NCBI RefSeq assembly: GCF_013343005.1
Contig: NZ_CP054491.1
Location: forward strand, 806,001-870,000
Origin: Candidatus Reidiella endopervernicosa
Lineage (GTDB): Bacteria > Pseudomonadota > Gammaproteobacteria > GCF-013343005
Direction of reading: 5' to 3'
DNA length: 64,000 nucleotides
A program made the translations under genes and the position numbers. The notes under the pieces were generated by a model, which saw nothing but the letters and a program-made list of their open reading frames with translations, ran no database searches and was not told the DNA's origin. Shown one piece after another: positions 1 to 64,000 of the stretch. How positions within the stretch are numbered: the first letter of the stretch is position 1; each line of letters opens with the position of its first letter.

Positions 1-249
1 CAGGTCGAAGCGCCCCCCCTCTTTGGGAAGATCGGCGGGGGCGAGGTTGATGGTGATACGACGAGCGGGGAATTCGAACTGGCTGTTGAGCAGCGCACCG
101 CGCACACGATCCTTACTCTCTTTAACCGCCGCCTCGGGTAGGCCGACAATCGAGAGGGAGGGGAGGCCGTTGGAGAGGTGAACCTCAATGGTGACTTCGG
201 GGGCTTCAACGCCGACCTGGGCGCGCGAGTGTACGATGGCGAGTGACAT
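1..249 (-). CDS. comM: YifB/ComM-family Mg-chelatase-like AAA+ protein, N-terminal part
   Basis: The first 83 codons of the gene are present and the rest lies beyond the left edge. Translation from the ATG at 247-249 begins MSLAIVHSRAQVGVEAP and continues through SNGLPSLSIVGLPEAAVKES and RITINLAPADLPKEG. These are the hallmark blocks of the ChlI-like N-terminal domain of YifB/ComM. Family knowledge: ComM is a hexameric helicase that promotes branch migration when incoming DNA is integrated during natural transformation. The AAA+ Walker motifs would lie outside the window. Type IV pilus genes elsewhere in the window would fit a competence role, but that is inference. Confidence 0.9.
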   Translation of the reverse strand, partial: MSLAIVHSRAQVGVEAPEVTIEVHLSNGLPSLSIVGLPEAAVKESKDRVRGALLNSQFEFPARRITINLAPADLPKEGGRFDL

Positions 250-285
250 GGTTCCGTCCCTATCGGCTTCTTGCCGACTCCTGAT

Positions 286-480
286 TCAGTCCGTGGTGCA
301 CGGCAGGTGTAGCTCGGCTGATGGAAACCACCGAGTGGTAGTCGCTCTGATGCGATTAGAAACGTACTTCATGGTGTTGTAGAGGAGCTGTCGGCCTGGT
401 TGATCAGCTCGCCGAGGGTGCCGCTATCAATACTCTCCTTATCGATTGAGGTCATGCAGAGGCTGAATGAGTCCTCTTTT
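286..480 (-). pseudogene. GGDEF-domain C-terminal relic
   Basis: Read on the minus strand, about 475-390 encodes SIDKESIDSGTLGELINQAD. After a one-base shift it continues as LLYNTMKYVSNRIRATT. This matches the end of a diguanylate cyclase domain, where an ADxLLYxxK...NR pattern follows the GGDEF core. No GGDEF motif, start codon or continuous frame remains. It ends at a TGA at 286-288, just upstream of comM. Recognition rests on pattern memory only. It could also be chance similarity. Confidence 0.35.
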
Positions 481-530
481 ATGTACGATGCAGGCGCGTA
501 TGTGAATCAGATATAAAGGGTGCGAGTGAG

Positions 531-1373
531 TTAGGTGAAGTGCTGCTGAATGCGTTTTACAAACGACTGTTTTGATTGGTTTTGGATTTTATAAGTTAGT
601 TTTTTATCGGTCAGCAGGCCTCTAACCTGTGTGCTGTCAAAGCTAATTGAGGTGGTGTTGCCGTTGTGTAAAATCGCAGCCTCTATTAAGGCGTATAGGT
701 CGCTTCTGGTCAGCTTCGATAGTGCCGCTTTGTTAATGTTTGTAATACTGCGTTTTATTTGAAAGTAGCTTCTGTTGATTTGGCTGCTGGTCTTTTTGTT
801 GTCGACAGAGTGATGCCTCATTCTCTCCCTATCATCATGTGCAATTGTTTCGATACCCTTAAGTGGTAGAGGCAGAATGGGTGAACCGCTCTCTTCCAGT
901 CGCCAATAGAAATCTGAATCTTCGGCTCCCCATCCTTGAATAACGTCGTCATAGCCATCGATGCGTGTGAAGTCCGTGCGTTCTACGAGAACGCAACCGC
1001 TTTTATCGCGATTTTTACCACTAGACTCCGGACGATAGGCGAATCCAGACTCGATTTTGTTGTGAATCGTGGCTATAGCGTGGGTGGGCAACAGGATGTC
1101 TGCATCTATGAAAAAGAGCCAGGGTGCGGTGGCGTTATTTGCACCTATATTACGCGCTGCTGAAAGATTGAAGTGTGGCTGGTTTGGAACGCGTACAACC
1201 GTAATCTCTGGGAAGTACTCTTCAACCCAGTTGCCTGAGTTATCGGGGCATGAGTAGTCGACGACGATGCAGTGGCTCATCTCCTGTGCGGCAGCTAGTG
1301 GTAGAGACCGTTTAAGATGCGCCAGTCGCCCTTTACAGGTGATGATGATGTTGGTTTTGATATTGGACTTCAT
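531..1373 (-). CDS. Glycosyltransferase family 2-like protein with galactosyltransferase-type C-terminal motif
   Basis: A 280-residue protein with no signal peptide or membrane segment. Residues 7-14 (TNIIITCK) form the first strand of a GT-A fold. IDAD at 89-92 supplies the DxD-type metal and nucleotide-sugar site. GWGAEDSDF at 146-154 is the galactosyltransferase (Glyco_transf_7C) signature that holds the acceptor-side acidic residues. It would transfer a sugar from a nucleotide donor to a cell-surface glycan; the substrate cannot be read from sequence. It stands alone between comM and a GGDEF gene, not in a polysaccharide cluster. By eye its base composition is richer in A+T than its neighbours, which hints at separate ancestry. 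Confidence 0.8.
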   Translation of the reverse strand: MKSNIKTNIIITCKGRLAHLKRSLPLAAAQEMSHCIVVDYSCPDNSGNWVEEYFPEITVVRVPNQPHFNLSAARNIGANNATAPWLFFIDADILLPTHAIATIHNKIESGFAYRPESSGKNRDKSGCVLVERTDFTRIDGYDDVIQGWGAEDSDFYWRLEESGSPILPLPLKGIETIAHDDRERMRHHSVDNKKTSSQINRSYFQIKRSITNINKAALSKLTRSDLYALIEAAILHNGNTTSISFDSTQVRGLLTDKKLTYKIQNQSKQSFVKRIQQHFT

Positions 1374-1551
1374 TGAGAGGATGTACAGTATGGCTCTAGT
1401 AACTGCTAGGTAGTGTGAGATCGGCTGCTCGGACTCTCTCTGCAGAACTAACTCTTCGATTAAATGTAACTAAATAAATAAGTAGATCTTCAGTTGTGAT
1501 GAATTTAATTCAGATATTTATTACTTGATCAAATATCGAAACCTAATTCAC

Positions 1552-2990
1552 TTACTGCTCGACACGGTTACGACCTCGCTTCTTGGCATTGTACAGAGCA
1601 CGATCGGCCTTGCTGATCAGGGTGCCGACATTGCTATTGTCGATGTTTTCCAGGTCGGTTGCAGCAATACCGAGACTGATGGTGCTCTTGATGGTGATGC
1701 CATCGATCTCGACGGGTGACTGCTCCACGCTGCGGCGGATACGTTCGGCGACAGCTGCAGCCTCACGGCTGGGTGTGTTGGGCAGCATGATGATGAACTC
1801 CTCGCCGCCGTAGCGCGACAGGGTATCCTGCTCGCGTTTTACATCGGCAACGATATCGACAACATGTTTCAGTACCTCATCACCTGTGAGGTGGCCGTGG
1901 GTGTCATTGATCGCCTTGAAGTGATCGAGATCGAGCATGATGAAGGAGGTGATCTCACGGTCGCGTTTGCTGCGTGAGAGTGAGTGGTCAGCGATGGCGT
2001 AGAAGGCGCGACGGTTATAACAACCGGTCAGCGGATCGATCTGCGCCTGACGACGCAGGTCGTTCTGCAGGTGTTCGGTGGTCATGGTGATATAGGCCAT
2101 CGCGGTAAGGATGGAGATCGCGATTGCCTCAAACAGGGTGATCTGGTTGGTGAAGGAAGGTTCAAAAGCTTTCACCTACCTGTCCGGAAATGGCCAGGCC
2201 GATACGCAGCAGATTAAACAGGGCGTGGAAGATAAAGATGTAGGCCATCAGTCGGCAGGAGATGGTCACGACGTCGCGAACTCTCGGCCAGAGCGACCAG
2301 GCGGCCAACAGGCTGTAGAGCAAGGTGATTAGTGATGTGCCGATGGTGCGGGCAGTCAAGTTGATTTCGGCGGTTGAGTAATAGCCCATGAAGGCGACCG
2401 CTGACCGCCATGGATAGCGAAGCGAAGGCGGTTAGTCCGCGATAGTCGACGCCGTCTGCATATTCGTAGTTGAGAGCGCGAGCGGACGACGAAGAAGATG
2501 CAGCAGCGGCTTTATGTCGGCGTAGAGTCACTGAGGAGTTGTGTAGAGCCGCGAAGAGGTGATTACGCAACGTACGCAGGACGTCGGGGCGCCGTAGGCA
2601 TAAATGGTCGCGTTAAGTTTTTGCTGTTTGCTTGGGCTTGGATGCCCAAAACATGCTTTCGCAAAATAGCGACTCCCCGAGTAGATCAGTAGCAGTGCAG
2701 CAAAGGGAGCTATTTTGAAGGGCTTGCGCCCCATAAAGCGGCGGATGGCCCATCAGCATTACGTAGAAACCGACGGCCATCAGTGTGTTGCCGATCACTA
2801 CCGAGAGGGGAAGCGAGACAGAGGCACGCAGTGCGAATGCGACGATGGCAAGGGTGACCAGCAGGCGTCCGATGGTCCACTCTTTGATGCCGGGGATGGT
2901 CCGGTTGACGTACCAGACCACTGCCAGAGAGGAGGTTGAGAGCAGGTGGGTCAGTGCCAGAACGGCTAGCAGTGTGAGTGGGTCAAACAT
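1552..2990 (-). pseudogene. Membrane-bound GGDEF diguanylate cyclase, frameshifted
   Basis: One gene is broken over at least three frames. The ATG at 2988-2990 starts MFDPLTLLAVLALTH, followed by hydrophobic segments. The reading then passes through other frames (about 2734-2570, 2570-2390 and 2389-2162) that keep membrane-like character, including ALNYEYADGVDYRG and LMAYIFIFHALFNLLR. It ends in an intact GGDEF domain at 2175-1552 with DPLTGCYNRRAF, the active-site motif YGGEEF, and RALYNAKKRGRNRV. The intact protein would have about six membrane helices and make c-di-GMP from two GTP. One break near 2395 is repaired by removing a single G. The breaks may be sequence errors rather than true inactivation. 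Confidence 0.75.
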
Positions 2991-3115
2991 GGGGCATGCG
3001 GACTCTATGTAATGGATGTCCAAGCTATGATCGGTCTCATACCTAGCATAGCTTGCTGTTGCAAGTAGCTAAAATTAGCCTTGCTACAGCTACGCTGAGT
3101 GAAGGTTGAATCAGC

Positions 3116-3379
3116 TTAAGATGGTTTGCTCTTGTCCCTGAGAGAGTCTTCAAGCTCGGCCAGCTGTTTCTCAAGGGCATCGAGCTTACTGCGGGTGCGT
3201 GCCAGCACCGCGCTCTGGATATCAAACTCCTCACGACTCACCAGCTCGAGTCTGGAGAAGAGGCCGCTGAGCCCGGCTCGCAGATTCTTCTCTAGATCCT
3301 TCTGCAGTTCACCCATGCCTGCGGGGGCCGCCTCGGCGGCACGACGCGCCAGATCGTCAACTATTTTGGGGTCGATCAC
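3116..3379 (-). CDS. ubiK: Ubiquinone biosynthesis accessory factor UbiK
   Basis: An 87-residue BMFP-domain (YqiC family) protein. I chose the GTG at 3377-3379 over the upstream in-frame codons because an AAGGA ribosome site lies just before it and the family begins MIDPKxxDDLAR. The C-terminal half is a predicted coiled coil (LDALEKQLAELEDSL), as expected for this trimer-forming family. UbiK binds UbiJ and helps the soluble Ubi complex in aerobic ubiquinone synthesis; in older literature it is a membrane-fusogenic protein. It is divergent from glnK, which is the usual arrangement in gammaproteobacteria. Confidence 0.85.
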   Translation of the reverse strand: MIDPKIVDDLARRAAEAAPAGMGELQKDLEKNLRAGLSGLFSRLELVSREEFDIQSAVLARTRSKLDALEKQLAELEDSLRDKSKPS

Positions 3380-3450
3380 ACTCTTTTCCTTGCTCGGATT
3401 GCTTCGCACCGATTCTAGACGATTTTCACACGCTGTTCTGCACTGCAATA

Positions 3451-3469
3451 GCGCACTAAATTAGTGCGC
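3451..3469. promoter_or_regulatory. Probable NtrC binding site 1 of the glnK promoter
   Basis: This is a near-perfect palindrome with 8-bp arms (GCGCACTA and TAGTGCGC) and a 3-bp centre. Its core fits the NtrC consensus GCAC-N7-GTGC exactly at 3453-3467. It lies about 130 bp upstream of the predicted glnK transcription start, where NtrC enhancer sites normally sit. Confidence 0.7.
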
Positions 3470-3495
3470 TTCACCAGGAAACGGCTATCTCTGGT

Positions 3496-3510
3496 GCATC
3501 CAGATAGTGC
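3496..3510. promoter_or_regulatory. Probable NtrC binding site 2 of the glnK promoter
   Basis: GCAT-N7-GTGC differs from the NtrC core by one base. Its centre is 43 bp from that of the first site, about four helical turns, so both sites face the same side of the DNA. This suits cooperative binding of NtrC dimers. Confidence 0.55.
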
Positions 3511-3563
3511 CTATAAGTGCTTAATCATTCATATCTGGCTGTTATTAAAGAATAAAACGATGG

Positions 3564-3580
3564 TGGCACGCTGCGTGCAA
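3564..3580 (+). promoter_or_regulatory. Sigma-54 (RpoN) promoter of glnK-amtB
   Basis: TGGCACG-CTGC-GTGCAA matches the consensus TGGCACG-N4-TTGCA with the invariant GG (3565-3566) and GC (3577-3578) separated by exactly 10 bases. Transcription would start near 3590, giving a leader of about 128 bases before glnK. With the NtrC-like sites upstream, this indicates induction of glnK-amtB under nitrogen limitation. Confidence 0.75.
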
Positions 3581-3702
3581 TAACGCACTGCAATGGTGGA
3601 CAGAGATGCGTTGTGGTCTGTCATGAACAGCAGATGGGCGGCGCAGCCACCCCAACCGTTTTAAAAATAACACCCGAGCCGAACGGGCCGGGCCTGAAGT
3701 AA

Positions 3703-4056
<354 letters not shown>

Positions 4057-4081
4057 TTGAGCTCATTGGAGGGTTAATAAA

Positions 4082-5329
4082 GTGGAAGCAATACTTCAGA
4101 CAAATTACGCCCTGGACACCTTTTACTTCCTAGTGTCTGGCGTACTGGTAATGTGGATGGCAGCGGGTTTTGCCATGCTCGAAGCGGGTCTTGTTCGTTC
4201 CAAGAACACGGCTGAAATTCTGACCAAAAACGTGGCGCTGTTTGCCATTGCCTGCATCATGTACATGGTGATGGGTTACAACATCATGTATCCCGCTGAG
4301 GCTGTTAACAGCTGGTTTCCTGGTATCAGCTTCCTGATCGGTGGTGACAACTCGGTTGAGTCTGTTCTGGCTGGTGGTGATGGTGCGCCTTACTACTCAG
4401 ACATGTCCGACTTCTTCTTCCAGGTTGTGTTTGTTGCAACTGCGATGTCGATCGTCTCGGGTGCGGTGGCTGAGCGTATGAAGCTCTGGTCATTCCTCGC
4501 CTTTGCGGTTGTGATGACCGGTTTCATCTACCCAATGCAGGGTTACTGGAAGTGGGGCGGTGGTTTCCTCGACGGTCTCGGATTCCAGGACTTCGCAGGT
4601 TCGGGTGTGGTCCACATGTGTGGTGCTGCTGCAGCACTGGCCGGTGTTCTGCTACTCGGTGCTCGTAAGGGCAAGTACGGTCCAAACGGTGAGGTTCACG
4701 CGATCCCTGGTGCCAACATGCCGCTGGCAACCCTCGGTATGTTCATCCTCTGGATGGGTTGGTTCGGCTTCAACGGTGGTTCTGAGCTGAAGGTCTCCGA
4801 TGTCGGTGAGGCCAACGCGGTTGCACTGGTCTTTGTTAATACCAATATGGCCGCTGCTGGTGGCCTGGTGGCAGCGATGATGGTTGCACGCATCCTCTTC
4901 GGTAAGACCGACCTGACCATGGTGCTCAATGGTGCTCTGGCCGGTCTGGTTGCGATCACTGCTGAACCTCTGGCTCCTACCCCGCTGCTGGCGACCATTA
5001 TTGGTGCCATCGGTGGTGTGGTGGTTGTGCTCTCGGTTATCACCCTAGACAAGCTGCGTATCGATGATCCAGTCGGTGCGATCTCTGTCCACGGTGTGGT
5101 CGGTATGTGGGGTCTGCTCGCAGTCACCCTCTCCAATGCCGATGCAACCTTCGTTGGACAGCTGACCGGCCTGGGTGTGATCCTGGCATGGACCTTCGCT
5201 GCCAGCTTCATCACCTGGATGGTGATCAAGGCGGTGATGGGTATCCGCGTCACCGAGGAAGAGGAGTACGAGGGCGTCGACCAGACCGAGTGCGGTATGG
5301 AAGCCTACCCGGAGTTCACCAACAAGTAA
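4082..5329 (+). CDS. amtB: Ammonium transporter AmtB
   Basis: A 415-residue inner-membrane channel with about eleven hydrophobic helices. The GTG start follows a GGAGG ribosome site, and no cleavable signal is obvious. The Amt signature is present near residues 24-50 (MWMAAGFAMLEAGLVRSKN), as are the twin pore histidines H178 (SGVVHMCG) and H337 (ISVHGVVG). The trimer conducts ammonia/ammonium into the cell and is inhibited by GlnK when ammonium is plentiful. It forms a two-gene operon with glnK and ends at a strong terminator. The short acidic tail after the last helix is typical of the GlnK-docking region. Confidence 0.95.
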   Translation: MEAILQTNYALDTFYFLVSGVLVMWMAAGFAMLEAGLVRSKNTAEILTKNVALFAIACIMYMVMGYNIMYPAEAVNSWFPGISFLIGGDNSVESVLAGGDGAPYYSDMSDFFFQVVFVATAMSIVSGAVAERMKLWSFLAFAVVMTGFIYPMQGYWKWGGGFLDGLGFQDFAGSGVVHMCGAAAALAGVLLLGARKGKYGPNGEVHAIPGANMPLATLGMFILWMGWFGFNGGSELKVSDVGEANAVALVFVNTNMAAAGGLVAAMMVARILFGKTDLTMVLNGALAGLVAITAEPLAPTPLLATIIGAIGGVVVVLSVITLDKLRIDDPVGAISVHGVVGMWGLLAVTLSNADATFVGQLTGLGVILAWTFAASFITWMVIKAVMGIRVTEEEEYEGVDQTECGMEAYPEFTNK

Positions 5330-5355
5330 GCAGCTTTTCAGAAAGAGCGAGAAGC

Positions 5356-5383
5356 GGGGTGCCAGGGATGGCACCCCTTTTTT
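5356..5383 (+). terminator. Rho-independent terminator of glnK-amtB
   Basis: A GGGGTGCCA stem, GGGA loop and TGGCACCCC stem are followed by six T residues. It starts 27 bp after the amtB stop. Confidence 0.9.
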
Positions 5384-5534
5384 ATGTCTGATCGAAAAGT
5401 TTGGAAGTGAATTATTAACCCTGCCTGACTTCGAGCCAGGAGGCCGCTATAGACGGTTTAATGACAAGGTTACATTCGGTCGCTATCCTCACTGCTAAAC
5501 AACACTATAAAAAGATGCCACAGAGACGATCACT

Positions 5535-6632
5535 ATGGATATAACCCCCTACCTAAAAATGATGGTGGAGCAGAAGGCTTCCGATCTCTTCCTCAGCGTG
5601 GGTGCACCTGCTCATTTCAAGATAGAGGGCAAGCTGGTGCCGGTCAGAGAAGAGCCGCAGAAACCCGATGCGGTCAAAGATCTCGCCTACTCGGTAATGA
5701 GTGGTGATCAGATCAAGGATTTTGAAGAGACACTGGAGGCGAATCTAGCCATTTCTCTGCCCGATATTGGTCGGTTTCGAGTCAACGTCTACCGCCAACG
5801 GGGCGAGGTGACGATGGTGGCGCGTTATCTGGTCAGTGAGATTCCCAGTATTGCCGATCTCGGACTGCCCTCAATGCTGGAGGAGATCATCACTTTGCAG
5901 CGTGGCCTCGTGCTGGTGGTGGGTACCACCGGTTCGGGTAAGTCGACCACCATGGCGAGCATGCTGGATCACCGCAACCGCAATACCGCCAGCCATATTG
6001 TCACCATCGAAGACCCACTCGAGTATATGCATGGTCACCGTAAGTCGATCGTTGACCAACGTGAGGTTGGCTTCGATACCCTCTCCTATGAGAGTGCGTT
6101 GCAGAATGCGATGCGTGAGGCGCCCGATGTGGTGATGATCGGCGAGATTCGGAAGCAGGAGACGATGCAGCAGGCGATAGCCTATGCTGAGACGGGTCAC
6201 CTCTGTCTCTCCTCCTTACACGCCGCCAACGCCAATCAGGCGATAGACCGTATCATCAACTTCTTCCCTGAGAGTGCGACACGACAGGTATTGATGGATC
6301 TCTCGCTCAATCTGCGCGCTATCATCTCGCAACGGCTGGTGCCCGGGTCTGATGGCAAACGGGTGGTCGCTACTGAGGTGCTGCTCAACTCATCGCATGT
6401 TCGGGAGTTAATCCGCAATGGTGAACTTCACATGATCAAGGAGGCGATGGAGGGGGGGATTGCACGCGGTATGCACACCTTCGATCAGTCGCTCTACAAC
6501 CTGTTTACGAAGGGGAAAATCTCCAAGGAGGAGGCACTCAAGTATGCAGATTCCCGTACCGATCTGGCGCTGAAGATGAATCTTGCCGGTTCGGGGGGGG
6601 ATGATTCAGCGTTGGGTGGTATCTCTATCTAG
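5535..6632 (+). CDS. pilU: Twitching motility ATPase PilU
   Basis: A 365-residue hexameric secretion ATPase of the PilT/PilU family. It has Walker A GTTGSGKST at 130-138, an Asp box (IEDPLEYMH, 158-166), Walker B DVVMIGEIR at 198-206 and a His box ETGHLCLSSLHA at 219-230. The motif SDLFLSVG near residue 16 and the INFFPE block favour PilU over PilT. PilU assists PilT in retracting type IV pili at the inner-membrane base. No pilT is adjacent. The pilMNOPQ assembly genes lie 40 kb away in the window. Only a weak ribosome site is visible. Confidence 0.88.
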   Translation: MDITPYLKMMVEQKASDLFLSVGAPAHFKIEGKLVPVREEPQKPDAVKDLAYSVMSGDQIKDFEETLEANLAISLPDIGRFRVNVYRQRGEVTMVARYLVSEIPSIADLGLPSMLEEIITLQRGLVLVVGTTGSGKSTTMASMLDHRNRNTASHIVTIEDPLEYMHGHRKSIVDQREVGFDTLSYESALQNAMREAPDVVMIGEIRKQETMQQAIAYAETGHLCLSSLHAANANQAIDRIINFFPESATRQVLMDLSLNLRAIISQRLVPGSDGKRVVATEVLLNSSHVRELIRNGELHMIKEAMEGGIARGMHTFDQSLYNLFTKGKISKEEALKYADSRTDLALKMNLAGSGGDDSALGGISI

Positions 6633-6634
6633 CG

Positions 6635-6910
6635 CTATTTGAAGGTGTAGTGTTTGTGGATATCAGCCTTGATCTCCCAATGGCACGACATACCCGCTGG
6701 GAAAGTGACCAGATCCCCTTTGCCGATATGTACAGGCTCGCCGCCATCGGGAGTAACGATCACATCGCCCTCGAGGATGTAGCACTGCTCCTCCGCATCG
6801 TAGCTCCAGGGAAAAGATGAGGCTTACTTGCTCCAGATTGGCCACTGCATAGCGCCAAGTACATCCAGGCTCGTCTGGTCTGGATTGTGTACAACTTCGA
6901 TCTCTCTCAT
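6635..6910 (-). pseudogene. Small cupin-domain protein interrupted by one in-frame stop
   Basis: From the ATG at 6908-6910 the frame reads MREIEVVHNPDQTSLDVL, QWPIWSK, a TAA stop, ASSFPWSYDAEEQCYIL, EGDVIVTPDGGEPVHIGKGD, LVTFPAGMSCHWEIK, and ends at 6635. Apart from the stop this is a full-length (about 91 codons) single cupin of the DUF861/EutQ-like type. The position normally holds an acidic residue, so GAA to TAA is the simplest change. Function in the family is not settled. A genuine nonsense mutation or a sequence error would look the same here. Confidence 0.7.
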
Positions 6911-6960
6911 CAAACTAACTCCATTCATTTTATAGATAGGTATAGCCGGTCAATCCATCG

Positions 6961-7122
6961 GTGTGTTGGTGTGGGATCGTGGCGTGTAAGCAGGGAGGGC
7001 AGCGTGAGTTTTGTAAAGAGCTACTGCACACCGGGGTGTTTGAGATCGAGTATTACAACGAAGCGATCCACCGATCAGCACTGGCACAGCCAGAATTCAT
7101 GAAGCGACGCTGGGTGTCACTG
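6961..7122 (+). pseudogene. Possible C-terminal fragment of a spermidine-synthase-like protein
   Basis: About 50 codons in one frame contain REFCKELLHTGVFEIEYYNE followed by AIHRSALAQPEFMKR. These resemble the YYNxxxHRAxFALPxFM region near the end of SpeE-type aminopropyltransferases. No upstream catalytic domain is present; the cupin gene on the other strand occupies that space. The identification is weak. If right, this is a relic of a lost gene. Confidence 0.25.
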
Positions 7123-7123
7123 G

Positions 7124-7576
7124 CTAACCGTTACAGTTTTTCTGGATGCTCTTTTCCAGATCGGCGGTTGCCTGCTCGCGCTCCTCAGTGCTGAGGATGC
7201 GCTTGCCACCCTTGCCGTCGGGCTCAAACAGATGTCCGGCGTCGCGATACTCCTGTAATAACCGCTCTGCCTCTTTGCACTCGGCGCGACGTTCGGCGCG
7301 CAGTTTTTCGGCTTCACGCCGTTTCGCTTCACGTTCGTGCCGATCCGCCTCCATCGACCTGAGTAATCGCTGCTGCATCTGCTGTTGATCAACGTTATTG
7401 CCGGGTGCGGTTGTGGGTGTGCGAGGTGTCTCGATCTTCATCTCCTGCGCACTACCCTGTGGCCGTTCGCCATAGTGAACGTTGCCCTGCTCATCGGTCC
7501 ACTTGTAGATGCCAGCTGCAAGGCTCGTCGAGCTAACCAGAAGCAGTAGTGGTATGAGTGGCGAATGTTTCATCAT
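7124..7576 (-). CDS. DUF4124-domain periplasmic protein (copy A)
   Basis: A 150-residue protein with a cleavable signal peptide (hydrophobic residues 6-20 ending SLAA). The DUF4124 motif follows directly: IYKWTDEQGNVHYGERPQ. The rest is a charged, probably helical region rich in Arg and Glu, with two cysteines that may form a disulfide (ECKEAE and KNCNG). Homologues are common in gammaproteobacteria and their function is unknown. It is the second of two tandem paralogues on this strand, 14 bp after the other. Confidence 0.75.
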   Translation of the reverse strand: MMKHSPLIPLLLLVSSTSLAAGIYKWTDEQGNVHYGERPQGSAQEMKIETPRTPTTAPGNNVDQQQMQQRLLRSMEADRHEREAKRREAEKLRAERRAECKEAERLLQEYRDAGHLFEPDGKGGKRILSTEEREQATADLEKSIQKNCNG

Positions 7577-7589
7577 GAGAGTGAATGAA

Positions 7590-8030
7590 TCAGCTGCTGC
7601 AGTAGGTCTTGATGTCGTGACTCAGCTCTTTGACCAGATCCTGGCGCTCCTTGAGCCTCATTACGCGGAAGCCGCCATCGGTGGCGTCGGTATAGAGCAG
7701 ACCAGCGGTTTTATAGGTGTGTAGGACCTGGCGAGCCTCATCACAGGAGGCGAGTGTGGCGCTGCTGGCAACATTGTTACGTGCCTGAAATTCACGCTCT
7801 ATCCGCGCCAACTGACGAGCCTCATCAGCCGCCTTGCGACGCTGCTTCGCAGCGCGTGCTGCAGTCTCTGCCTTGAGGCGATCCTCGCGGCCGACAACCT
7901 GTTCGGGGATCTCATCTTTTGGGCGGTCACTATAGTGGATGTTGCCATCGGCATCGGTCCAGCGGTGCATCTCCGCACTCACACTCATCGAATCAATCAG
8001 GGCCGCAATCAACAGCATGCTACGCATCAT
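7590..8030 (-). CDS. DUF4124-domain periplasmic protein (copy B)
   Basis: A 146-residue protein with a signal peptide (IAALIDSMSVSA) followed by MHRWTDADGNIHYSDRPKDE, the DUF4124 motif. It shares the layout of copy A: signal, DUF4124, Arg/Glu-rich helix, and a cysteine pair (ASCDEARQVL and KTYCSS). The two probably arose by tandem duplication. The gene begins exactly where fetB ends, so it may be co-transcribed with fetAB. No function can be assigned. Confidence 0.75.
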   Translation of the reverse strand: MMRSMLLIAALIDSMSVSAEMHRWTDADGNIHYSDRPKDEIPEQVVGREDRLKAETAARAAKQRRKAADEARQLARIEREFQARNNVASSATLASCDEARQVLHTYKTAGLLYTDATDGGFRVMRLKERQDLVKELSHDIKTYCSS

Positions 8031-8836
8031 TAATGCTCCTCCTTGTGGGTCAAACGCTCCAGACGCAGACGGTGGCGATCATCGAAAAGCCGTCTCGCGC
8101 CGAGCCAAACAGCCGTCAATGTACCAAATCCTGTGCCCGCTGTGATCAAAAACATAATAAGTATCTGGTATTTAACCGCTTCCATGGGTGGTGCACCGGC
8201 CAGAATCTGGCCCGTCATCATGCCTGGAAGACTGACCACACCGGCCGCAGCCATCGCATTGATCATCGGGATCATGCCGACGCGTAGGGCATCGCGGCGG
8301 ATGGTGGCAATGGCATCACACCACGACTCACCGAGCATCAGGCGCGACTCAATCACCGCGCGTTGTCGCCAGGCATCAGTGGTGAGACGGTCCATGCCGA
8401 GCGAAATACCGTTCATGGTATTGCCCAGCAGCATGCCGAGGAGCGGGATGGCGTACTGTGGCTGATACCAGGGGTCGTTGCCGATAATGACCGTCAGTGC
8501 CAGTAGGGTGACCGAGAAAGACGAAATAAACATCGACAGGGTACCGACGCCGTAACCCCACCAACCGACAAATCGGCGGTGCTGGCGGGCACCGACCTCA
8601 CGCCCCGCCATGATCAGCATTGCGGAGGCGATTAGCGCGATCCAGAGTAGATTTACATTCGCGAACAGTGCCTTTAGTACCACGCCGATAAGCGCCAGTT
8701 GCAGCGTGGTCCTGAGGGCGGCGATCAATAGCCGTGGTGCGATATCGAGCGCCATTTTGCTGGAGATAAAGGCGAGTAGCAGCACCAGCAGTGCCGCCAG
8801 TGCCAGATCAAACGGTGTTAACGAGATAATGTTCAT
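8030..8836 (-). CDS. fetB: ABC exporter permease FetB (UPF0014 family)
   Basis: A 268-residue membrane protein with about seven hydrophobic helices. It carries the UPF0014/FetB blocks ISSKMALDIAPRLLIAALR, LQLALIGVVLKALF, LLGMLLGNTMNGISLGMDRL and ALRVGMIPMINAMAAAGVVS. FetAB of E. coli exports iron and lowers peroxide stress; the substrate here is inferred from that. It overlaps fetA by 4 bases (ATGA), so translation is coupled. Confidence 0.88.
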   Translation of the reverse strand: MNIISLTPFDLALAALLVLLLAFISSKMALDIAPRLLIAALRTTLQLALIGVVLKALFANVNLLWIALIASAMLIMAGREVGARQHRRFVGWWGYGVGTLSMFISSFSVTLLALTVIIGNDPWYQPQYAIPLLGMLLGNTMNGISLGMDRLTTDAWRQRAVIESRLMLGESWCDAIATIRRDALRVGMIPMINAMAAAGVVSLPGMMTGQILAGAPPMEAVKYQILIMFLITAGTGFGTLTAVWLGARRLFDDRHRLRLERLTHKEEH

Positions 8837-9429
8837 GCCGCCTCTACCAGAGTGCCCGCTTCAAAACGGAGGTGACGATCAGCAACACGTTCAATCTGAT
8901 GTGGGTCGTGGCTGACCCAGATCAAAGCTGCCCCGGTTGTCTCTCGGTATGCCGTGATCAGTGCCTCAACCCGTTCGATATTCTCCTGATCGAGCGAGGC
9001 AGTCGGTTCATCAAGCAGCAGCACCGAGGGACGATTGGCCAGGGTGCGAAGGATTGAGAGTCTCTGTCGTTCACCGGTAGAGCAGCGGCTTACCTGCCAG
9101 TCGAGCGCCTCTAGTGTGAGCCCAAGTGCGGAAAAACCGGCCTCATCAGCGTCACTAAAATGGTCGCCTACCCGTTCAAACCACCACTGGCTCTCGGCCG
9201 GTAGCAGCGTTACCCGCCGACGCCATTCGGGTGCAGTGAAACTCTGAGCGCTTGCACCGTCGAGAAGCATCGTGCCCTGGTGAGGATCGATATCGGCAAT
9301 TGCCCGTAATAACAACGATTTACCAGCCCCTGAAGCACCTGAAAGTGCCAGCGTGCTACCTGCTGCCAACTCAAGTGAAATGGGGCCGACGTGATGCGTC
9401 TGCAGCGCATCGAGATGAAGTTTGGACAA
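8833..9429 (-). CDS. fetA: ABC exporter ATPase FetA
   Basis: A 198-residue ATP-binding subunit. Walker A is GASGAGKS at residues 31-38. The signature motif is CSTGERQRLSI, Walker B is VLLLDEPTASLD, and the H-loop is WVSHDP. The start is a TTG at 9427-9429 behind a GAGGG stretch. It pairs with the downstream permease FetB in a two-gene iron-export-type operon. It is shorter than many ABC ATPases, as usual for FetA. Confidence 0.87.
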   Translation of the reverse strand: MSKLHLDALQTHHVGPISLELAAGSTLALSGASGAGKSLLLRAIADIDPHQGTMLLDGASAQSFTAPEWRRRVTLLPAESQWWFERVGDHFSDADEAGFSALGLTLEALDWQVSRCSTGERQRLSILRTLANRPSVLLLDEPTASLDQENIERVEALITAYRETTGAALIWVSHDPHQIERVADRHLRFEAGTLVEAA

Positions 9430-9533
9430 CGCCCTATCTACCCTCTTAACCGCGCACCTGATGGGTGTCTGGCGGTATCTCTTTCAATCTAAACTGATTT
9501 GGTATCAGCGCCCATAAAGCCGGATGGCGTTGT

Positions 9534-9644
9534 GTGATTCCAGAACCGTATATCGCCAAGCAGACACCCTTTGATGTAGAGCTTGAGCCCGGCAGCTACT
9601 GCTACTCTACCTGTGGCCAATCGAAAAGCCAGACCCTAAGGTGA
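9534..9644 (+). pseudogene. Truncated CDGSH iron-sulfur protein relic
   Basis: A GTG-initiated reading gives IPEPYIAKQTPFDVELEPGS, then YCYSTCGQSKSQTLR and a stop. This is the first half of a small CDGSH (mitoNEET-like) protein: PxxIAxKxPxxVELEPG followed by the CxCGxSKxQP block. The remainder, including the cluster-binding CDGSH motif, is missing. Downstream bases to 9684 do not resume it. Without the cluster motif it cannot bind a 2Fe-2S cluster. The 330-bp gap between fetA and soxB holds only this relic and the sox terminator. Confidence 0.5.
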
Positions 9645-9684
9645 TCTCTCTCTGTGTGATGTGGCGCATCAAATACTTTAACGC

Positions 9685-9711
9685 ATAAAAAAGGGCCTCA
9701 AAAAGAGGCCC
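9685..9711 (-). terminator. Terminator of the sox operon
   Basis: On the minus strand the order is GGGCCTC, TTTTT loop, GAGGCCC, then six T residues. It begins about 50 bp after the soxB stop. Confidence 0.88.
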
Positions 9712-9759
9712 AAAAGTATAGTTGCAATGGGGATTGCAACAACTCACCAAACGGTTCTG

Positions 9760-11499
9760 TTACATGGTTTCGTATCCAGGGTTGTTGTCGATGCCCTTGA
9801 TGGTTGGGACATTGAGTTCCTTGATGGAAACGGTTTTCTTGGCACGCAGGTAGTCGGCGACCACATCCCAGACCGGTTTGCTGTCGAGAGGGGCGGCGAC
9901 GCTGGCCCAACCACCGACCGAGTAGGTCTTGTTGGCTTCAATGGCACGGCCGTTGATCGACATGTCTGTGATGCGTTTTCCAATCTTCTCTTTAGGGTTG
10001 ATGGCGTACTTGAGGCCGCCAACGCGCACCATGTCACCACCCTGCTGGTAGTAGGGGTCCTCGTTGAAGAGGTTGTCAGCAACATCTTCGAGCACGATCT
10101 TCACCTGATCACCACTCATCTCGCTACGGGTAACACCGGCGTAGGTGATGGCGGTCTGGGTCATCAGATCCTCAAAGGTGATGGTCTGACCCGGTAGAAT
10201 CGAGGTGCCCCAGCGGAAACCGGGTGAGAAGGCCATCTCGGCATCGAGCTCCTGCATCAGTGCATCACAGATCAGCTGATCGAAGGTGCCGTTGAAGTTG
10301 CCACGGCGATAGAGCAGTTCGTCGGAGATCGCCAGTGGCTCTTCGAGACGCTCCTTGAACGGTGCGCGTACCTTCTCAATGTAGGCCGCCATCTCGGCAT
10401 CGGGCTCGATCAGGTTGGAGAAGACTGGCAACAGGCGATAACGGTAGTCCTGGATCTTGCCATCGCGTACATCGAGGTCGAGCACTGAGAGGAACTTGCT
10501 GTTGGAGCCGGAGTTCATTACCAGTGTCTTGCCGCCTGGGTTCTTCACGGTAATCGGTTTCGGTACCGCATCGTGGGTGTGGCCACCGAAAATGGCATCG
10601 ATACCGCTGACGCGTGAAGCCATCTTCAGGTCAACATCCATACCGTTGTGCGACAGCACGACGACGACCTGTGCACCCTTGCCGCGTACCTCATCGACAT
10701 AACCCTGCATCTGATCATCGCGGATGCCGAAGCTCCAGTCAGGGACCATGTAGCGTGGATTGGCGATCGGGGTATAGGGGAAGGCCTGACCAATGATGGC
10801 AACCGGTACACCGTTGATTTCACGGATGGTGTAGGGGCTGAAGACCGCCTCATTCCATTCGTTATCGACGACATTCTGTGCCAGGAACTCGATGTGGCCA
10901 GCAAAATCTTTCTCGATAATCTCTTTGACTCGCTCGGCACCGTAGGTCATCTCCCAGTGCGGGGTCATGATGTCGACACCGAGCAGCTTCTGCGCGTCGA
11001 CCATATCCTGTGCGTTGGTGAAGAGTGAGGTGGCTGAGCCCTGCCAGGTGTCACCGCCGTCAAGCAGCAGTGAGCCGGGGCGGCTGGACCGAATGCGTTT
11101 AACCAGAGTAGAGAGGTGGGCAAAACCGCCGACCTTGCCGTAGGTACGGGCCGCCTCTTCAAAGTTTAGGTAGGTAAAGGCGTGCGCCTCGATACCGTCC
11201 GCAGGCATGCCGAAGGTCTTGAGGAAGGCATCGCCGACCAGATGCGGCGCATTACCGCGCATCGAGCCGATACCGAGGTTGATGTTGGGTTCACGGAAGT
11301 AGACCGGTGTCAGCTGAGCGTGACAGTCGGTGTAGTGCATCAGTGAAACATTACCGAAATTGGGCACCTCATAGAGGTCTGCCGGGGCTTTACTCGGGCG
11401 GCCAGAGACGATTGGCGTCTCGGCGCATGCAGAGAGGTTAAAGCCTGAGACACCCGCAACAGCGAGCATCTGTAGGAATTCACGACGGGAGAGATTCAT
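9760..11499 (-). CDS. soxB: Thiosulfohydrolase SoxB
   Basis: A 579-residue periplasmic enzyme of the 5'-nucleotidase superfamily. A twin-arginine leader (SRREFLQMLAVAG) is followed by the dimanganese-site motifs: YTDCHAQLTP (D58, H60), LLLDGGDTWQGS (about 145-155), VLSHNGMD and GGHTHD. SoxB hydrolyses the sulfonate of S-thiosulfonated SoxY to release sulfate. Length and motifs are normal for the family. An AGAAG-type ribosome site precedes the ATG. It is the last gene of the sox operon, 93 bp after soxA. Confidence 0.96.
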   Translation of the reverse strand: MNLSRREFLQMLAVAGVSGFNLSACAETPIVSGRPSKAPADLYEVPNFGNVSLMHYTDCHAQLTPVYFREPNINLGIGSMRGNAPHLVGDAFLKTFGMPADGIEAHAFTYLNFEEAARTYGKVGGFAHLSTLVKRIRSSRPGSLLLDGGDTWQGSATSLFTNAQDMVDAQKLLGVDIMTPHWEMTYGAERVKEIIEKDFAGHIEFLAQNVVDNEWNEAVFSPYTIREINGVPVAIIGQAFPYTPIANPRYMVPDWSFGIRDDQMQGYVDEVRGKGAQVVVVLSHNGMDVDLKMASRVSGIDAIFGGHTHDAVPKPITVKNPGGKTLVMNSGSNSKFLSVLDLDVRDGKIQDYRYRLLPVFSNLIEPDAEMAAYIEKVRAPFKERLEEPLAISDELLYRRGNFNGTFDQLICDALMQELDAEMAFSPGFRWGTSILPGQTITFEDLMTQTAITYAGVTRSEMSGDQVKIVLEDVADNLFNEDPYYQQGGDMVRVGGLKYAINPKEKIGKRITDMSINGRAIEANKTYSVGGWASVAAPLDSKPVWDVVADYLRAKKTVSIKELNVPTIKGIDNNPGYETM

Positions 11500-11591
11500 T
11501 GCTTCTCCGGGGTTCTTAATTAGTGGTGTGTAAGGGAGTGGAGCAGAGATGCCCGACCCCGGTGGGTCGGGCTGCTCCGGTAGTGCTTTTT

Positions 11592-12425
11592 TTAGTTACG
11601 TGCGCCTGGACCGTTGAGCACAATACCGTTGCTCATGTGGGTCAGGAAGTACTCGAGGTTGCGATACTCTTCACCCTGCATCTTGAAGGGCTTGGCACGA
11701 ACCTGCTTGTTGCAGCCCTTGAAACGACGGTGAAGGGTGCCGAGTGCGCCCCACTTCGAACGGTAAACCGGGAAGTGGCTGGTGTGACCCAGTGCAGGAC
11801 TCAGCTTCTCACTACGGATATTCATGCCAGCACTCTGGATGTGGCAGTTTGCACATGAGAAGTTGAGCTGACCACGACGCTTGAAGTAGAACTCCTTACC
11901 ATCCTCGTAGGCCGCCATAGCGCCTGGATCGTTAGGTACTTCAATGTTGGTGACAACACCGCGTGACTCGTAAGCCATGTAGGCCAGCAGGGAGGCAATC
12001 TTGCCCTTGCCGTACTTCATTGGCTTCTCACCATTGGCCTCTAGACACTTGTTGATCTCCAGAGAGAGGGTGGTAACCATACCCTTCTCTGCGTCCCAAC
12101 GAGGGTAGTCGCCGTAGATGCCGGGCTTCTCGAAGCAGTCCTTGTAACCCTTGCCGTTGGCAAAAGGTTTATCCCAGATAGCCTGACCATCATCAATGAA
12201 GGTCTCGTAGGGAGGGAACTCTTCAATCGCTTCCCAGTTGGCACGCTTGATCTCATCGATCGCGTATACGCCGTTGGCGTACTCCTGCATTGGAACCTCA
12301 GGGAATTTCTTTTTCATAACCTTGTGGTAGGTATCAACGTCACCCGCCGGGTCTGCGATAGACACCATCGGGGCGATGAGTAGCGTCGCTGCTGCTGCCA
12401 GCAGTTTGATGCTTCTCTTTTTCAT
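11592..12425 (-). CDS. soxA: L-cysteine S-thiosulfotransferase subunit SoxA (cytochrome c, one haem)
   Basis: The start is MKKRSIK at 12425, preceded by GGAG; the in-frame codon 30 bases upstream overlaps soxZ. A signal peptide ends near SIADPA. There is a single haem motif CANCH at 191-195. In place of a second haem there are cysteines C97 and C127, positioned as in single-haem SoxA, where they form a disulfide. C238 in FKGCNKQ is the conserved catalytic and haem-ligand cysteine that carries a persulfide. SoxA with SoxX attaches thiosulfate to the SoxY carrier. Confidence 0.93.
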   Translation of the reverse strand: MKKRSIKLLAAAATLLIAPMVSIADPAGDVDTYHKVMKKKFPEVPMQEYANGVYAIDEIKRANWEAIEEFPPYETFIDDGQAIWDKPFANGKGYKDCFEKPGIYGDYPRWDAEKGMVTTLSLEINKCLEANGEKPMKYGKGKIASLLAYMAYESRGVVTNIEVPNDPGAMAAYEDGKEFYFKRRGQLNFSCANCHIQSAGMNIRSEKLSPALGHTSHFPVYRSKWGALGTLHRRFKGCNKQVRAKPFKMQGEEYRNLEYFLTHMSNGIVLNGPGARN

Positions 12426-12451
12426 AGAAGTCACTCCTTCTGGTGTGGTGA

Positions 12452-12766
12452 TCACTTGATTGCGGTTTCGACAGAGTCGGAACCGCCCTTGTTGTCGACC
12501 CAGCTGATGGTCAGCTTGTCACCCTTAGCTGCGCCCTTGAACTTGAACGACAGGTAGGGGTTCTTAGAGACCGCCGGTCCCCACAGTGCAGTCAGTACGG
12601 TATTACCGCCGTGGCTGCAGGTGACTTCCTGAATAAAGTGAGCAGGAATTACCTTGCCGGTCTTTTTGTCTTTACGCAGACCGGTCTCCATGATGTGGGT
12701 AAAGAGCGCCTTTACGGTGGTGGTCTCGCCGCTGAGCTTAGCGCGTGCCTTGATTGTCTTAGCCAT
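12452..12766 (-). CDS. soxZ: Thiosulfate oxidation carrier subunit SoxZ
   Basis: The 104-residue length is normal for SoxZ. Conserved blocks are HIMETGLRKDKKTGKVIPAH (metal/interaction face), VTCSHGGNTVLTALWG and NPYLSFKFKG, in an immunoglobulin-like fold. SoxZ has no signal and is exported bound to SoxY through SoxY's twin-arginine leader. The ATG follows GAGGACATAGACA. It sits directly after soxY. Confidence 0.95.
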   Translation of the reverse strand: MAKTIKARAKLSGETTTVKALFTHIMETGLRKDKKTGKVIPAHFIQEVTCSHGGNTVLTALWGPAVSKNPYLSFKFKGAAKGDKLTISWVDNKGGSDSVETAIK

Positions 12767-12797
12767 TGTCTATGTCCTCAAAGAATTCGTTGAATGA

Positions 12798-13271
12798 TCA
12801 GCCGCCACAACCGCCGATGGTGACCTTGACGTTCTTGCTGCTCTTAAAGAGCTTGCCACCGGATTTAACGACGGCGACAACATCAGAGGTCTTACCCATC
12901 TTGATACGGGTGGAGACAAAACCCTCGGCACTGGCTGACAGGTTGAAACTGGCAGAGAGCGGAGTGTTGTTGTTGGCTGAAAGGATGGTGATCGATTCAA
13001 CGTTGGGGAGAGAGGTGGAGACGGTGATCGGAACCACAGCGCCATTCTCAGCGATGTCAGGTGCCTTGATCTTTACATCACCGCTATCGGTGGCGTCAGA
13101 TGAACCGGCGACGCCAGAGATGGCCGCACCGAAATCGTTGGCTTCAAAAGCGGCCTTGGGCCATGCAGCCATGACGGCACGGGGGGCGAGCAGGCCAGCG
13201 CCTACAGCGACACCAACGGTGCCAGCGGCCAGGCTGCCCTTAAGGAAAGTTCTACGCTTGTTGTCGGTCAT
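12798..13271 (-). CDS. soxY: Thiosulfate oxidation carrier subunit SoxY
   Basis: A 157-residue protein with a twin-arginine leader (NKRRTFLKGSLAAG) and the defining C-terminal swinging arm GGCGG at the very end. The cysteine there carries the sulfur intermediate while SoxXA, SoxB and partners act on it. The central region is a beta-sandwich. It forms the SoxYZ heterodimer with the next gene. Confidence 0.95.
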   Translation of the reverse strand: MTDNKRRTFLKGSLAAGTVGVAVGAGLLAPRAVMAAWPKAAFEANDFGAAISGVAGSSDATDSGDVKIKAPDIAENGAVVPITVSTSLPNVESITILSANNNTPLSASFNLSASAEGFVSTRIKMGKTSDVVAVVKSGGKLFKSSKNVKVTIGGCGG

Positions 13272-13298
13272 AATAGTTCTGCTCCGAGAATGCTGTAT

Positions 13299-13697
13299 TT
13301 AGAGTGAGTAGATGAATTCAACAATCTGACTAATCTCCTTGTCGCTCAGGATCTTATGAGCGCCAAAGGGAGGCATCATGGTGTTGGGATTCATCTGGGT
13401 GGCATCTTCGATCTGTGCACGAAGTACCGCCTTGTCTGGGAAACGCATCTTCATCTGCATTAGCGGTGGTCCAATGGTACCCGCCGCGGCACCGCCCTCA
13501 ATGGCGTGACACGCCAGGCAGTTACCTTTTTTACGGTTGAAGGAAACGCTCTTGCCGGCCTTGATGTCCGCAGCGAGTTGAGTCTCGACCGGAACCTCCT
13601 GACCACTGATGCTGGTGAATGTCTCGGCAGCCATTACGCTACTACCCAACAGGGTCAGGCAGCTGGCTGCGAGGATCTGTTTCATCGATTTACGCAT
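13299..13697 (-). CDS. soxX: SoxX, monohaem cytochrome c subunit of SoxXA
   Basis: A 132-residue protein with a signal peptide (ILAASCLTLLGSSVMA) and one CxxCH haem site, CLACH, in KKGNCLACHAIEGGAAAGTIG. The likely methionine axial ligand lies in NTMMPPFGAHKIL. SoxX passes electrons from SoxA to the respiratory chain. A GAGGAG ribosome site precedes the ATG. It comes right after the soxK-like gene. Confidence 0.93.
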   Translation of the reverse strand: MRKSMKQILAASCLTLLGSSVMAAETFTSISGQEVPVETQLAADIKAGKSVSFNRKKGNCLACHAIEGGAAAGTIGPPLMQMKMRFPDKAVLRAQIEDATQMNPNTMMPPFGAHKILSDKEISQIVEFIYSL

Positions 13698-13715
13698 GTC
13701 GATCTCCTCTACTGA

Positions 13716-14141
13716 TCACTGTTGAAGGTATGATGGGGTGGTGATGTTGGTCTGGGTGGTAGCCTGGATATAACCGAGCTCACCCTGCAACTGTGCCTTG
13801 TGCGCCAGCTTGATAGCCTTTGCCTCGTCTCCGGCTTCAGCTGCCTTTACAGCACCCTTGATGATCTTGCCGGTATCACGCCACTCACCTTTCACTGAAG
13901 CCGCCTTTTTAGCAGCAGCCTTGGCAGCCTCGATAGCCTCAGCAGCGGTAGCACCGATTGGTGCAGCTGGTGATGGCTTCATGGCGACCGGAGCGGGTGC
14001 TGGAGCGGGTTCTACCTTGGCGACCTCTGCGGCCGGCTTGGCAGGTGATGTGGTTTGAACGGGTTCTTTTTGCTGAGTAGCAAAGATCGCAATCAGGATA
14101 ATGATCGCGAGCACTGTGCCTATCAGAGCAACCTTCTGCAT
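13716..14141 (-). CDS. soxK: SoxXA-binding protein, SoxK-like
   Basis: A 141-residue protein. Residues 5-21 form an N-terminal hydrophobic segment (signal or anchor). A low-complexity Ala/Pro/Lys linker runs to about residue 75. The conserved domain then follows: GEWRDTGKIIKGAVKAAEAG, DEAKAIKLAHKAQLQGELGY. This pattern matches SoxK/SAXB, which in Allochromatium and Chlorobaculum binds SoxXA and raises its activity. It is the first gene of the operon with a near-perfect AGGAGGT ribosome site. The linker makes it longer than I recall for SoxK. The name rests on pattern and context. Confidence 0.75.
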   Translation of the reverse strand: MQKVALIGTVLAIIILIAIFATQQKEPVQTTSPAKPAAEVAKVEPAPAPAPVAMKPSPAAPIGATAAEAIEAAKAAAKKAASVKGEWRDTGKIIKGAVKAAEAGDEAKAIKLAHKAQLQGELGYIQATTQTNITTPSYLQQ

Positions 14142-14292
14142 GGTACGTACCTCCTATGAGCCTTTTTGGTGTTTAGCATCCGTGCATTTATTTAGTTATC
14201 TGGAGCAGTGCACGGGCAATTCTGTACATTGCTCCACGATGCAGAGTTTGGTCTGGAAGGGGGGGGATTGAAATTGGGGAATGCAGCGAGAG

Positions 14293-14314
14293 GGGTTAGG
14301 GGTTTCCCTAACCC
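14293..14314. promoter_or_regulatory. Palindrome in the sox promoter region, candidate regulator binding site
   Basis: There are nine-base arms GGGTTAGGG and CCCTAACCC around a 4-base centre. No T tract follows on either strand, so it is not a convincing terminator. It lies in the 213-bp gap between the response-regulator gene and soxK, about 150 bp before the soxK start. Its right half (GTTTCCCTA) resembles the half-site reported for FixJ-type regulators. That makes it a candidate target of the adjacent FixJ-type regulator. Confidence 0.5.
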
Positions 14315-14354
14315 ATAGTTAATAGGTCAATTACTCGTTCTGGGGTAGTGCTGA

Positions 14355-14960
14355 TTAGTCTACTGAAAGACGCATGCGTACCAGTTCGGAGAGAGAGCGC
14401 GCCTCCATCTTCTCCATCACCTTGGCGCGGTGCGCCTCGACGGTCTTTTGCGTGACACCCAGCTCAATGGCGATCACCTTATTGGCGCTGCCGTGGACAA
14501 CCATCTCCATCACCTCACGTTCACGTGGCGTGAGCAGTTTGAGGCGTGCTGAGATGTCAGCCTGCAGCCCCGTTTCGTGGCGCTGCTCCTCATCGAGTGC
14601 GATGGCGCGCTGCACACTATCGAGCAGTGCCTGATCCTTAAATGGCTTTTCGATGAAATCGACGGCACCCGCCTTGAGTGCGCGTACCGCAATCGGCACA
14701 TCGCCATGTCCTGTTATAAAGATGACCGGTAGCCTGACCTGTTCAGCTGCGAGTTGTTCCTGCAGATCGAGACCACCCATACCGGGCATGCGGATGTCGA
14801 GTACCAGGCAGCCGGAGCGCTCGCGCTCGTAACCCTCAAGAAAGTCGTTGGCGGAGGGGAAGGTCTCTACCGCCAGCCCCACCGAACGCATCAGCCACTG
14901 CAGCGAGTCGCGTACTGCCTCATCGTCATCGACAATAAATACTGTCGCTTCATTACTCAT
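14355..14960 (-). CDS. FixJ/TtrR-family two-component response regulator
   Basis: A 201-residue protein with a receiver domain (acidic pocket DDD at 11-13, phosphorylated D55 in LVLDIRMPGMGG, and K105-region EKPF). It has a C-terminal LuxR-type helix-turn-helix (LTPREREVMEMVVHGSANK, then VTQKTVEAHRAKVMEKM). Its start overlaps the kinase gene by 4 bases, so the two are made together. Domain order matches TtrR and FixJ. The regulated genes are probably the sox operon immediately downstream. Confidence 0.9.
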   Translation of the reverse strand: MSNEATVFIVDDDEAVRDSLQWLMRSVGLAVETFPSANDFLEGYERERSGCLVLDIRMPGMGGLDLQEQLAAEQVRLPVIFITGHGDVPIAVRALKAGAVDFIEKPFKDQALLDSVQRAIALDEEQRHETGLQADISARLKLLTPREREVMEMVVHGSANKVIAIELGVTQKTVEAHRAKVMEKMEARSLSELVRMRLSVD

Positions 14961-17113
14961 AGTGTTTCCTCACTCTCAGCAGTGGGCAGGATAAAGGAGA
15001 AGGTGGTACCGGCCGCAACATTGGTCTCGACCCAGAGCCGACCCTCATGTGCTTCGATAATGCCACGACTGATCGAGAGACCCAGCCCCATACCGCGTGG
15101 TTTAGTGGTGAAGAACTGATCGAATAGCTGCTCCTGCGCCTCGGCGGTAATGCCAGGGCCAGTATCTGAAACCTTCACCGAGAGTGTCTTGTCATCACCG
15201 GGTGCGGTGGTGATGGTGAGCTGGCGGGTGGATGCATCACTCTCTGCCATCGCCTCAATCGCATTGCGTGCCAGATTGAGTGCCACCTGTTCGACCTGGA
15301 TTGCGTGGGCATGCACGGGGGGTAACTCGGACTGTAGGTTGAGGTCGATGGTGACACGGCTTTTGTTCGCTTCTGGACCGATCAATACCGCTACTTCGCG
15401 CACCAGGTTATTGATATCGACACGGCTACGCTCCGGCGTCTCCTTGCGAATGAAGTTGCGAAGTTGGCGAATGATTTCGCCGGCACGATCGGCCTGATTG
15501 GCAGCCCGAGTCATGATCTCGGTGATCTGCTCGATATCGCCCTTGCCCGATTCGAGCATGCGAATCGAGGCGCGGGTGTAGTTGGCGATGGCTGCCAGTG
15601 GCTGGTTGATCTCGTGGGCAATACCCGAGGCCATCTCACCCATGGTGCTGACACGTGCGATATGGGCGAACTCCGCCTGGTGCTGGCGCAGCTCCTCGGC
15701 GGCCTCTTTGCGCTCGGTAATATCACGAAATACCACTACTGCGCCGACCGTGGCACCGTGCGTGTCCTTGATCGGGGTGCTGCTGTACTCGACCGGCAGG
15801 CTTTGGCCATCCTTACACCAGAAGATATCCTCGGCGACAAAACGCGGCATGTCGTCACGGAAGGTGTGGTAGACGGGGCACTCTATACCGGGGAATGCTG
15901 AGCCATCGGCGCGGGTGTGGTGTAGCAGTTCGTGCTGATTGTGGCCGATCAGATCCTCGGCGCTCCAGCCGGTAATACGCTCCATCGCACGGTTAACAAA
16001 GGTGGAGTTGCCCTCCAGATTGACCCCGTAGATGCCATCGCCGACCGAGTTGAGAATCAGGTCGTGTTTGTGCTCGAGAAAACGCTGTGCCTTTTTCAGT
16101 TCACGGTTGAGCTGCCAGACCCAGCTACTCATAAAGAGCAGTGCCAGCGCAACGATTGTGCCGACCACGACCCACTTCCAGTAGTAGCGCAGTACATCGA
16201 GCAGGGTGAAACGGCTCGTTTCATCGTAGGGTGCGAGCTTTAACTCCTTAAACAGGTCATGCACCGGCTGGTAGTCGAGTGGGATGGTCCAGCCGGAGTA
16301 GTCGCCCTTGTCGGCAGCCGGGTGATCGGCAGGCATTTTAAGCAGCGCCACGGCGACCTGTTGTGCCAGCTGGTTTGAGATGTGGCGTACTTTACTAAAG
16401 GGCCACTCCGGGTAGAGGCGGGTGCTGTGGATGAAGGGGAAGTCGGCATCCTGTTTAGGGTTGAGGACGCGAAACTCATTCAGGTTAATCGTCCCCTGAC
16501 GTGCCATACGCTCCAGAATGTCGGTACGCACGGTACCGGCGTCGGCCTCACCATTGCGCACCGCCATCACCACCTTATCGTGGGTGCCAGCGAAAGAGAG
16601 ATCTTCGAAGTCGATTTGGGGTTCGATGGCCTGTCCACGCAGTTCGCGCCACGCCATCTGATAGCCACCCAGCGAGGTGCGATCGACCGCCATAAATCGC
16701 TTACCGACCAGATCGGAGAGCCATTCGATATCGTCTCGTTCGCTACGGGTGAAGATGACACCGCCGAAGAGATTGTAGGGGACACCATTACGACGGTTGT
16801 TGAGGGTGGCGATACGGGTGACGCGGTGACGTACCTCGAGGTTGACGTAGATGCCGGGATTGACCAGTACAAAGTCGACCTCGCCGCTATCGACTGCCGG
16901 TTCAACCTGGTCGAAGTTGAGCGGTACGATCTCAAAGAAGTAGTCGGTCAGAGTGGCGTTGAGATAGTCAGCGGTGGGCGACCAGGTCTGCAGTGTGGCA
17001 GCATCACCGCGATGGCTGAGTACGCCGATGCGAATCCAGTCCGCTGCCGAGCTGATGGTCGGCAGGAGCGCAGTTGCGAGCAGGAGTAGCCATGTTGTTA
17101 ATCTTGTTGGCAT
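14957..17113 (-). CDS. TtrS-like sensor histidine kinase with PhnD-type periplasmic sensor
   Basis: The protein has 718 residues. Residues 1-24 form a signal or first membrane segment. Residues 25-300 form a PhnD-type substrate-binding domain (IRIGVLSHRGDAAT...DFVLVNPGIYV). Residues 313-334 form a second membrane helix. A PAS domain follows at about 345-468, and HisKA has phospho-acceptor H500 in GIAHEINQPLAA. The C-terminal HATPase carries N box LARNAIEAM and G boxes DTGPGIT and GMGLGLSIS. This is the architecture of the tetrathionate sensor TtrS. With no ttr reductase nearby and sox genes downstream, the ligand may be thiosulfate, tetrathionate or a related oxyanion; that is inference. Confidence 0.88.
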   Translation of the reverse strand: MPTRLTTWLLLLATALLPTISSAADWIRIGVLSHRGDAATLQTWSPTADYLNATLTDYFFEIVPLNFDQVEPAVDSGEVDFVLVNPGIYVNLEVRHRVTRIATLNNRRNGVPYNLFGGVIFTRSERDDIEWLSDLVGKRFMAVDRTSLGGYQMAWRELRGQAIEPQIDFEDLSFAGTHDKVVMAVRNGEADAGTVRTDILERMARQGTINLNEFRVLNPKQDADFPFIHSTRLYPEWPFSKVRHISNQLAQQVAVALLKMPADHPAADKGDYSGWTIPLDYQPVHDLFKELKLAPYDETSRFTLLDVLRYYWKWVVVGTIVALALLFMSSWVWQLNRELKKAQRFLEHKHDLILNSVGDGIYGVNLEGNSTFVNRAMERITGWSAEDLIGHNQHELLHHTRADGSAFPGIECPVYHTFRDDMPRFVAEDIFWCKDGQSLPVEYSSTPIKDTHGATVGAVVVFRDITERKEAAEELRQHQAEFAHIARVSTMGEMASGIAHEINQPLAAIANYTRASIRMLESGKGDIEQITEIMTRAANQADRAGEIIRQLRNFIRKETPERSRVDINNLVREVAVLIGPEANKSRVTIDLNLQSELPPVHAHAIQVEQVALNLARNAIEAMAESDASTRQLTITTAPGDDKTLSVKVSDTGPGITAEAQEQLFDQFFTTKPRGMGLGLSISRGIIEAHEGRLWVETNVAAGTTFSFILPTAESEETL

Positions 17114-17142
17114 TGCGGTCTATTGTAGCGGAGTTGTGCCGA

Positions 17143-17763
17143 TCAGTTGCTGATGCGCATCGGCACGGTGTTGATCTTGTTTTCCCACAGCTTGGCACGC
17201 ACCTTGTTGAGCTCTTTACGACCGGTGTAGGGGCCAAGGTGGACGCGGTGCCAGGTTGAATTATTGTTCACCGTAACGGTCTGGATCGTCGCTTGGTAGC
17301 CAAGAAACGCCAGTTTTGCCTTCAGGCTGTCGGCCTGTTTCAGGGTGCGGAAGGAGCCGACCTGCAGCACGTAGCGGGCAGTAGGTTGGTCCGATTTGGT
17401 GCTGCTGGTCGCTGGCGCCTCACGTGGCACCTCAACCTCCATCTCCGGCAGCATGTCGTAGAAGTCGAAGCGGGGTGACTCATCAACCGGTTTCGGTGCA
17501 GCCTTCTTAACCGGCTTTTTAACTGCAGCGGGCTTGTTTGTTGAGCTGGCGACGGGTTTGTTATCGGTTGGATTCTGCTTCAGATAGACCAGACCGGCGA
17601 CCAACAGTCCTATCAGCAGGCCAGCAACCAACCACAGCCAGCCAGGTGCAGAACGGCCTGCCGGTTTACCGGAGGCAGCGCTTTTTTTCGGTGCGGCGCG
17701 TTTGCGTGGCTTCGGTTTGTTTGCGCCGCTGCCGGCGTTTTTGAAGTCGCGCTGGGTACTCAC
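17143..17763 (-). CDS. SPOR-domain cell-envelope protein
   Basis: A 206-residue protein with a basic N-terminus ([20 protein letters not shown]). One membrane helix lies near 41-61 ([20 protein letters not shown]). A Lys/Pro-rich linker follows, then a C-terminal SPOR domain ([20 protein letters not shown] to [17 protein letters not shown]). SPOR domains bind denuded septal peptidoglycan, so a FtsN-like role at division is plausible. The GTG start overlaps the argS stop by 4 bases, the same argS-SPOR pairing seen in many gammaproteobacteria. Confidence 0.85.
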
Positions 17764-19529
17764 ATGCTCTCCGGCGCAGAGATGCCGAGCAGATTGAGAC
17801 CATTGGCCAGCACCTGGCGGGTGGCGCTGATCAGATTGAGGCGCGCATCGCGTAGCTCAGGCTGATCCTCAATCAGAAACGGGTGGGCGTTGTAGTAGGT
17901 GTGGAACTCATTGGCCAGCTCACGCAGATAGTGGGCGAGTTGATGTGGCTCGTGGCTGAGTGCCGCGCCCTCGACCAACTCGGGGTAGCGTGACAGGGCG
18001 ACCATCAGGCTCTCCTCGTGTGGCTCGTGCAGCAGGTGCAGATTGGATGCACCGCGTGCTTCATCGCGTTCCAGTTTTTTCTCTGTTAGCTGACGCTGCA
18101 CGCTGCAGACGCGGGCGTGGGCGTACTGGATGTAGTACATCGGGTTGTCGTTGCTCTGCGACTTGGCCAGATCGAGGTCGAAGTCCATGTGCTGCTCGCA
18201 TTTGCGCATCACGTAGAAGAAGCGTGCCGCATCGGAGCCGACCTCCTGGCGCAGTTCGCGCAGGGTGACGAAGGAGCCGGAGCGAGTCGACATCTGTACC
18301 TTCTCTCCGCCGCGGAAGAGGCTGGCGAACTGCACCAGCAGCACATCGAGTTTGTCGGCATCCTCCTTGTCGCCCATTGCGGTCAGTGCTGCCTTTACCC
18401 GTGGTACATAGCCGTGGTGATCGGCACCCCAGATATCGATGACGCGGTCGAAGCCGCGGTCGAGTTTGTGCCAGTGGTAGGCGATATCGGAGGCGAAGTA
18501 GGTCTTAATGCCATTGTCGCGGACCACGACACGATCCTTCTCATCACCGAACTCGGTGGAGCGGAACCAGAGTGCCCCCTTCTTTTCGTAGACATGACCC
18601 GATTTTTTCAGCTGTTCGATCGCCTCGTCGACCTTGCCCGATTCGACCAGTGAGCGTTCCGAGAACCACTCCTCATATTTAACGCCAAACCCCTTAAGGT
18701 CGGCACGAATGTCATCGAGGATGGTGCTGAGGCCGAGGTCGAACACCTCGCGGTAGCGCGCCTTGCCCAGCAGCGTTTTGGCGCGGGCGATCAAGCCGTC
18801 GATGTGGGTCTCTTTGTCGCCACCGGCGGGTTCGTCAGCAGGGACGCCATCAAACACCGTCTCGGCAGGATGGGCCAGCCTGTTATCGTGGTTGCGGTGC
18901 AAGGTGGCGGCGATATCCCAGACATACTCACCCTTGTAGCCGTTGGCGGGGAATTCGAACTCGACTCCAGCCAATGACAGGTAGCGTAGCCAGACGCTGG
19001 TGGCGAGGATGTCCATCTGTCGTCCGGCATCGTTAACGTAGTATTCGCGGTGAACCGAAAAACCGACCGCTTCGAGCAGATCGGCGACAGTGGCGCCGTA
19101 GGCGGCGCCTCGACCGTGACCGACGTGCAGCGGGCCGGTGGGGTTAGCAGAGACATATTCGACCTGTACCGATTTTCCTTCACCGATGGTGCTGCGACCG
19201 TACTGCTCGCTCTGCTGCATGATCTCACCAACCACGGTGTGGTAGGCATCGGCGGCGAGGGTGAAGTTAATAAAACCGGGACCAGCAATATCGACCCTCT
19301 TCACACCGGCGGATTCAGGCAGACGCTCGACCAGCAGCTCGGCAATCTCACGAGGTTTGCGACGCGCCGCCTTGGCCAGGGTCATTGCTACATTGCTGGC
19401 AAAGTCTCCGTGGCTGCGGTCACGGGTGCGCTCGATGTGGAGTTGGGGCTGGGTGTCGGCAGGGAGCAGGTCGTCGGCCTTCATCTGCGCCAGTGCCTGT
19501 TCTACGAGTTGTTTGATCTGCTGTTTCAA
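17760..19529 (-). CDS. argS: Arginyl-tRNA synthetase
   Basis: A 589-residue class I synthetase. The HIGH motif is HVGH in [17 protein letters not shown]. The KMSKS position reads QMSTRSG, a normal variation for ArgS. The additional N-terminal domain spans residues 1-90, and the DALR anticodon-binding domain lies near the C-terminus ([15 protein letters not shown]). The start is a TTG (TTG AAA CAG). It charges tRNA-Arg. It is translationally coupled to the SPOR gene. Confidence 0.95.
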
Positions 19530-19629
19530 GTCGAATATCCGCTGGTTCTGAGTGGTGCGTGAAAAAGTTGCGCCATTCTACCGTGCAGGTCGAGGCTTTG
19601 AAATCGGTTTGCAGCACTCAATGCCGCTT

Positions 19630-21837
19630 CTAGAAGATCTCCATCGGGTCGATATCGATCGACCAGCGTACCTTGCGGGCGCTCTTCTCACTCTCCAGCT
19701 GTGGAATCAGGCCGGTGAGTAACTGCTGTAGCGGAGCGCGATCGGAGGCCTGCAGCAGCAGCTGGGCTCGATAACGTCCGGCGCGGCGTGGCATCGGAGC
19801 CGGAATCGGGCCGAGTAGCATGACCTCGTTAATACCGTAGGCACTGCCAAGCTCACGTGCGCGCTCGAGGAAGGTGAAGGGGGCCTGACTATCGGTTGCG
19901 TCGGCGCGTAGCAGCGCATAACGGCAGTTGGGAGGCAGGTCGGCGAGATTGCGTTCAGCGAGTGCTGCCTCAGCGAAACGTGCGTAGCCGTCGGTTAGCA
20001 GTGAGTTGAGCAGTGGATTCTCGGGGTGGTGGGTTTGGATCACTACCTCGCCGGGACGTTCGGCACGACCGGCACGCCCCGCGACCTGAACCACCAGCTG
20101 CGCCATCCGTTCGGTGGCACGGAAATCGGCACCGTAGAGCGCCTGGTCGATATCGAGAATCGCCACCAGGGTGACGTCGGGCAGGTGGTGTCCCTTGGCG
20201 AGCATCTGGGTGCCGATCAGGATGCGCGCCTCACCGCTATGTGCCAGCGCCAGTTTCTCCTCCATAGCCCCCTTATTGCGGGTGGTGTCGCGGTCGATAC
20301 GTACATGGCCGACCTCGGGGAAGTGACTGCTGAGTGCGGTCTCGATCCGTTCGGTACCGAGCCCCAGTGGTCGCAGATCGGGGCTACCGCAGTCGGGACA
20401 CTGTTCGGGTAGCGGGCGGTGGGTGTCGCAGTGGTGGCAGCGCAGCGCTACGGCGCGCTGGTGCAGGGTGTAGTGATGGTCACAACGCGGACAGTCAGCG
20501 ATCCAGCCGCAGTCGTGGCAGAAGAGGGTGGGGGCGAAGCCACGGCGATTGAGAAACAGCAGTACCTGACCACCCTTGTCGAGGTGGTGGCGTATCGACT
20601 CGAGCAGCGGTGGTGAGAGGCCATCCTCCATCGGCAGGCTGCGAACATCGAGCAGACGTAGCTTGGGATGGATGGCGTTACCGACACGCTCTGGAAGATG
20701 CAGTCGTTTGTAGCGTTGCTGGTTGAGGTTATGCAGGCTCTCCAGGGATGGGGTGGCGGTGCCGAGTACGATCGGAATCTTGTGATGGCGGGCGCGCAGT
20801 ACTGCCAGGTCGCGGGCGTGGTAGCGGAAACCGTCCTGCTGTTTGTAGGAGAGGTCGTGCTCCTCATCGACCACAATGAGCCCCGGCCTCGCCAGTGGTG
20901 TGAATAGCGCCGATCGCGTGCCGATCACCACCGGTGCAGTGCCGCTGCTGGCGGCCAGCCAGGCGCAGAGGCGTTCGCGGTTACTCAGACCGGAGTGGAG
21001 CACCGCAAGCGCTACACCGAGACGGCGAAAACGTTCGACCAGCTGGGGCGTAAGGCCAATCTCTGGGATCAGTACCAGAACCTGCTCACCACGATCGATA
21101 ACGGCACGGATCATATGCAGGTAGACCTCAGTCTTGCCGCTACCGGTCACCCCCTCCAGGAGCCAGGCGTTAAAGCCGCTACCGGCATCGAGTACCGCAT
21201 CGACCGCCTGCTGTTGCAGCGAATTAAGATCGATCAAAGCCGTGGCGGAGCTATCGGCTGCCTCAAGGCAGGGGCGCTCGTTGACCTCGACCAGCCCTTT
21301 ATTGATCAGGGCACGCAGTGCACCGCGCCAGTCACCCTCCAGGTCGGAGAGCGCCTCACTGGTCACACCTTCAGGATGGGCCTTGAGGCGATTAAGCAGC
21401 GTGGCTTGCCGTGGGGCACGTTTCAGTTCCAGCGGATCCTTGTTGAGGCCGGCATCGGTTATCTGCCACTGCTGTTCACCGCGCACCTCAGCGGCATGAC
21501 CCTGGCGCAGCAGCACTGGCAGGGCGGTAGCGAGTGCCTCACCAATTGGGTGGTGATAGTAGTGGGCGCTCCAGACCAGCAGTTTGAGCAGCGTGGTATC
21601 AAAGAGCGGTTCCTGGTCGAGCAGATGATAGGCGCGTCGCAACCGCTTGAGTTCGAATTCACTCTCATCGGAAACCTCGACCAGCAGGCCGACCACCTTG
21701 GTCCGACCGAAGGGGATCTGTAGCCTGAGACCGGGTTGAAGCTGCGTGGTATCGCAATCCTTGGGTGGCAGATAGTCGAAGAGACGATAGAGGGGGGTGG
21801 GGACGGCGATTCGAAGGATCACGGCGGGGTCGGACAT
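19630..21837 (-). CDS. priA: Primosomal replication-restart helicase PriA
   Basis: The start was set at MSDPAVILRIAVPTPL (21837), which matches the family; the frame stays open upstream but that part is not conserved. Domains in order: 3'-end-binding domain (PTPLYRLFDYLPP), winged helix, helicase with Walker A GVTGSGKTEVYL and box DEEHDLSY, and zinc-binding cysteines (CHDCGWIADCPRCD, CHHCD, CPDCGS). Helicase motifs GTQMLAKGHHLP and VAGRAGRAERPG follow. It reloads the replisome at stalled forks. The length of about 735 residues is typical. Confidence 0.95.
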   Translation of the reverse strand: MSDPAVILRIAVPTPLYRLFDYLPPKDCDTTQLQPGLRLQIPFGRTKVVGLLVEVSDESEFELKRLRRAYHLLDQEPLFDTTLLKLLVWSAHYYHHPIGEALATALPVLLRQGHAAEVRGEQQWQITDAGLNKDPLELKRAPRQATLLNRLKAHPEGVTSEALSDLEGDWRGALRALINKGLVEVNERPCLEAADSSATALIDLNSLQQQAVDAVLDAGSGFNAWLLEGVTGSGKTEVYLHMIRAVIDRGEQVLVLIPEIGLTPQLVERFRRLGVALAVLHSGLSNRERLCAWLAASSGTAPVVIGTRSALFTPLARPGLIVVDEEHDLSYKQQDGFRYHARDLAVLRARHHKIPIVLGTATPSLESLHNLNQQRYKRLHLPERVGNAIHPKLRLLDVRSLPMEDGLSPPLLESIRHHLDKGGQVLLFLNRRGFAPTLFCHDCGWIADCPRCDHHYTLHQRAVALRCHHCDTHRPLPEQCPDCGSPDLRPLGLGTERIETALSSHFPEVGHVRIDRDTTRNKGAMEEKLALAHSGEARILIGTQMLAKGHHLPDVTLVAILDIDQALYGADFRATERMAQLVVQVAGRAGRAERPGEVVIQTHHPENPLLNSLLTDGYARFAEAALAERNLADLPPNCRYALLRADATDSQAPFTFLERARELGSAYGINEVMLLGPIPAPMPRRAGRYRAQLLLQASDRAPLQQLLTGLIPQLESEKSARKVRWSIDIDPMEIF

Positions 21838-22210
21838 GGGCGCTACTCTACACCATTTTTTTGCGCCGATGGGTGCGCGAATCTGTCTCCAGTTAGGGGG
21901 CAAACCTCATGTGAATTATTAACAAAGATCACCTAACTGTTTAACCCATATAGAAAACGCAGTTTAGTCCACAAAAGCTGTGGATAACTTTGTGGATGAA
22001 ATGGGGCAAAGGGGGTGTAGGCAGCGCTATTGTTGCATATTTGTTAAATTGGTTATTTTTTAATCAATTCTTCATATGTTAATAATATCAATATGTTATA
22101 GCGTGTTATTAAGTCGTTGGTTGAGGCTAGGGGCGTTTGTCAGTATTTTTACAGCGTCTTCCTCCTATTTGTGCATAAAGTCATATTTCAGGCTTGTGTT
22201 TTATTGGTCA
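21838..22210. other. Non-coding A/T-rich gap with two DnaA-box-like sites
   Basis: The sequence between priA and the flavin-binding gene shows no supported gene. Positions 21979-21987 read TGTGGATAA, the exact complement of the DnaA box TTATCCACA. A related TGTGGATGA follows at 21991-21999. The stretch 22040-22200 is strongly A/T rich. Two boxes without dnaA, dnaN or more repeats do not make an origin; they may be a priA regulatory site. Confidence 0.45.
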
Positions 22211-22765
22211 CTATGGCTGGGATCGGCCCTGCGCGGGCAGGTTATCGATACTGACGGCATTCTTTTTCTGCCAATATTCACGGATGCCGCTCTCTCCCTT
22301 CTTTTCAGCCCACTCAAGCAGCTTTTTTCGCTCCCCAACCGGCTCCATCAGCGGTACGCCGAAGCCGCAGGAGGTCTTTACCATGTCGACGCTGATACGG
22401 ACGATTTGGCGTACCCCCGGAAGATCTTCATCAAACAGTCCGCGAAGAGTGTCCCATTCGCCGCTATCGGGTAGTAGCACCTCACCGCGGCCGTAGAGGC
22501 GAAGTATCTTGGGATCGCCGCTAAAGGCGCAGAGCATCACGGTAATGCGCCCATTCTCGGCCAGTTGGGCCGCCGTTTCGTTACCGCTACCGGTCAAGTC
22601 GAGAAAAACCAGCTCGAGTGGGCCGGTAATGCGCAGTGTGTCGTAACCGCGCGGTGAGAGATTGATATGACCATCCTCGGTCAGGGGTGCCGAGGCGACA
22701 AAATAGAGGGATTGAGCTTCAATCCACTGTTGTAGTTCGGGTGAGATCTCATGATGCATTCCCAT
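22211..22765 (-). CDS. Pyridoxamine 5'-phosphate oxidase-family flavin-binding protein
   Basis: A 184-residue protein with the split-barrel FMN-binding fold of the PPOX family. It begins with residues pairing LYFVASAPLTEDGHINLSPR, then LVFLDLTGSGNETAAQLAEN and RITVMLCAFSGDPKILRLYG. The C-terminal part (VKTSCGFGVP) matches the subgroup often annotated as putative pyridoxamine-phosphate oxidase without proven activity. It probably binds FMN or F420-like cofactors in a small redox role; the substrate is unknown. It is a single-gene unit. Confidence 0.82.
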   Translation of the reverse strand: MGMHHEISPELQQWIEAQSLYFVASAPLTEDGHINLSPRGYDTLRITGPLELVFLDLTGSGNETAAQLAENGRITVMLCAFSGDPKILRLYGRGEVLLPDSGEWDTLRGLFDEDLPGVRQIVRISVDMVKTSCGFGVPLMEPVGERKKLLEWAEKKGESGIREYWQKKNAVSIDNLPAQGRSQP

Positions 22766-22896
22766 TGATCGATTCCTTATATTAGGTTATTGACGATTTT
22801 CAGATGCTAACACCAATAAAAGTCGATAGGTGTGTCAGCCGATCTCAATCAGCTGCGCTAAAGGGGGTGAAGTAACCAAATAAAAGGATCGTAAAT

Positions 22897-23432
22897 ATAA
22901 AACAGATTAAGCGTGTTGTGGCGGTGGTATTGGGTCTTACGGTGATCGGTCCGATGAGTGTGTCGGCAGATGATCTGACCCAGGGTCAGTGGATTGAGTT
23001 ACGTGGTAAGTGAGTCGATAAGCACCTAGATCGTAAAGGGGAATGTATTGATGCCCGTCTTGACCGTCGCGCCGTACATGCAGAGGCAGTGGGGAAGATT
23101 TGACTGCTGAGGATTGGTTGGAGCTGCAGCCCGACCCGAGCACCCCGAGCCGTCACGGGAGCTGGAGCGTGAGGCAACAATACGTGAGCGTATGCAGCGT
23201 TTCCGTAACCTGACCTCAGAAGAGCTTACTGCACTTCGTTATGGCTAGAACCGCTAAACAAGGCTCCCACAGGTGCGTTGTGATGCGTTGCGTAAGGCGT
23301 TGGCAGGGAATGAGTGCCGATGAGCGTGCGGCGCTTCGTGAAAAGTGGAGTGAGCGTCGAGAGCAGCGGATGTTTCAGAAGACGGTTTGGGCGGCGGTGC
23401 TGGGCGAGGTTAACAGGAAGATTGCAGGCAAT
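22897..23432 (+). pseudogene. Decayed secreted-protein gene (charged repeat / DUF3106-like)
   Basis: An ATA stands where the start codon should be, 8 bases after AAAGGA. A signal peptide follows (KQIKRVVAVVLGLTVIGP to VSADDLTQGQWIELRGK) and then a TGA. The next codons give HLDRKGECIDARLDRRAVHA, a repeat seen in small secreted gammaproteobacterial proteins. After further shifts it reads RMQRFRNLTSEELTALRYG and MSADERAALREKWSERREQR, typical of DUF3106-like proteins. No continuous frame exists. It may be two former genes run together. Confidence 0.5.
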
Positions 23433-23460
23433 AAAAAAGGCCCCTTTCGGGGCCTTTTTT
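23433..23460. terminator. Bidirectional terminator beside the dsrL-like gene
   Basis: Six A residues, GGCCCC, TTTC loop, GGGGCC and six T residues form a symmetrical stem that can act on both strands. It ends 17 bp from the stop of the dsrL-like gene, which it most likely serves. Confidence 0.9.
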
Positions 23461-23476
23461 GTCGTGCGGGTAGCGC

Positions 23477-25456
23477 TTACTCGCCCATGCCCATCTCGAT
23501 GTAGCCGGTGGGGCAGACGTCGGCACAGATGTGGCAACCGATACAGCGTGAGTAGTCGGTGTAGACGTAACGACCCAGGGTGGAGTCCTGCTTGGGGGTC
23601 TTCTTCACAGCTTCCTGTGGGCAGAAGACGACGCAGTTGTCACACTCGAAGCACATGCCGCAGCTCATGCAGCGATCGGCCTCAGCACGAACATCCTCTT
23701 CGCTCAGTGGCTGCAGACGCTCCTCGAAGTGTCCCAGAACCTCCTCAGCGTTCACATCGAGCTCATTGCGAATGTGGCGCGGTGTCTCTTCATAGTGACC
23801 AAGGAAGAGGTCATTTGAAGGGATGATCTCAAAGCGTGAGCGATCTTCGAAGTTGTGAACCGCCCAATCGTTCTCTGAGGTGCCACGTAGGCCGAGATCG
23901 ATCTCCTTGGCAAAGCCCTCCTCCTTGGAGACCTCTTCGCGGCCAGCAGCCTCAAAATTAGCGGGTGTATGGTCAGTCTCTTCGAGTTTCATCATCAGAT
24001 CGAAGTGGTGTACATCAACCTTGGGACGTTTAACCATCTCCTGCTTGTTCAGGTAGTGGTCGATACTATCGACGGCGACTGACGCCTGGCCGATCGCAGT
24101 GGTCAACAGGTGAGGACGGATGATGTCGCCTGCGACAAACAGCCCCTCCTTGCCCTTAACCTGGAAGTTGCTGTCGGAGTCGATCAGGCCACGACCATTA
24201 TTGAAATCTTCCATGCCGGATAGATCACCGGTCTGGCCGATCGCGCCAACGATCAGGTCGGCCTCGATATCCATTTCGGAACCCTCAACGATGCTGGATT
24301 CGTTGCCGTTCCACTCAACACGTACAACGCGTAGTGCCTTGGCGCGACCATCCGCGTCGAGTACGACCTCGACGGGGTTGAGGCTGCCGGTGATGGTGAC
24401 ACCTTCGTTCTCAGCCGCCACAACCTCGTGCTTGGCTGCAGGCATCTTGTCGACCGGGCGACGGTAGACCAGCTGCACCTCGGCGCCCTCTTTGGTGGCG
24501 ACGGTAGCAACATCGTGTGCGGTCTGACCGAGGATGACATTCTCAGGGCGGTCGTTCTCGTGGACGTTGGTGATGTTGCCGAGACGGCGGGCAACGGAGA
24601 CAACGTCCATGGCGGTATCACCACCACCGACAACCACAACCTTCTTGCCGACGTGCTGCAAGCGGCCGTGGTTGAATGCGGAGAGGAAGGAGACGCCGGA
24701 TACGCAGTTGGAGGCGTCACCGCCAGGGACTGGCAGGCCGCGGCCTGACTGAGCGCCGATGGTGATCAGGATGGCGTCGAACTCTTTCTCGATCTCTTCC
24801 ATGGTGACGTCACGACCGATGCGAGTCTCCATACGGGTCTCAACACCCATGTCGATGATGCGTTTGATCTCGCCATCAAGCACGTTACGCGGGGTACGGT
24901 AGCCCGGGATGCCGTAGCGCATCATGCCGCCCAGCTCGACGTGGTCGTCGAAGATGGTGGCGCCGTGGCCCTTGCGGCGCAGCTGGAAGGCTGCTGCCAT
25001 ACCGGCAGGTCCGCCACCGATGATCGCGACCTTCTTACCAGTCTCGCTATCGGGCTTGCTGAAGGTCAGGTTGTTCTCAAGTGCGTAGTTGCCGAGGTAG
25101 TGCTCAACCGAGTTGATGCCGACAAAGTCTTCGACCTCGTTGCGGTTACAGCCATCCTGACACGGTGCTGGGCAGACTCGACCCATGATGCCGGGGAAAG
25201 GGTTGGAGTCGGTGGCACGGCGGAAGGCGTACTCCTGCCAGCTCATATCACCCGCAGGCTTCTCGATACCACGAACGATACTCAGCCAACCACGGATGTC
25301 GTGGCCCGAGGGGCAGCTACCCTGACAGGGTGGGGTTTTGTGCACATAGGTCGGGCACTTGTGGCTCCAGCTCGCCTGGAAGATCTCTTCAGACCAGGTG
25401 CGTGGTGATTGATCGCCATCTTCGTAGCGGCGGAAGTTAAGAGTCTTGTCCGTCAT
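23477..25456 (-). CDS. DsrL-like NAD(P)-dependent iron-sulfur flavoprotein (GltD family with C-terminal ferredoxin domain)
   Basis: The protein has 659 residues. The N-terminal double 4Fe-4S region has cysteines in KCPTYVHKTPPCQGSCPSG (34-50) and CPAPCQDGCNRNEVE (95-109). The FAD Rossmann motif is GGGPAG at 147-152, and the NAD(P) motif [17 protein letters not shown] lies near 275. Two 4Fe-4S motifs close the chain (CMSCGMCFECDNCVVFCP and CIGCHICADVCPTG). This size and layout are those of DsrL, the partner of reverse dissimilatory sulfite reductase in sulfur-storing bacteria, rather than of GltD (about 470 residues). No other dsr gene is in the window. A related glutamate-synthase-like oxidoreductase is the alternative. 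Confidence 0.75.
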   Translation of the reverse strand: MTDKTLNFRRYEDGDQSPRTWSEEIFQASWSHKCPTYVHKTPPCQGSCPSGHDIRGWLSIVRGIEKPAGDMSWQEYAFRRATDSNPFPGIMGRVCPAPCQDGCNRNEVEDFVGINSVEHYLGNYALENNLTFSKPDSETGKKVAIIGGGPAGMAAAFQLRRKGHGATIFDDHVELGGMMRYGIPGYRTPRNVLDGEIKRIIDMGVETRMETRIGRDVTMEEIEKEFDAILITIGAQSGRGLPVPGGDASNCVSGVSFLSAFNHGRLQHVGKKVVVVGGGDTAMDVVSVARRLGNITNVHENDRPENVILGQTAHDVATVATKEGAEVQLVYRRPVDKMPAAKHEVVAAENEGVTITGSLNPVEVVLDADGRAKALRVVRVEWNGNESSIVEGSEMDIEADLIVGAIGQTGDLSGMEDFNNGRGLIDSDSNFQVKGKEGLFVAGDIIRPHLLTTAIGQASVAVDSIDHYLNKQEMVKRPKVDVHHFDLMMKLEETDHTPANFEAAGREEVSKEEGFAKEIDLGLRGTSENDWAVHNFEDRSRFEIIPSNDLFLGHYEETPRHIRNELDVNAEEVLGHFEERLQPLSEEDVRAEADRCMSCGMCFECDNCVVFCPQEAVKKTPKQDSTLGRYVYTDYSRCIGCHICADVCPTGYIEMGMGE

Positions 25457-25674
25457 AGCGCTGAAAACCTGTAGTTGTGTACGTTAATGGAGGCTAAGTA
25501 TCGCCCAAATGGGTCGAATACTTTATATATCTTTTGGGCTAGGCGCAAATCGTTTAGATCTGCGAAATCCTTACCATTTTAGGATTTCTTGGCGATTCGT
25601 CTATGGCTGGATGAGTGTGGGTATTCAATGCTGAGTCGCTTGTCTCGAAAAAAGCTTCGGGGTAGGGTGCGCCG

Positions 25675-26577
25675 ATGGCAAAATCCCAAGACAAGTGGCT
25701 CTTTCTGGTCGACGCCAGCGTCTACATCTTTCGTGCCTGGCACGCCTATCCCGATGACCTCTTCGACGAACAGGGGCACTCGGCCAATGCGGTACACGGT
25801 TTTGCGACCTTTTTATGCCAGTTGCTGGAGCGGGCGCGTCCCCGACATATCGGTGTCGCCTTCGATGAGAGTCTGCTGACCTCGTTCCGTAACCAGATCT
25901 ATCCCGCCTACAAGGCCAATCGTGAGCCGCCACCGCCCGAGCTGGAGCGGCAGATGAAGGCGTGCCGCAAACTAGCTGAATTAATGGGGATGACAACCTA
26001 CGCCAGCGATATCTACGAAGCGGATGATCTGATCGGCACTCTGGCGATCAAGATGCGCCCGCACGGATTTCGTACCGCAATTGTCAGTCGTGATAAGGAT
26101 CTGAGTCAGCTGCTCGCTGAACGCGACGTGATGTGGGACTTCGCCAACGATAAGAAGATTCGCCACAGCGAGGTGAAGGCACAGTATGGTGCCGAGGCGC
26201 ACCAGATCATTGATCTGCTGGCGCTGGCGGGTGATGCGGTCGATAACATTCCCGGTGTGCCGGGGGTGGGGCGCAAGACTGCAGAGGCGTTACTGGAGCG
26301 GCTCGGCTCGCTCGATGAGATCTATGAGCGGCTTGATGAGGTGGAGTTCTTCTCCATTCGTGGTGCTAAACGGGTGAAGCAGCTACTGCAGGAGCACCGG
26401 GAGATGGCGCTGATCTCACGCCAGCTCACCGCCATCGCCACCGATGCGCCGATCGAAGGAGCGCCTGAAAATCTGGAACGCAAGGAGCTCGATCAGGAGG
26501 CGCTTGAGACCTTCTGTGAGTTCCACAACTTTGATCGTTATCTGGGTGAGCGTTGTCTTGCCTCACGTCACCTATAG
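25675..26577 (+). CDS. 5'-3' exonuclease / flap endonuclease (PolA N-terminal-like)
   Basis: A 300-residue stand-alone 5' nuclease. Active-site acidic residues lie in LFLVDASVYIFRAWHAYP, AFDESLLTSFRNQIYPAYKA, YEADDLIGTLA and VSRDKDLSQLL. The helix-hairpin-helix H3TH motif is GDAVDNIPGVPGVGRKTAEA. It would cut 5' flaps or RNA primers. It is too short to be PolA and resembles the ExoIX/Xni-type or independent PolA-like nucleases. The next gene starts 9 bp downstream, so they are probably co-transcribed. Confidence 0.85.
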   Translation: MAKSQDKWLFLVDASVYIFRAWHAYPDDLFDEQGHSANAVHGFATFLCQLLERARPRHIGVAFDESLLTSFRNQIYPAYKANREPPPPELERQMKACRKLAELMGMTTYASDIYEADDLIGTLAIKMRPHGFRTAIVSRDKDLSQLLAERDVMWDFANDKKIRHSEVKAQYGAEAHQIIDLLALAGDAVDNIPGVPGVGRKTAEALLERLGSLDEIYERLDEVEFFSIRGAKRVKQLLQEHREMALISRQLTAIATDAPIEGAPENLERKELDQEALETFCEFHNFDRYLGERCLASRHL

Positions 26578-26586
26578 GGTTCTTCG

Positions 26587-27561
26587 ATGTCGCTGTGGCA
26601 AAAGATTGCACTTCGCATTGCTGAGGAGAGCGGGGAGCCGTTCAAGCTACAGGGTGAACACGCCATCGGTGGTGGCTGTATCAATAGCGCCAGTCGTTTA
26701 AAGGGTGAAAGCAGCAGCTGGTTTGTCAAAACCAACAGTGCCGACCGGCTACCGATGTTCGAGGCAGAGGCGGCCGGGCTGGATGAACTGGTCGCTAGTA
26801 ATACGGTGCACGTGCCTAAGCCGCTCTGCACCGGTATTGAGTCGGGTTCGGCCTATATCGTGATGGAGAACATCGAGATGGGGCGTGATGGGCGTGACAG
26901 TATGGCGCGCTTTGGACGTGAGCTGGCGGCGATGCACCACACCACACAGGATAGGTTTGGCTGGTATCGCGATAACACCATCGGTGCTACCCATCAGCCC
27001 AATAGTGAGATGGAGAGTTGGATTGAGTTCTACCGTGACCGGCGGTTGGGCTATCAGATTGATCTGGCCGCAAGGAAGGGTGCGCATGCACTCTCGGAAA
27101 AGGGTGAGAGGCTAATGGCGGGTCTTGATGCCTTTTTCAACGATTACACTCCACAGCCCTCGTTGCTGCACGGCGATCTCTGGTCGGGTAACTACGCGAT
27201 CGATAGCCACGGTGTGCCGGTGATCTTCGATCCGGCGGTCTACTTCGGTGATCGTGAGGCGGATCTGGCGATGAGCGAGTTATTCGGCAGCTTTGGTCCC
27301 ACCTTCTACGATGCCTATCACGAGGCGTGGCCGATCGACCCCGGCTATTCGGTGCGCAAAACCCTCTACAACCTCTACCACATCATCAATCACTTCAATA
27401 TGTTCGGTAGCGGCTACCTGGGGCAGGCCGAGTCGATGTTGGACCGGCTGCGTCCGAGATCAGTTGATCACGGCGCTACCGTATTACCTTTAACTATTAG
27501 TGAAGTGGGTTCACAGATTTATAGAGTGCTGAGTAGTCTTCTGCTTCGCCGGCACAGTTGA
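26587..27561 (+). CDS. Fructosamine kinase-family protein
   Basis: A 324-residue kinase-like protein of the FN3K/YniA family. It has an N-terminal lysine-type segment (SSWFVKTNSADRLPMFEAEA), the catalytic block LLHGDLWSGNYAIDSHGVPV, and the metal site IFDPAVYFGDREADLAMSEL. Family members phosphorylate ketoamine-modified (glycated) proteins or small molecules. The family core ends near NHFNMFGSGYLGQAESMLDR. The last 35 residues look unrelated and overlap the end of the convergent gene by 65 bp, so the true stop may be lost by a frameshift near 27450. Confidence 0.83.
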   Translation: MSLWQKIALRIAEESGEPFKLQGEHAIGGGCINSASRLKGESSSWFVKTNSADRLPMFEAEAAGLDELVASNTVHVPKPLCTGIESGSAYIVMENIEMGRDGRDSMARFGRELAAMHHTTQDRFGWYRDNTIGATHQPNSEMESWIEFYRDRRLGYQIDLAARKGAHALSEKGERLMAGLDAFFNDYTPQPSLLHGDLWSGNYAIDSHGVPVIFDPAVYFGDREADLAMSELFGSFGPTFYDAYHEAWPIDPGYSVRKTLYNLYHIINHFNMFGSGYLGQAESMLDRLRPRSVDHGATVLPLTISEVGSQIYRVLSSLLLRRHS

Positions 27562-28360
27562 GCGCCTGCTCAATTAATGGCCGCACACCCTCAAGAATCG
27601 AAGTGTTAAGGCCAATCTGGTTGGCTTCGTCGAGAAACAGGTCGACATCTTTGAGCAGGTGCTGCACCGGAAAGTTGGGGTTGCTGAAGTTACGGCTGAG
27701 CATCTTGTCGAGCTTCTTGTCGAAGGTGGGCGCATAGAGGGCGCTCTCGCGCACGATCTCCATAAAGCTATCGATGTTTAACCCTTCGCGCTGAACAAAA
27801 CCCAGGCTGAGGGAGAAGGCAGCGGTGAGCGAGGCGATGAGCTGATTCATCGCCAGCTTGATTGCGGCGGCATGACCGACAGGCCCGATCAGGCGCGGAT
27901 TGCTCCCGAGTATGGTGAGTAGAGGCTGCCACTGTTTAAACTGCTCGGGGGTGGCACCGACCATCAGGATCAGCGTGCCGGCTTCGGCCTCGGGCAGACT
28001 ACCGAGAACCGGAGATTCGAGATAGCGGCCGCCTGCGGCCTCAATGGCGGCTTGCAGGTCACGGCTCTGCTGCGGCGCGATGGTGGCCATCTGGATGATG
28101 GTCTTGCCACTGAGCGCGGTGTGTGTGTCCTGATTGAGTAGCATCGACTCGATCGCCTCGGCATCAGTCAGCATGGTTATGACGACCTCAGCGCTGCTTA
28201 TCGCATCGGCAGCGGTGGCAGCAACCTCAGCGCCCGCCTCCTTGAGTGGGGTGGTGCGTTCCGCTGTACGGTTATAGGCGATCAGATGGTGGCCGCTCTC
28301 AATCAGTCGTTTGGCCATTCGGTTGCCCATCAGGCCTGTTCCGATAAATGCGATATGCAC
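27497..28360 (-). CDS. NAD(P)-dependent 3-hydroxyisobutyrate-dehydrogenase-family oxidoreductase
   Basis: I chose the GTG at 28358-28360 because AGGAGA stands 7 bases before it; the TTG 15 bases upstream would place the ribosome site inside the gene. The Rossmann motif is FIGTGLMGNRMAKRLIESGH. The family blocks TMLTDAEAIESMLL and GPVGHAAAIKLAMNQLIAS follow, the latter holding the catalytic lysine. The C-terminal helical domain is complete (288 residues). Relatives reduce tartronate semialdehyde, glyoxylate or succinic semialdehyde. The substrate cannot be assigned. Confidence 0.85.
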   Translation of the reverse strand: MHIAFIGTGLMGNRMAKRLIESGHHLIAYNRTAERTTPLKEAGAEVAATAADAISSAEVVITMLTDAEAIESMLLNQDTHTALSGKTIIQMATIAPQQSRDLQAAIEAAGGRYLESPVLGSLPEAEAGTLILMVGATPEQFKQWQPLLTILGSNPRLIGPVGHAAAIKLAMNQLIASLTAAFSLSLGFVQREGLNIDSFMEIVRESALYAPTFDKKLDKMLSRNFSNPNFPVQHLLKDVDLFLDEANQIGLNTSILEGVRPLIEQALNCAGEAEDYSALYKSVNPLH

Positions 28361-28431
28361 TGCGACTCTCCTCAATCTAAATATCTGAATGGAAGGGATG
28401 ATACCCGATTAGCCGGCTGGGTAGCTTTGAG

Positions 28432-29376
28432 CTAGAGGCCTCGTAGTATCGATTCGTCAGGGCTCGGAAAGAGATAGTGCTGCTGCCGGATGTAGCCGTT
28501 GGGATGTTTACGGAAGTGGTGGCGAAGTAGGGTGAGCGGCGCAGCGCGGGTTGATTGGCCCTGACGAAATGCATCAATGAGCTCAAGTAGCTCTTGTTTG
28601 TCCTCGGCATCAATCGACTTTTTCAGGTAGCCCAGGATGTGCTGCATCACGTTGCAGTGTTTGGCTGGGGTGGCACGCTTGTTCAGCGCATCCATCAATC
28701 CGGTGGCATAGGTCTGTTTCAGGGTGGAAAGTGGTTGAGTGCTAGCGCTGGATATCAGTTGTCCAAGCTGGCGGTAGGCCTGTGGACTGTGCGCCATCAG
28801 GCAGAGTTTCTGTGCGGCATGAAATTCGCTCAGTCGCTTTGGCGTGAGGCGCCGACTATTGAGTTGCTGCCAGCGCTGATAGGCGAAGACCCGTTCAATG
28901 AAGTTGTCGCGCAGCTCGGGATCATTGAGGCGTCCCTCTTCCTCAATCGGTAGCAGAGCATTGCTCTCCATCAGTTTGGCGGCGAAACGCCCCACCCCCT
29001 TTTTTACTACGGGGCCTTTGGGCGGGTAGACCGATACGCGTTCCATGCCGCAGCTAGGTGATCGTGCCTTGAGAATGTAGCCGCTGATCGACTTCATTTC
29101 TCGAGCGGTGCGTCTGCCCAGTCGTTCGAGCTTGTTGGTGACGTTGAGGTTAGGATCGAGCGTGCCGACGGCCTGTGGTGTAGCAGGTTTTCCTACCAGG
29201 CGGATGGTGGGGCGAGGCACACCCAGGCCAGCAGCCACCTCGGGACAGAAGGGGGAGAGATCAAAGTGTGCGCCGAGTGTCTCGACAATGTAGCCGTTGT
29301 ACTTGTGATGGCCGTCGTAGCGCACCTTCTCACCCAGCAAGCAGGCGCTGATGCCGAGTGTGATGCGAGTGTTCAC
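28432..29376 (-). CDS. DUF523 and DUF1722 protein
   Basis: The DUF523 domain begins TRITLGISACLLGEKVRYDG, with conserved cysteines and LKARSPSCGMERVSVY. The DUF1722 domain follows from about residue 200 (LSEFHAAQKLCLMAHSP). This two-domain form is widespread in gammaproteobacteria (YbbK/YbgA-like). It is often linked to photolyase genes, though none is near here. The start is uncertain: the GTG at 29376 lies 5 bases after the hemH stop, and an ATG at 29406 lies inside hemH. Neither has a strong ribosome site. The function is unknown. Confidence 0.8.
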   Translation of the reverse strand: MNTRITLGISACLLGEKVRYDGHHKYNGYIVETLGAHFDLSPFCPEVAAGLGVPRPTIRLVGKPATPQAVGTLDPNLNVTNKLERLGRRTAREMKSISGYILKARSPSCGMERVSVYPPKGPVVKKGVGRFAAKLMESNALLPIEEEGRLNDPELRDNFIERVFAYQRWQQLNSRRLTPKRLSEFHAAQKLCLMAHSPQAYRQLGQLISSASTQPLSTLKQTYATGLMDALNKRATPAKHCNVMQHILGYLKKSIDAEDKQELLELIDAFRQGQSTRAAPLTLLRHHFRKHPNGYIRQQHYLFPSPDESILRGL

Positions 29377-29380
29377 GGTG

Positions 29381-30400
29381 TTATCGAGGTTGCTCGAGAT
29401 TGTCATCAATCCAGCCGCCGCTGTGCTGCAGCACGATGTCGGTGAGCGCGTCGATGTGTGCCGGTTCAGCATTAAGGGCGGGAATGTAGCTGAACTGTTT
29501 GCCACCTGCGCCCAGGAAGTAGTCACGATTCTCCACCGCGATCTCCTCAACGGTCTCTAGGCAGTCGGCAGCAAAACCGGGGCAGATGGCGGTAACGCTG
29601 TCGATCTCGGAGGCTCCCCAGGCCTTGAGTGTCTCGTCGGTATAGGGCTGTAACCACGGCTCGTTGCCAAAGCGCGACTGGAAGCTCATCTGCCACTGTT
29701 CGCTATTGAGAGATAGAGCCTCTGCAAGTGCTGTGGCCGTGGCCTTGCACTGCTGATCATAGGGGTCACCCGCTTCGCAGTAACGCGCAGGTAGGCCGTG
29801 GAATGAGATCAAAAGTTTGTCGGATTGACCATGCTGCTCCAGATGTTTGTTAACGCTTGCTGCAAGTGCATTGATATAGCCGGGGTGAGTCGCATAACTA
29901 TCGATAAAGCGGAGTGCAGGGATGTGACGCCACTGCTGCAGTTCACCGCTCACCGCATCAAAGGTACTGGCGGTGGTGGCGGCGGAGTATTGCGGGTAGA
30001 GCGGTAGTACGACGATGCGCTCAATACCGCTGCTGTGAAACTGTTGTAACGCCGAGGCGATCGAGGGGTTGCCGTAACGCATGCCGACGATGACCTCAAA
30101 GGTGTCGGGGTGGTGGTTATCGAGTTGCTGTTGGAGTGCCTTGGCCTGCAGGTTCGTGGTGTGCAGTAGCGGTGAACCGTTGTCGGTCCAGATGTCGGCA
30201 TAGGCCTTAGCGACCTTTTGAGGCCGGACACGCAGAATGATTCCGTGCAGTATTGGCCACCATTTCCAGCGGGGCAGGTCGATAACGCGATGGTCAGAGA
30301 GGAACTCGGCAAGGTAGCGTCGAAGTGCATCAGGTGTGGGTGCATCGGGTGTGCCGAGGTTAGATAAAAGGATGCCAATGCGTTGCGCGTTGCGCTTCAT
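29381..30400 (-). CDS. hemH: Ferrochelatase
   Basis: The 339-residue length is normal. It begins GILLSNLGTPDAPTPDALRR. The active-site histidine lies in LISFHGLPARYCEAGDPYD. The catalytic glutamate segment is CPGFAADCLETVEEIAVENR. It inserts ferrous iron into protoporphyrin IX in the last step of haem synthesis, a need set here by the cytochrome-type Sox proteins. It is followed immediately by the DUF523 gene in the same orientation. Confidence 0.94.
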   Translation of the reverse strand: MKRNAQRIGILLSNLGTPDAPTPDALRRYLAEFLSDHRVIDLPRWKWWPILHGIILRVRPQKVAKAYADIWTDNGSPLLHTTNLQAKALQQQLDNHHPDTFEVIVGMRYGNPSIASALQQFHSSGIERIVVLPLYPQYSAATTASTFDAVSGELQQWRHIPALRFIDSYATHPGYINALAASVNKHLEQHGQSDKLLISFHGLPARYCEAGDPYDQQCKATATALAEALSLNSEQWQMSFQSRFGNEPWLQPYTDETLKAWGASEIDSVTAICPGFAADCLETVEEIAVENRDYFLGAGGKQFSYIPALNAEPAHIDALTDIVLQHSGGWIDDNLEQPR

Positions 30401-30445
30401 GAGGTCACTCGTAACAGATGTTTGTCGAACAGTATAACGTTACTG

Positions 30446-31240
30446 CTAATTCATTTTGGATTGGTCATCTACGTGGTTTTCAGCGGGGTAGTAACTGATA
30501 GCCATCCACTCGTTGAGCGATTTAACATCCATAGGGCGGGCGATGTAGTAGCCCTGAGCGACATCGCAGCCGTGACTGGAGAGAGAGGTGAGCAGAGCGT
30601 GGTGTTCGACTCCTTCAGCGACCACCTTAAGCCCCAGATTGTGAGCCAGGTCGATGGTGGAGCGAACGATCGCAGCGTCATTCTCATCGCTCTCCATGTC
30701 GAGCACAAAAGACTTGTCGATCTTCAGCTCATCAACGGGCAGTCGCTTTAAGTAGGCGAGTGAAGAGAAGCCGGTACCGAAGTCATCGACCGAGAGACGA
30801 ATGCCCATCTTATCAAGACGGGTGAGGTTACTGATGGCACTCTCAGGGTCGGCCATCATTGCACCCTCGGTGATTTCCAGAGATAGCTTGTCAGCGGCAA
30901 GTTTGTATTTTTCCAGAAAGCCGCCGACTTGCTGGGGTAGTTCCGGATCCTGAAGGTTGAGCACGGAGAGGTTAACGGCAACCTTGAGGTCGACGCCGTG
31001 CTTAACCCAATCGGCACACTGGCAGAGTGCTGCTTCGAGTACCCAGAGCGTAAGCTGTTTAATCAGGCCGGTACGCTCGGCAATCTTGACCATCTCTTCG
31101 GGAGGAATAAAGCCCCGATCAGGGTGGTTCCAGCGCAGCAGTGCTTCAACCCCCGTGATGGTCGCTGTATGGATGTTTAATTTGGGCTGGTAGTAGAGCT
31201 CAAGTTGATCGCTCTCGATGGCATGACGTAGATCACTCAC
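30446..31240 (-). CDS. EAL domain, C-terminal half of a split GGDEF-EAL protein
   Basis: A 264-residue EAL phosphodiesterase domain with its motifs intact: YYQPKLN, GVEALLRWNHP (EAL), AVNLSV, LEITEGAMM, DDFGTGFSSL, LPVDELKIDKSFV and VAEGVE. It would hydrolyse c-di-GMP. It begins 4 bases inside the end of the GGDEF gene. The bases upstream of its ATG, read in its own frame, give HNSDNDEYSVQSLSLV. This is the linker expected in a single GGDEF-EAL protein, so a one-base loss near 31286 has separated the two. Confidence 0.85.
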   Translation of the reverse strand: MSDLRHAIESDQLELYYQPKLNIHTATITGVEALLRWNHPDRGFIPPEEMVKIAERTGLIKQLTLWVLEAALCQCADWVKHGVDLKVAVNLSVLNLQDPELPQQVGGFLEKYKLAADKLSLEITEGAMMADPESAISNLTRLDKMGIRLSVDDFGTGFSSLAYLKRLPVDELKIDKSFVLDMESDENDAAIVRSTIDLAHNLGLKVVAEGVEHHALLTSLSSHGCDVAQGYYIARPMDVKSLNEWMAISYYPAENHVDDQSKMN

Positions 31241-32985
31241 AAGCGAGAGACTCTGTACGCTGTACTCATCATTATCTGAGTTGTGAAGGCGTAACCGCTA
31301 TTCGATCGTTTGGCGAGATACATGGCCACATCTGCACGTTGTAGCAGTGATTCGCTATCGTTGGCGTGATCAGGGAAGAGCGCGATACCAAGGCTTCCGC
31401 CGACATAGAGCTTGTGCTCTTTTATCTGCAGGGGCTGCTCCATCATGGTGGTGATCTTGTCGGCAATGTGGGTTGCCTGTTCTCCGTCTGCGGTAGGTAG
31501 CAGGATGGCAAACTCATCACCGCCCAGGCGTGCCACGGTATCAGAATCTCGTAGGGTTTTATTGAGACGTTTGCTGATCTGGCAGAGGACTTCATCACCT
31601 GCCTGATGTCCCAGTGTGTCGTTGATCTCCTTGAAGCGATCAAGGTCCATCATAATCAGGGCAAAACTGCCGCCGCTGCGTCGGGTTGATTTAACTGCCT
31701 GCTCAAGGCGGTCGTTAATCAGGGCGCGGTTGGGGAGGCTGGTGAGTGAATCGTGTAGTGCCTGGTGTTCAAGCTCGGTCTGTCGCGAATTGACCTGGCG
31801 GCGCATTTCGGAGAAGGCGTCCACCAGGCTCTGGGTCTCTGTTGTGCAGAGTCTGGGAATCTGAATGTTGACCTTGTTTCGGCTCTCGTCGGTGAGCGCC
31901 TGTGCAACCAGAGCGATAGGTTGCAACACGATGCGATTAAAAAACAGGTAGACCACGGCGATAAAAATCAGGCCAATCATTGTCATCGCCCAGAGTGTGT
32001 TACCGATATTATCTGCGACATTGGAGAGTGCGCCGACATCGTAAGCCGCAGATGCGTCGATCTGGCGATCAAAGTCGTGGAGCTTTTTCACGATGTTGTT
32101 AAAGAGTGGACGGAAATGATTTTCAAGCAGAGGGATGTCGCTACGCCAGTAGTTGCCCGCATGGATATGTTTGATCTCCTCGAAGCTGCGGTACCAGTTC
32201 ATGGCGGACTCTTCGATGTCGTCAAGGGTACTTGAATTGATGAGGTCGATTCTGTAGGTGCGATCAAATTCGCGAATCTGATAGAGCGTTCGCGATAACT
32301 GTTGATAGAGTTCATCAACGTCGGTTGCCTGACCGACAAGTCCCGGTTCGTTAAAGCCAGAGAGACGATTGGCCAGGTAGAGATGAAAGCTTGAGGTTAG
32401 TTGGGTCCAGTTGTGATTGAGTCGTAAAAACAGCTGATAGCCATCCTTATGTATGTAGCTAGCATTCAGCTCGTCGATGGTAGTGGAAAGTGTGGTTGTG
32501 AATTTGATGTTCTCGATGCGCAGCACATCTCGAATTAATTTAAAGCTCGGGTAGAGTGCTTCGCCATTGGTGCGAAGTGCAAGTAGCTGGTTGGCATGGT
32601 TCTGCAGTGATGAGAGTTCGCTGCTGATCGTTAGTGCGATAGCCGCTGGATTGAGTTCGTGTATCGGGGGAACTGTCGCCAGTAGGTCGGTGTGTTTCTT
32701 GGCGCTGGCAAGATTGTCGGTTACCTGTTGGTGAAACTGAGGTGTTGGTTTTAGAAGATAGGCATCAACACCCGCATATGCTTCCCACAGCGTCCGTTTG
32801 ATCTGACGGCTATGCTGCAACAGCGCGTCACGGGTATTGATGTTGGCCGTGCTGCTCTCACCCGCATTAAGCACATAGATCTGAGCGCCCCATACCAGAA
32901 CAACCACACCCAGGCCAATCAGTGCGGCAAAGCCCAGGTAAATCTGGCGCAGGCTGTAGAGCATTTTTTTATTGGGTGTGCTCAA
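31237..32985 (-). CDS. Membrane sensor diguanylate cyclase, N-terminal half of a split GGDEF-EAL protein
   Basis: A 582-residue protein with membrane helices near 15-34 (IYLGFAALIGLGVVVLVWGA) and about 330-352 flanking a large periplasmic helical sensor region. A HAMP-like linker follows, then a GGDEF domain (SLPNRALINDRLEQAVK, MDLDRFKEINDTLGH, ARLGGDEFAILLP). After MYLAKRSNSGYAF the frame runs into unrelated residues and stops. Adding one base near 31286 joins it to the EAL ORF. The intact protein would be bifunctional in c-di-GMP control at the membrane. Confidence 0.88.
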   Translation of the reverse strand: MSTPNKKMLYSLRQIYLGFAALIGLGVVVLVWGAQIYVLNAGESSTANINTRDALLQHSRQIKRTLWEAYAGVDAYLLKPTPQFHQQVTDNLASAKKHTDLLATVPPIHELNPAAIALTISSELSSLQNHANQLLALRTNGEALYPSFKLIRDVLRIENIKFTTTLSTTIDELNASYIHKDGYQLFLRLNHNWTQLTSSFHLYLANRLSGFNEPGLVGQATDVDELYQQLSRTLYQIREFDRTYRIDLINSSTLDDIEESAMNWYRSFEEIKHIHAGNYWRSDIPLLENHFRPLFNNIVKKLHDFDRQIDASAAYDVGALSNVADNIGNTLWAMTMIGLIFIAVVYLFFNRIVLQPIALVAQALTDESRNKVNIQIPRLCTTETQSLVDAFSEMRRQVNSRQTELEHQALHDSLTSLPNRALINDRLEQAVKSTRRSGGSFALIMMDLDRFKEINDTLGHQAGDEVLCQISKRLNKTLRDSDTVARLGGDEFAILLPTADGEQATHIADKITTMMEQPLQIKEHKLYVGGSLGIALFPDHANDSESLLQRADVAMYLAKRSNSGYAFTTQIMMSTAYRVSRL

Positions 32986-33151
32986 AGGGCTCCGTTCGGT
33001 TGTGCCGGTTCAAGAGGAATCGTGTTGCAAGTCATCATTGATAACCCTTTGAATTCTAGATGATATGGGTGTGAAGTGTAAGAGGGCGCATCAATATAAG
33101 AAGAGTTGGAGTTGTTATTGATAGTCGAATAGATGCGGCTGGAAGACAGGT

Positions 33152-33179
33152 AAAAATGGGCCGCCTTGTGGCGACCCAT
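33152..33179 (-). terminator. Terminator of the Ig-repeat lipoprotein gene
   Basis: On the minus strand, ATGGGTCGCC, ACAA loop and GGCGGCCCAT form a stem with one mismatch pair, followed by T residues. It lies 26 bp after the repaired stop of the Ig-like gene. Confidence 0.75.
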
Positions 33180-33204
33180 CTTGAGGTTTAGCTGGTTACG
33201 ATTC

Positions 33205-35665
33205 TTATGATGTTGAATCTACAAAAATTGTCTTAGAGGTTGTTGAGCCATCAGGCGTGGTGACATCCACAGTAATCGAAGATGTTGTTTCCGCATCAGC
33301 GCCAGGACCATTTGCACCTGTAGATAAAGAAGATGCTGCCGATTAAGTCATCCCTTGTGTTGGCACAGGATTAATAGATAGGTTGGAATTATTGACGGTG
33401 TGCGATTCGCCTGAGGTTATTGATATGCCGTCGTCATTTGAAGTGACAGTTATCGTAGTACCAGACGGCATCGGGTTCCCATTTGCATCGTGAATTATGA
33501 AATAACCGTCATCCGTTGCGTCGGCTGCAAAACATCTAGAACTGGTGTTGTGCCGGCGATGTCACTAGTTTTGTCACCAGTATTGTCAAAACCGATTGTT
33601 GCATTCGAACCCGACATGGTAAGGACAATGGATGTCCTGACGTAGGTGGTGGTTGAGACGCCATCACACTCTGTAGGGCCTTCACAGAGGATGCCGTTAT
33701 AGAGTCCGTCGATACCATCGTAGGAGCTGTTTTCATTGAAATCCCTTGATTCTTCGTCGTCAGCGGCACCTGTGAAATCAAATACGCCGTCCTCATCGTC
33801 ATCGCGCCACGCCTCGGGAAGGTCTTGGAAATATTCGCCATCGTCAAACATGCCGCTGCCGTTGGAGTCGATAAACCACTCCTCACCGATAGCTGTGGCT
33901 AGTATGGTCACACGGCCATCTCCAGGTTTCGGTTGGCTGGACATCCACCAAACTGAACAACCTCCCCGGTTGTTTCACAGGAGGGCTGGATGGTTCCGCC
34001 CTCGGTGGTGAAGTAGATGGCAGTGCCATCGGGAACCGGGTTGTTGAAGTGGTCGAGGCAATCATGCTGATCTGGGAACACTGTGCATTTGCTTCATCAC
34101 AGCTTTCGATGTCGGTAGGACCGTTATGGATCAATGCCTCCGGACTCAGCCTGTTTGATGCAATGGAGAAGCTGTTTTGATCGGCAATACCGGTTGAGAT
34201 GGTGAGGGTGTCGGACTGTGTGGCTATCGTATTGTCTGAGTCAAGAGTGGCGGTAACTCTTACGGTGGTGGCAACGTTACCTGAGTTGACCTTGGTTGTA
34301 ACCAGGCCACTTGCATTGGTGGTCCCACTGGCTGAGGTCAGTGTTATACCGCCCACACCGGTATTGAGGGTGAAGTTGACCAGTTCTCCCTGAAGCGGGT
34401 TGTTGTCCGTATCAAGTAGCTTGAAAGTGACTGTGGATACTTCGGGGCGGTCACCAGTGCTATAGCCTTGCAGCGCAATATTGGCTGGGTCGGCGGAGAC
34501 AAATTGAAGTGAATTGGCGGTTCCTACCGCGACCGTAATGGTGCCGGTAGCGGTGGTTGCCTCTCCGTCGACAGTGGCACTGGCCGTTATCGTTACATCC
34601 CCATTACAGCCCAATGCGGTGTAGTCGGTTGAGACAGAACCGCCTGATGAGGCGACGGGTGAGTCAATCGAACCGTGATTGGTTGATGTGGTGCAGTTGG
34701 CAGTGAAGGTAATGGCGGTGGGTGTCTGGTAGAGATTGCCGTTGTCGCTATCAGCCAAATTTACTGTAATTCCTGTTGTGCCGCCAGCAGAGAGCGAGGT
34801 GATAGCTATATCGAGATCACCGGCGCTGAAACTGCCGCCGCTTCCAGTGCCCAAGGAGATAGTTGCGCCTGATGTGGCCAGAACTGTAACGGTGTCGGAG
34901 ACGCTCAGTGCTGTGCCGTCGACGGTGGTTGCTGCCTGTACAAGGTCTGTGCCGAGGCAGCCTGCCGCGTTATAAGTGGCCGTAACAGTGCCATCTGAGG
35001 TGGAAACAGGTGACGTCATCGTTGCGGTGCCCGCAGCAATACAAGGGCTGGTGAAGTAGATGTCAGCACTGCCCTCATAGAGGTTTCCGCTAGCATCGGC
35101 CAGTGAAACCTGGATATCGGTCGATCCATCGGCAGCAATGGTAGGTGTAACGATGTCCAGTACGCCTGCTGTGAAACTGGATGAGGGTGGCTCACCGCTA
35201 CCTATGAGAATGGGGAGATGGTGATGGTGCCCGTTGCGCCAATTGTTTCACCATCAATGACGGTCGATGCGACGATATCGTCGGAGGTTGTACAGCCATC
35301 GGCTGTATAGGTGACTCTCGTTAGGCCCGTAAGGATTGTTTGCTGGTTGGTGAAGGTTGCAAGGTCAGTGGTGAGCAGGTGCTGGTGAAGGTTATGGTTG
35401 CGTCACCGTAGCCATTATCATCATCGTCGACCAGCGATACGAAGATAAAGGTGCTACCGCCTGAGGTTATGGTGGTGTCAGTTATATCCAGGACGCCGGC
35501 TGTAAACGCTCCGGAGGGTATGCCGCCGCTACCAATCGTGATGGTGGTCGTAGTACCTCCAGTACCTCCAGTGCCCCCATCGGTGCCCGTTGTTCCTGTT
35601 CCCTCTTCACATGCAGCAAGTGCCAAGCATAGGAATGCCATCCCAAAACGCGCGAATACTGACAT
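33205..35665 (-). pseudogene. Multi-Ig-domain (invasin/Big_1-like) surface lipoprotein, frameshifted
   Basis: From the ATG at 35663-35665 (GAGG upstream) come a lipoprotein signal (FLCLALAAC) and a Gly/Thr spacer. At least three tandem beta-sandwich repeats of about 105 residues follow. Each carries SFxAGxLDI, a GGxTxIxVxLxD strand, an ITFTxxC strand, and SxGxVxTxYxALGC. Next is a further Ig-type domain (NPLQGELVNFTLNTGVGGIT). An Asp-rich segment with possible calcium sites comes after it (DSNGSGMFDDGE, DDDEDGVFDF, DFNENSSYDG), and a last beta domain ends TSKTIFVDSTS. Breaks near 35350-35020, 33950 and 33500-33350 shift the frame. The intact product (about 820 residues) would be an outer-surface adhesin. 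Confidence 0.7.
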
Positions 35666-35893
35666 TTAGTTATCCTCTAAGGAGCGTATTTTCCGTTACT
35701 TTTACAGGTCGTTATTATGTCCGATAAGAGCTAAAGCTATGTGCTCTTCTGGATCTTGTCAAATGATCGGCGGATACTTTCTGGATCTTGTAGGCCCGAC
35801 GAACCGCCATTCCGGATCGTAGATGGCTGAAATGGCAAAAAAACGTTGAAGAACAGGATATATAGAAAGGTTTGTTAACGCAACATCACTACT

Positions 35894-35907
35894 ATGTTAC
35901 GTAACAT
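35894..35907. promoter_or_regulatory. Perfect 14-bp palindrome upstream of the Ig lipoprotein gene
   Basis: ATGTTAC followed by GTAACAT with no spacer. It sits just past the hemE terminator and 229 bp before the lipoprotein start, in a 292-bp gap that otherwise holds no gene. It looks like a site for a dimeric regulator, but no specific regulator can be named. Confidence 0.35.
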
Positions 35908-35908
35908 C

Positions 35909-35948
35909 AAAATGCGCCCCTCAACTCTCAGAATGAGGGACGCATTTT
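35909..35948 (-). terminator. Terminator of hemE
   Basis: Long complementary arms (AAAATGCG, CCCTCA and TGAGGG, CGCATTTT, each with one unpaired base) enclose a 10-base loop. On the minus strand the run ends in TTTT. It begins 10 bp after the hemE stop. Confidence 0.8.
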
Positions 35949-35957
35949 GTATCGAAT

Positions 35958-37022
35958 TTAACGGTGGTAGGGGGCGCTGAGTTTATGCACTGCCTCGATA
36001 AAGGCACCTGCATGTTCAGGGTTGACGTGCTGGTGGATACCGTGACCAAGGTTGAAGACATGGCCTGAGCCCTTGCCGTAGCTCTCCATAATCGCAGCGA
36101 CCTCTTTTTGAATGCGTTCTGGAGAGGCGTAGAGAACCGAGGGGTCCATGTTGCCCTGCAGTGCTACCTTGTCGCCAACGCGCTTGCGAGCCTCGCCAAT
36201 ATCGGTGGTCCAGTCGAGGCCAAGTCCGTCGCAACCGGTGGCTGCCATATCCTCCAGCCACTGTCCGCCGCCCTTGGTGAAGAGAATCACCGGCACCTTG
36301 CGGCCGTCGGCCTCACGAGTTAGTCCAGCAACTATCTGCTGCATGTAGCGCAGCGAGAACTCCTTGTAGTCACGTGGGGTGAGCGAGCCACCCCAGGTGT
36401 CGAAGATCATCAGGGCCTGGGCGCCAGCGGCGACCTGGGCATTCAGGTAGCTGATCACTGATTGGGCAGTGGTATCGAGTAGCTTGTGCATCAGATCGGG
36501 ACGATCGAACATCATCCCCTTCACCTTGGCGAAGTCCTTGGAGGTGCCGCCCTCGACCATGTAGGTGGCGAGCGTCCAGGGGCTGCCGGAGAAGCCGATC
36601 AGCGGAACACGACCATCGAGTTCGCGACGAATAGTGCGCACTGCGTCCATCACATACTTGAGGCTATCTTCCGGGTCGGGAACGGGCAGGGCATCGACAT
36701 CGGCGGCAGTGCGTACGGGTTTGTCGAAGATCGGACCTTCGCCCTCGGCAAAGCGCAGCTGCAGGCCCATCGCATCGGGGATGGTGAGGATGTCGGAGAA
36801 GAGGATTGCGGCATCGAGCGGGTAGCGCTCCAGTGGCTGGATGGTCACCTCACAGGCGAGCTCCGGGTTCATGCAGAGGTTCATGAAGCTGCCCGCCTTG
36901 GCGCGGGTCGCCTTGTACTCGGGCAGATAGCGCCCGGCCTGGCGCATCATCCAGACGGGGGTGACATCGACAGGCTCTTTAAGGAGGGCGCGAAGGAAGC
37001 GGTCGTTTTTCAGCTCTGACAT
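35958..37022 (-). CDS. hemE: Uroporphyrinogen III decarboxylase
   Basis: The 354-residue length is exact for the family. It has the signature [15 protein letters not shown] near residues 22-36 with its conserved arginines. The catalytic aspartate region [13 protein letters not shown] and the second signature [17 protein letters not shown] are also present. It converts uroporphyrinogen III to coproporphyrinogen III in haem synthesis. It is the last gene of the damX-gltB-gltD-hemE run, 108 bp after gltD and separated from it by a terminator, so it probably has its own promoter. Confidence 0.96.
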
Positions 37023-37094
37023 CTCTGGGTTCCTGATTGGATTGGGCGTATGCCGGTTAGGCAGCCCGCTATTCTACTTATTTAGATAGATAGT

Positions 37095-37122
37095 AAAACG
37101 CCCGGTGTGAACCGGGCGTTTT
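37095..37122. terminator. Terminator of gltBD
   Basis: AAAACGCCCGGT, GTGA loop and ACCGGGCGTTTT form a symmetrical stem that can work on either strand. It lies 8 bp after the gltD stop. Confidence 0.88.
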
Positions 37123-37129
37123 AGGTGGA

Positions 37130-38542
<1,413 letters not shown>

Positions 38543-38576
38543 TCAGTCACTGTATTTGGTTGTAACGACAGGTGGC

Positions 38577-41500
38577 CTATGCGGCCGCCCGGCGCAGATC
38601 CTCAAGCAGCGTCTCAAGATCAGCCGCCTTCGGTTTGACCAGCCAGAACTTGGCCGCCATATCGGTGAAGTTGTCGAGAATGTGCTGGCCCCACTCGCTG
38701 CCAGTTGCTTCAACAAACTCTTCAATCAGTCCGCGCAGGTAGTTGCGATGTGCCTCGGTGGTCTCGGTGCAGACGCGCTGGATGTCGATCAGCTCATGGT
38801 TGTAGTTGTCGACAAAGCAGTTCTTCTCATCGAGTACATAGGAAAAACCGCCGGTCATGCCGGCACCGAAGTTGAGTCCGGTCTCACCGAGTACGGTGAC
38901 CACGCCGCCGGTCATATATTCACAGCAGTGATCGCCAACACCCTCAACCACGGTGACCGCACCGGAGTTACGCACGCCGAAGCGCTCGCCTGCGGTGCCT
39001 GCAGCAAACAGCTTGCCGCCGGTCGCACCATAGAGACAGGTGTTGCCGATGATGGTGGTCTCGTTGCTCTTGAAGTTGCTGCCAGCAGGGATGCTGATGG
39101 AGACCTTGCCGCCTGCCATACCCTTACCGACGTAGTCGTTGGCGTCACCTTCGAGTTCGAGGTTGAGACCACCAGCATTCCAGACGCCGAAGCTCTGTCC
39201 GGCGGTGCCGGTTAGCTTGATGGTGATTGGCGCATCATCCATGCCGAGGTTGCCGTGACGCTTGGCAATCTCACCGGAGAGGCGTGCACCGATCGAGCGG
39301 TGAATGTTCTGTACCTCGTAGCTGAACTCGCCGCCACTCTTGTTCTCTATCGCCAGCAGGGTGTCGTTGACCATCTGCTCAGCCAGTTCGCCCTTGTCGA
39401 ATGGCTCGTTCTTCGGTGAGGTGCAGTACTGTGGCTTGTCTGCCGCAACGCCACCATCGGAGAGGATCGGGCTCAAGTCGAGTCGTGCCTGCTTGTCGGT
39501 AATTGCACCCGCTATCTCAAGCAGATCGGTGCGACCGATCAGCTCATTAATATTGCGCACACCGAGCTGTGCCATGATCTCGCGAGCCTCGTTGGCGATG
39601 AAACGGAAGTAGTTCATCACCATCTCTACCTTGCCGATGAAATGGTCGCGACGCAGCACGTTGTCTTGAGTGGCGATACCGGTAGCACAATTGTTGAGGT
39701 GGCAGATACGCAGGTATTTACAGCCCATCGCAACCATCGGGCCGGTACCGAAGCCGAAGCTCTCAGCGCCGAGGATGGCGGCCTTGATCACATCGAGGCC
39801 GGTCTTGAGACCACCATCGGTCTGTACGCGCACTTTGTCGCGGAGATCGTTGGCACGCAGGATCTGGTGGGTCTCGGTCAGACCAAGCTCCCAGGGTGAA
39901 CCTGCATATTTAACAGAAGTCATCGGTGAGGCACCGGTACCACCGTCGTAACCGGAGATGGTGATCAGGTCGGCATAGGCCTTGGCTACGCCTGCGGCGA
40001 TGGTGCCAACGCCAGCTTCGGCAACCAGTTTCACTGAAACCAGTGCGTCAGGATTGACCTGCTTCAGATCGTAGATCAGCTGTGCCAGATCCTCGATCGA
40101 GTAGATATCGTGGTGTGGCGGTGGTGAGATCAGACCAACGCCCGGCTTGCAGTAACGCAAGGTGGCGATCAGGTCGTTGACCTTATGACCTGGAAGCTGT
40201 CCACCCTCGCCGGGCTTGGCGCCCTGTGCCACCTTGATCTGCAGCACTTCGGCGCTGCTCAGGTAGTGCGGGGTTACACCAAAGCGTCCGGAAGCAATCT
40301 GTTTGATCTTGGAGCGCTTCTCGGTGCCGTAGCGGACCGGATCTTCACCGCCTTCGCCAGAGTTCGAGCGCGCACCAAGGCGGTTCATCGCCTCAGCGAG
40401 GGTTTCATGTGCCTCAGGTGAGAGTGCGCCGAGCGACATTGCGGCCGAATCGAAGCGCTTGTAGATCGAATCTACGGATTCAACCTCATCGATAGAGATG
40501 GCGTTGGTACCGCTGCGCAGTTTGAGCAGGTCGCGCAGGGAGATCGGCTTGGCGCGATCATTGACGCAGTTGGCGTAGGCTTCCCAGTCGCTATTATCAC
40601 CGCTCTGTACGGCCTTTTGCATCAGCTGCACAACATCGGGGTTGTAGGCGTGCTCTTCACCGCCATGGATGTACTTGAGCAGGCCGCCCTGAACGCTCTG
40701 CTTGCGTGGGTTCCAGGCAAGTTTGGAGAGTTTACGCAGATCGACTTCCAGATCGGCGAAGTTACTGCCCTGAATTCGGTTGGTAGTGCCCTTGAAGCAG
40801 AGATCGACAACCTCGTTGTGGAGGCCGACCGATTCGAACAGCTGTGCACCACGGTAGCTAGAGATGGTGGAGATGCCCATCTTCGAGGTGATCTTGTAGA
40901 GCCCCTTGTTGATGCCGGCACGGTAGTTCTGCATCAGCTTGGCACCGTTGGTATCGGTGATCTCGCCAGTGCGCTGCATGTCGAGCAGGCACTCGTAGGC
41001 GAGGTAGGGGTAGATGGCAGTGGCGCCGAAGCCGATCAGGGTGGCGAAGTGGTGTGGGTCACGGGCGGTGCCACTCTCGACCACGATGTTGGCATCGCAG
41101 CGTAGCCCCTCTGCGATCAAGCGGTGGTGTACCGCACCGGTCGCGAGTAGGGCGTGGATTGGTAGTTTGCCAGCGGTCACGTCACGGTCTGAGAGGACTA
41201 GGATCACCTTGCCAGCCTTGATCGCTGCAACTGCAGCATCACAGAGTGACTCGATGGCATCCTGAAGATTGCCGTCGACAGAGTAGTTGAGATCAAGACG
41301 TTCATTGGCGTAGTTGTCGCCATCGAGAGCTAGCAGCTGACGGAACTTGCTGTGAGAGAGGACCGGGGAGTTCACCAACAGACGTGCGGCGTGCTCGGGG
41401 GTCTCTTCAAACATGTTCTGTTCACGACCGAACAGCGTCTCCAGTGACATCACCACCTTTTCACGGATCGAGTCGATCGGTGGGTTGGTGACCTGGGCAA

Positions 41501-43049
41501 ACTGCTGGCGGAAGTAGTCGTAGGGCGAGCGGAGTTGCGTGGAGAGGACCGGCAGTGGGGTGTCGTCACCCATTGAGCCGGTCGCCTCCATGCCTGCCTC
41601 GGCAAGCACGCGCAGGATTTGATCGCGCTCTTCAAAGCTCACCTGGAAGAGCTTCTCATAGACAGCGAACTGATCCTGGGTGATCGACTGTGCACCATCC
41701 TCCTCTTCGGTGAGGCTCGACTCAAGGCGCTTGGTGAACTGCTGTAGCCACGCTTTATAAGGCTGTGCACCCTTGAGACGGCTGTCGATATCTTCAGGGC
41801 GCAGTAACTCGCCGGTTTCGGTATCGGCAGCAATCATCTGTCCCGGCTTGAGGCGGCCTTTTTCAACCACATCCTCGGGGTTGTAGTCGTATACACCGAT
41901 CTCTGAGGCGAGGGTGATGTGACGATCCTTGGTGATCACGTAGCGCGCAGGGCGCAGGCCATTGCGATCGAGTGAGCAGGCCGCGTAACGACCATCGGTC
42001 AGTACCACACCTGCTGGACCGTCCCACGGCTCCATGTGCATCGAGTTGTACTCATAGAAAGCACGCAGATCGGCATCCATCGTCTCAATGTTCTGCCAGG
42101 CCGGTGGAATTAGCAGGCGCATGGCGCGGAACACTTCCATGCCACCCGCGAGCAGCGCTTCGAGCATGTTGTCGAGGCTATTAGAGTCGGAACCACTCAT
42201 TGAAACCAGTGGACGGACGTCCTCCATCGGCAGTAGTGGTGTTTCAAACTTGTGACCACGTGCGACCGACCAGTTGCGGTTGCCCTGTACGGTGTTGATC
42301 TCACCGTTGTGCGCCAGATAGCGGAACGGCTGAGCCAGGCGCCACTGTGGCCAGGTGTTGGTTGAGAAACGCTGGTGAAAGACGCAGGTGGCCGATTCCA
42401 GGCGCTCATCGTTGAGATCCTGGTAGAAGATCGGTAGGTTGGCCGGCATCACCAGACCTTTATAAGAGATCACGCGGGAGGAGAGCGTAGGGAGGTAGAA
42501 GACCTCATCGTTCTCCTGAATCGTCTTTTCGCTACGGCGGCGGGCGATGTAGAGGTGACGTTCGAACTGCGTCTCATCCATCGAATCGGGCGCGTTGATG
42601 AAGATCTGCTCAATCACTGGCAGGCTCTTCAGTGCCTCTTCACCACAGGCGGAGCTGTCGGTGGGAACCATACGCCAACCGGCGACACTCAGTCCCTCGG
42701 CAGTCAGCTCAGTTTCGAGTTGCTGGCGCGCCTTGGTGGCGAGTGAGGCGTCGGTGCTGAGAAAGACCATGCCAGCGGCGTAGAGAGTGCTGAGGTTGAT
42801 GTCGCTCTCGGCAGCCACGGCACGCAGGAAGCTGTCGGGTTTTTTCATCAACAGGCCGCAACCATCACCGCTCTTACCGTCAGCGGCAACAGCGCCACGG
42901 TGGGTGAGGCGGGCCAGCGCGCCGATGGCGGTCGTGACCAGTTTGTGGCTCGGTTTACCGTCCATATGGGCGATAAGGCCGAAGCCGCAGTTGTCTTTTT
43001 CGAAGCTGGGGCAGTAGAGCCCGGTCGATTTCTCGTCTAATTTATTCAC
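38577..43049 (-). CDS. gltB: Glutamate synthase large subunit
   Basis: A 1490-residue protein starting at a GTG. A 20-residue propeptide precedes the nucleophile C21 of the class II glutaminase domain ([13 protein letters not shown]). The central domain, FMN-binding synthase domain ([12 protein letters not shown]) and 3Fe-4S cysteines ([16 protein letters not shown]-like block near residue 1125) follow in order. The C-terminal beta-helix GXGXG domain closes the chain. The full length is uninterrupted, in contrast with the broken pil genes nearby. It is the main ammonia-assimilation partner of glutamine synthetase. Confidence 0.97.
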
Positions 43050-43232
43050 GGTATATCGCCGCTATCTTAATGATTCTTAAGGTTCTGCCGGATGTTGTTG
43101 CGTACCACGCACACAGTAAAAAACTGGTCTGGCTAGCGCCGCACCCGGGACAAAAGGCAGAACAGTATACTCATGAGGGGCTTGTGGTTCAATTTTGGTG
43201 GCTAGAGCTGGCGCACCGATATGGCGCATGGG

Positions 43233-44711
43233 CTAGGGGTGTTTTCTGATCTCGGCATGTACTGAGGCGAGACTGCGTGGCCAGGGTGTATAGCGGTTGA
43301 GTGAAACGGGAAGGCGGGTTTTGGCTGCCTGTGCCGCTTCATAAGAGGGGTAGAGTCCATACAAAAGAGCAAACCACGGTTTGCCATTCTTGATGGTGGC
43401 GAAGTAGGCGGCCTGCTGCTCAATACGATGTTCTTGAATGTAGTCGATCACCGACTGCTCATTTTCAACCCCGAGTAGCTGTAGGGCGTAGGCTGTTGGA
43501 CGCTGTGCCAAGAGCCACTCCTCAGTGTGGTAAGTGAGTGTGGCAGTGGTTGGTGTGGTAGCTGGCGGTGGTTTGTTCGTTACTGCAATGGGCGCAGGCG
43601 CCGTGTCGGTGATGGACGGTGCTGAGGGGAGGGGCTTGGCCGTGCTGGACTTGATGCTAGTAGGCGCTGGTGGCTCTACAGGCTCAGGTTCAGGCGCAGT
43701 GCGTAGAATCGGTTGAGGTGCTGGTGTGATGCTCGTGCTTTCGACTGGACGGGAGATTGACTGGCTTTGGGATGTGGTCGGGTCATTAGTTTGTGCACTA
43801 CTCTGCTCGACATTGAAGAGCTGATTGATCTGTTTTTGAAAGATCAGAATGGTACCGACGGCAATAACAAGCGCACCGATAAGAAGATAACGGCCTATTG
43901 GACCGCTCTTCTTGTGGCGTGGAGTGTCGATTGTTTCCGTTGCTGGTGTCGAGGTGGGCGCCATCATCTCGATCATCTGTTGCGCCAGAGTGTTTAGCTT
44001 GCCAGGCAACCCCTCAGATTGCTGATGAAGCTGTTCGATCTGTGCGGCGCTGAAGGGTAGGTCGCCACTGCGCCCAGCGGCGCGCAGGTGGGCCTGCAGA
44101 TAGTCACGTAGCTGTGCCGAGTCCATTGCTGGAAGTTCCACAACCTGTGGGCCTTCAGGTAATAGAGCTGCTACTACAGGTGTTGCGAGTGTCGTTTCGA
44201 GCGATGGTTCACCGCAAAGTATGAGAGTTGCCGTTTTGTCATCGCTTTCATGATGGCTGTCGGTGATCTGTAGTAGTGCAATGACCGAATCGACTGGCAA
44301 TAGGTGTGCTTCATCAACCACGATGACTGGGCGCTCACCGTCACGAGAGATGTCGGTCAGTCGCTCATTGAGCTGCTCGAATGTGTTGTTCTCTTTCAGT
44401 CCAAAACAGCGATTCAGTTCACTGACGATCCCATCGGCGCTCGTCGAGAGTGTCGCTTCAATACGACACGTCTGCCAATTATCCTCAGCGCGTTTGATAA
44501 ACTGTTTGAGCAGTGTGGATTTGCCGCTGCCATGTAAGCCTTTTAAGAACAGCTGACGCTGGCTGAATTGCGTGAGGTGCAATAGCAGGTCGAGTCGTTG
44601 TGTGGTTATGGCATGGCTGTGAAACTTCGGCTGGTTGAGATCGGTAAAAGGGGCATGGTTAAGGCCGAAATAGGCGAGGTAGGTAGATTGGTCACCTGAG
44701 TCTGGATTCAT
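43233..44711 (-). CDS. damX: DamX-like AAA ATPase with SPOR domain
   Basis: A 492-residue protein. An ExeA-type ATPase domain has Walker A GLHGSGKST at 58-66 and Walker B VIVVDEAHLL near 135. One membrane helix follows (YLLIGALVIAVGTILIF, about 279-295), then a Pro/Thr/Ser-rich linker and a C-terminal SPOR domain (YALQLLGVENEQSVIDYIQE). E. coli DamX keeps only the membrane and SPOR part and acts at the division septum. The Pseudomonas gene in the same place also carries the ATPase. Its start overlaps the WGR gene stop by 4 bases. Confidence 0.88.
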   Translation of the reverse strand: MNPDSGDQSTYLAYFGLNHAPFTDLNQPKFHSHAITTQRLDLLLHLTQFSQRQLFLKGLHGSGKSTLLKQFIKRAEDNWQTCRIEATLSTSADGIVSELNRCFGLKENNTFEQLNERLTDISRDGERPVIVVDEAHLLPVDSVIALLQITDSHHESDDKTATLILCGEPSLETTLATPVVAALLPEGPQVVELPAMDSAQLRDYLQAHLRAAGRSGDLPFSAAQIEQLHQQSEGLPGKLNTLAQQMIEMMAPTSTPATETIDTPRHKKSGPIGRYLLIGALVIAVGTILIFQKQINQLFNVEQSSAQTNDPTTSQSQSISRPVESTSITPAPQPILRTAPEPEPVEPPAPTSIKSSTAKPLPSAPSITDTAPAPIAVTNKPPPATTPTTATLTYHTEEWLLAQRPTAYALQLLGVENEQSVIDYIQEHRIEQQAAYFATIKNGKPWFALLYGLYPSYEAAQAAKTRLPVSLNRYTPWPRSLASVHAEIRKHP

Positions 44712-44962
44712 TTCGGTGCTACCTGTCCCTGGAGAAAGACGACGCTGAAACCACGTTTGATCTGTGCATCACGTGATTTTAATAGCGCCTCCTCAGCCTG
44801 TTCAATGGTGTCGTAGTGTTCTCGCTTAACGCGCCCAGATGAGCCCTGGTTACCCCATTCGCGGATCACGTTCCATCCCTCGATAAGATCCTGCTGCAAG
44901 ATTAGGTGATAGAAGCGTGGTGGCGTGCTCTCGGCTGCCGGGGTCTGCATGTAGATACGCAT
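44708..44962 (-). CDS. Small WGR-domain protein
   Basis: An 84-residue protein made almost wholly of a WGR domain: RFYHLILQQDLIEGWNVIRE, WGNQGSSGRVKREHYDTIEQ, AEEALLKSRDAQIKRGF. WGR domains are found in PARPs and MolR-like proteins, where they contact nucleic acid. The stand-alone bacterial version has no established function. It overlaps damX by 4 bases, so translation is coupled. It is an insertion relative to the aroB-damX order of Pseudomonas. Confidence 0.85.
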   Translation of the reverse strand: MRIYMQTPAAESTPPRFYHLILQQDLIEGWNVIREWGNQGSSGRVKREHYDTIEQAEEALLKSRDAQIKRGFSVVFLQGQVAPK

Positions 44963-45088
44963 GGCTCAGTTTTACTCAGCTTTGTGTATCGATATGTATG
45001 TTGGTAGCTGTTCTCATCGAGCTGATCGACCGTCTGTAAATAACCTGCCCATGATATGTGAAATATAGCTTGATCGCGACAGATTGAA

Positions 45089-46240
45089 TCAGGTGAGATG
45101 CGAGGGATTGAAGATGCGTTCATATTCAACAATGGCGTAACGATCGGTCATGCCGGCGATATAGTCAGCCACGGCACGAGCGCGCCCGGCATCGCCCTCA
45201 GTCTGTAGTAGCTCGGCAGCATTTTGTTGCTGTTCATCGGGCAGCAGGCGTGTATCACTGAAGAAGGCTTCGAAGAGAGAGCTAATGATGGTGTGTGCCT
45301 TAGCGCTCATACGGTGTACACGGAAGTGGCGGTAGAGACCCTGGCGTAAAAAACGCTTAAGATCACGGTTCTTTTCCACCATCTCATCGCTGAATCTGAT
45401 TGTGGCCTGCTTTTGGGAGCGCACATCATCGAGAGAGGCAGGGTTGCTCTGTTCGAGACTATCTTTGCCGGTTTGGATGAGGTCGAGAACCTGGCGATTA
45501 ATTAAACGCCTGACAATCTCGTGGATGGTGCGCCGTTCAGAGAGCCCCGGATGCTGCTGCTTGACCTCATCGTATTGCTCACGAAACAGCTCAATTTCGC
45601 ATAGTGACTCCATCGTGATCAGGCCGGAGCGGAGTCCATCATCGACATCATGACTGTTGTAGGCGATCTCATCGGCAAGGTTGGTCAGTTGAGCTTCGAG
45701 ACTTGGTTGCTGTTTATTGATAAAGCGGACGGCAACATCGCCAAGTGTGCGTGCATTTTCAAGTGAGCAGTGTTTGAGAATGCCCTCTCTTGTTTCGAAA
45801 CAGAGGTTGAGACCGCGGAAATCGGCATAACGATCCTCGAGTTGGTCAACAACACGAAGTGATTGCAGATTGTGCTCAAAGCCCCCGAAGTTCTGCATGC
45901 ATTCGTTGAGCGCATCCTGGCCTGCATGACCAAAGGGCGTGTGGCCTAGATCGTGTGCCAGCGCAATAGCCTCGGCCAAATCCTCGTTGAGCTGCATGAC
46001 GCGGGCGATCGAGCGTGAGATCTGAGCTACTTCGATTGAGTGGGTCAACCGAGTTCGATAGTGATCGCCCTCGTGGTTAACAAAAACCTGAGTCTTATAC
46101 TCGAGACGACGGAATGCGGTGGAGTGAATAATGCGGTCGCGATCACGCTGGAACTCACCCCGGCACTGTGGGGCCTCCTCATAGTGGCGTCTACCGAGTG
46201 TGTTGCTATCGTTGGTAGCGTAGGCGGCGAGTTTTTGCAT
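45089..46240 (-). CDS. dgt: Deoxyguanosinetriphosphate triphosphohydrolase-like HD protein
   Basis: The ATG at 46238-46240, 4 bases after the aroB stop, fits the family start; the frame is open further upstream inside aroB. HD-domain metal ligands are in [17 protein letters not shown] (H), [16 protein letters not shown] (HD) and [16 protein letters not shown] (D). The length of 383 residues suits the short dGTPase-like class. It cleaves dNTPs to the nucleoside and triphosphate and so limits dNTP pools. It lies between aroB and the WGR gene, which is not the usual Pseudomonas arrangement. Confidence 0.9.
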
Positions 46241-46244
46241 CGAG

Positions 46245-47345
46245 TTAGGGTGTATCTCTATCGGTACGATGCTGGTAGTTGGCAACAGTGTTCTCAATGG
46301 TGTCAATGCCAAAATCAGAGGTAATAACCGCCTCTCCAATCGATCGAAGTAGCACTAGCCGGATGGCTCCATCTAAGACCTTTTTGTCGACCGACATCAA
46401 TTCTATAAAACGTTTGCCATCCAATGTGTGTGGAGAGTGGACAGGTAATCGTGCAGCTATAAGCAGTGCCTCGACGCGTTCAACATCGGCATTAGTCAGC
46501 CAACCGAGTTGGGATGAGAGGTGTGCCGCCATGAGCATACCGATACCGACTGCCTCGCCATGTAACCAGGCACCGTAACCCATGCCGGTTTCAATGGCGT
46601 GTCCAAACGTGTGTCCCAGGTTGAGAATGGCCCTTACCCCACCCTCACGCTCATCTGCGGCCACGACTTCGGCTTTGATCTGACAGGAGCGTTCTATTGC
46701 GTAGCTGAGCGCGTCTGGGTCACGCCGCAATAATGCGGGCATGTTCTCTTCGAGCCAAACGTAGAATTCGGTGTCTCTGATGAGCCCGTACTTAATGACC
46801 TCGGCAATGCCTGCGCTCAGCTGGCGGTCGTCGAGAGTATTCAATGTGTTGATATCGGCGAGTACACAGGCGGGTTGGTGAAATGCACCAATCATGTTTT
46901 TCCCGAGAGGGTGGTTGACGCCTGTTTTGCCTCCTACCGATGAGTCGACCTGAGCAAGGAGCGTAGTCGGTATCTGTATAAAGGCCACGCCGCGTTGATA
47001 ACAAGCCGCAGCAAAACCTGTCATGTCACCAACAACACCGCCGCCGAGCGCGATAAGTGTCACGCCGCGATCAAAGTGTTTCTCAAGGAGACGATCAAAA
47101 ATGGTGTTTAGAATGTCAAGATTCTTGTGTTCTTCACCGTCAGGGAGAATCACTGATTCGACGGTGAAATTGGTGAGAGCACTTTTGACTTTATCGAGAT
47201 AGATTGGAGCAACAGTTACGTTGCTGACAATCAGTACCTGCTTGCCACGGATATGCGGAATGTAATGGTTGGGATCAGAGAGTAGGTCGCTACCAATATG
47301 TATCGGGTAGCTACGATCACCAAGGTCTACAGTTAAGGTCTTCAT
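46245..47345 (-). CDS. aroB: 3-Dehydroquinate synthase
   Basis: A 366-residue protein. The NAD-binding block is [37 protein letters not shown] and [21 protein letters not shown] are the signature blocks. The metal-binding histidines are in [12 protein letters not shown] and [11 protein letters not shown]. It makes 3-dehydroquinate, the second step of aromatic amino-acid synthesis. The order aroK-aroB is the standard gammaproteobacterial pair. It is uninterrupted, unlike aroK just upstream. Confidence 0.96.
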
Positions 47346-47409
47346 GTGGGTCGTTTAGTTAAATGGATGTCTAAGAGTAGTTGATATTGTCTGACCACTC
47401 AAAAAAAGC

Positions 47410-47934
47410 TTAACGCTGAAAGGCTTCAGGTAGCTCAGAAATGATCGCTTTGACGACATTTTTCACATGTTTACCATCAGTTTCGATGATGAGGTCGGCT
47501 ACTTCTCGATAGAGTGGATCGCGAGTGGCCATTAGCTCTTCAAGTTTTTTACGAGGATCTTCAGTCTGTAGTAGGGGCGGTTTTGTCTCTTGAAGTCCTT
47601 CGAAGTTGTTGATTTACAGATGTGTTGAGGTAGATAACATATCCCGATTTGCGCAGGTTTTGCGATTATCTGCACTCAGTACGACGCCGCCACCAGTGGC
47701 TAGAAGGATTGGTGAGCTGCTTGTTAAATCAGCAATGACAGCACATTCGCGCTTTCTGAAACCCGCTTCACCCTCGAGTTCAAAAATAAGTGGGATATCT
47801 GCACCTGTCCTCTTGACGATTTCATTGTCGCTGTCGAGAAATTGAATGTTGAGGGCTTTTGACAGTTGTTTACCAATGGTGGATTTTCCAGCTCCCATTG
47901 GGCCAACCAGATAGATGTTGAAGGTGATGCTCAT
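47410..47934 (-). pseudogene. aroK: Shikimate kinase with two frameshifts (probably intact in the organism)
   Basis: The first 98 or so codons are normal: Walker [16 protein letters not shown], shikimate-binding [18 protein letters not shown] and LATGGGVV. The frame breaks near 47638, where adding one G to a GGG run restores [21 protein letters not shown] second break near 47580 is repaired by lengthening an A run. The chain then continues PPLLQTEDPRKKLEEL and EVADLIIETDGKHVKNVV to a TAA at 47410. AroK phosphorylates shikimate. Loss of this gene would usually cause aromatic auxotrophy unless a second copy exists. Confidence 0.85.
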
Positions 47935-48024
47935 GTTCGTTGGGGTTTCTTGTCATAAAGCAAGAGGCCGTTTCGCAGCACATGATGCATGCGAAGCGAC
48001 CCGATAAGATTATTGGATGTGGCG

Positions 48025-50206
48025 TTAAAATTCGGTAGATCGTTGCTTGAGTATTTTTGGCGTTACAAAAATCAGAAGTTCACGTTTGTCGTCTGTATTT
48101 TCGTTGCTCTTAAAAAGCACGCCAACAACTGGGAGATCACCAAAAAATGGAACCTTGCTTTCGGTTTTGGTTTTATCGTGCTCGTAGACACCGCCGAGTA
48201 CTACTGTCTCCATTACCCACGAGTACATTGGTTGTAATTTCTCTCGTGTCCAACGGTGGTACGCCGAGAACACTACGTGCAAAGTCAGGGCTGTCTTTGC
48301 TGACTTTTAAGTCCATCATGATTCGATCATCAGGCGTGATATGTGGTGTGACATCAAGCTGAAGCACGGCTTCCTTAAAGGTGACGGATGTTGCGCCGCT
48401 AGAGGTTGCTTCTTGATAAGGTATTTCTACGCCCTGCTTGATGCTCGCCTGTGTTTGATCGGATGTTACCACTCTAGGGTTGGATACGACTTCACCCTTA
48501 CCCTCGGCTTGCATAGCTTCTAGCTCCAGGTCGATCAGGTAGTTCGAGCCAAGAAGCGCGAAGGCTATGCTGCCAACTGCACCGCCAATTGGATTAGAGC
48601 TTATGTTTCTATTGTTGAGGTTTGGGACAGATACAGGGGTGAAACACCGTTACCTGGGATTGACTCTCCTGAACCGACCATGGAGTCAGCGCCCGCTCCT
48701 GAGCCGGTAACAGCTAGTGTGTTATTGCCGCCGATGTCATCGCTTACGACGCCTGAGTAACCAAGTTTGGTGCCGAGGGCTTTTGAGAAGTCATTGCTTG
48801 CCACAACAATTCTTGATTCGATCATTACCTGTCTTACAGGAATGTCGAGCTTGGCAATAACGCCGCGTATTTCGGCTAGCTTATCTGACGTTTCTTGCAC
48901 AAGAAGGATGTTTGTCCTTGCATCAACGCTGACGCTACCTCTTCCAGATAAAAGATTCTTAGAGTCTGATTTAAGTAGGGTTGAAATGTCGGATGCTTTT
49001 GCATAGTTGATTTGAATAAACTCTGTGCGCAGCGGGGCAAGCTCAGTTATCTGTTGTGCAGCTTCGAGCTCTAGTTTTTCACGTGCGGCAATTTCAGCAG
49101 CTGGCGCGACCATAACGACATTGTTTGTCTGGCGCATGTCTAGGCCTTTGCTCTTAAGTATAATGTCTAATGCTTGGTCCCATGGGACATTCTGAAGGCG
49201 TAGCGTCAGGTTTCCACGTACGGAATCGCTAACGACGATGTTCAACCCAGTAAAGTCGGCTATTAGTTGCAAGATTGCACGTACTTCAATGTTTTGGAAG
49301 TTTAGTGAAAGCCGTTCGCCCTTGAACTCCTTTTCACGTTTTGTTGCGATCTCCTCTTCACTTAGAGGGCGGAATTCAACCGTATATGTGTTATCAGTTT
49401 GGTAGCCGGAATGTTCATAGTCACCTACGGTGGTGACGGAAAGGCGGGCGTTGTCGCGAAGATTGATTGTTTCTATGAACTTCACGGGGGTGGCAAAGTC
49501 CACCACATCAAGACGTTGTTGTAATTGTTCGGGTACGTTGTTTTCAATGAAGTCAACGACCACCTTTCCACCTTCAAGATGCATGTCGATGGGCGTGGAT
49601 GGATTCGAAAGTTTAATTACTATTTTCCCTTCGCCGTTATCACCCCTCCGAAAATCAACGCTCTCTATTTCGTCGCTCACGTTTTAGTGGCCGGAGAGTG
49701 GCAATTTGAGCTGGCGTAGTTTGAGTGGTTTGTGTGGCTTGGCTTGATGTGTCGCTGGCAATAGTTAAAATCACTCTATTGTCTATTACGTTTGTCTCGT
49801 ACGGAGTTAGTTCAGTAAGGTTTAGTACAATACGCGTACGGCCTTGAGCCTCTGCGATTCTGATGCTCTGCACTGTGCCGATTGCCACATCAAGGCTGTT
49901 TTTGTTGGTTGCATTCGATACGCCTGAAAAATCAAGTGCAATTCTAGCGGGGTGGTTTGTTGTGAAGCTACGAGGTGTAGTTGCTGCTTCTGAGAGCGTT
50001 AGGGTTAGCTGTATTCTGTCACCTGACAGCGCAGAATAATCTATACCAGTAAGCGTGTTCTGCGCAGATGCAGTAACGCTAGAGCTGATAAGCAACAAAA
50101 AGGCAACAATGGCTGAGGTTATATGCCCGAGTGAGGTTCTTAAATTCTTTTTTGTCATTTGGTTCACAGTCATGGATGGGTTGTTAGTAGCTTGATTGGC
50201 TGTCAT
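48025..50206 (-). pseudogene. pilQ: Type IV pilus secretin PilQ, read in four pieces by frameshifts
   Basis: Pieces in order are as follows. First, a signal and AMIN domain (50206-49655; ATG behind GGGGA). Second, a second AMIN, STN and N domains with the start of the secretin core (49680-48601). Third, the secretin core (from about 48640, SVPNLNNRNISSNPIGG through VVSNPRVVTSDQTQASIKQG). Fourth, the C-terminal beta barrel (48220-48025, TVVLGGVYEHDKTKTE to VTPKILKQRS). Junctions lie near 49700, 48640 and 48218. Each is repaired by one or two bases, for example GG to GGG at 48218. The rejoined protein is complete (about 725 residues). It forms the outer-membrane pore through which the pilus emerges. 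Confidence 0.88.
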
Positions 50207-50222
50207 CTCTATTCCCCGAAAA

Positions 50223-50762
50223 CTATTCGCTTAGCGCCAGTGATGCTGGGCGTTCAACCCATGCGCCGAGTCCGTCAGGCGCAATTTCTGTTAGCTCGAT
50301 AGAATCATCGTTAACACCGATAATTTTGCCGTGATTACGCCCTAAGTAGTTGCCTTTGTGTACGCGATGTATTGTGCCATCACTGGCCTTGATTAATGCC
50401 CATAGCTGACTTTGCTGTTGTAGTGTTCCAACCATTCTGAGTGTGTCGAGTGAGAATGCTTCCAAGGTCTCCCTTGGTCTGTTTGGATCGGGGCTAATTC
50501 CATTGTTAATGTTGGTTGAGATTTCGGGTTCCTTTTCCACTTCTGGTTGAAATGGACTTCTCATCTCAAACGCGTTGTACGAAAATGTTTCATAGGGTTT
50601 TGGCTGTGGGAGCGGTTCGATTGCGCCGCCAGGTCTTGCCTTAATATTTTCTGCGTAGTTGCGCAACTCAGGCATGTTGTTGTTGGTACAGCCTGAGAGC
50701 AAAACGATAGAAATAAGTGCTGATATTAACGACGGCTTATTGTATGGGTATCTGGTGATCAT
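50223..50762 (-). CDS. pilP: Type IV pilus inner-membrane lipoprotein PilP
   Basis: A 179-residue protein with a lipobox (IVLLSGCTNN) and a Pro-rich linker. The C-terminal beta domain has FSLDTLRMVGTLQQQSQLWA, ALIKASDGTIHRVHKGNYLG and NHGKIIGVNDDSIELTEI. PilP joins the PilN-PilO complex to the PilQ secretin. Its start overlaps the pilO stop by 4 bases. The frame is intact although both neighbours are broken. Confidence 0.9.
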   Translation of the reverse strand: MITRYPYNKPSLISALISIVLLSGCTNNNMPELRNYAENIKARPGGAIEPLPQPKPYETFSYNAFEMRSPFQPEVEKEPEISTNINNGISPDPNRPRETLEAFSLDTLRMVGTLQQQSQLWALIKASDGTIHRVHKGNYLGRNHGKIIGVNDDSIELTEIAPDGLGAWVERPASLALSE

Positions 50763-51339
50763 CGCGTTTCCTCAAGATACCGGTAGGTCTTGGCTCGAGC
50801 TGTCATGACAAGCATGTCTTTTGACTTGTGAGGCGAAATTCCAATGTCGTGAAGAGTGACAATTCTAGGGAGTGCGGCAATCCCGCTGGCGAATTCACCA
50901 AATTCGTGGTATTGGCCAATGACTTTTAAGTTTATTGGGTGTTCAACGTAAAATTCTTTGTTGCGTTCAGCGGTTGGTTTGAATAATTCGAATTCGAGAC
51001 CGCTGGCTAATCCTGTTTGTGAAATATCAACTAAAAGATCAGCAATCTCTGCTTTGTTCGGTAGTTGTCTAAGGAGTGCGCCAAAAGTACGTTCCATTTC
51101 GGCAAGCTGCTCTTTATAAGCGTCTAGGTTTGCGGCTTTGCGCTGTTTGAACTCAAACGCCTTCTTTAGATCTATCTCTTTTTCTGGAGTTTTTCAAACT
51201 CCAGAAGTTGGTGTTGTGTGTCAAACCAATAGCCCGCAAATAATAGCGCAGCACAAACAACTACGATAACCAAGGCTTTGATTGCTAGAGGCCATGCGCC
51301 AAAGTCATTGTCTAGATTTCTGATGTCATCAAGTGTCAT
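50759..51339 (-). pseudogene. pilO: Type IV pilus assembly protein PilO, one frameshift
   Basis: From the ATG at 51337-51339 the protein reads MTLDDIRNLDNDFGAWPLAI, then a membrane helix (KALVIVVVCAALLFAGYW) and a coiled coil up to EKLQKK. Adding one A to the run at 51179-51183 continues EIDLKKAFEFKQRKAANLDA into the open frame MERTFGALLRQLPNKAEIAD and on to the stop at 50759. The repaired length (about 193 residues) is normal for PilO. PilO pairs with PilN in the inner-membrane alignment complex. Confidence 0.85.
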
Positions 51340-51342
51340 TTA

Positions 51343-51889
51343 TCACTCCCCGTAGGGGTTTTTAATGATTTGACTTGCAGATAACTTAAAGTCATTCGTG
51401 CGACTAGGGCCAGAAGATTTCCCGGTAATAATCGATAGCCTGGGGTTCCCTATCCATTCGGAGCTATCAATGTTACGCATGTAGGCGGATACGCGAGCAT
51501 TCGACTCTGCGGAACCATTAATTGATAGGTTTTGCCTTTTGATTTACATTTTTCAAAAGACTCCGTCAGGCAGGGTGCGGACTAACTCGTCAAACAGGTG
51601 TACGATGCGTGGCCGGCTATTCTGGAGTTGTTGGATGATCTCCATTTTTGAATAAGACGTTTTTTGTCTCTTCAAGTACTTTGATTTGAGCTATCTTTTA
51701 TCCAGTAATTTGATTTCGGTAGAGGTAGTTATTGCGCTCTTGTTGGCCGTCAATCAGGTTCTGAGCATATGTATGTGCATAAAGAAAATCGCGCCTGTGA
51801 TTGCGGCTGCAACAACACCAGCAAAATAAATCGCTGCTGTCGCTCTTTGCGTAGTTCTTCACGCCAGGGGAGTAGATTGATATGTGCCA

Positions 51890-51890
<1 letters not shown>
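51343..51890 (-). pseudogene. pilN: Type IV pilus assembly protein PilN with many single-base gaps
   Basis: The ATG at 51888-51890 overlaps the pilM stop. The start MAHINLLPWREELRKERQQ is typical PilN. About eight one-base repairs, nearly all in A or T runs, give a full protein. It includes the membrane helix FAGVVAAAITGAIFFMHI, coiled coil LLDKKIAQIKVLEETKK, RPRIVHLFDELVRTLPDGVF and NSRVSAYMRNID-like C-terminal residues, ending NPYGE. No conserved position is lost, so the breaks look like sequence errors. Confidence 0.85.
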
Positions 51891-53191
<1,301 letters not shown>

Positions 53192-55645
53192 ATGAAAACG
53201 TTATTAAAGCTATTGCGCGGTCTATTGCTCTTCATTATTGGTGCCTCAGTGATAGGAATGGCGGCTATTTTTGCGGGCTACTCCTACCTCTCTCCTAAGC
53301 TACCTTCTACCGATAGTCTCAAGGATGTGCAGTTGCAGGTCCCGATGCGCGTCTACTCTAAATCTGGCGCCTTGATTGCTGAATTTGGCGAGAAGCGACG
53401 GACGCCAGTCACTTTTGCAGAGCTCCCTGAGCAGATGGTCAATGCATTTCTCTCGGCTGAAGATGATCGTTTCTTCGAGCATCCTGGCGTTGACTACCAG
53501 GGACTGCTTCGCGCTGGTATCTACCTGATACGTACCGGTGAGAAGGGACAGGGCGGCAGTACCATCACCATGCAGGTGGCGCGTAACTTTTTCCTCAGTA
53601 GAGAGAAGACCTATCTTCGTAAAATCAATGAGATATTGTTGGCGCTAAAGATTGAGCGTGAGTTGAGTAAGACGGACATCCTGGAGCTCTATCTCAATAA
53701 GATCTATCTCGGAAATCGTGCCTATGGTGTGGAGGCAGCTGCACAGGTCTACTACGGCAAGCACATCGGTGAGCTATCGCTGGCACAGATCGCAATGATC
53801 GCCGGCCTACCTAAGGCACCCTCTCGTTACAATCCGATTGTTAATCCCAAACGCGCTCTGCAGCGAAGAGGTTATGTATTGGGAAGAATGCGCTCGCTTG
53901 GTTTCATTACTGAAGAGGCATTTAAGGAGGCCGTTGTTGAACCTGTTTCGTCATCGCTGCATGTCGTAAAACCTGAGATTGAAGCGCCTTACGTTGCAGA
54001 GATGGTTCGTGCTGAGATGTTCAGCCAGCATGGCAAAGGTATTTACACTAGCGGATTGAATGTTTTTACTACCCTCGACGATCGTCGTCAGCGTGCTGCC
54101 AACGTAGCATTTCGCAATGCGCTCATAGCCTACGATCAGCGCCACGGTTTCCGCGGTGCCGAACGTCATGTCATGCTCAGAGGGGATGAGTCGGAGAGTG
54201 ATTGGCAGCGTATGTTGTCCCAGACTCCAACTGTTGGTGGGCTTGCACCAGTGCTCGTAACAGGTGTGCAGGAACAGCAGGTTACGCTCTACTCAGTCGT
54301 TGAGGGTGAGGTTGTGATTGACTGGAAGGGGCTTTCGTGGGCGCGCCCTTATATCGATGATAATCGTGTTGGCGCAGAACCAAAGCTTGCCGAGGATATT
54401 CTGAAGGTGGGTGATGTTGTCCGGATCGCTAAGGCCGAAGATGGCAGCTGGCAGATGCGACAGATACCCGATGTCTCAGGCGCGTTGGTGGCGTTATCGC
54501 CTGAGAATGGCTCACTGCAGGCGCTGGTTGGTGGCTTTGACTTCTATCAGAGCAAGTTTAATCGCGCTGTACAGGCGAAGCGCCAACCTGGCTCCAACTT
54601 CAAACCCTTTATCTACAGCGCAGCCCTTGGAAAGGGTTACACCGCGGCGAGTCTGATCAATGACGCCCCCGTTGTCTTTGAGGATGCGGCGCTGGAGAGC
54701 GCCTGGCGACCCGAAAATTATAGTGGCAAATTCTTCGGTCCAACCCGGCTCAGATTTGCGCTGACAAAATCTCGTAATCTGGTCTCCATACGCCTGCTGC
54801 GCGCAATTGGTGTCAACTACGCGATTGACTATGTGAGCAAGTTTGGTTTTGACGGTGATCGTCTGCCGCGTAATCTGTCGCTATCACTCGGTAGTGGCAC
54901 TGTAACGCCTCTCGAGTTAGTGACGGCCTACGCGATCTTTGCCAATGGTGGATATCGCGTTGAGCCCTACTTCATCTCACGCATTGAAAAGTCGAATGGC
55001 GAAGTTGTCTTTAGTGCTAAGCCTGCGACGGTCTGCCGCTGGTGCGAAGGGCAGAGTGATGGTGGGGAGATGAAAGCGATTGAGGTGAGTGAAGTTGCTC
55101 CTCAGCCAGATGCTGTGCCTGTGGAAGAGCCACTGGTGAAGCCTGAGAATATTGCAGAGAGTGTTGTCTCCCCGCAGATTGTCTACCTAATGAATACCAT
55201 TATGCGTGACGTCGTTCAGCGCGGAACAGGACGACGTGCACTCACCTTGGGACGTAAGGATCTTGCTGGAAAGACGGGTACGACAAATGACCAGCGTGAC
55301 GCCTGGTTTAGTGGTTTTAATCACGCCGTCGTGGCTACCGCCTGGGTCGGTTTTGATCAAGTGCGCCCACTTGGAAATCGTGAGACCGGTGGGCGTGCCG
55401 CACTGCCGATGTGGATCGATTTTATGCGGGAGGCGCTAGATGGAGTGCCAGAGCAGCCTCTGGAGCAGCCCTCAGGTCTGGTCACGGTACGTATCGATCC
55501 AAAGACCGGTATGTTGGCAACCAGTGGTCAGCCTGGCGCAATGTTTGAGACCTTCCGTAGCGAATATGTGCCCAAGGCTGAAACGATTGGCGTTTCGGTG
55601 CAAAGTGGCAGCGAGACGACAACCGAAGAGGAGCCCCTGTTCTGA
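53192..55645 (+). CDS. ponA: Penicillin-binding protein 1A
   Basis: An 817-residue bifunctional enzyme. Membrane anchor is at 8-30. The GT51 glycosyltransferase domain has catalytic E90 in SAEDDRFFEHPGVDYQG, and GGSTITMQVARNFF. An OB-like insert follows. The transpeptidase domain has S468-x-x-K471 (QPGSNFKPF), the KSRNLVS motif and KTGTT starting at K694. It polymerises and cross-links peptidoglycan at the inner membrane. Its position divergent from pilM matches Pseudomonas and other gammaproteobacteria. Confidence 0.96.
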   Translation: MKTLLKLLRGLLLFIIGASVIGMAAIFAGYSYLSPKLPSTDSLKDVQLQVPMRVYSKSGALIAEFGEKRRTPVTFAELPEQMVNAFLSAEDDRFFEHPGVDYQGLLRAGIYLIRTGEKGQGGSTITMQVARNFFLSREKTYLRKINEILLALKIERELSKTDILELYLNKIYLGNRAYGVEAAAQVYYGKHIGELSLAQIAMIAGLPKAPSRYNPIVNPKRALQRRGYVLGRMRSLGFITEEAFKEAVVEPVSSSLHVVKPEIEAPYVAEMVRAEMFSQHGKGIYTSGLNVFTTLDDRRQRAANVAFRNALIAYDQRHGFRGAERHVMLRGDESESDWQRMLSQTPTVGGLAPVLVTGVQEQQVTLYSVVEGEVVIDWKGLSWARPYIDDNRVGAEPKLAEDILKVGDVVRIAKAEDGSWQMRQIPDVSGALVALSPENGSLQALVGGFDFYQSKFNRAVQAKRQPGSNFKPFIYSAALGKGYTAASLINDAPVVFEDAALESAWRPENYSGKFFGPTRLRFALTKSRNLVSIRLLRAIGVNYAIDYVSKFGFDGDRLPRNLSLSLGSGTVTPLELVTAYAIFANGGYRVEPYFISRIEKSNGEVVFSAKPATVCRWCEGQSDGGEMKAIEVSEVAPQPDAVPVEEPLVKPENIAESVVSPQIVYLMNTIMRDVVQRGTGRRALTLGRKDLAGKTGTTNDQRDAWFSGFNHAVVATAWVGFDQVRPLGNRETGGRAALPMWIDFMREALDGVPEQPLEQPSGLVTVRIDPKTGMLATSGQPGAMFETFRSEYVPKAETIGVSVQSGSETTTEEEPLF

Positions 55646-55660
55646 TTCGTGTAACAGAGG

Positions 55661-56299
55661 GTGTTTCGCATCACTTCCCACCACTCCAATAAAGAGCTAC
55701 GCATGCGCGCACAGATTGCGCAGGATGCGGCGCGCATTATGGCGGAAGAGGGGGTCAACGACTTTCATGCTGCAAAGCGCAAAGCCGCAGCGCGACTGGG
55801 AGCATCGGATACTCGTAATATGCCGCGAAATGTCGAAATTGAAGCCGCGCTACGTGACTATCAGCGCATCTTTCAAGGTGACAGTCATGCCGCATCCCTC
55901 GAACGGCTTAGAGAGAGTGCACAGCAAGCGATGCGCTACTTCGAGCAGTTCCAGCCACGCCTGTTCGGCTCGGTGTTGAAGGGTACAGCCGGTGGCCACT
56001 CTGATATCAATCTACAGCTATTTGCTGACACCCCCGAAGAGGTATTGCTCTTTCTGATGGAGCAGGAGGTTCCGTTTGAGTCGGGTGAGCGCATGCTGCG
56101 TTTCTCAGAAGAGCAGGAACAGCTCTTTCCTAGCTATCGAATCCTGGCCAATGAGGTCTCAATTGAGCTGGTAGTTCTACCGCTCAAGGCGATACGGCAA
56201 CCACCTTTAAGTCCCGTTGATGGTCGCCCGATGGAGCGTGCCTCACTGAACCGGCTGACTGCTCTGATGGTACAGGAGGAGGCCGAGCTACCAGGCTAG
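55661..56299 (+). CDS. Nucleotidyltransferase-like protein of unknown function
   Basis: Up to 212 residues. The GTG at 55661 opens the frame, but the ATG at 55703 (MRAQIAQDAARIMAEEGVND) has the better ribosome site (AAAGAG) and may be the true start. The N-terminal part is helical and basic. The central motif LFGSVLKGTAGGHSDINLQL has the GS...DxxL pattern of polymerase-beta-type nucleotidyltransferases. The usual second acidic pair is not clear, as the chain continues FADTPEEVLLFL. It follows ponA by 15 bp. I cannot assign a substrate. Confidence 0.65.
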   Translation: MFRITSHHSNKELRMRAQIAQDAARIMAEEGVNDFHAAKRKAAARLGASDTRNMPRNVEIEAALRDYQRIFQGDSHAASLERLRESAQQAMRYFEQFQPRLFGSVLKGTAGGHSDINLQLFADTPEEVLLFLMEQEVPFESGERMLRFSEEQEQLFPSYRILANEVSIELVVLPLKAIRQPPLSPVDGRPMERASLNRLTALMVQEEAELPG

Positions 56300-57549
56300 A
56301 CTGGGCAGGCCGGGTAGTTGTCGGGATAGGCCGACTGTGCCGCGCCACTCTCAACAGCCGCCTTGGCAACCGCAGGCGGAATCCATGCCATCAATCGTGG
56401 GTCGAGCGGCGTTGGGATAATGTAGTCAGGACCAAAAGTCATCTGTTCAACCTCGTATGCCTTCAATACCTCGTCGGGGATTGGCTCGTGTGCCAGAGCG
56501 CGTAATGCATGCACAGCGGCAATCTCCATTTCACGATTGATAGTCTGGGCGTGCACATCGAGTGCACCGCGGAAGATGAAGGGGAAGCCGAGGACATTAT
56601 TAACCTGGTTGGGGTAGTCACTGCGCCCGGTGGCAATGATCAGATCATCGCGCACCGTTCGTGCCAGCTCGGGTGAGATTTCCGGATCAGGGTTGGAGAG
56701 TGCAAACAGCACCGGTCTTGGTGCCATTGCCAGCAGCATCTCTTCGCTGACCAGATTCGGCCCGGAGACGCCGATCAGTACATCGGCATCGGTCATCGCA
56801 TCGAGCAGGGTTCTTTTCTCGGTATCGATGGCAAAGGGCTGTTTGTATTTATTCAGGTCATTGCGATCAGTGTGGATGACGCCATTGCGATCAACCATCA
56901 GCAGGTTCTCGCGCTGTGCGCCGAGCGATAGTAGTAGCTTCATAGAAGCGATCGCTGCAGCGCCAGCACCGAGGCAGGTGATGCGTGCGCTCTCCAGTGT
57001 CTTACCCTGCAGTTCTAGTGCATTGAGCAGACCTGCGGCGATGATGATTGCTGTGCCGTGTTGATCATCGTGGAAGACGGGAATGTTGAGTCGCTCGCGC
57101 AGCTGTTGTTCGATCTCAAAACAGCGGGGAGCAGCAATATCCTCAAGGTTAATACCGCCGAAGGTTGGTGAAATGCGCACGACTGTTTCGACAAACTCAT
57201 CGCACTTCTCGGCATCGACCTCAATATCAAAAACATCGATATCGGCAAAGCGCTTGAACAACACTGCTTTACCCTCCATCACCGGTTTGCTGGCGAGAGC
57301 ACCAGTGTTACCCAGACCAAGTACCGCAGTGCCGTCGGTAATCACGGCAACCAGATTACCCTTGGCGGTGTATTTGTAGGCGGCAGCTGGGTCGGTGGCG
57401 ATGGCGCGTACAGGCTCGGCAACGCCGGGTGTGTAGGCGAGTGCCAGATCGTGCTGACTCAGGCAGGGCTTGGTCAGCTGAATGGCGATCTTACCCGCCG
57501 TGGGAGTGGCGTGGTATTCGAGCGCCGCCTCTTTATAGTCGTGTGGCAT
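56296..57549 (-). CDS. NAD(P)-dependent malic enzyme, short form
   Basis: A 417-residue protein. The malic domain has [40 protein letters not shown] and the metal and catalytic block [17 protein letters not shown]. The NAD(P)-binding domain has [20 protein letters not shown]. It oxidatively decarboxylates malate to pyruvate. It lacks the phosphotransacetylase extension of MaeB, so it belongs to the short bacterial class. Cofactor preference cannot be read here. It converges with the preceding gene and overlaps it by 4 bases. Confidence 0.9.
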
Positions 57550-57574
57550 GGATGAATTCCAGTGTATTTATAGC

Positions 57575-59053
57575 TTAGCGGACCAGCTTGATCAGTGTGC
57601 CGGGTTTGGGTTCGCCGTCGGGGTAGAGGGCGTTGAGTAGTCTCAGCTGCTCCTCGGCGTGCTCGGGGATTGGACTCTTAGCTGCCAGTGAAGAGAAGCG
57701 ATCCTTGCTGTTGGCTGTACGAATGTGAAGTTGCTGCGGTTGAGCGAGCTGGTGTTCACGGTTACTCAGGGTGTGGAACGAGCGGGCCGTGTTGAGAAAT
57801 TGCTGATCATAACGATAGGGTTTTTTGCTGCCCTTGGCCGCTCCCTTGAAGATATAGGCGTTGCGATCATGGTAGAGCACGGTGATGCGTCCCTTGCGTT
57901 TGCCGTAGGGGGTGCTCAGTTGAGTAATGGCGGTGTAACCGCGCAATCCTTTATGGTCGATCTGCTCGCCGTGTTGCAGCTTCTTTAGGCCTAGTCGTTT
58001 TGTTATGAAGGCGCGTGGTTCGATGCGACGATTGATGTCCTGCATCTTGAGTGAGAACCAGCCATCATTGGCTGCCGATTTGGCCACCAGCTCATCGCTG
58101 CGATTCTCGACCTTCCAACCCTTCGGCAGGTCCAGACCGATATCGAGGTCAGTGTGGTAGAAGCGGTTATTACGCACCACCCCCTGATCGGCGCTGGGGC
58201 CAAAGACCAGCCCCTCGAGATGCTGCTTGAAGGTATTGCTGCCATTTACGTATCCCTTGGTCTGATACTTTTTGGCGGCCTGCACTACCTTCTTGAAACG
58301 GTGATCATTCTCGGGATGGGTGGAGAAGAGGCCGTGGTAGGCGCGTGGCTCGCGTTTCTCCTCTTTCGCGCGCAGTTTCTCAAACAGCTCCTGGTTTTTT
58401 AAGACGCTGACCACCCGAATCATCGCATTAGGGTCGTAGCCGCTTCGGGCCAGGTACTCAGCGCCGAGTCGATCCGACTCCAGCTCATGTTCACGTCCGT
58501 AACCTCGGACGACAGCGGTGCCGATCACATTGGCCAGGCTTTGGGCGCCGGACACGCCGACGCGTGAGGCGACAACAGAACCGAGTAGGCCGGTGGCGGT
58601 AGCAGTACTATGACGCCGAACAGAGTGGCGGGCGGTGACGTGCCCAATCTCGTGACCAAGGACGGCGGCCAGCTCGGCCTCGGAGTTGAGGTAGGCGAGC
58701 AGGCCGCGAGTGATGTAGATGTAACCACCCGGCAGGGCGAAGGCGTTGACGTCAGTGCTGTCGACGAGCGTGAAGCGGAATACCAGATTACTGCGATGGC
58801 TCGATTTGGCTAGCTTGTCGCCAATGCGCTGAATATAGCGCTGTAGCTCAGGGGCATCGTAGGGTTTGTACTGTTTCAGCACCGACTGGTGATACTGGCG
58901 CCCGAGTGCGATCTCCTGATCTTCACTCATCAATACAAAATCCTGCGCACCCGTCACCGGATTGGTTGAGCAGGCGCCCAGCAGAATGAGAGGCAGCAGC
59001 AGTGCGGCTAACAGGTAACGCTTGATGATGAGGTGTGAGGGTGTCTGTCTCAT
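57575..59053 (-). CDS. M48-family zinc metalloprotease lipoprotein
   Basis: The start was taken as MRQTPSHLIIKRYLLAAL (59053). A lipobox, LILLGACST, follows. The M48 peptidase domain carries the zinc motif GHEIGHVTARHSVRRH and the downstream glutamate in EHELESDRLGAEYLARSGYD. The C-terminal third has a beta domain and a basic stretch ending YPDGEPKPGTLIKLVR, which resembles a LysM-like or peptidoglycan-contacting tail. It resembles BepA/LoiP-type envelope proteases that clear misfolded outer-membrane proteins. Confidence 0.85.
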   Translation of the reverse strand: MRQTPSHLIIKRYLLAALLLPLILLGACSTNPVTGAQDFVLMSEDQEIALGRQYHQSVLKQYKPYDAPELQRYIQRIGDKLAKSSHRSNLVFRFTLVDSTDVNAFALPGGYIYITRGLLAYLNSEAELAAVLGHEIGHVTARHSVRRHSTATATGLLGSVVASRVGVSGAQSLANVIGTAVVRGYGREHELESDRLGAEYLARSGYDPNAMIRVVSVLKNQELFEKLRAKEEKREPRAYHGLFSTHPENDHRFKKVVQAAKKYQTKGYVNGSNTFKQHLEGLVFGPSADQGVVRNNRFYHTDLDIGLDLPKGWKVENRSDELVAKSAANDGWFSLKMQDINRRIEPRAFITKRLGLKKLQHGEQIDHKGLRGYTAITQLSTPYGKRKGRITVLYHDRNAYIFKGAAKGSKKPYRYDQQFLNTARSFHTLSNREHQLAQPQQLHIRTANSKDRFSSLAAKSPIPEHAEEQLRLLNALYPDGEPKPGTLIKLVR

Positions 59054-59221
59054 GTTTCTATGGACTGGTTGATGGCCTGCTCTCAAGAGGTGTCATGGGT
59101 GAAAGTGTAGGAACAGAAGCTGTGTAACCGCAAGCGTGGCGGCTGCCCATTTTCATGGAGGTGGGTGGTGCTAATCAACCACTGAGAGTGGGAGGGATTT
59201 ATCGCGAGAGTTTTGAGCAAC

Positions 59222-59248
59222 AAAAAAGGGCGCCGAGGCGCCCTTTTT
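59222..59248. terminator. Bidirectional terminator after rpmE
   Basis: Six A residues, GGGCGCC, GA loop, GGCGCCC and five T residues. It lies 17 bp after the rpmE stop and can also stop transcription from the other side. Confidence 0.88.
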
Positions 59249-59264
59249 CACGATGATTTTGTGC

Positions 59265-59465
59265 TTATCGACCGTACTTGTTACGGAACTTGTCGATACG
59301 ACCGCCGGTGTCGAGGATCTTCTGCTTGCCAGTGTAGAAGGGGTGGCATTGTGAGCAGACTTCGATTTGCAGATCCTTACCAACAGTTGAGCGCGTGGTG
59401 AAGCTGCTACCACAACTGCAGGTTACGTTTACATCGTTGTAAGCGGGATGGATGTCCGATTTCAT
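59265..59465 (-). CDS. rpmE: Ribosomal protein L31 (zinc-binding form)
   Basis: A 66-codon gene. The start [20 protein letters not shown] holds the first zinc cysteine pair (CSC). [14 protein letters not shown] holds the second (CSQC). The C-terminal [11 protein letters not shown] is standard. Zinc-dependent L31 joins the 50S subunit and can be replaced by a zinc-free form under zinc limitation. It is monocistronic. Confidence 0.96.
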
Positions 59466-59588
59466 TTCTGTAGCCTCTGTCTGTTTCTATCCGCTTCCAA
59501 CGCTTTGGAGGCGGCCCATCGGCCTGATGCCGATCGCAAGGCGGAGGATTGTACGTCAACAGAACCCGGACGACAAGGGCAGGGCCGA

Positions 59589-59954
59589 TTAATGCTTTTT
59601 AGGCTCGCGAGGGTGGTAGCGAATGACCTTCGCCTTCGGTAGTTGTCGGTATTGGCCATCGGGTGGAGGGTTGCTAAGACTCGACATAGTTGCCAGCAGA
59701 CCGCCTTCACCCAGCACGGTATTCATCATCATATCGTTGATCTTAACGCAGGCGCCTAGAGGTGATGAGGAGAGCCGTCGAATCTGATCAATACGCCACT
59801 GTAGGCGGCGCAGTCTGGTCTGGCTGCGACTGGCGCAACGGGAGATCTGTCCCTCGAGCAGTTCGCTTCGTCGCGCCTCAAAGGCGGCGGGATCGGCATT
59901 TGCCAGGTCTGACCACTCGTCGAAGTCTATGCGTGCTGACGCTGCTAAACCCAT
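59589..59954 (-). CDS. DUF3135-family protein
   Basis: A 121-residue soluble protein. The DUF3135 pattern is clear: FDEWSDLANADPAAFEARR, QTRLRRLQWRIDQIRRLSSS, PLGACVKINDMMMNTVLGEG. The tail is proline-rich and basic (KVIRYHPREPKKH). It is found in gammaproteobacteria and its function is unknown. It is not obviously linked to rpmE. Confidence 0.75.
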   Translation of the reverse strand: MGLAASARIDFDEWSDLANADPAAFEARRSELLEGQISRCASRSQTRLRRLQWRIDQIRRLSSSPLGACVKINDMMMNTVLGEGGLLATMSSLSNPPPDGQYRQLPKAKVIRYHPREPKKH

Positions 59955-60120
59955 AGTAACTCTCCCGCACTAACGGACCGTCAAAGGGGTAAAAAATCCC
60001 CCTCCTTTGAAAATAACACATCACCGTGATGTTGCCAGTTATGCATGTAACCAATTGATTAAGCTGTGTTAATGGTCGCGTTTTGTGGGGTTTGTAGGGT
60101 GGGCAGTCCAGGTTTGGAAA

Positions 60121-61272
60121 TTAGCTAACAAAGAGGCCGAGAAGCTCGTTGAGATGGAGTCTACCTGTCGCCGTAGGTTTGATCTGGTATTCATCCACTT
60201 CGATCAGGCCGCGATCTTGCGCGATCTGTAGTGGGGATGCGATAGAAGAGAGTTCAAGCCCAGTGCGCTGTTTAAATAGATCGAGTTCAAATCCCTGGTT
60301 GAGTCGGAGTGCATTCATCATGAATTCCAGTGCACGGTCTTCTAAGCTCAGGCGCGACTCACCGCTGATTACGCTGGAGCTGGTTGCCTGTTGTAGGTAG
60401 CTGCGAGGATGGCGTTGGCGCCAGCGCCGCAAAACAGTGTTAGCAGCGGTCAGCTTGGCGTGTGCGCCAGCACCAATACCAAGGTAGTCACCAAACTGCC
60501 AGTAGTTGAGGTTGTGGATACACTGCTGTGCTTCGCGGCTGTAAGCGGAGATTTCGTACTGCTGGTAACCGTGGGTATCGAGGAGTTCGATTCCAGACCG
60601 CTGTACGCGCCAGAGTGCATCGTCATCGGGCAGGGAGGGTGGAGGGGCGTGGTGGAAGGCGGTATTGGGCTCCAGGGTTAGCTGATACCAGGAGATGTGA
60701 CCGGGATCGAGATCGATCGCCGTCTGTAGATCTCGCAGTGTCTGCGCCTGTGATGCACCAGGCAGACCAAACATCAGGTCGAGGTTAATACGCTCGAAAC
60801 CTGCCCGCTGGGCGGACTCTACAGCGCGAACCGCCTCGTCCCTGTCGTGGATGCGACCGATACTCTTTAGTGCGTGGTCATCAAAGCTCTGTACCCCGAT
60901 CGAGAGACGGTTAACACCGGCGCTGCGGTAGCCGCCGAAATGGTGCTGCTCAAGGGTTCCGGGATTGGCCTCCAGGGTAATCTCGATTTTATCGGCAAAG
61001 CGCAGTCGGTTCTCGAGCGCCTCGATGAGTCGGTCGATCTGCTCGGGAGCAAACAGCGAAGGGGTACCGCCGCCAAAGAAGATCGAGACGATCTCGCGTC
61101 CTGCCACCAGAGGTAGGTCGTGCTCAAGATCGGCCAGCAGCGCATCGATATATTCGTGCTGTGGGATCTTCTCCCCAGGCTCGTGCGAGTTGAAGTCGCA
61201 GTAGGGGCATTTACGCACGCACCACGGAAAGTGGACGTAGAGTGAGAGTGGCGGTAGCGCCAGCATGCTCAT
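60121..61272 (-). CDS. hemW: Radical SAM haem chaperone HemW
   Basis: A 383-residue protein. The radical-SAM cysteines C18, C22 and C25 are in FPWCVRKCPYCDFNSHEP. SAM-binding GGG is in SIFFGGGTPSLFAPEQ. The HemW C-terminal domain (SLEDRALEFMMNALRLNQGF) is present. It is not the oxygen-independent coproporphyrinogen oxidase HemN but delivers haem to targets, a role useful for a cytochrome-rich sulfur oxidiser. Its start overlaps the trhP stop (ATGA). Confidence 0.9.
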   Translation of the reverse strand: MSMLALPPLSLYVHFPWCVRKCPYCDFNSHEPGEKIPQHEYIDALLADLEHDLPLVAGREIVSIFFGGGTPSLFAPEQIDRLIEALENRLRFADKIEITLEANPGTLEQHHFGGYRSAGVNRLSIGVQSFDDHALKSIGRIHDRDEAVRAVESAQRAGFERINLDLMFGLPGASQAQTLRDLQTAIDLDPGHISWYQLTLEPNTAFHHAPPPSLPDDDALWRVQRSGIELLDTHGYQQYEISAYSREAQQCIHNLNYWQFGDYLGIGAGAHAKLTAANTVLRRWRQRHPRSYLQQATSSSVISGESRLSLEDRALEFMMNALRLNQGFELDLFKQRTGLELSSIASPLQIAQDRGLIEVDEYQIKPTATGRLHLNELLGLFVS

Positions 61273-62585
61273 CAGAGATAGCGGGCGAGCATCCCCATCT
61301 CGCTGCCATCGGCAGGAAGCGGAATGCGCACCCGATAGTCGGAGCCGGGCGCCTCATCCATTGCGTTGCCCTTCATATCCTGCATCGACTCGAGCTTGAA
61401 ACGGATGTTGCCGCTGGGGCGAATCAGCTCCAGCTCATCACCGACACCGAACTTGTTCTTAGCCAACACCTCAGTTAGGCCGCTCGCCTCGTCATGGCCA
61501 GTTATCTCGGCAACATACTGTTGGGTGGCGCTTTCGGAGCGGTTCTGGTGATAATTCTGTGTCTCAACGTGGGCGTGGCGATTGTAGAAACCGCTGGTGT
61601 AACCGCGACTGGCCAGGGCATCTAGATTTTCGACCAGATTGGGGTTGAAGGGACGACCCTCAACCGCATCGTCAATCGCCTGGCGGTAGATCTGCGCGGC
61701 ACGCGCGGTGTAGTAGACCGACTTGGTGCGCCCCTCGATCTTCAGTGAGTCGACGCCGATCTCGACCAGTCGGTCGACATACTCCACTGCACGAAGATCC
61801 TTGGAATTCATGATATAGGTGCCGTGCTCATCCTCCATCACCGGCATCAACTCGCCCGGACGCTCCTTCTCCTCGATCAGATAGAGATCATCGGCCTGTG
61901 GATGACGCTCCTCTAGAGATTCGGGGGTATAGATCTGCACCGCATCGCCACTCTGATCCTCCTCGGCGGGTTTCACCTTGTAGTCCCAGCGGCAGGCGTT
62001 GGTGCAGCTCCCCTGGTTGGCATCGCGATGGTTGAAGTATCCGGAGAGCAGGCAACGGCCGGAGTAGGCGATGCAGAGCGCGCCGTGTACAAAGACCTCA
62101 AGCTCCATATCGGGGCAGCGCTGACGAATATCCTCAATCTCATCCAGCGAGAGCTCGCGCGAGAGGATAATTCGACTGACGCCGACCGACTTCCAGAAAT
62201 TGACCGCCGCGTAGTTGACGGTGTTGGCCTGCACCGAGAGGTGGATCGGTATCTCTGGCCAACGCTCACGCACCAGCATGATCAGGCCGGGGTCGGCCAT
62301 GATCAGCGCATCGGGTTTGAGCGCTGCCAGCGGCTCCATATCGGCCATGAAGGTGTCGACCTTGTTGTTGTGCGGCAGCAGATTACAGGCAACAAAGAGC
62401 TGCTTGCCGAGCATCCGCGCCTCATCCATGCCGATGGCCAGATTATCAAGGTCGAAGCTGTTGTTGCGCACCCGCAGGCTGTAGCGCGGCATTCCGGCGT
62501 AGACTGCATCGGCACCGAAGGCGTAGGCGTAGCGCAGGTGTTTGAGTGTGCCAGCGGGGGCGAGAAGTTCGGGGCGTCTATTCAT
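61272..62585 (-). CDS. trhP: tRNA 5-hydroxyuridine synthesis protein TrhP (U32 peptidase family)
   Basis: A 437-residue YegQ-like protein. It begins RPELLAPAGTLKHLRYAYAF. The U32 signature with its cysteines is in VFVHGALCIAYSGRCLLSG and SCTNACRWDYKVKPAEE. SLKIEGRTKSVYYTARAAQI and the C-terminal beta domain complete the family length. TrhP uses prephrenate-derived chemistry to make ho5U34 in tRNAs. It pairs with hemW by 1-base overlap. Confidence 0.88.
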   Translation of the reverse strand: MNRRPELLAPAGTLKHLRYAYAFGADAVYAGMPRYSLRVRNNSFDLDNLAIGMDEARMLGKQLFVACNLLPHNNKVDTFMADMEPLAALKPDALIMADPGLIMLVRERWPEIPIHLSVQANTVNYAAVNFWKSVGVSRIILSRELSLDEIEDIRQRCPDMELEVFVHGALCIAYSGRCLLSGYFNHRDANQGSCTNACRWDYKVKPAEEDQSGDAVQIYTPESLEERHPQADDLYLIEEKERPGELMPVMEDEHGTYIMNSKDLRAVEYVDRLVEIGVDSLKIEGRTKSVYYTARAAQIYRQAIDDAVEGRPFNPNLVENLDALASRGYTSGFYNRHAHVETQNYHQNRSESATQQYVAEITGHDEASGLTEVLAKNKFGVGDELELIRPSGNIRFKLESMQDMKGNAMDEAPGSDYRVRIPLPADGSEMGMLARYL

Positions 62586-62638
62586 GGCGAGAGGTCGTGT
62601 TTAACAGCGGCGTTGGCCGTAGGGCAGCGACTAGACGA

Positions 62639-62827
62639 TTAGTCGTCCAGGCTGGTGTTGTTGGGAAGCAGGCTGTCAGGGATCATCTTGCCCTCTGCGG
62701 TCATGGTTTTTCGCACGCAGCGGTCCTGTTTAGTGCTCTTACAGTAGTTGTTTATCCAGATGTATTTAATATCGGAGTTGAAACGATCCCAAACGGGGCA
62801 CTTGTCCAGATATTCGCAGTCACTCAT
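62639..62827 (-). CDS. Small cysteine-containing protein of unknown function
   Basis: A 62-residue protein with four cysteines: C4 and C10 (MSDCEYLDKCPVWDRFN), and two more in YCKSTKQDRCVRKTM. The spacing could hold a metal or form disulfides. Charged residues follow (TAEGKMIPDSLLP). It lies between rdgB and trhP on the same strand with close spacing, so it is probably co-transcribed. I do not recognise a named family. Its short length makes the coding call less certain. Confidence 0.65.
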   Translation of the reverse strand: MSDCEYLDKCPVWDRFNSDIKYIWINNYCKSTKQDRCVRKTMTAEGKMIPDSLLPNNTSLDD

Positions 62828-62842
62828 CTCATTGGTACCTCG

Positions 62843-63436
62843 TCAGCTGACCCGCATCACAGATAGAAATTTCTGCAGCGCCTGTCCACGATGACTGAGT
62901 CGGTTTTTAATCTCTGCAGGCAGTTCCGCAGAGGAGCAATCCTGCTCGGGCACGTAGAAGACCGGGTCGTAACCGAAACCGTTCTCGCCATGAGATGTGT
63001 TCAGGATGCGGCCGTTCCATGTTCCCTGGCAGATGATCGGTGTAGGGTCCTCGGCGTGGCGCATGTAGACGATTACGCACTGGAAGCGAGCGCTGCGAAG
63101 ATTCTGCGGAACATCCTGTAGGTCTGTCAGTAGCTTCTGCAGGTTCTGCTCATCGCTGGCACCGACGCCGGCAAAACGGGCCGAGTAGATACCGGGTGCG
63201 CCGTGCAGGGCATCGACCTCTAATCCCGAGTCATCAGCAAGCGCAGGCAGGCCGGTGTGCTGGGCGGCGTTGCGCGCCTTAAGAATGGCGTTCTCAACAA
63301 AGGTAAGGCCGGTCTCCTCGGCCTCGACCACTTCAAAATCGGATTGTGGTACTACCTCAAGGTCGATGTCGGCCAGTAGCTGATTGAACTCGCGTACCTT
63401 GCCGGCGTTTCCCGAGGCTAGAACGATCTTTTTCAT
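62843..63436 (-). CDS. rdgB: dITP/XTP pyrophosphatase (RdgB/HAM1)
   Basis: The 197-residue length is normal. [14 protein letters not shown] is the nucleotide-binding loop. [20 protein letters not shown] and the block around [13 protein letters not shown] contain the active-site acidic residues. The tail [11 protein letters not shown] is conserved. It removes inosine, xanthosine and 6-hydroxylaminopurine triphosphates. It overlaps rph by 4 bases in the usual rph-rdgB pair. Confidence 0.95.
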
Positions 63437-64000
63437 AATGTTTCATCCAGTACCGCGCGCTGATGCGCAAGTAGCTCGCCAATGCCTTTCTCTGCCAGGG
63501 CCAACATCGCCTGTAGCTCACTCATGGAGTAGGGGTGACCTTCGGCGGTGCCCTGTACCTCGATGAAGTTGCCACTGTTCTCCATTACAACATTCATATC
63601 AGTCTCGGCGTTGCAGTCCTCATCGTAGTCGAGATCGAGTACTGGTGTACCTTCAAAGATACCGACCGAGACCGATGCGATCGCCGTGCGCATTGGATCT
63701 TTACTGATCTTCTTCTCGGCGATCAGGTGGCGTATGGCATCGACCAGGGCAACATAACCACCGGTGATTGAAGCGGTGCGGGTGCCGCCATCGGCCTGAA
63801 TCACATCGCAGTCGATCATGATGCTGTGCTCACCAAGTGCCTTGAGATCAACGGCGGCACGTAGTGAGCGGCCGATCAGGCGTTGGATCTCCATGGTACG
63901 TCCCCCCTGTTTACCGCGTGCCGCTTCGCGACCCATACGTGAGCCGGTGGAGCGTGGCAGCATGCCGTACTCAGCGGTAACCCAACCCTGGCCCTTACCA
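63433..64000 (-). CDS. rph: Ribonuclease PH, N-terminus beyond the window
   Basis: About 189 C-terminal residues are present and the start is cut off by the right edge. Visible blocks are [60 protein letters not shown] and [17 protein letters not shown]. They are the phosphate-binding and catalytic residues of the phosphorolytic exoribonuclease that trims tRNA 3' ends. The full protein is about 238 residues. Confidence 0.94.

Follow-up and report, generated by a model that had tools for sequence, protein, structure and literature searches.

DsrL proteins begin with an iron-sulfur domain, continue with FAD- and NAD(P)-binding folds and end in a double 4Fe-4S domain. In genomes, DsrL-1 together with rDsrAB serves to mark sulfur oxidation, and NAD(H) is then the preferred cofactor (PMC7596348, PMC10591310). 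DsrL-1A, the Allochromatium vinosum type of the dsr clusters of sulfur oxidisers, is defined by an insert of about 32 residues, a longer linker and the absence of a YRR motif (PMC7596348), the last point being restated for DsrL-1 in PMC8528874. DsrL-2, of the Desulfurella amilsii type, has YRR and no long insert or linker. NAD(H) is strongly preferred by the A. vinosum DsrL-1A, and NADP(H) is the sole cofactor of the D. amilsii enzyme (Loffler et al. 2020, PMC7596348). The YRR motif holds the NADP phosphate in NfnB and marks the NADP-specific DsrL-2, among which one candidate order has YNK; it is replaced in DsrL-1 (PMC7596348). Second DsrL copies are already known from C. tepidum, CG2_30_53_67 and Myxococcales SURF_8, the last with DsrL1L2 in the order dsrABEFHCMKL1L2JOP (PMC7596348), and are marked in the tree of PMC11406059. 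Our literature search returned, in the partial texts of the DsrL papers, no report of YRR in DsrL-1 or of a detached second dsrL of the kind described here.

The gene analyzed here (solo dsrL) lies in a 64-kb window, the whole stretch of DNA under study, corresponding to C1:806001-870000 of a one-contig 3.45-Mb genome. Its product has the same domain plan, insert and long linker as DsrL-1A but differs from it in carrying YRR and an Ala-Met pair and in being encoded alone. With DsrL-2 it has YRR, and hence a predicted use of NADP(H), in common; by contrast to DsrL-2, it has the DsrL-1A insert and long linker and its host has an rdsr cluster with dsrEFH. In SURF_8, too, two DsrL proteins accompany one DsrAB, but the window genome encodes its second copy away from the cluster. 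What is new concerns the cofactor end, namely a YRR-bearing, mostly detached DsrL-1A paralogue in many genomes.

Solo DsrL and the rdsr cluster of its host

The solo dsrL gene (23477..25456, minus strand) was identified from its open reading frame and translation, Pfam and NCBIfam matches and trees. It is intact, with an ATG start and no internal stops, and encodes 659 residues. The N-terminal iron-sulfur domain (residues 34-130; 25067..25357, minus strand) was recognized by Fer4_20 at 40-129 and by invariant cysteines 34, 44, 48, 95, 99 and 103; Pyr_redox_2 spans residues 141-458. Within this region we set the bounds of the NAD(P)-binding domain ourselves at residues 263-399 (24260..24670, minus strand), based on the alignment and a structure model. 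It contains the insert that is the hallmark of DsrL-1A as defined in PMC7596348, aligned at about residues 295-325 (24482..24574, minus strand); counted as residues 293-326, this insert is 34 residues long in solo DsrL and in the DsrL of its host's dsr cluster, compared to 3 in all six DsrL-1B-like rows. The linker likewise has 116 residues, as in the in-cluster DsrL, compared to 52-53 in the six DsrL-1B-like rows. The C-terminal double 4Fe-4S ferredoxin domain (residues 588-659; 23480..23695, minus strand; Fer4_7 dicluster at 602-651) is 86% identical to that of the in-cluster DsrL, and the 16 cysteines of the two iron-sulfur regions did not vary in an 81-row alignment. The structure model (mean pLDDT 86.2, pTM 0.85) had Nfn/Stn and GltD chains as its top PDB matches (Z 39.0 to 24.6), and no chain named DsrL was found among the matches listed.

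Directly 3' of the gene is an intrinsic terminator (23433..23460, minus strand) with a 12-pair stem (GGCCCC/GGGGCC), a GAAA loop and A/T runs on either side, the 51-base stretch folding at -22.4 kcal/mol. This hairpin was absent from the list of a consensus terminator scanner, in our opinion probably because the T tail was counted into the stem. A promoter scan gave no signal above chance. Between the gene and a PNPOx-like ORF, at 22880-23420, there is no convincing gene, and by eye the segment has a decayed coding look. On the other side is a divergent gene for a 5'-3' exonuclease (25675..26577, plus strand), called xni from its exonuclease domains and conserved neighborhood, although it scored below the NCBIfam Xni cut-off. 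Solo dsrL is thus bounded by this gene and the terminator. The 13 dsr proteins of the host's own cluster gave no match in the 64-kb window (tblastn, E <= 1e-3). An ordinary gltD is present at 37130-38536 (TIGR01318, 776 bits), adjoined by a 1490-residue ORF that is gltB-like by size alone.

The rdsr cluster of the host was found at C1:1,976,359-1,990,190, about 1.15 Mb from solo dsrL; its genes follow the usual dsr arrangement, A-B-E-F-H-C-M-K-L-J-O-P-(one gene)-N-R. Its dsrA and dsrB are two of the three PF01077 matches of the genome and, with the cluster order including dsrEFH, point to rdsrAB; the other genes have putative names, given by their place in that arrangement. The in-cluster DsrL has 665 residues and is 71% identical to solo DsrL. 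Elsewhere in the genome are two RuBisCO-large matches, from which the host is perhaps an autotroph, and two Si-specific NAD(P) transhydrogenases; PntB had no match in the genome. A third relative (L009, C1:2938541-2939392) has 562 residues and matches PRK12771 at 768 bits.

By FastTree analysis, DsrL formed one clade with support 1.0 that included solo DsrL, all 32 DsrL rows (26 sampled DsrL-1A and 6 DsrL-1B-like) and none of 15 GltD-like relatives, the host's own gltD product and L009 among them. The split of DsrL-1A from DsrL-1B had support 0.578 in this tree. In an 89-row tree, which is without DsrL-2 rows, solo DsrL was nested among DsrL-1A rows with the DsrL-1B-like rows outside. These sequence relationships place solo DsrL as a member of a YRR-bearing group inside the DsrL-1A tree, distinct from an ordinary DsrL-1A. 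The preliminary description of this DNA had assigned the gene to DsrL by its size, iron-sulfur cysteines, FAD and NAD(P) folds and double 4Fe-4S domain, and the ORF, Pfam matches, 71% identity and tree agree with it; the strong terminator, the distance from any dsr gene and the ordinary gltD that it reported were all recovered as described above. It had proposed to place the protein in a phylogeny and to search the genome for dsrAB and another dsrL: the protein does not fall with the glutamate-synthase-like relatives, both genes are present, and among its options that of a second copy is borne out.

The two copies of the genome are not a recent duplication, given 29% protein divergence, a position common to several distant genomes, and use of the same codon at just 56% of identical residues. 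Recent gene conversion from the cluster copy was likewise rejected, as the longest identical DNA tract is 36 bp. An older exchange between the two copies may have taken place, judging by the region trees described below.

The nucleotide site and the YRR clade

Solo DsrL has TAMD at residues 281-284 and YRR at residues 331-333 (24458..24466, minus strand) where the in-cluster DsrL has TSID and SLF; the pair A282-M283 (24608..24613, minus strand) thus follows GGGDT in place of Ser-Ile. Aligned with the solved NfnA (9n5u), GGGDTAMD of solo DsrL corresponds to GGGNTAMD, and LVYRRPVDKMPA to VVYRRSKSEMPA. The combination TAMD...YRR was also read in the host's own gltD product and in L009, and together YRR and A282/M283 give the signature of NADPH-type NfnB/GltD enzymes. 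NfnB and GltD, the NADPH side of the bifurcating transhydrogenase and of glutamate synthase, have their fold as well as this signature in common with solo DsrL; they are without the DsrL linker and have other partners. Solo DsrL is an intact DsrL in which the DsrL-1A layout is combined with NADPH-type residues, and the YRR is suggestive of NADP(H) use rather than proof of it.

A282, M283 and Y331 were found in all 37 YRR rows and in 0, 1 and 0, respectively, of 182 others. When clade-diagnostic residues were called at 85%/15% thresholds in columns filled in both groups, seven were obtained (A282, M283, Y331, R333, P339, W382 and M387), and all seven are in the nucleotide domain. The first, unfiltered list had five further positions at 506-516, in a linker stretch missing from most other rows. 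The same held for two nested control clades of 96 and 98 leaves, whose 7 and 6 diagnostic residues were all in the nucleotide domain, which appears from these alignments to be often the variable part of DsrL anyway.

At full length the YRR copies form one clade. With motif columns removed, a FastTree of 230 rows placed all YRR rows in a clade of 42 (support 0.952) that also holds one YHR, two SRE and two SWE rows, and an IQ-TREE analysis of 89 rows gave the YRR clade 98/97, compared to 78 in the preceding quick search. Of the 89 rows, 37 came from the clade of 42, after removal of short sequences and of those more than 90% identical; 46 came from the 182 others, and 6 were outgroup rows. In the quick tree the SLF types branch first and the SRx types adjoin the YRR clade, so that YRR looks to have been gained once inside DsrL-1A; the YRR-bearing DsrL-1A paralogues are most simply read as being of one origin.

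FastTrees of separate regions were less uniform. Residues 263-399 placed solo DsrL in the YRR clade (42/42, 0.993), whereas residues 400-659 paired it with its own in-cluster DsrL (0.98), as did the protein minus the nucleotide domain (0.937), and residues 1-262 paired it with L312 (0.948). For the rest of the protein, 3 to 4 label changes are required to account for the YRR group, compared to 1 for this domain; the full-length clade support thus leans on the nucleotide domain, a point that counts against the reading preferred below.

Several DsrL proteins do not follow the simple pattern. Three in-cluster members of the YRR clade have SWE or SRE (L121, L126 and L137), as if a paralogue had replaced the cluster copy and then reverted, and in G079 the in-cluster DsrL has YRR and the detached one SRE, both being in the YRR clade (L120 and L142). 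The in-cluster DsrL of three further loci (L242, L250 and L040) has TRR or ARR; these may possibly be intermediates with mixed cofactor use.

Distribution, neighborhoods and partners of the YRR copies

Loci were collected from 56 relatives, 80 of at least 549 confirmed matches in public genomes (a list biased towards kin of solo DsrL), 28 host-genome handles, 369 class genomes (122 with DsrL), 398 phylum genomes (16 with a match) and region fetches. This census gave 277 ORFs, 234 of them distinct; seven were under 50% identity, leaving 227. YRR was present in 38 of the 227 (37 distinct, one fragment being counted twice). No dsr gene other than dsrC was found within 8 kb of the sequence covered for 30 of the YRR ORFs, and 8 (7 distinct) had such genes. 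Among the 189 non-YRR ORFs, dsr neighbors were found for 182 and none for 7. Flanks of the 30 solo YRR loci were at least 3 kb on both sides in 11 and at least 1.2 kb in 22, so that 'solo' is a weaker call for the other 8. A YRR copy was present in at least 16 of the 122 DsrL genomes of the class survey (a count that omits G095, G188 and G284, with fragment matches only, and G212, with a whole match), and 15 of these 16 gave a match to a second DsrL as well. Three SLF-type DsrL proteins (L122, L228 and L237) also had no dsr neighbors with 2.8 kb or more covered on each side; the in-cluster DsrL of these genomes is ARS or SRS.

The position of solo dsrL is common to several distant genomes. It is surrounded in the window by fn3k, xni, priA (19630..21903, minus strand; a marker of conserved chromosomal position assigned by domains and synteny) and argS. 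All four were found at L315; three at L313 (fn3k, xni and priA), L106 (xni, priA and argS) and L312 (fn3k, priA and argS); fn3k and xni at L070, L079 and L087; and one at L074 (fn3k), L081 (xni), L067 and L308 (priA). L316 has fn3k and priA in a different order. We regard xni as part of the conserved neighborhood and not of solo DsrL function. In six loci of one subclade (L070, L074, L081, L106, L313 and L315), pntAA is directly downstream on the same strand, 57-225 bp away as measured on stop-to-stop frames, and is followed by pntAB and pntB wherever the contig extends far enough; the pnt family assignments were checked for L070 and L315. L079 and L087 have the same type of neighborhood, their contigs ending 295 and 11 bp after dsrL. 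In another group of YRR loci, adenylate kinase recurs at 8 loci and UPF0047 at 7, and no general operon partner of YRR copies was detected among the loci examined. PntB was not associated with the YRR copy across the DsrL genomes (8/16 vs 65/106, p = 0.42), and by this lack of association a role as stand-in for the membrane transhydrogenase was ruled out.

A YRR copy co-occurs with dsrA and a further DsrL in most genomes examined. The dsrA model was scored by its cut-off only, since at E <= 0.001 it gave hits in 8 of 14 control genomes as well as in 26 of 27 hosts; over the cut-off it was found in none of the controls and in 22 of the 27 hosts, with a contig-edge fragment in one more (G060). 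Of the remaining four hosts, G062 had no hit, and the hits in G064, G070 and G073 were weak, at about 1e-12 to 1e-14. In all four, the contig of the other DsrL starts 2.2 to 4.3 kb ahead of that gene; with a gene order like that of the window genome, where dsrA ends 5.2 kb ahead of dsrL, dsrA would lie beyond the contig edge. Two or more DsrL matches were present in 23 of the 28 genome handles, two of which (G001 and G061) look like one genome and one of which (G080) is without a YRR copy; the second match is partial in G058. The DsrL concerned (L175) is upstream of dsrJOP-N-R, matches over residues 320-665 only and has dsrAB elsewhere on its contig, which points to a break or misassembly. Detached copies with YRR or YHR occurred in 21 genomes, of which 20 gave a further DsrL match and 16 had dsrA over the cut-off, with a dsrA fragment in one more. 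Thioalkalivibrio denitrificans ALJD has two dsrAB loci, each with a dsrL, plus a solo YRR copy (L096, the solo copy, with L178 and L179).

In four genomes (G066, G076, G077 and G081), the sole DsrL matched has YRR and is inside the dsr cluster, with the K-L-J slot shown for L090. A tandem pair with YRR in the second L occurs in the cluster of G666, dsrK-L(SLF)-L(YRR)-J-O-P (L209 and L225); in gene order this resembles SURF_8. From these five genomes, the YRR type can apparently serve rDsrAB.

Each domain of the detached copies was also used to rank 182 DsrL proteins by similarity in 30 of 31 same-genome pairs, the second dsr locus of T. denitrificans being left out. The in-cluster DsrL of the same genome was in the top 18 for 15 of the 30 pairs by the ferredoxin domain and for none by the nucleotide domain. 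Median ranks of this DsrL were 23 for the ferredoxin domain, 50 for residues 400-587, 61.5 for the N-terminus and 120 for the nucleotide domain (paired Wilcoxon 3e-5 between the ferredoxin and nucleotide domains, ignoring relatedness). It thus ranks high by the N-terminus and the linker too, a further point against the reading preferred below.

A candidate link between rDsrAB and NADP(H)

We infer, with a probability of about 0.6, that solo DsrL is an old paralogue of DsrL that connects NADP(H) with the rDsrAB also served by the in-cluster copy, where cofactor use and docking are read from motifs and genomic company. The protein would be the usual electron wire, from iron-sulfur domain, FAD and NAD(P) site through a flexible linker to two 4Fe-4S clusters, and would dock on the rDsrAB of the cell as the in-cluster DsrL does, with a nucleotide site of the NADP(H) type. 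One sulfite reductase would then have two DsrL adaptors, the in-cluster copy to NAD(H) and the solo copy to NADP(H). The preliminary description had raised a relative with another electron partner; this may hold at the pyridine-nucleotide end, with NADP for NAD, and probably does not at the DsrAB end. As to direction, there is about an even chance that NADPH is the donor and electrons would pass towards rDsrAB, in sulfite or DsrC reduction; we favour this over NADP+ reduction for biosynthesis, to which we give a smaller though appreciable weight.

An alternative is that, while sulfur is being oxidised, electrons pass from rDsrAB to solo DsrL, which would make NADPH for CO2 fixation and biosynthesis. 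The same anatomy and motif would serve, and the two RuBisCO-large matches of a perhaps autotrophic host and its lack of a PntB match would suit it, but NADP+ is the harder acceptor, as argued in PMC7596348. The two Si-specific transhydrogenases mean, moreover, that NADPH need not come from DsrL, and the pnt genes adjoining the gene in the sister subclade would be partly redundant for NADPH supply, so that we consider this anabolic role unlikely.

Solo DsrL could instead be a free NADPH:ferredoxin-type oxidoreductase that no longer serves rDsrAB, being encoded with no dsr gene and having its own terminator; GltD and NfnB relatives use many partners. By contrast, none of the 27 examined hosts of a YRR copy is clearly without dsrA, the YRR type is inside the dsr cluster in several genomes, no filtered diagnostic residue is outside the nucleotide domain and the ferredoxin domain resembles that of the host's own DsrL, making loss of the rDsrAB partner decidedly improbable. 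We give still less credence to a plain redundant second DsrL in which YRR is without consequence. C. tepidum has two nearly identical dsrL genes (PMC7596348) and five members of the clade are without YRR, but A282, M283 and Y331 are kept throughout the YRR rows and are nearly absent elsewhere, solo DsrL is 29% divergent from its own in-cluster copy, and its place is conserved in several distant genomes. A non-Dsr glutamate-synthase-like protein was rejected: its top NCBIfam hit, the broad PRK12771 'NAD(P)-binding protein', also matches L009, but it is the best model for the in-cluster DsrL too, and the DsrL clade holds solo DsrL and none of the GltD-like relatives.

For the DsrL family, the motif rule does not hold once DsrL-1A includes an NADP-type group, carried by no fewer than 16 of the 122 DsrL genomes of the class survey. 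Where a genome has both copies, the direction of electrons through DsrL becomes testable with two paralogues in one cell. Beyond the link of solo DsrL to NADP(H), we tentatively raise, as a rather doubtful extension, a two-adaptor switch in gammaproteobacterial sulfur oxidisers, in which rDsrAB would run oxidatively via the in-cluster NAD-type DsrL and reductively via a separate NADP-type DsrL, in one lineage beside a pmf-driven transhydrogenase. If such a switch is true, sulfite reduction or sulfur disproportionation may also be within the reach of a 'sulfur oxidiser' gene set.
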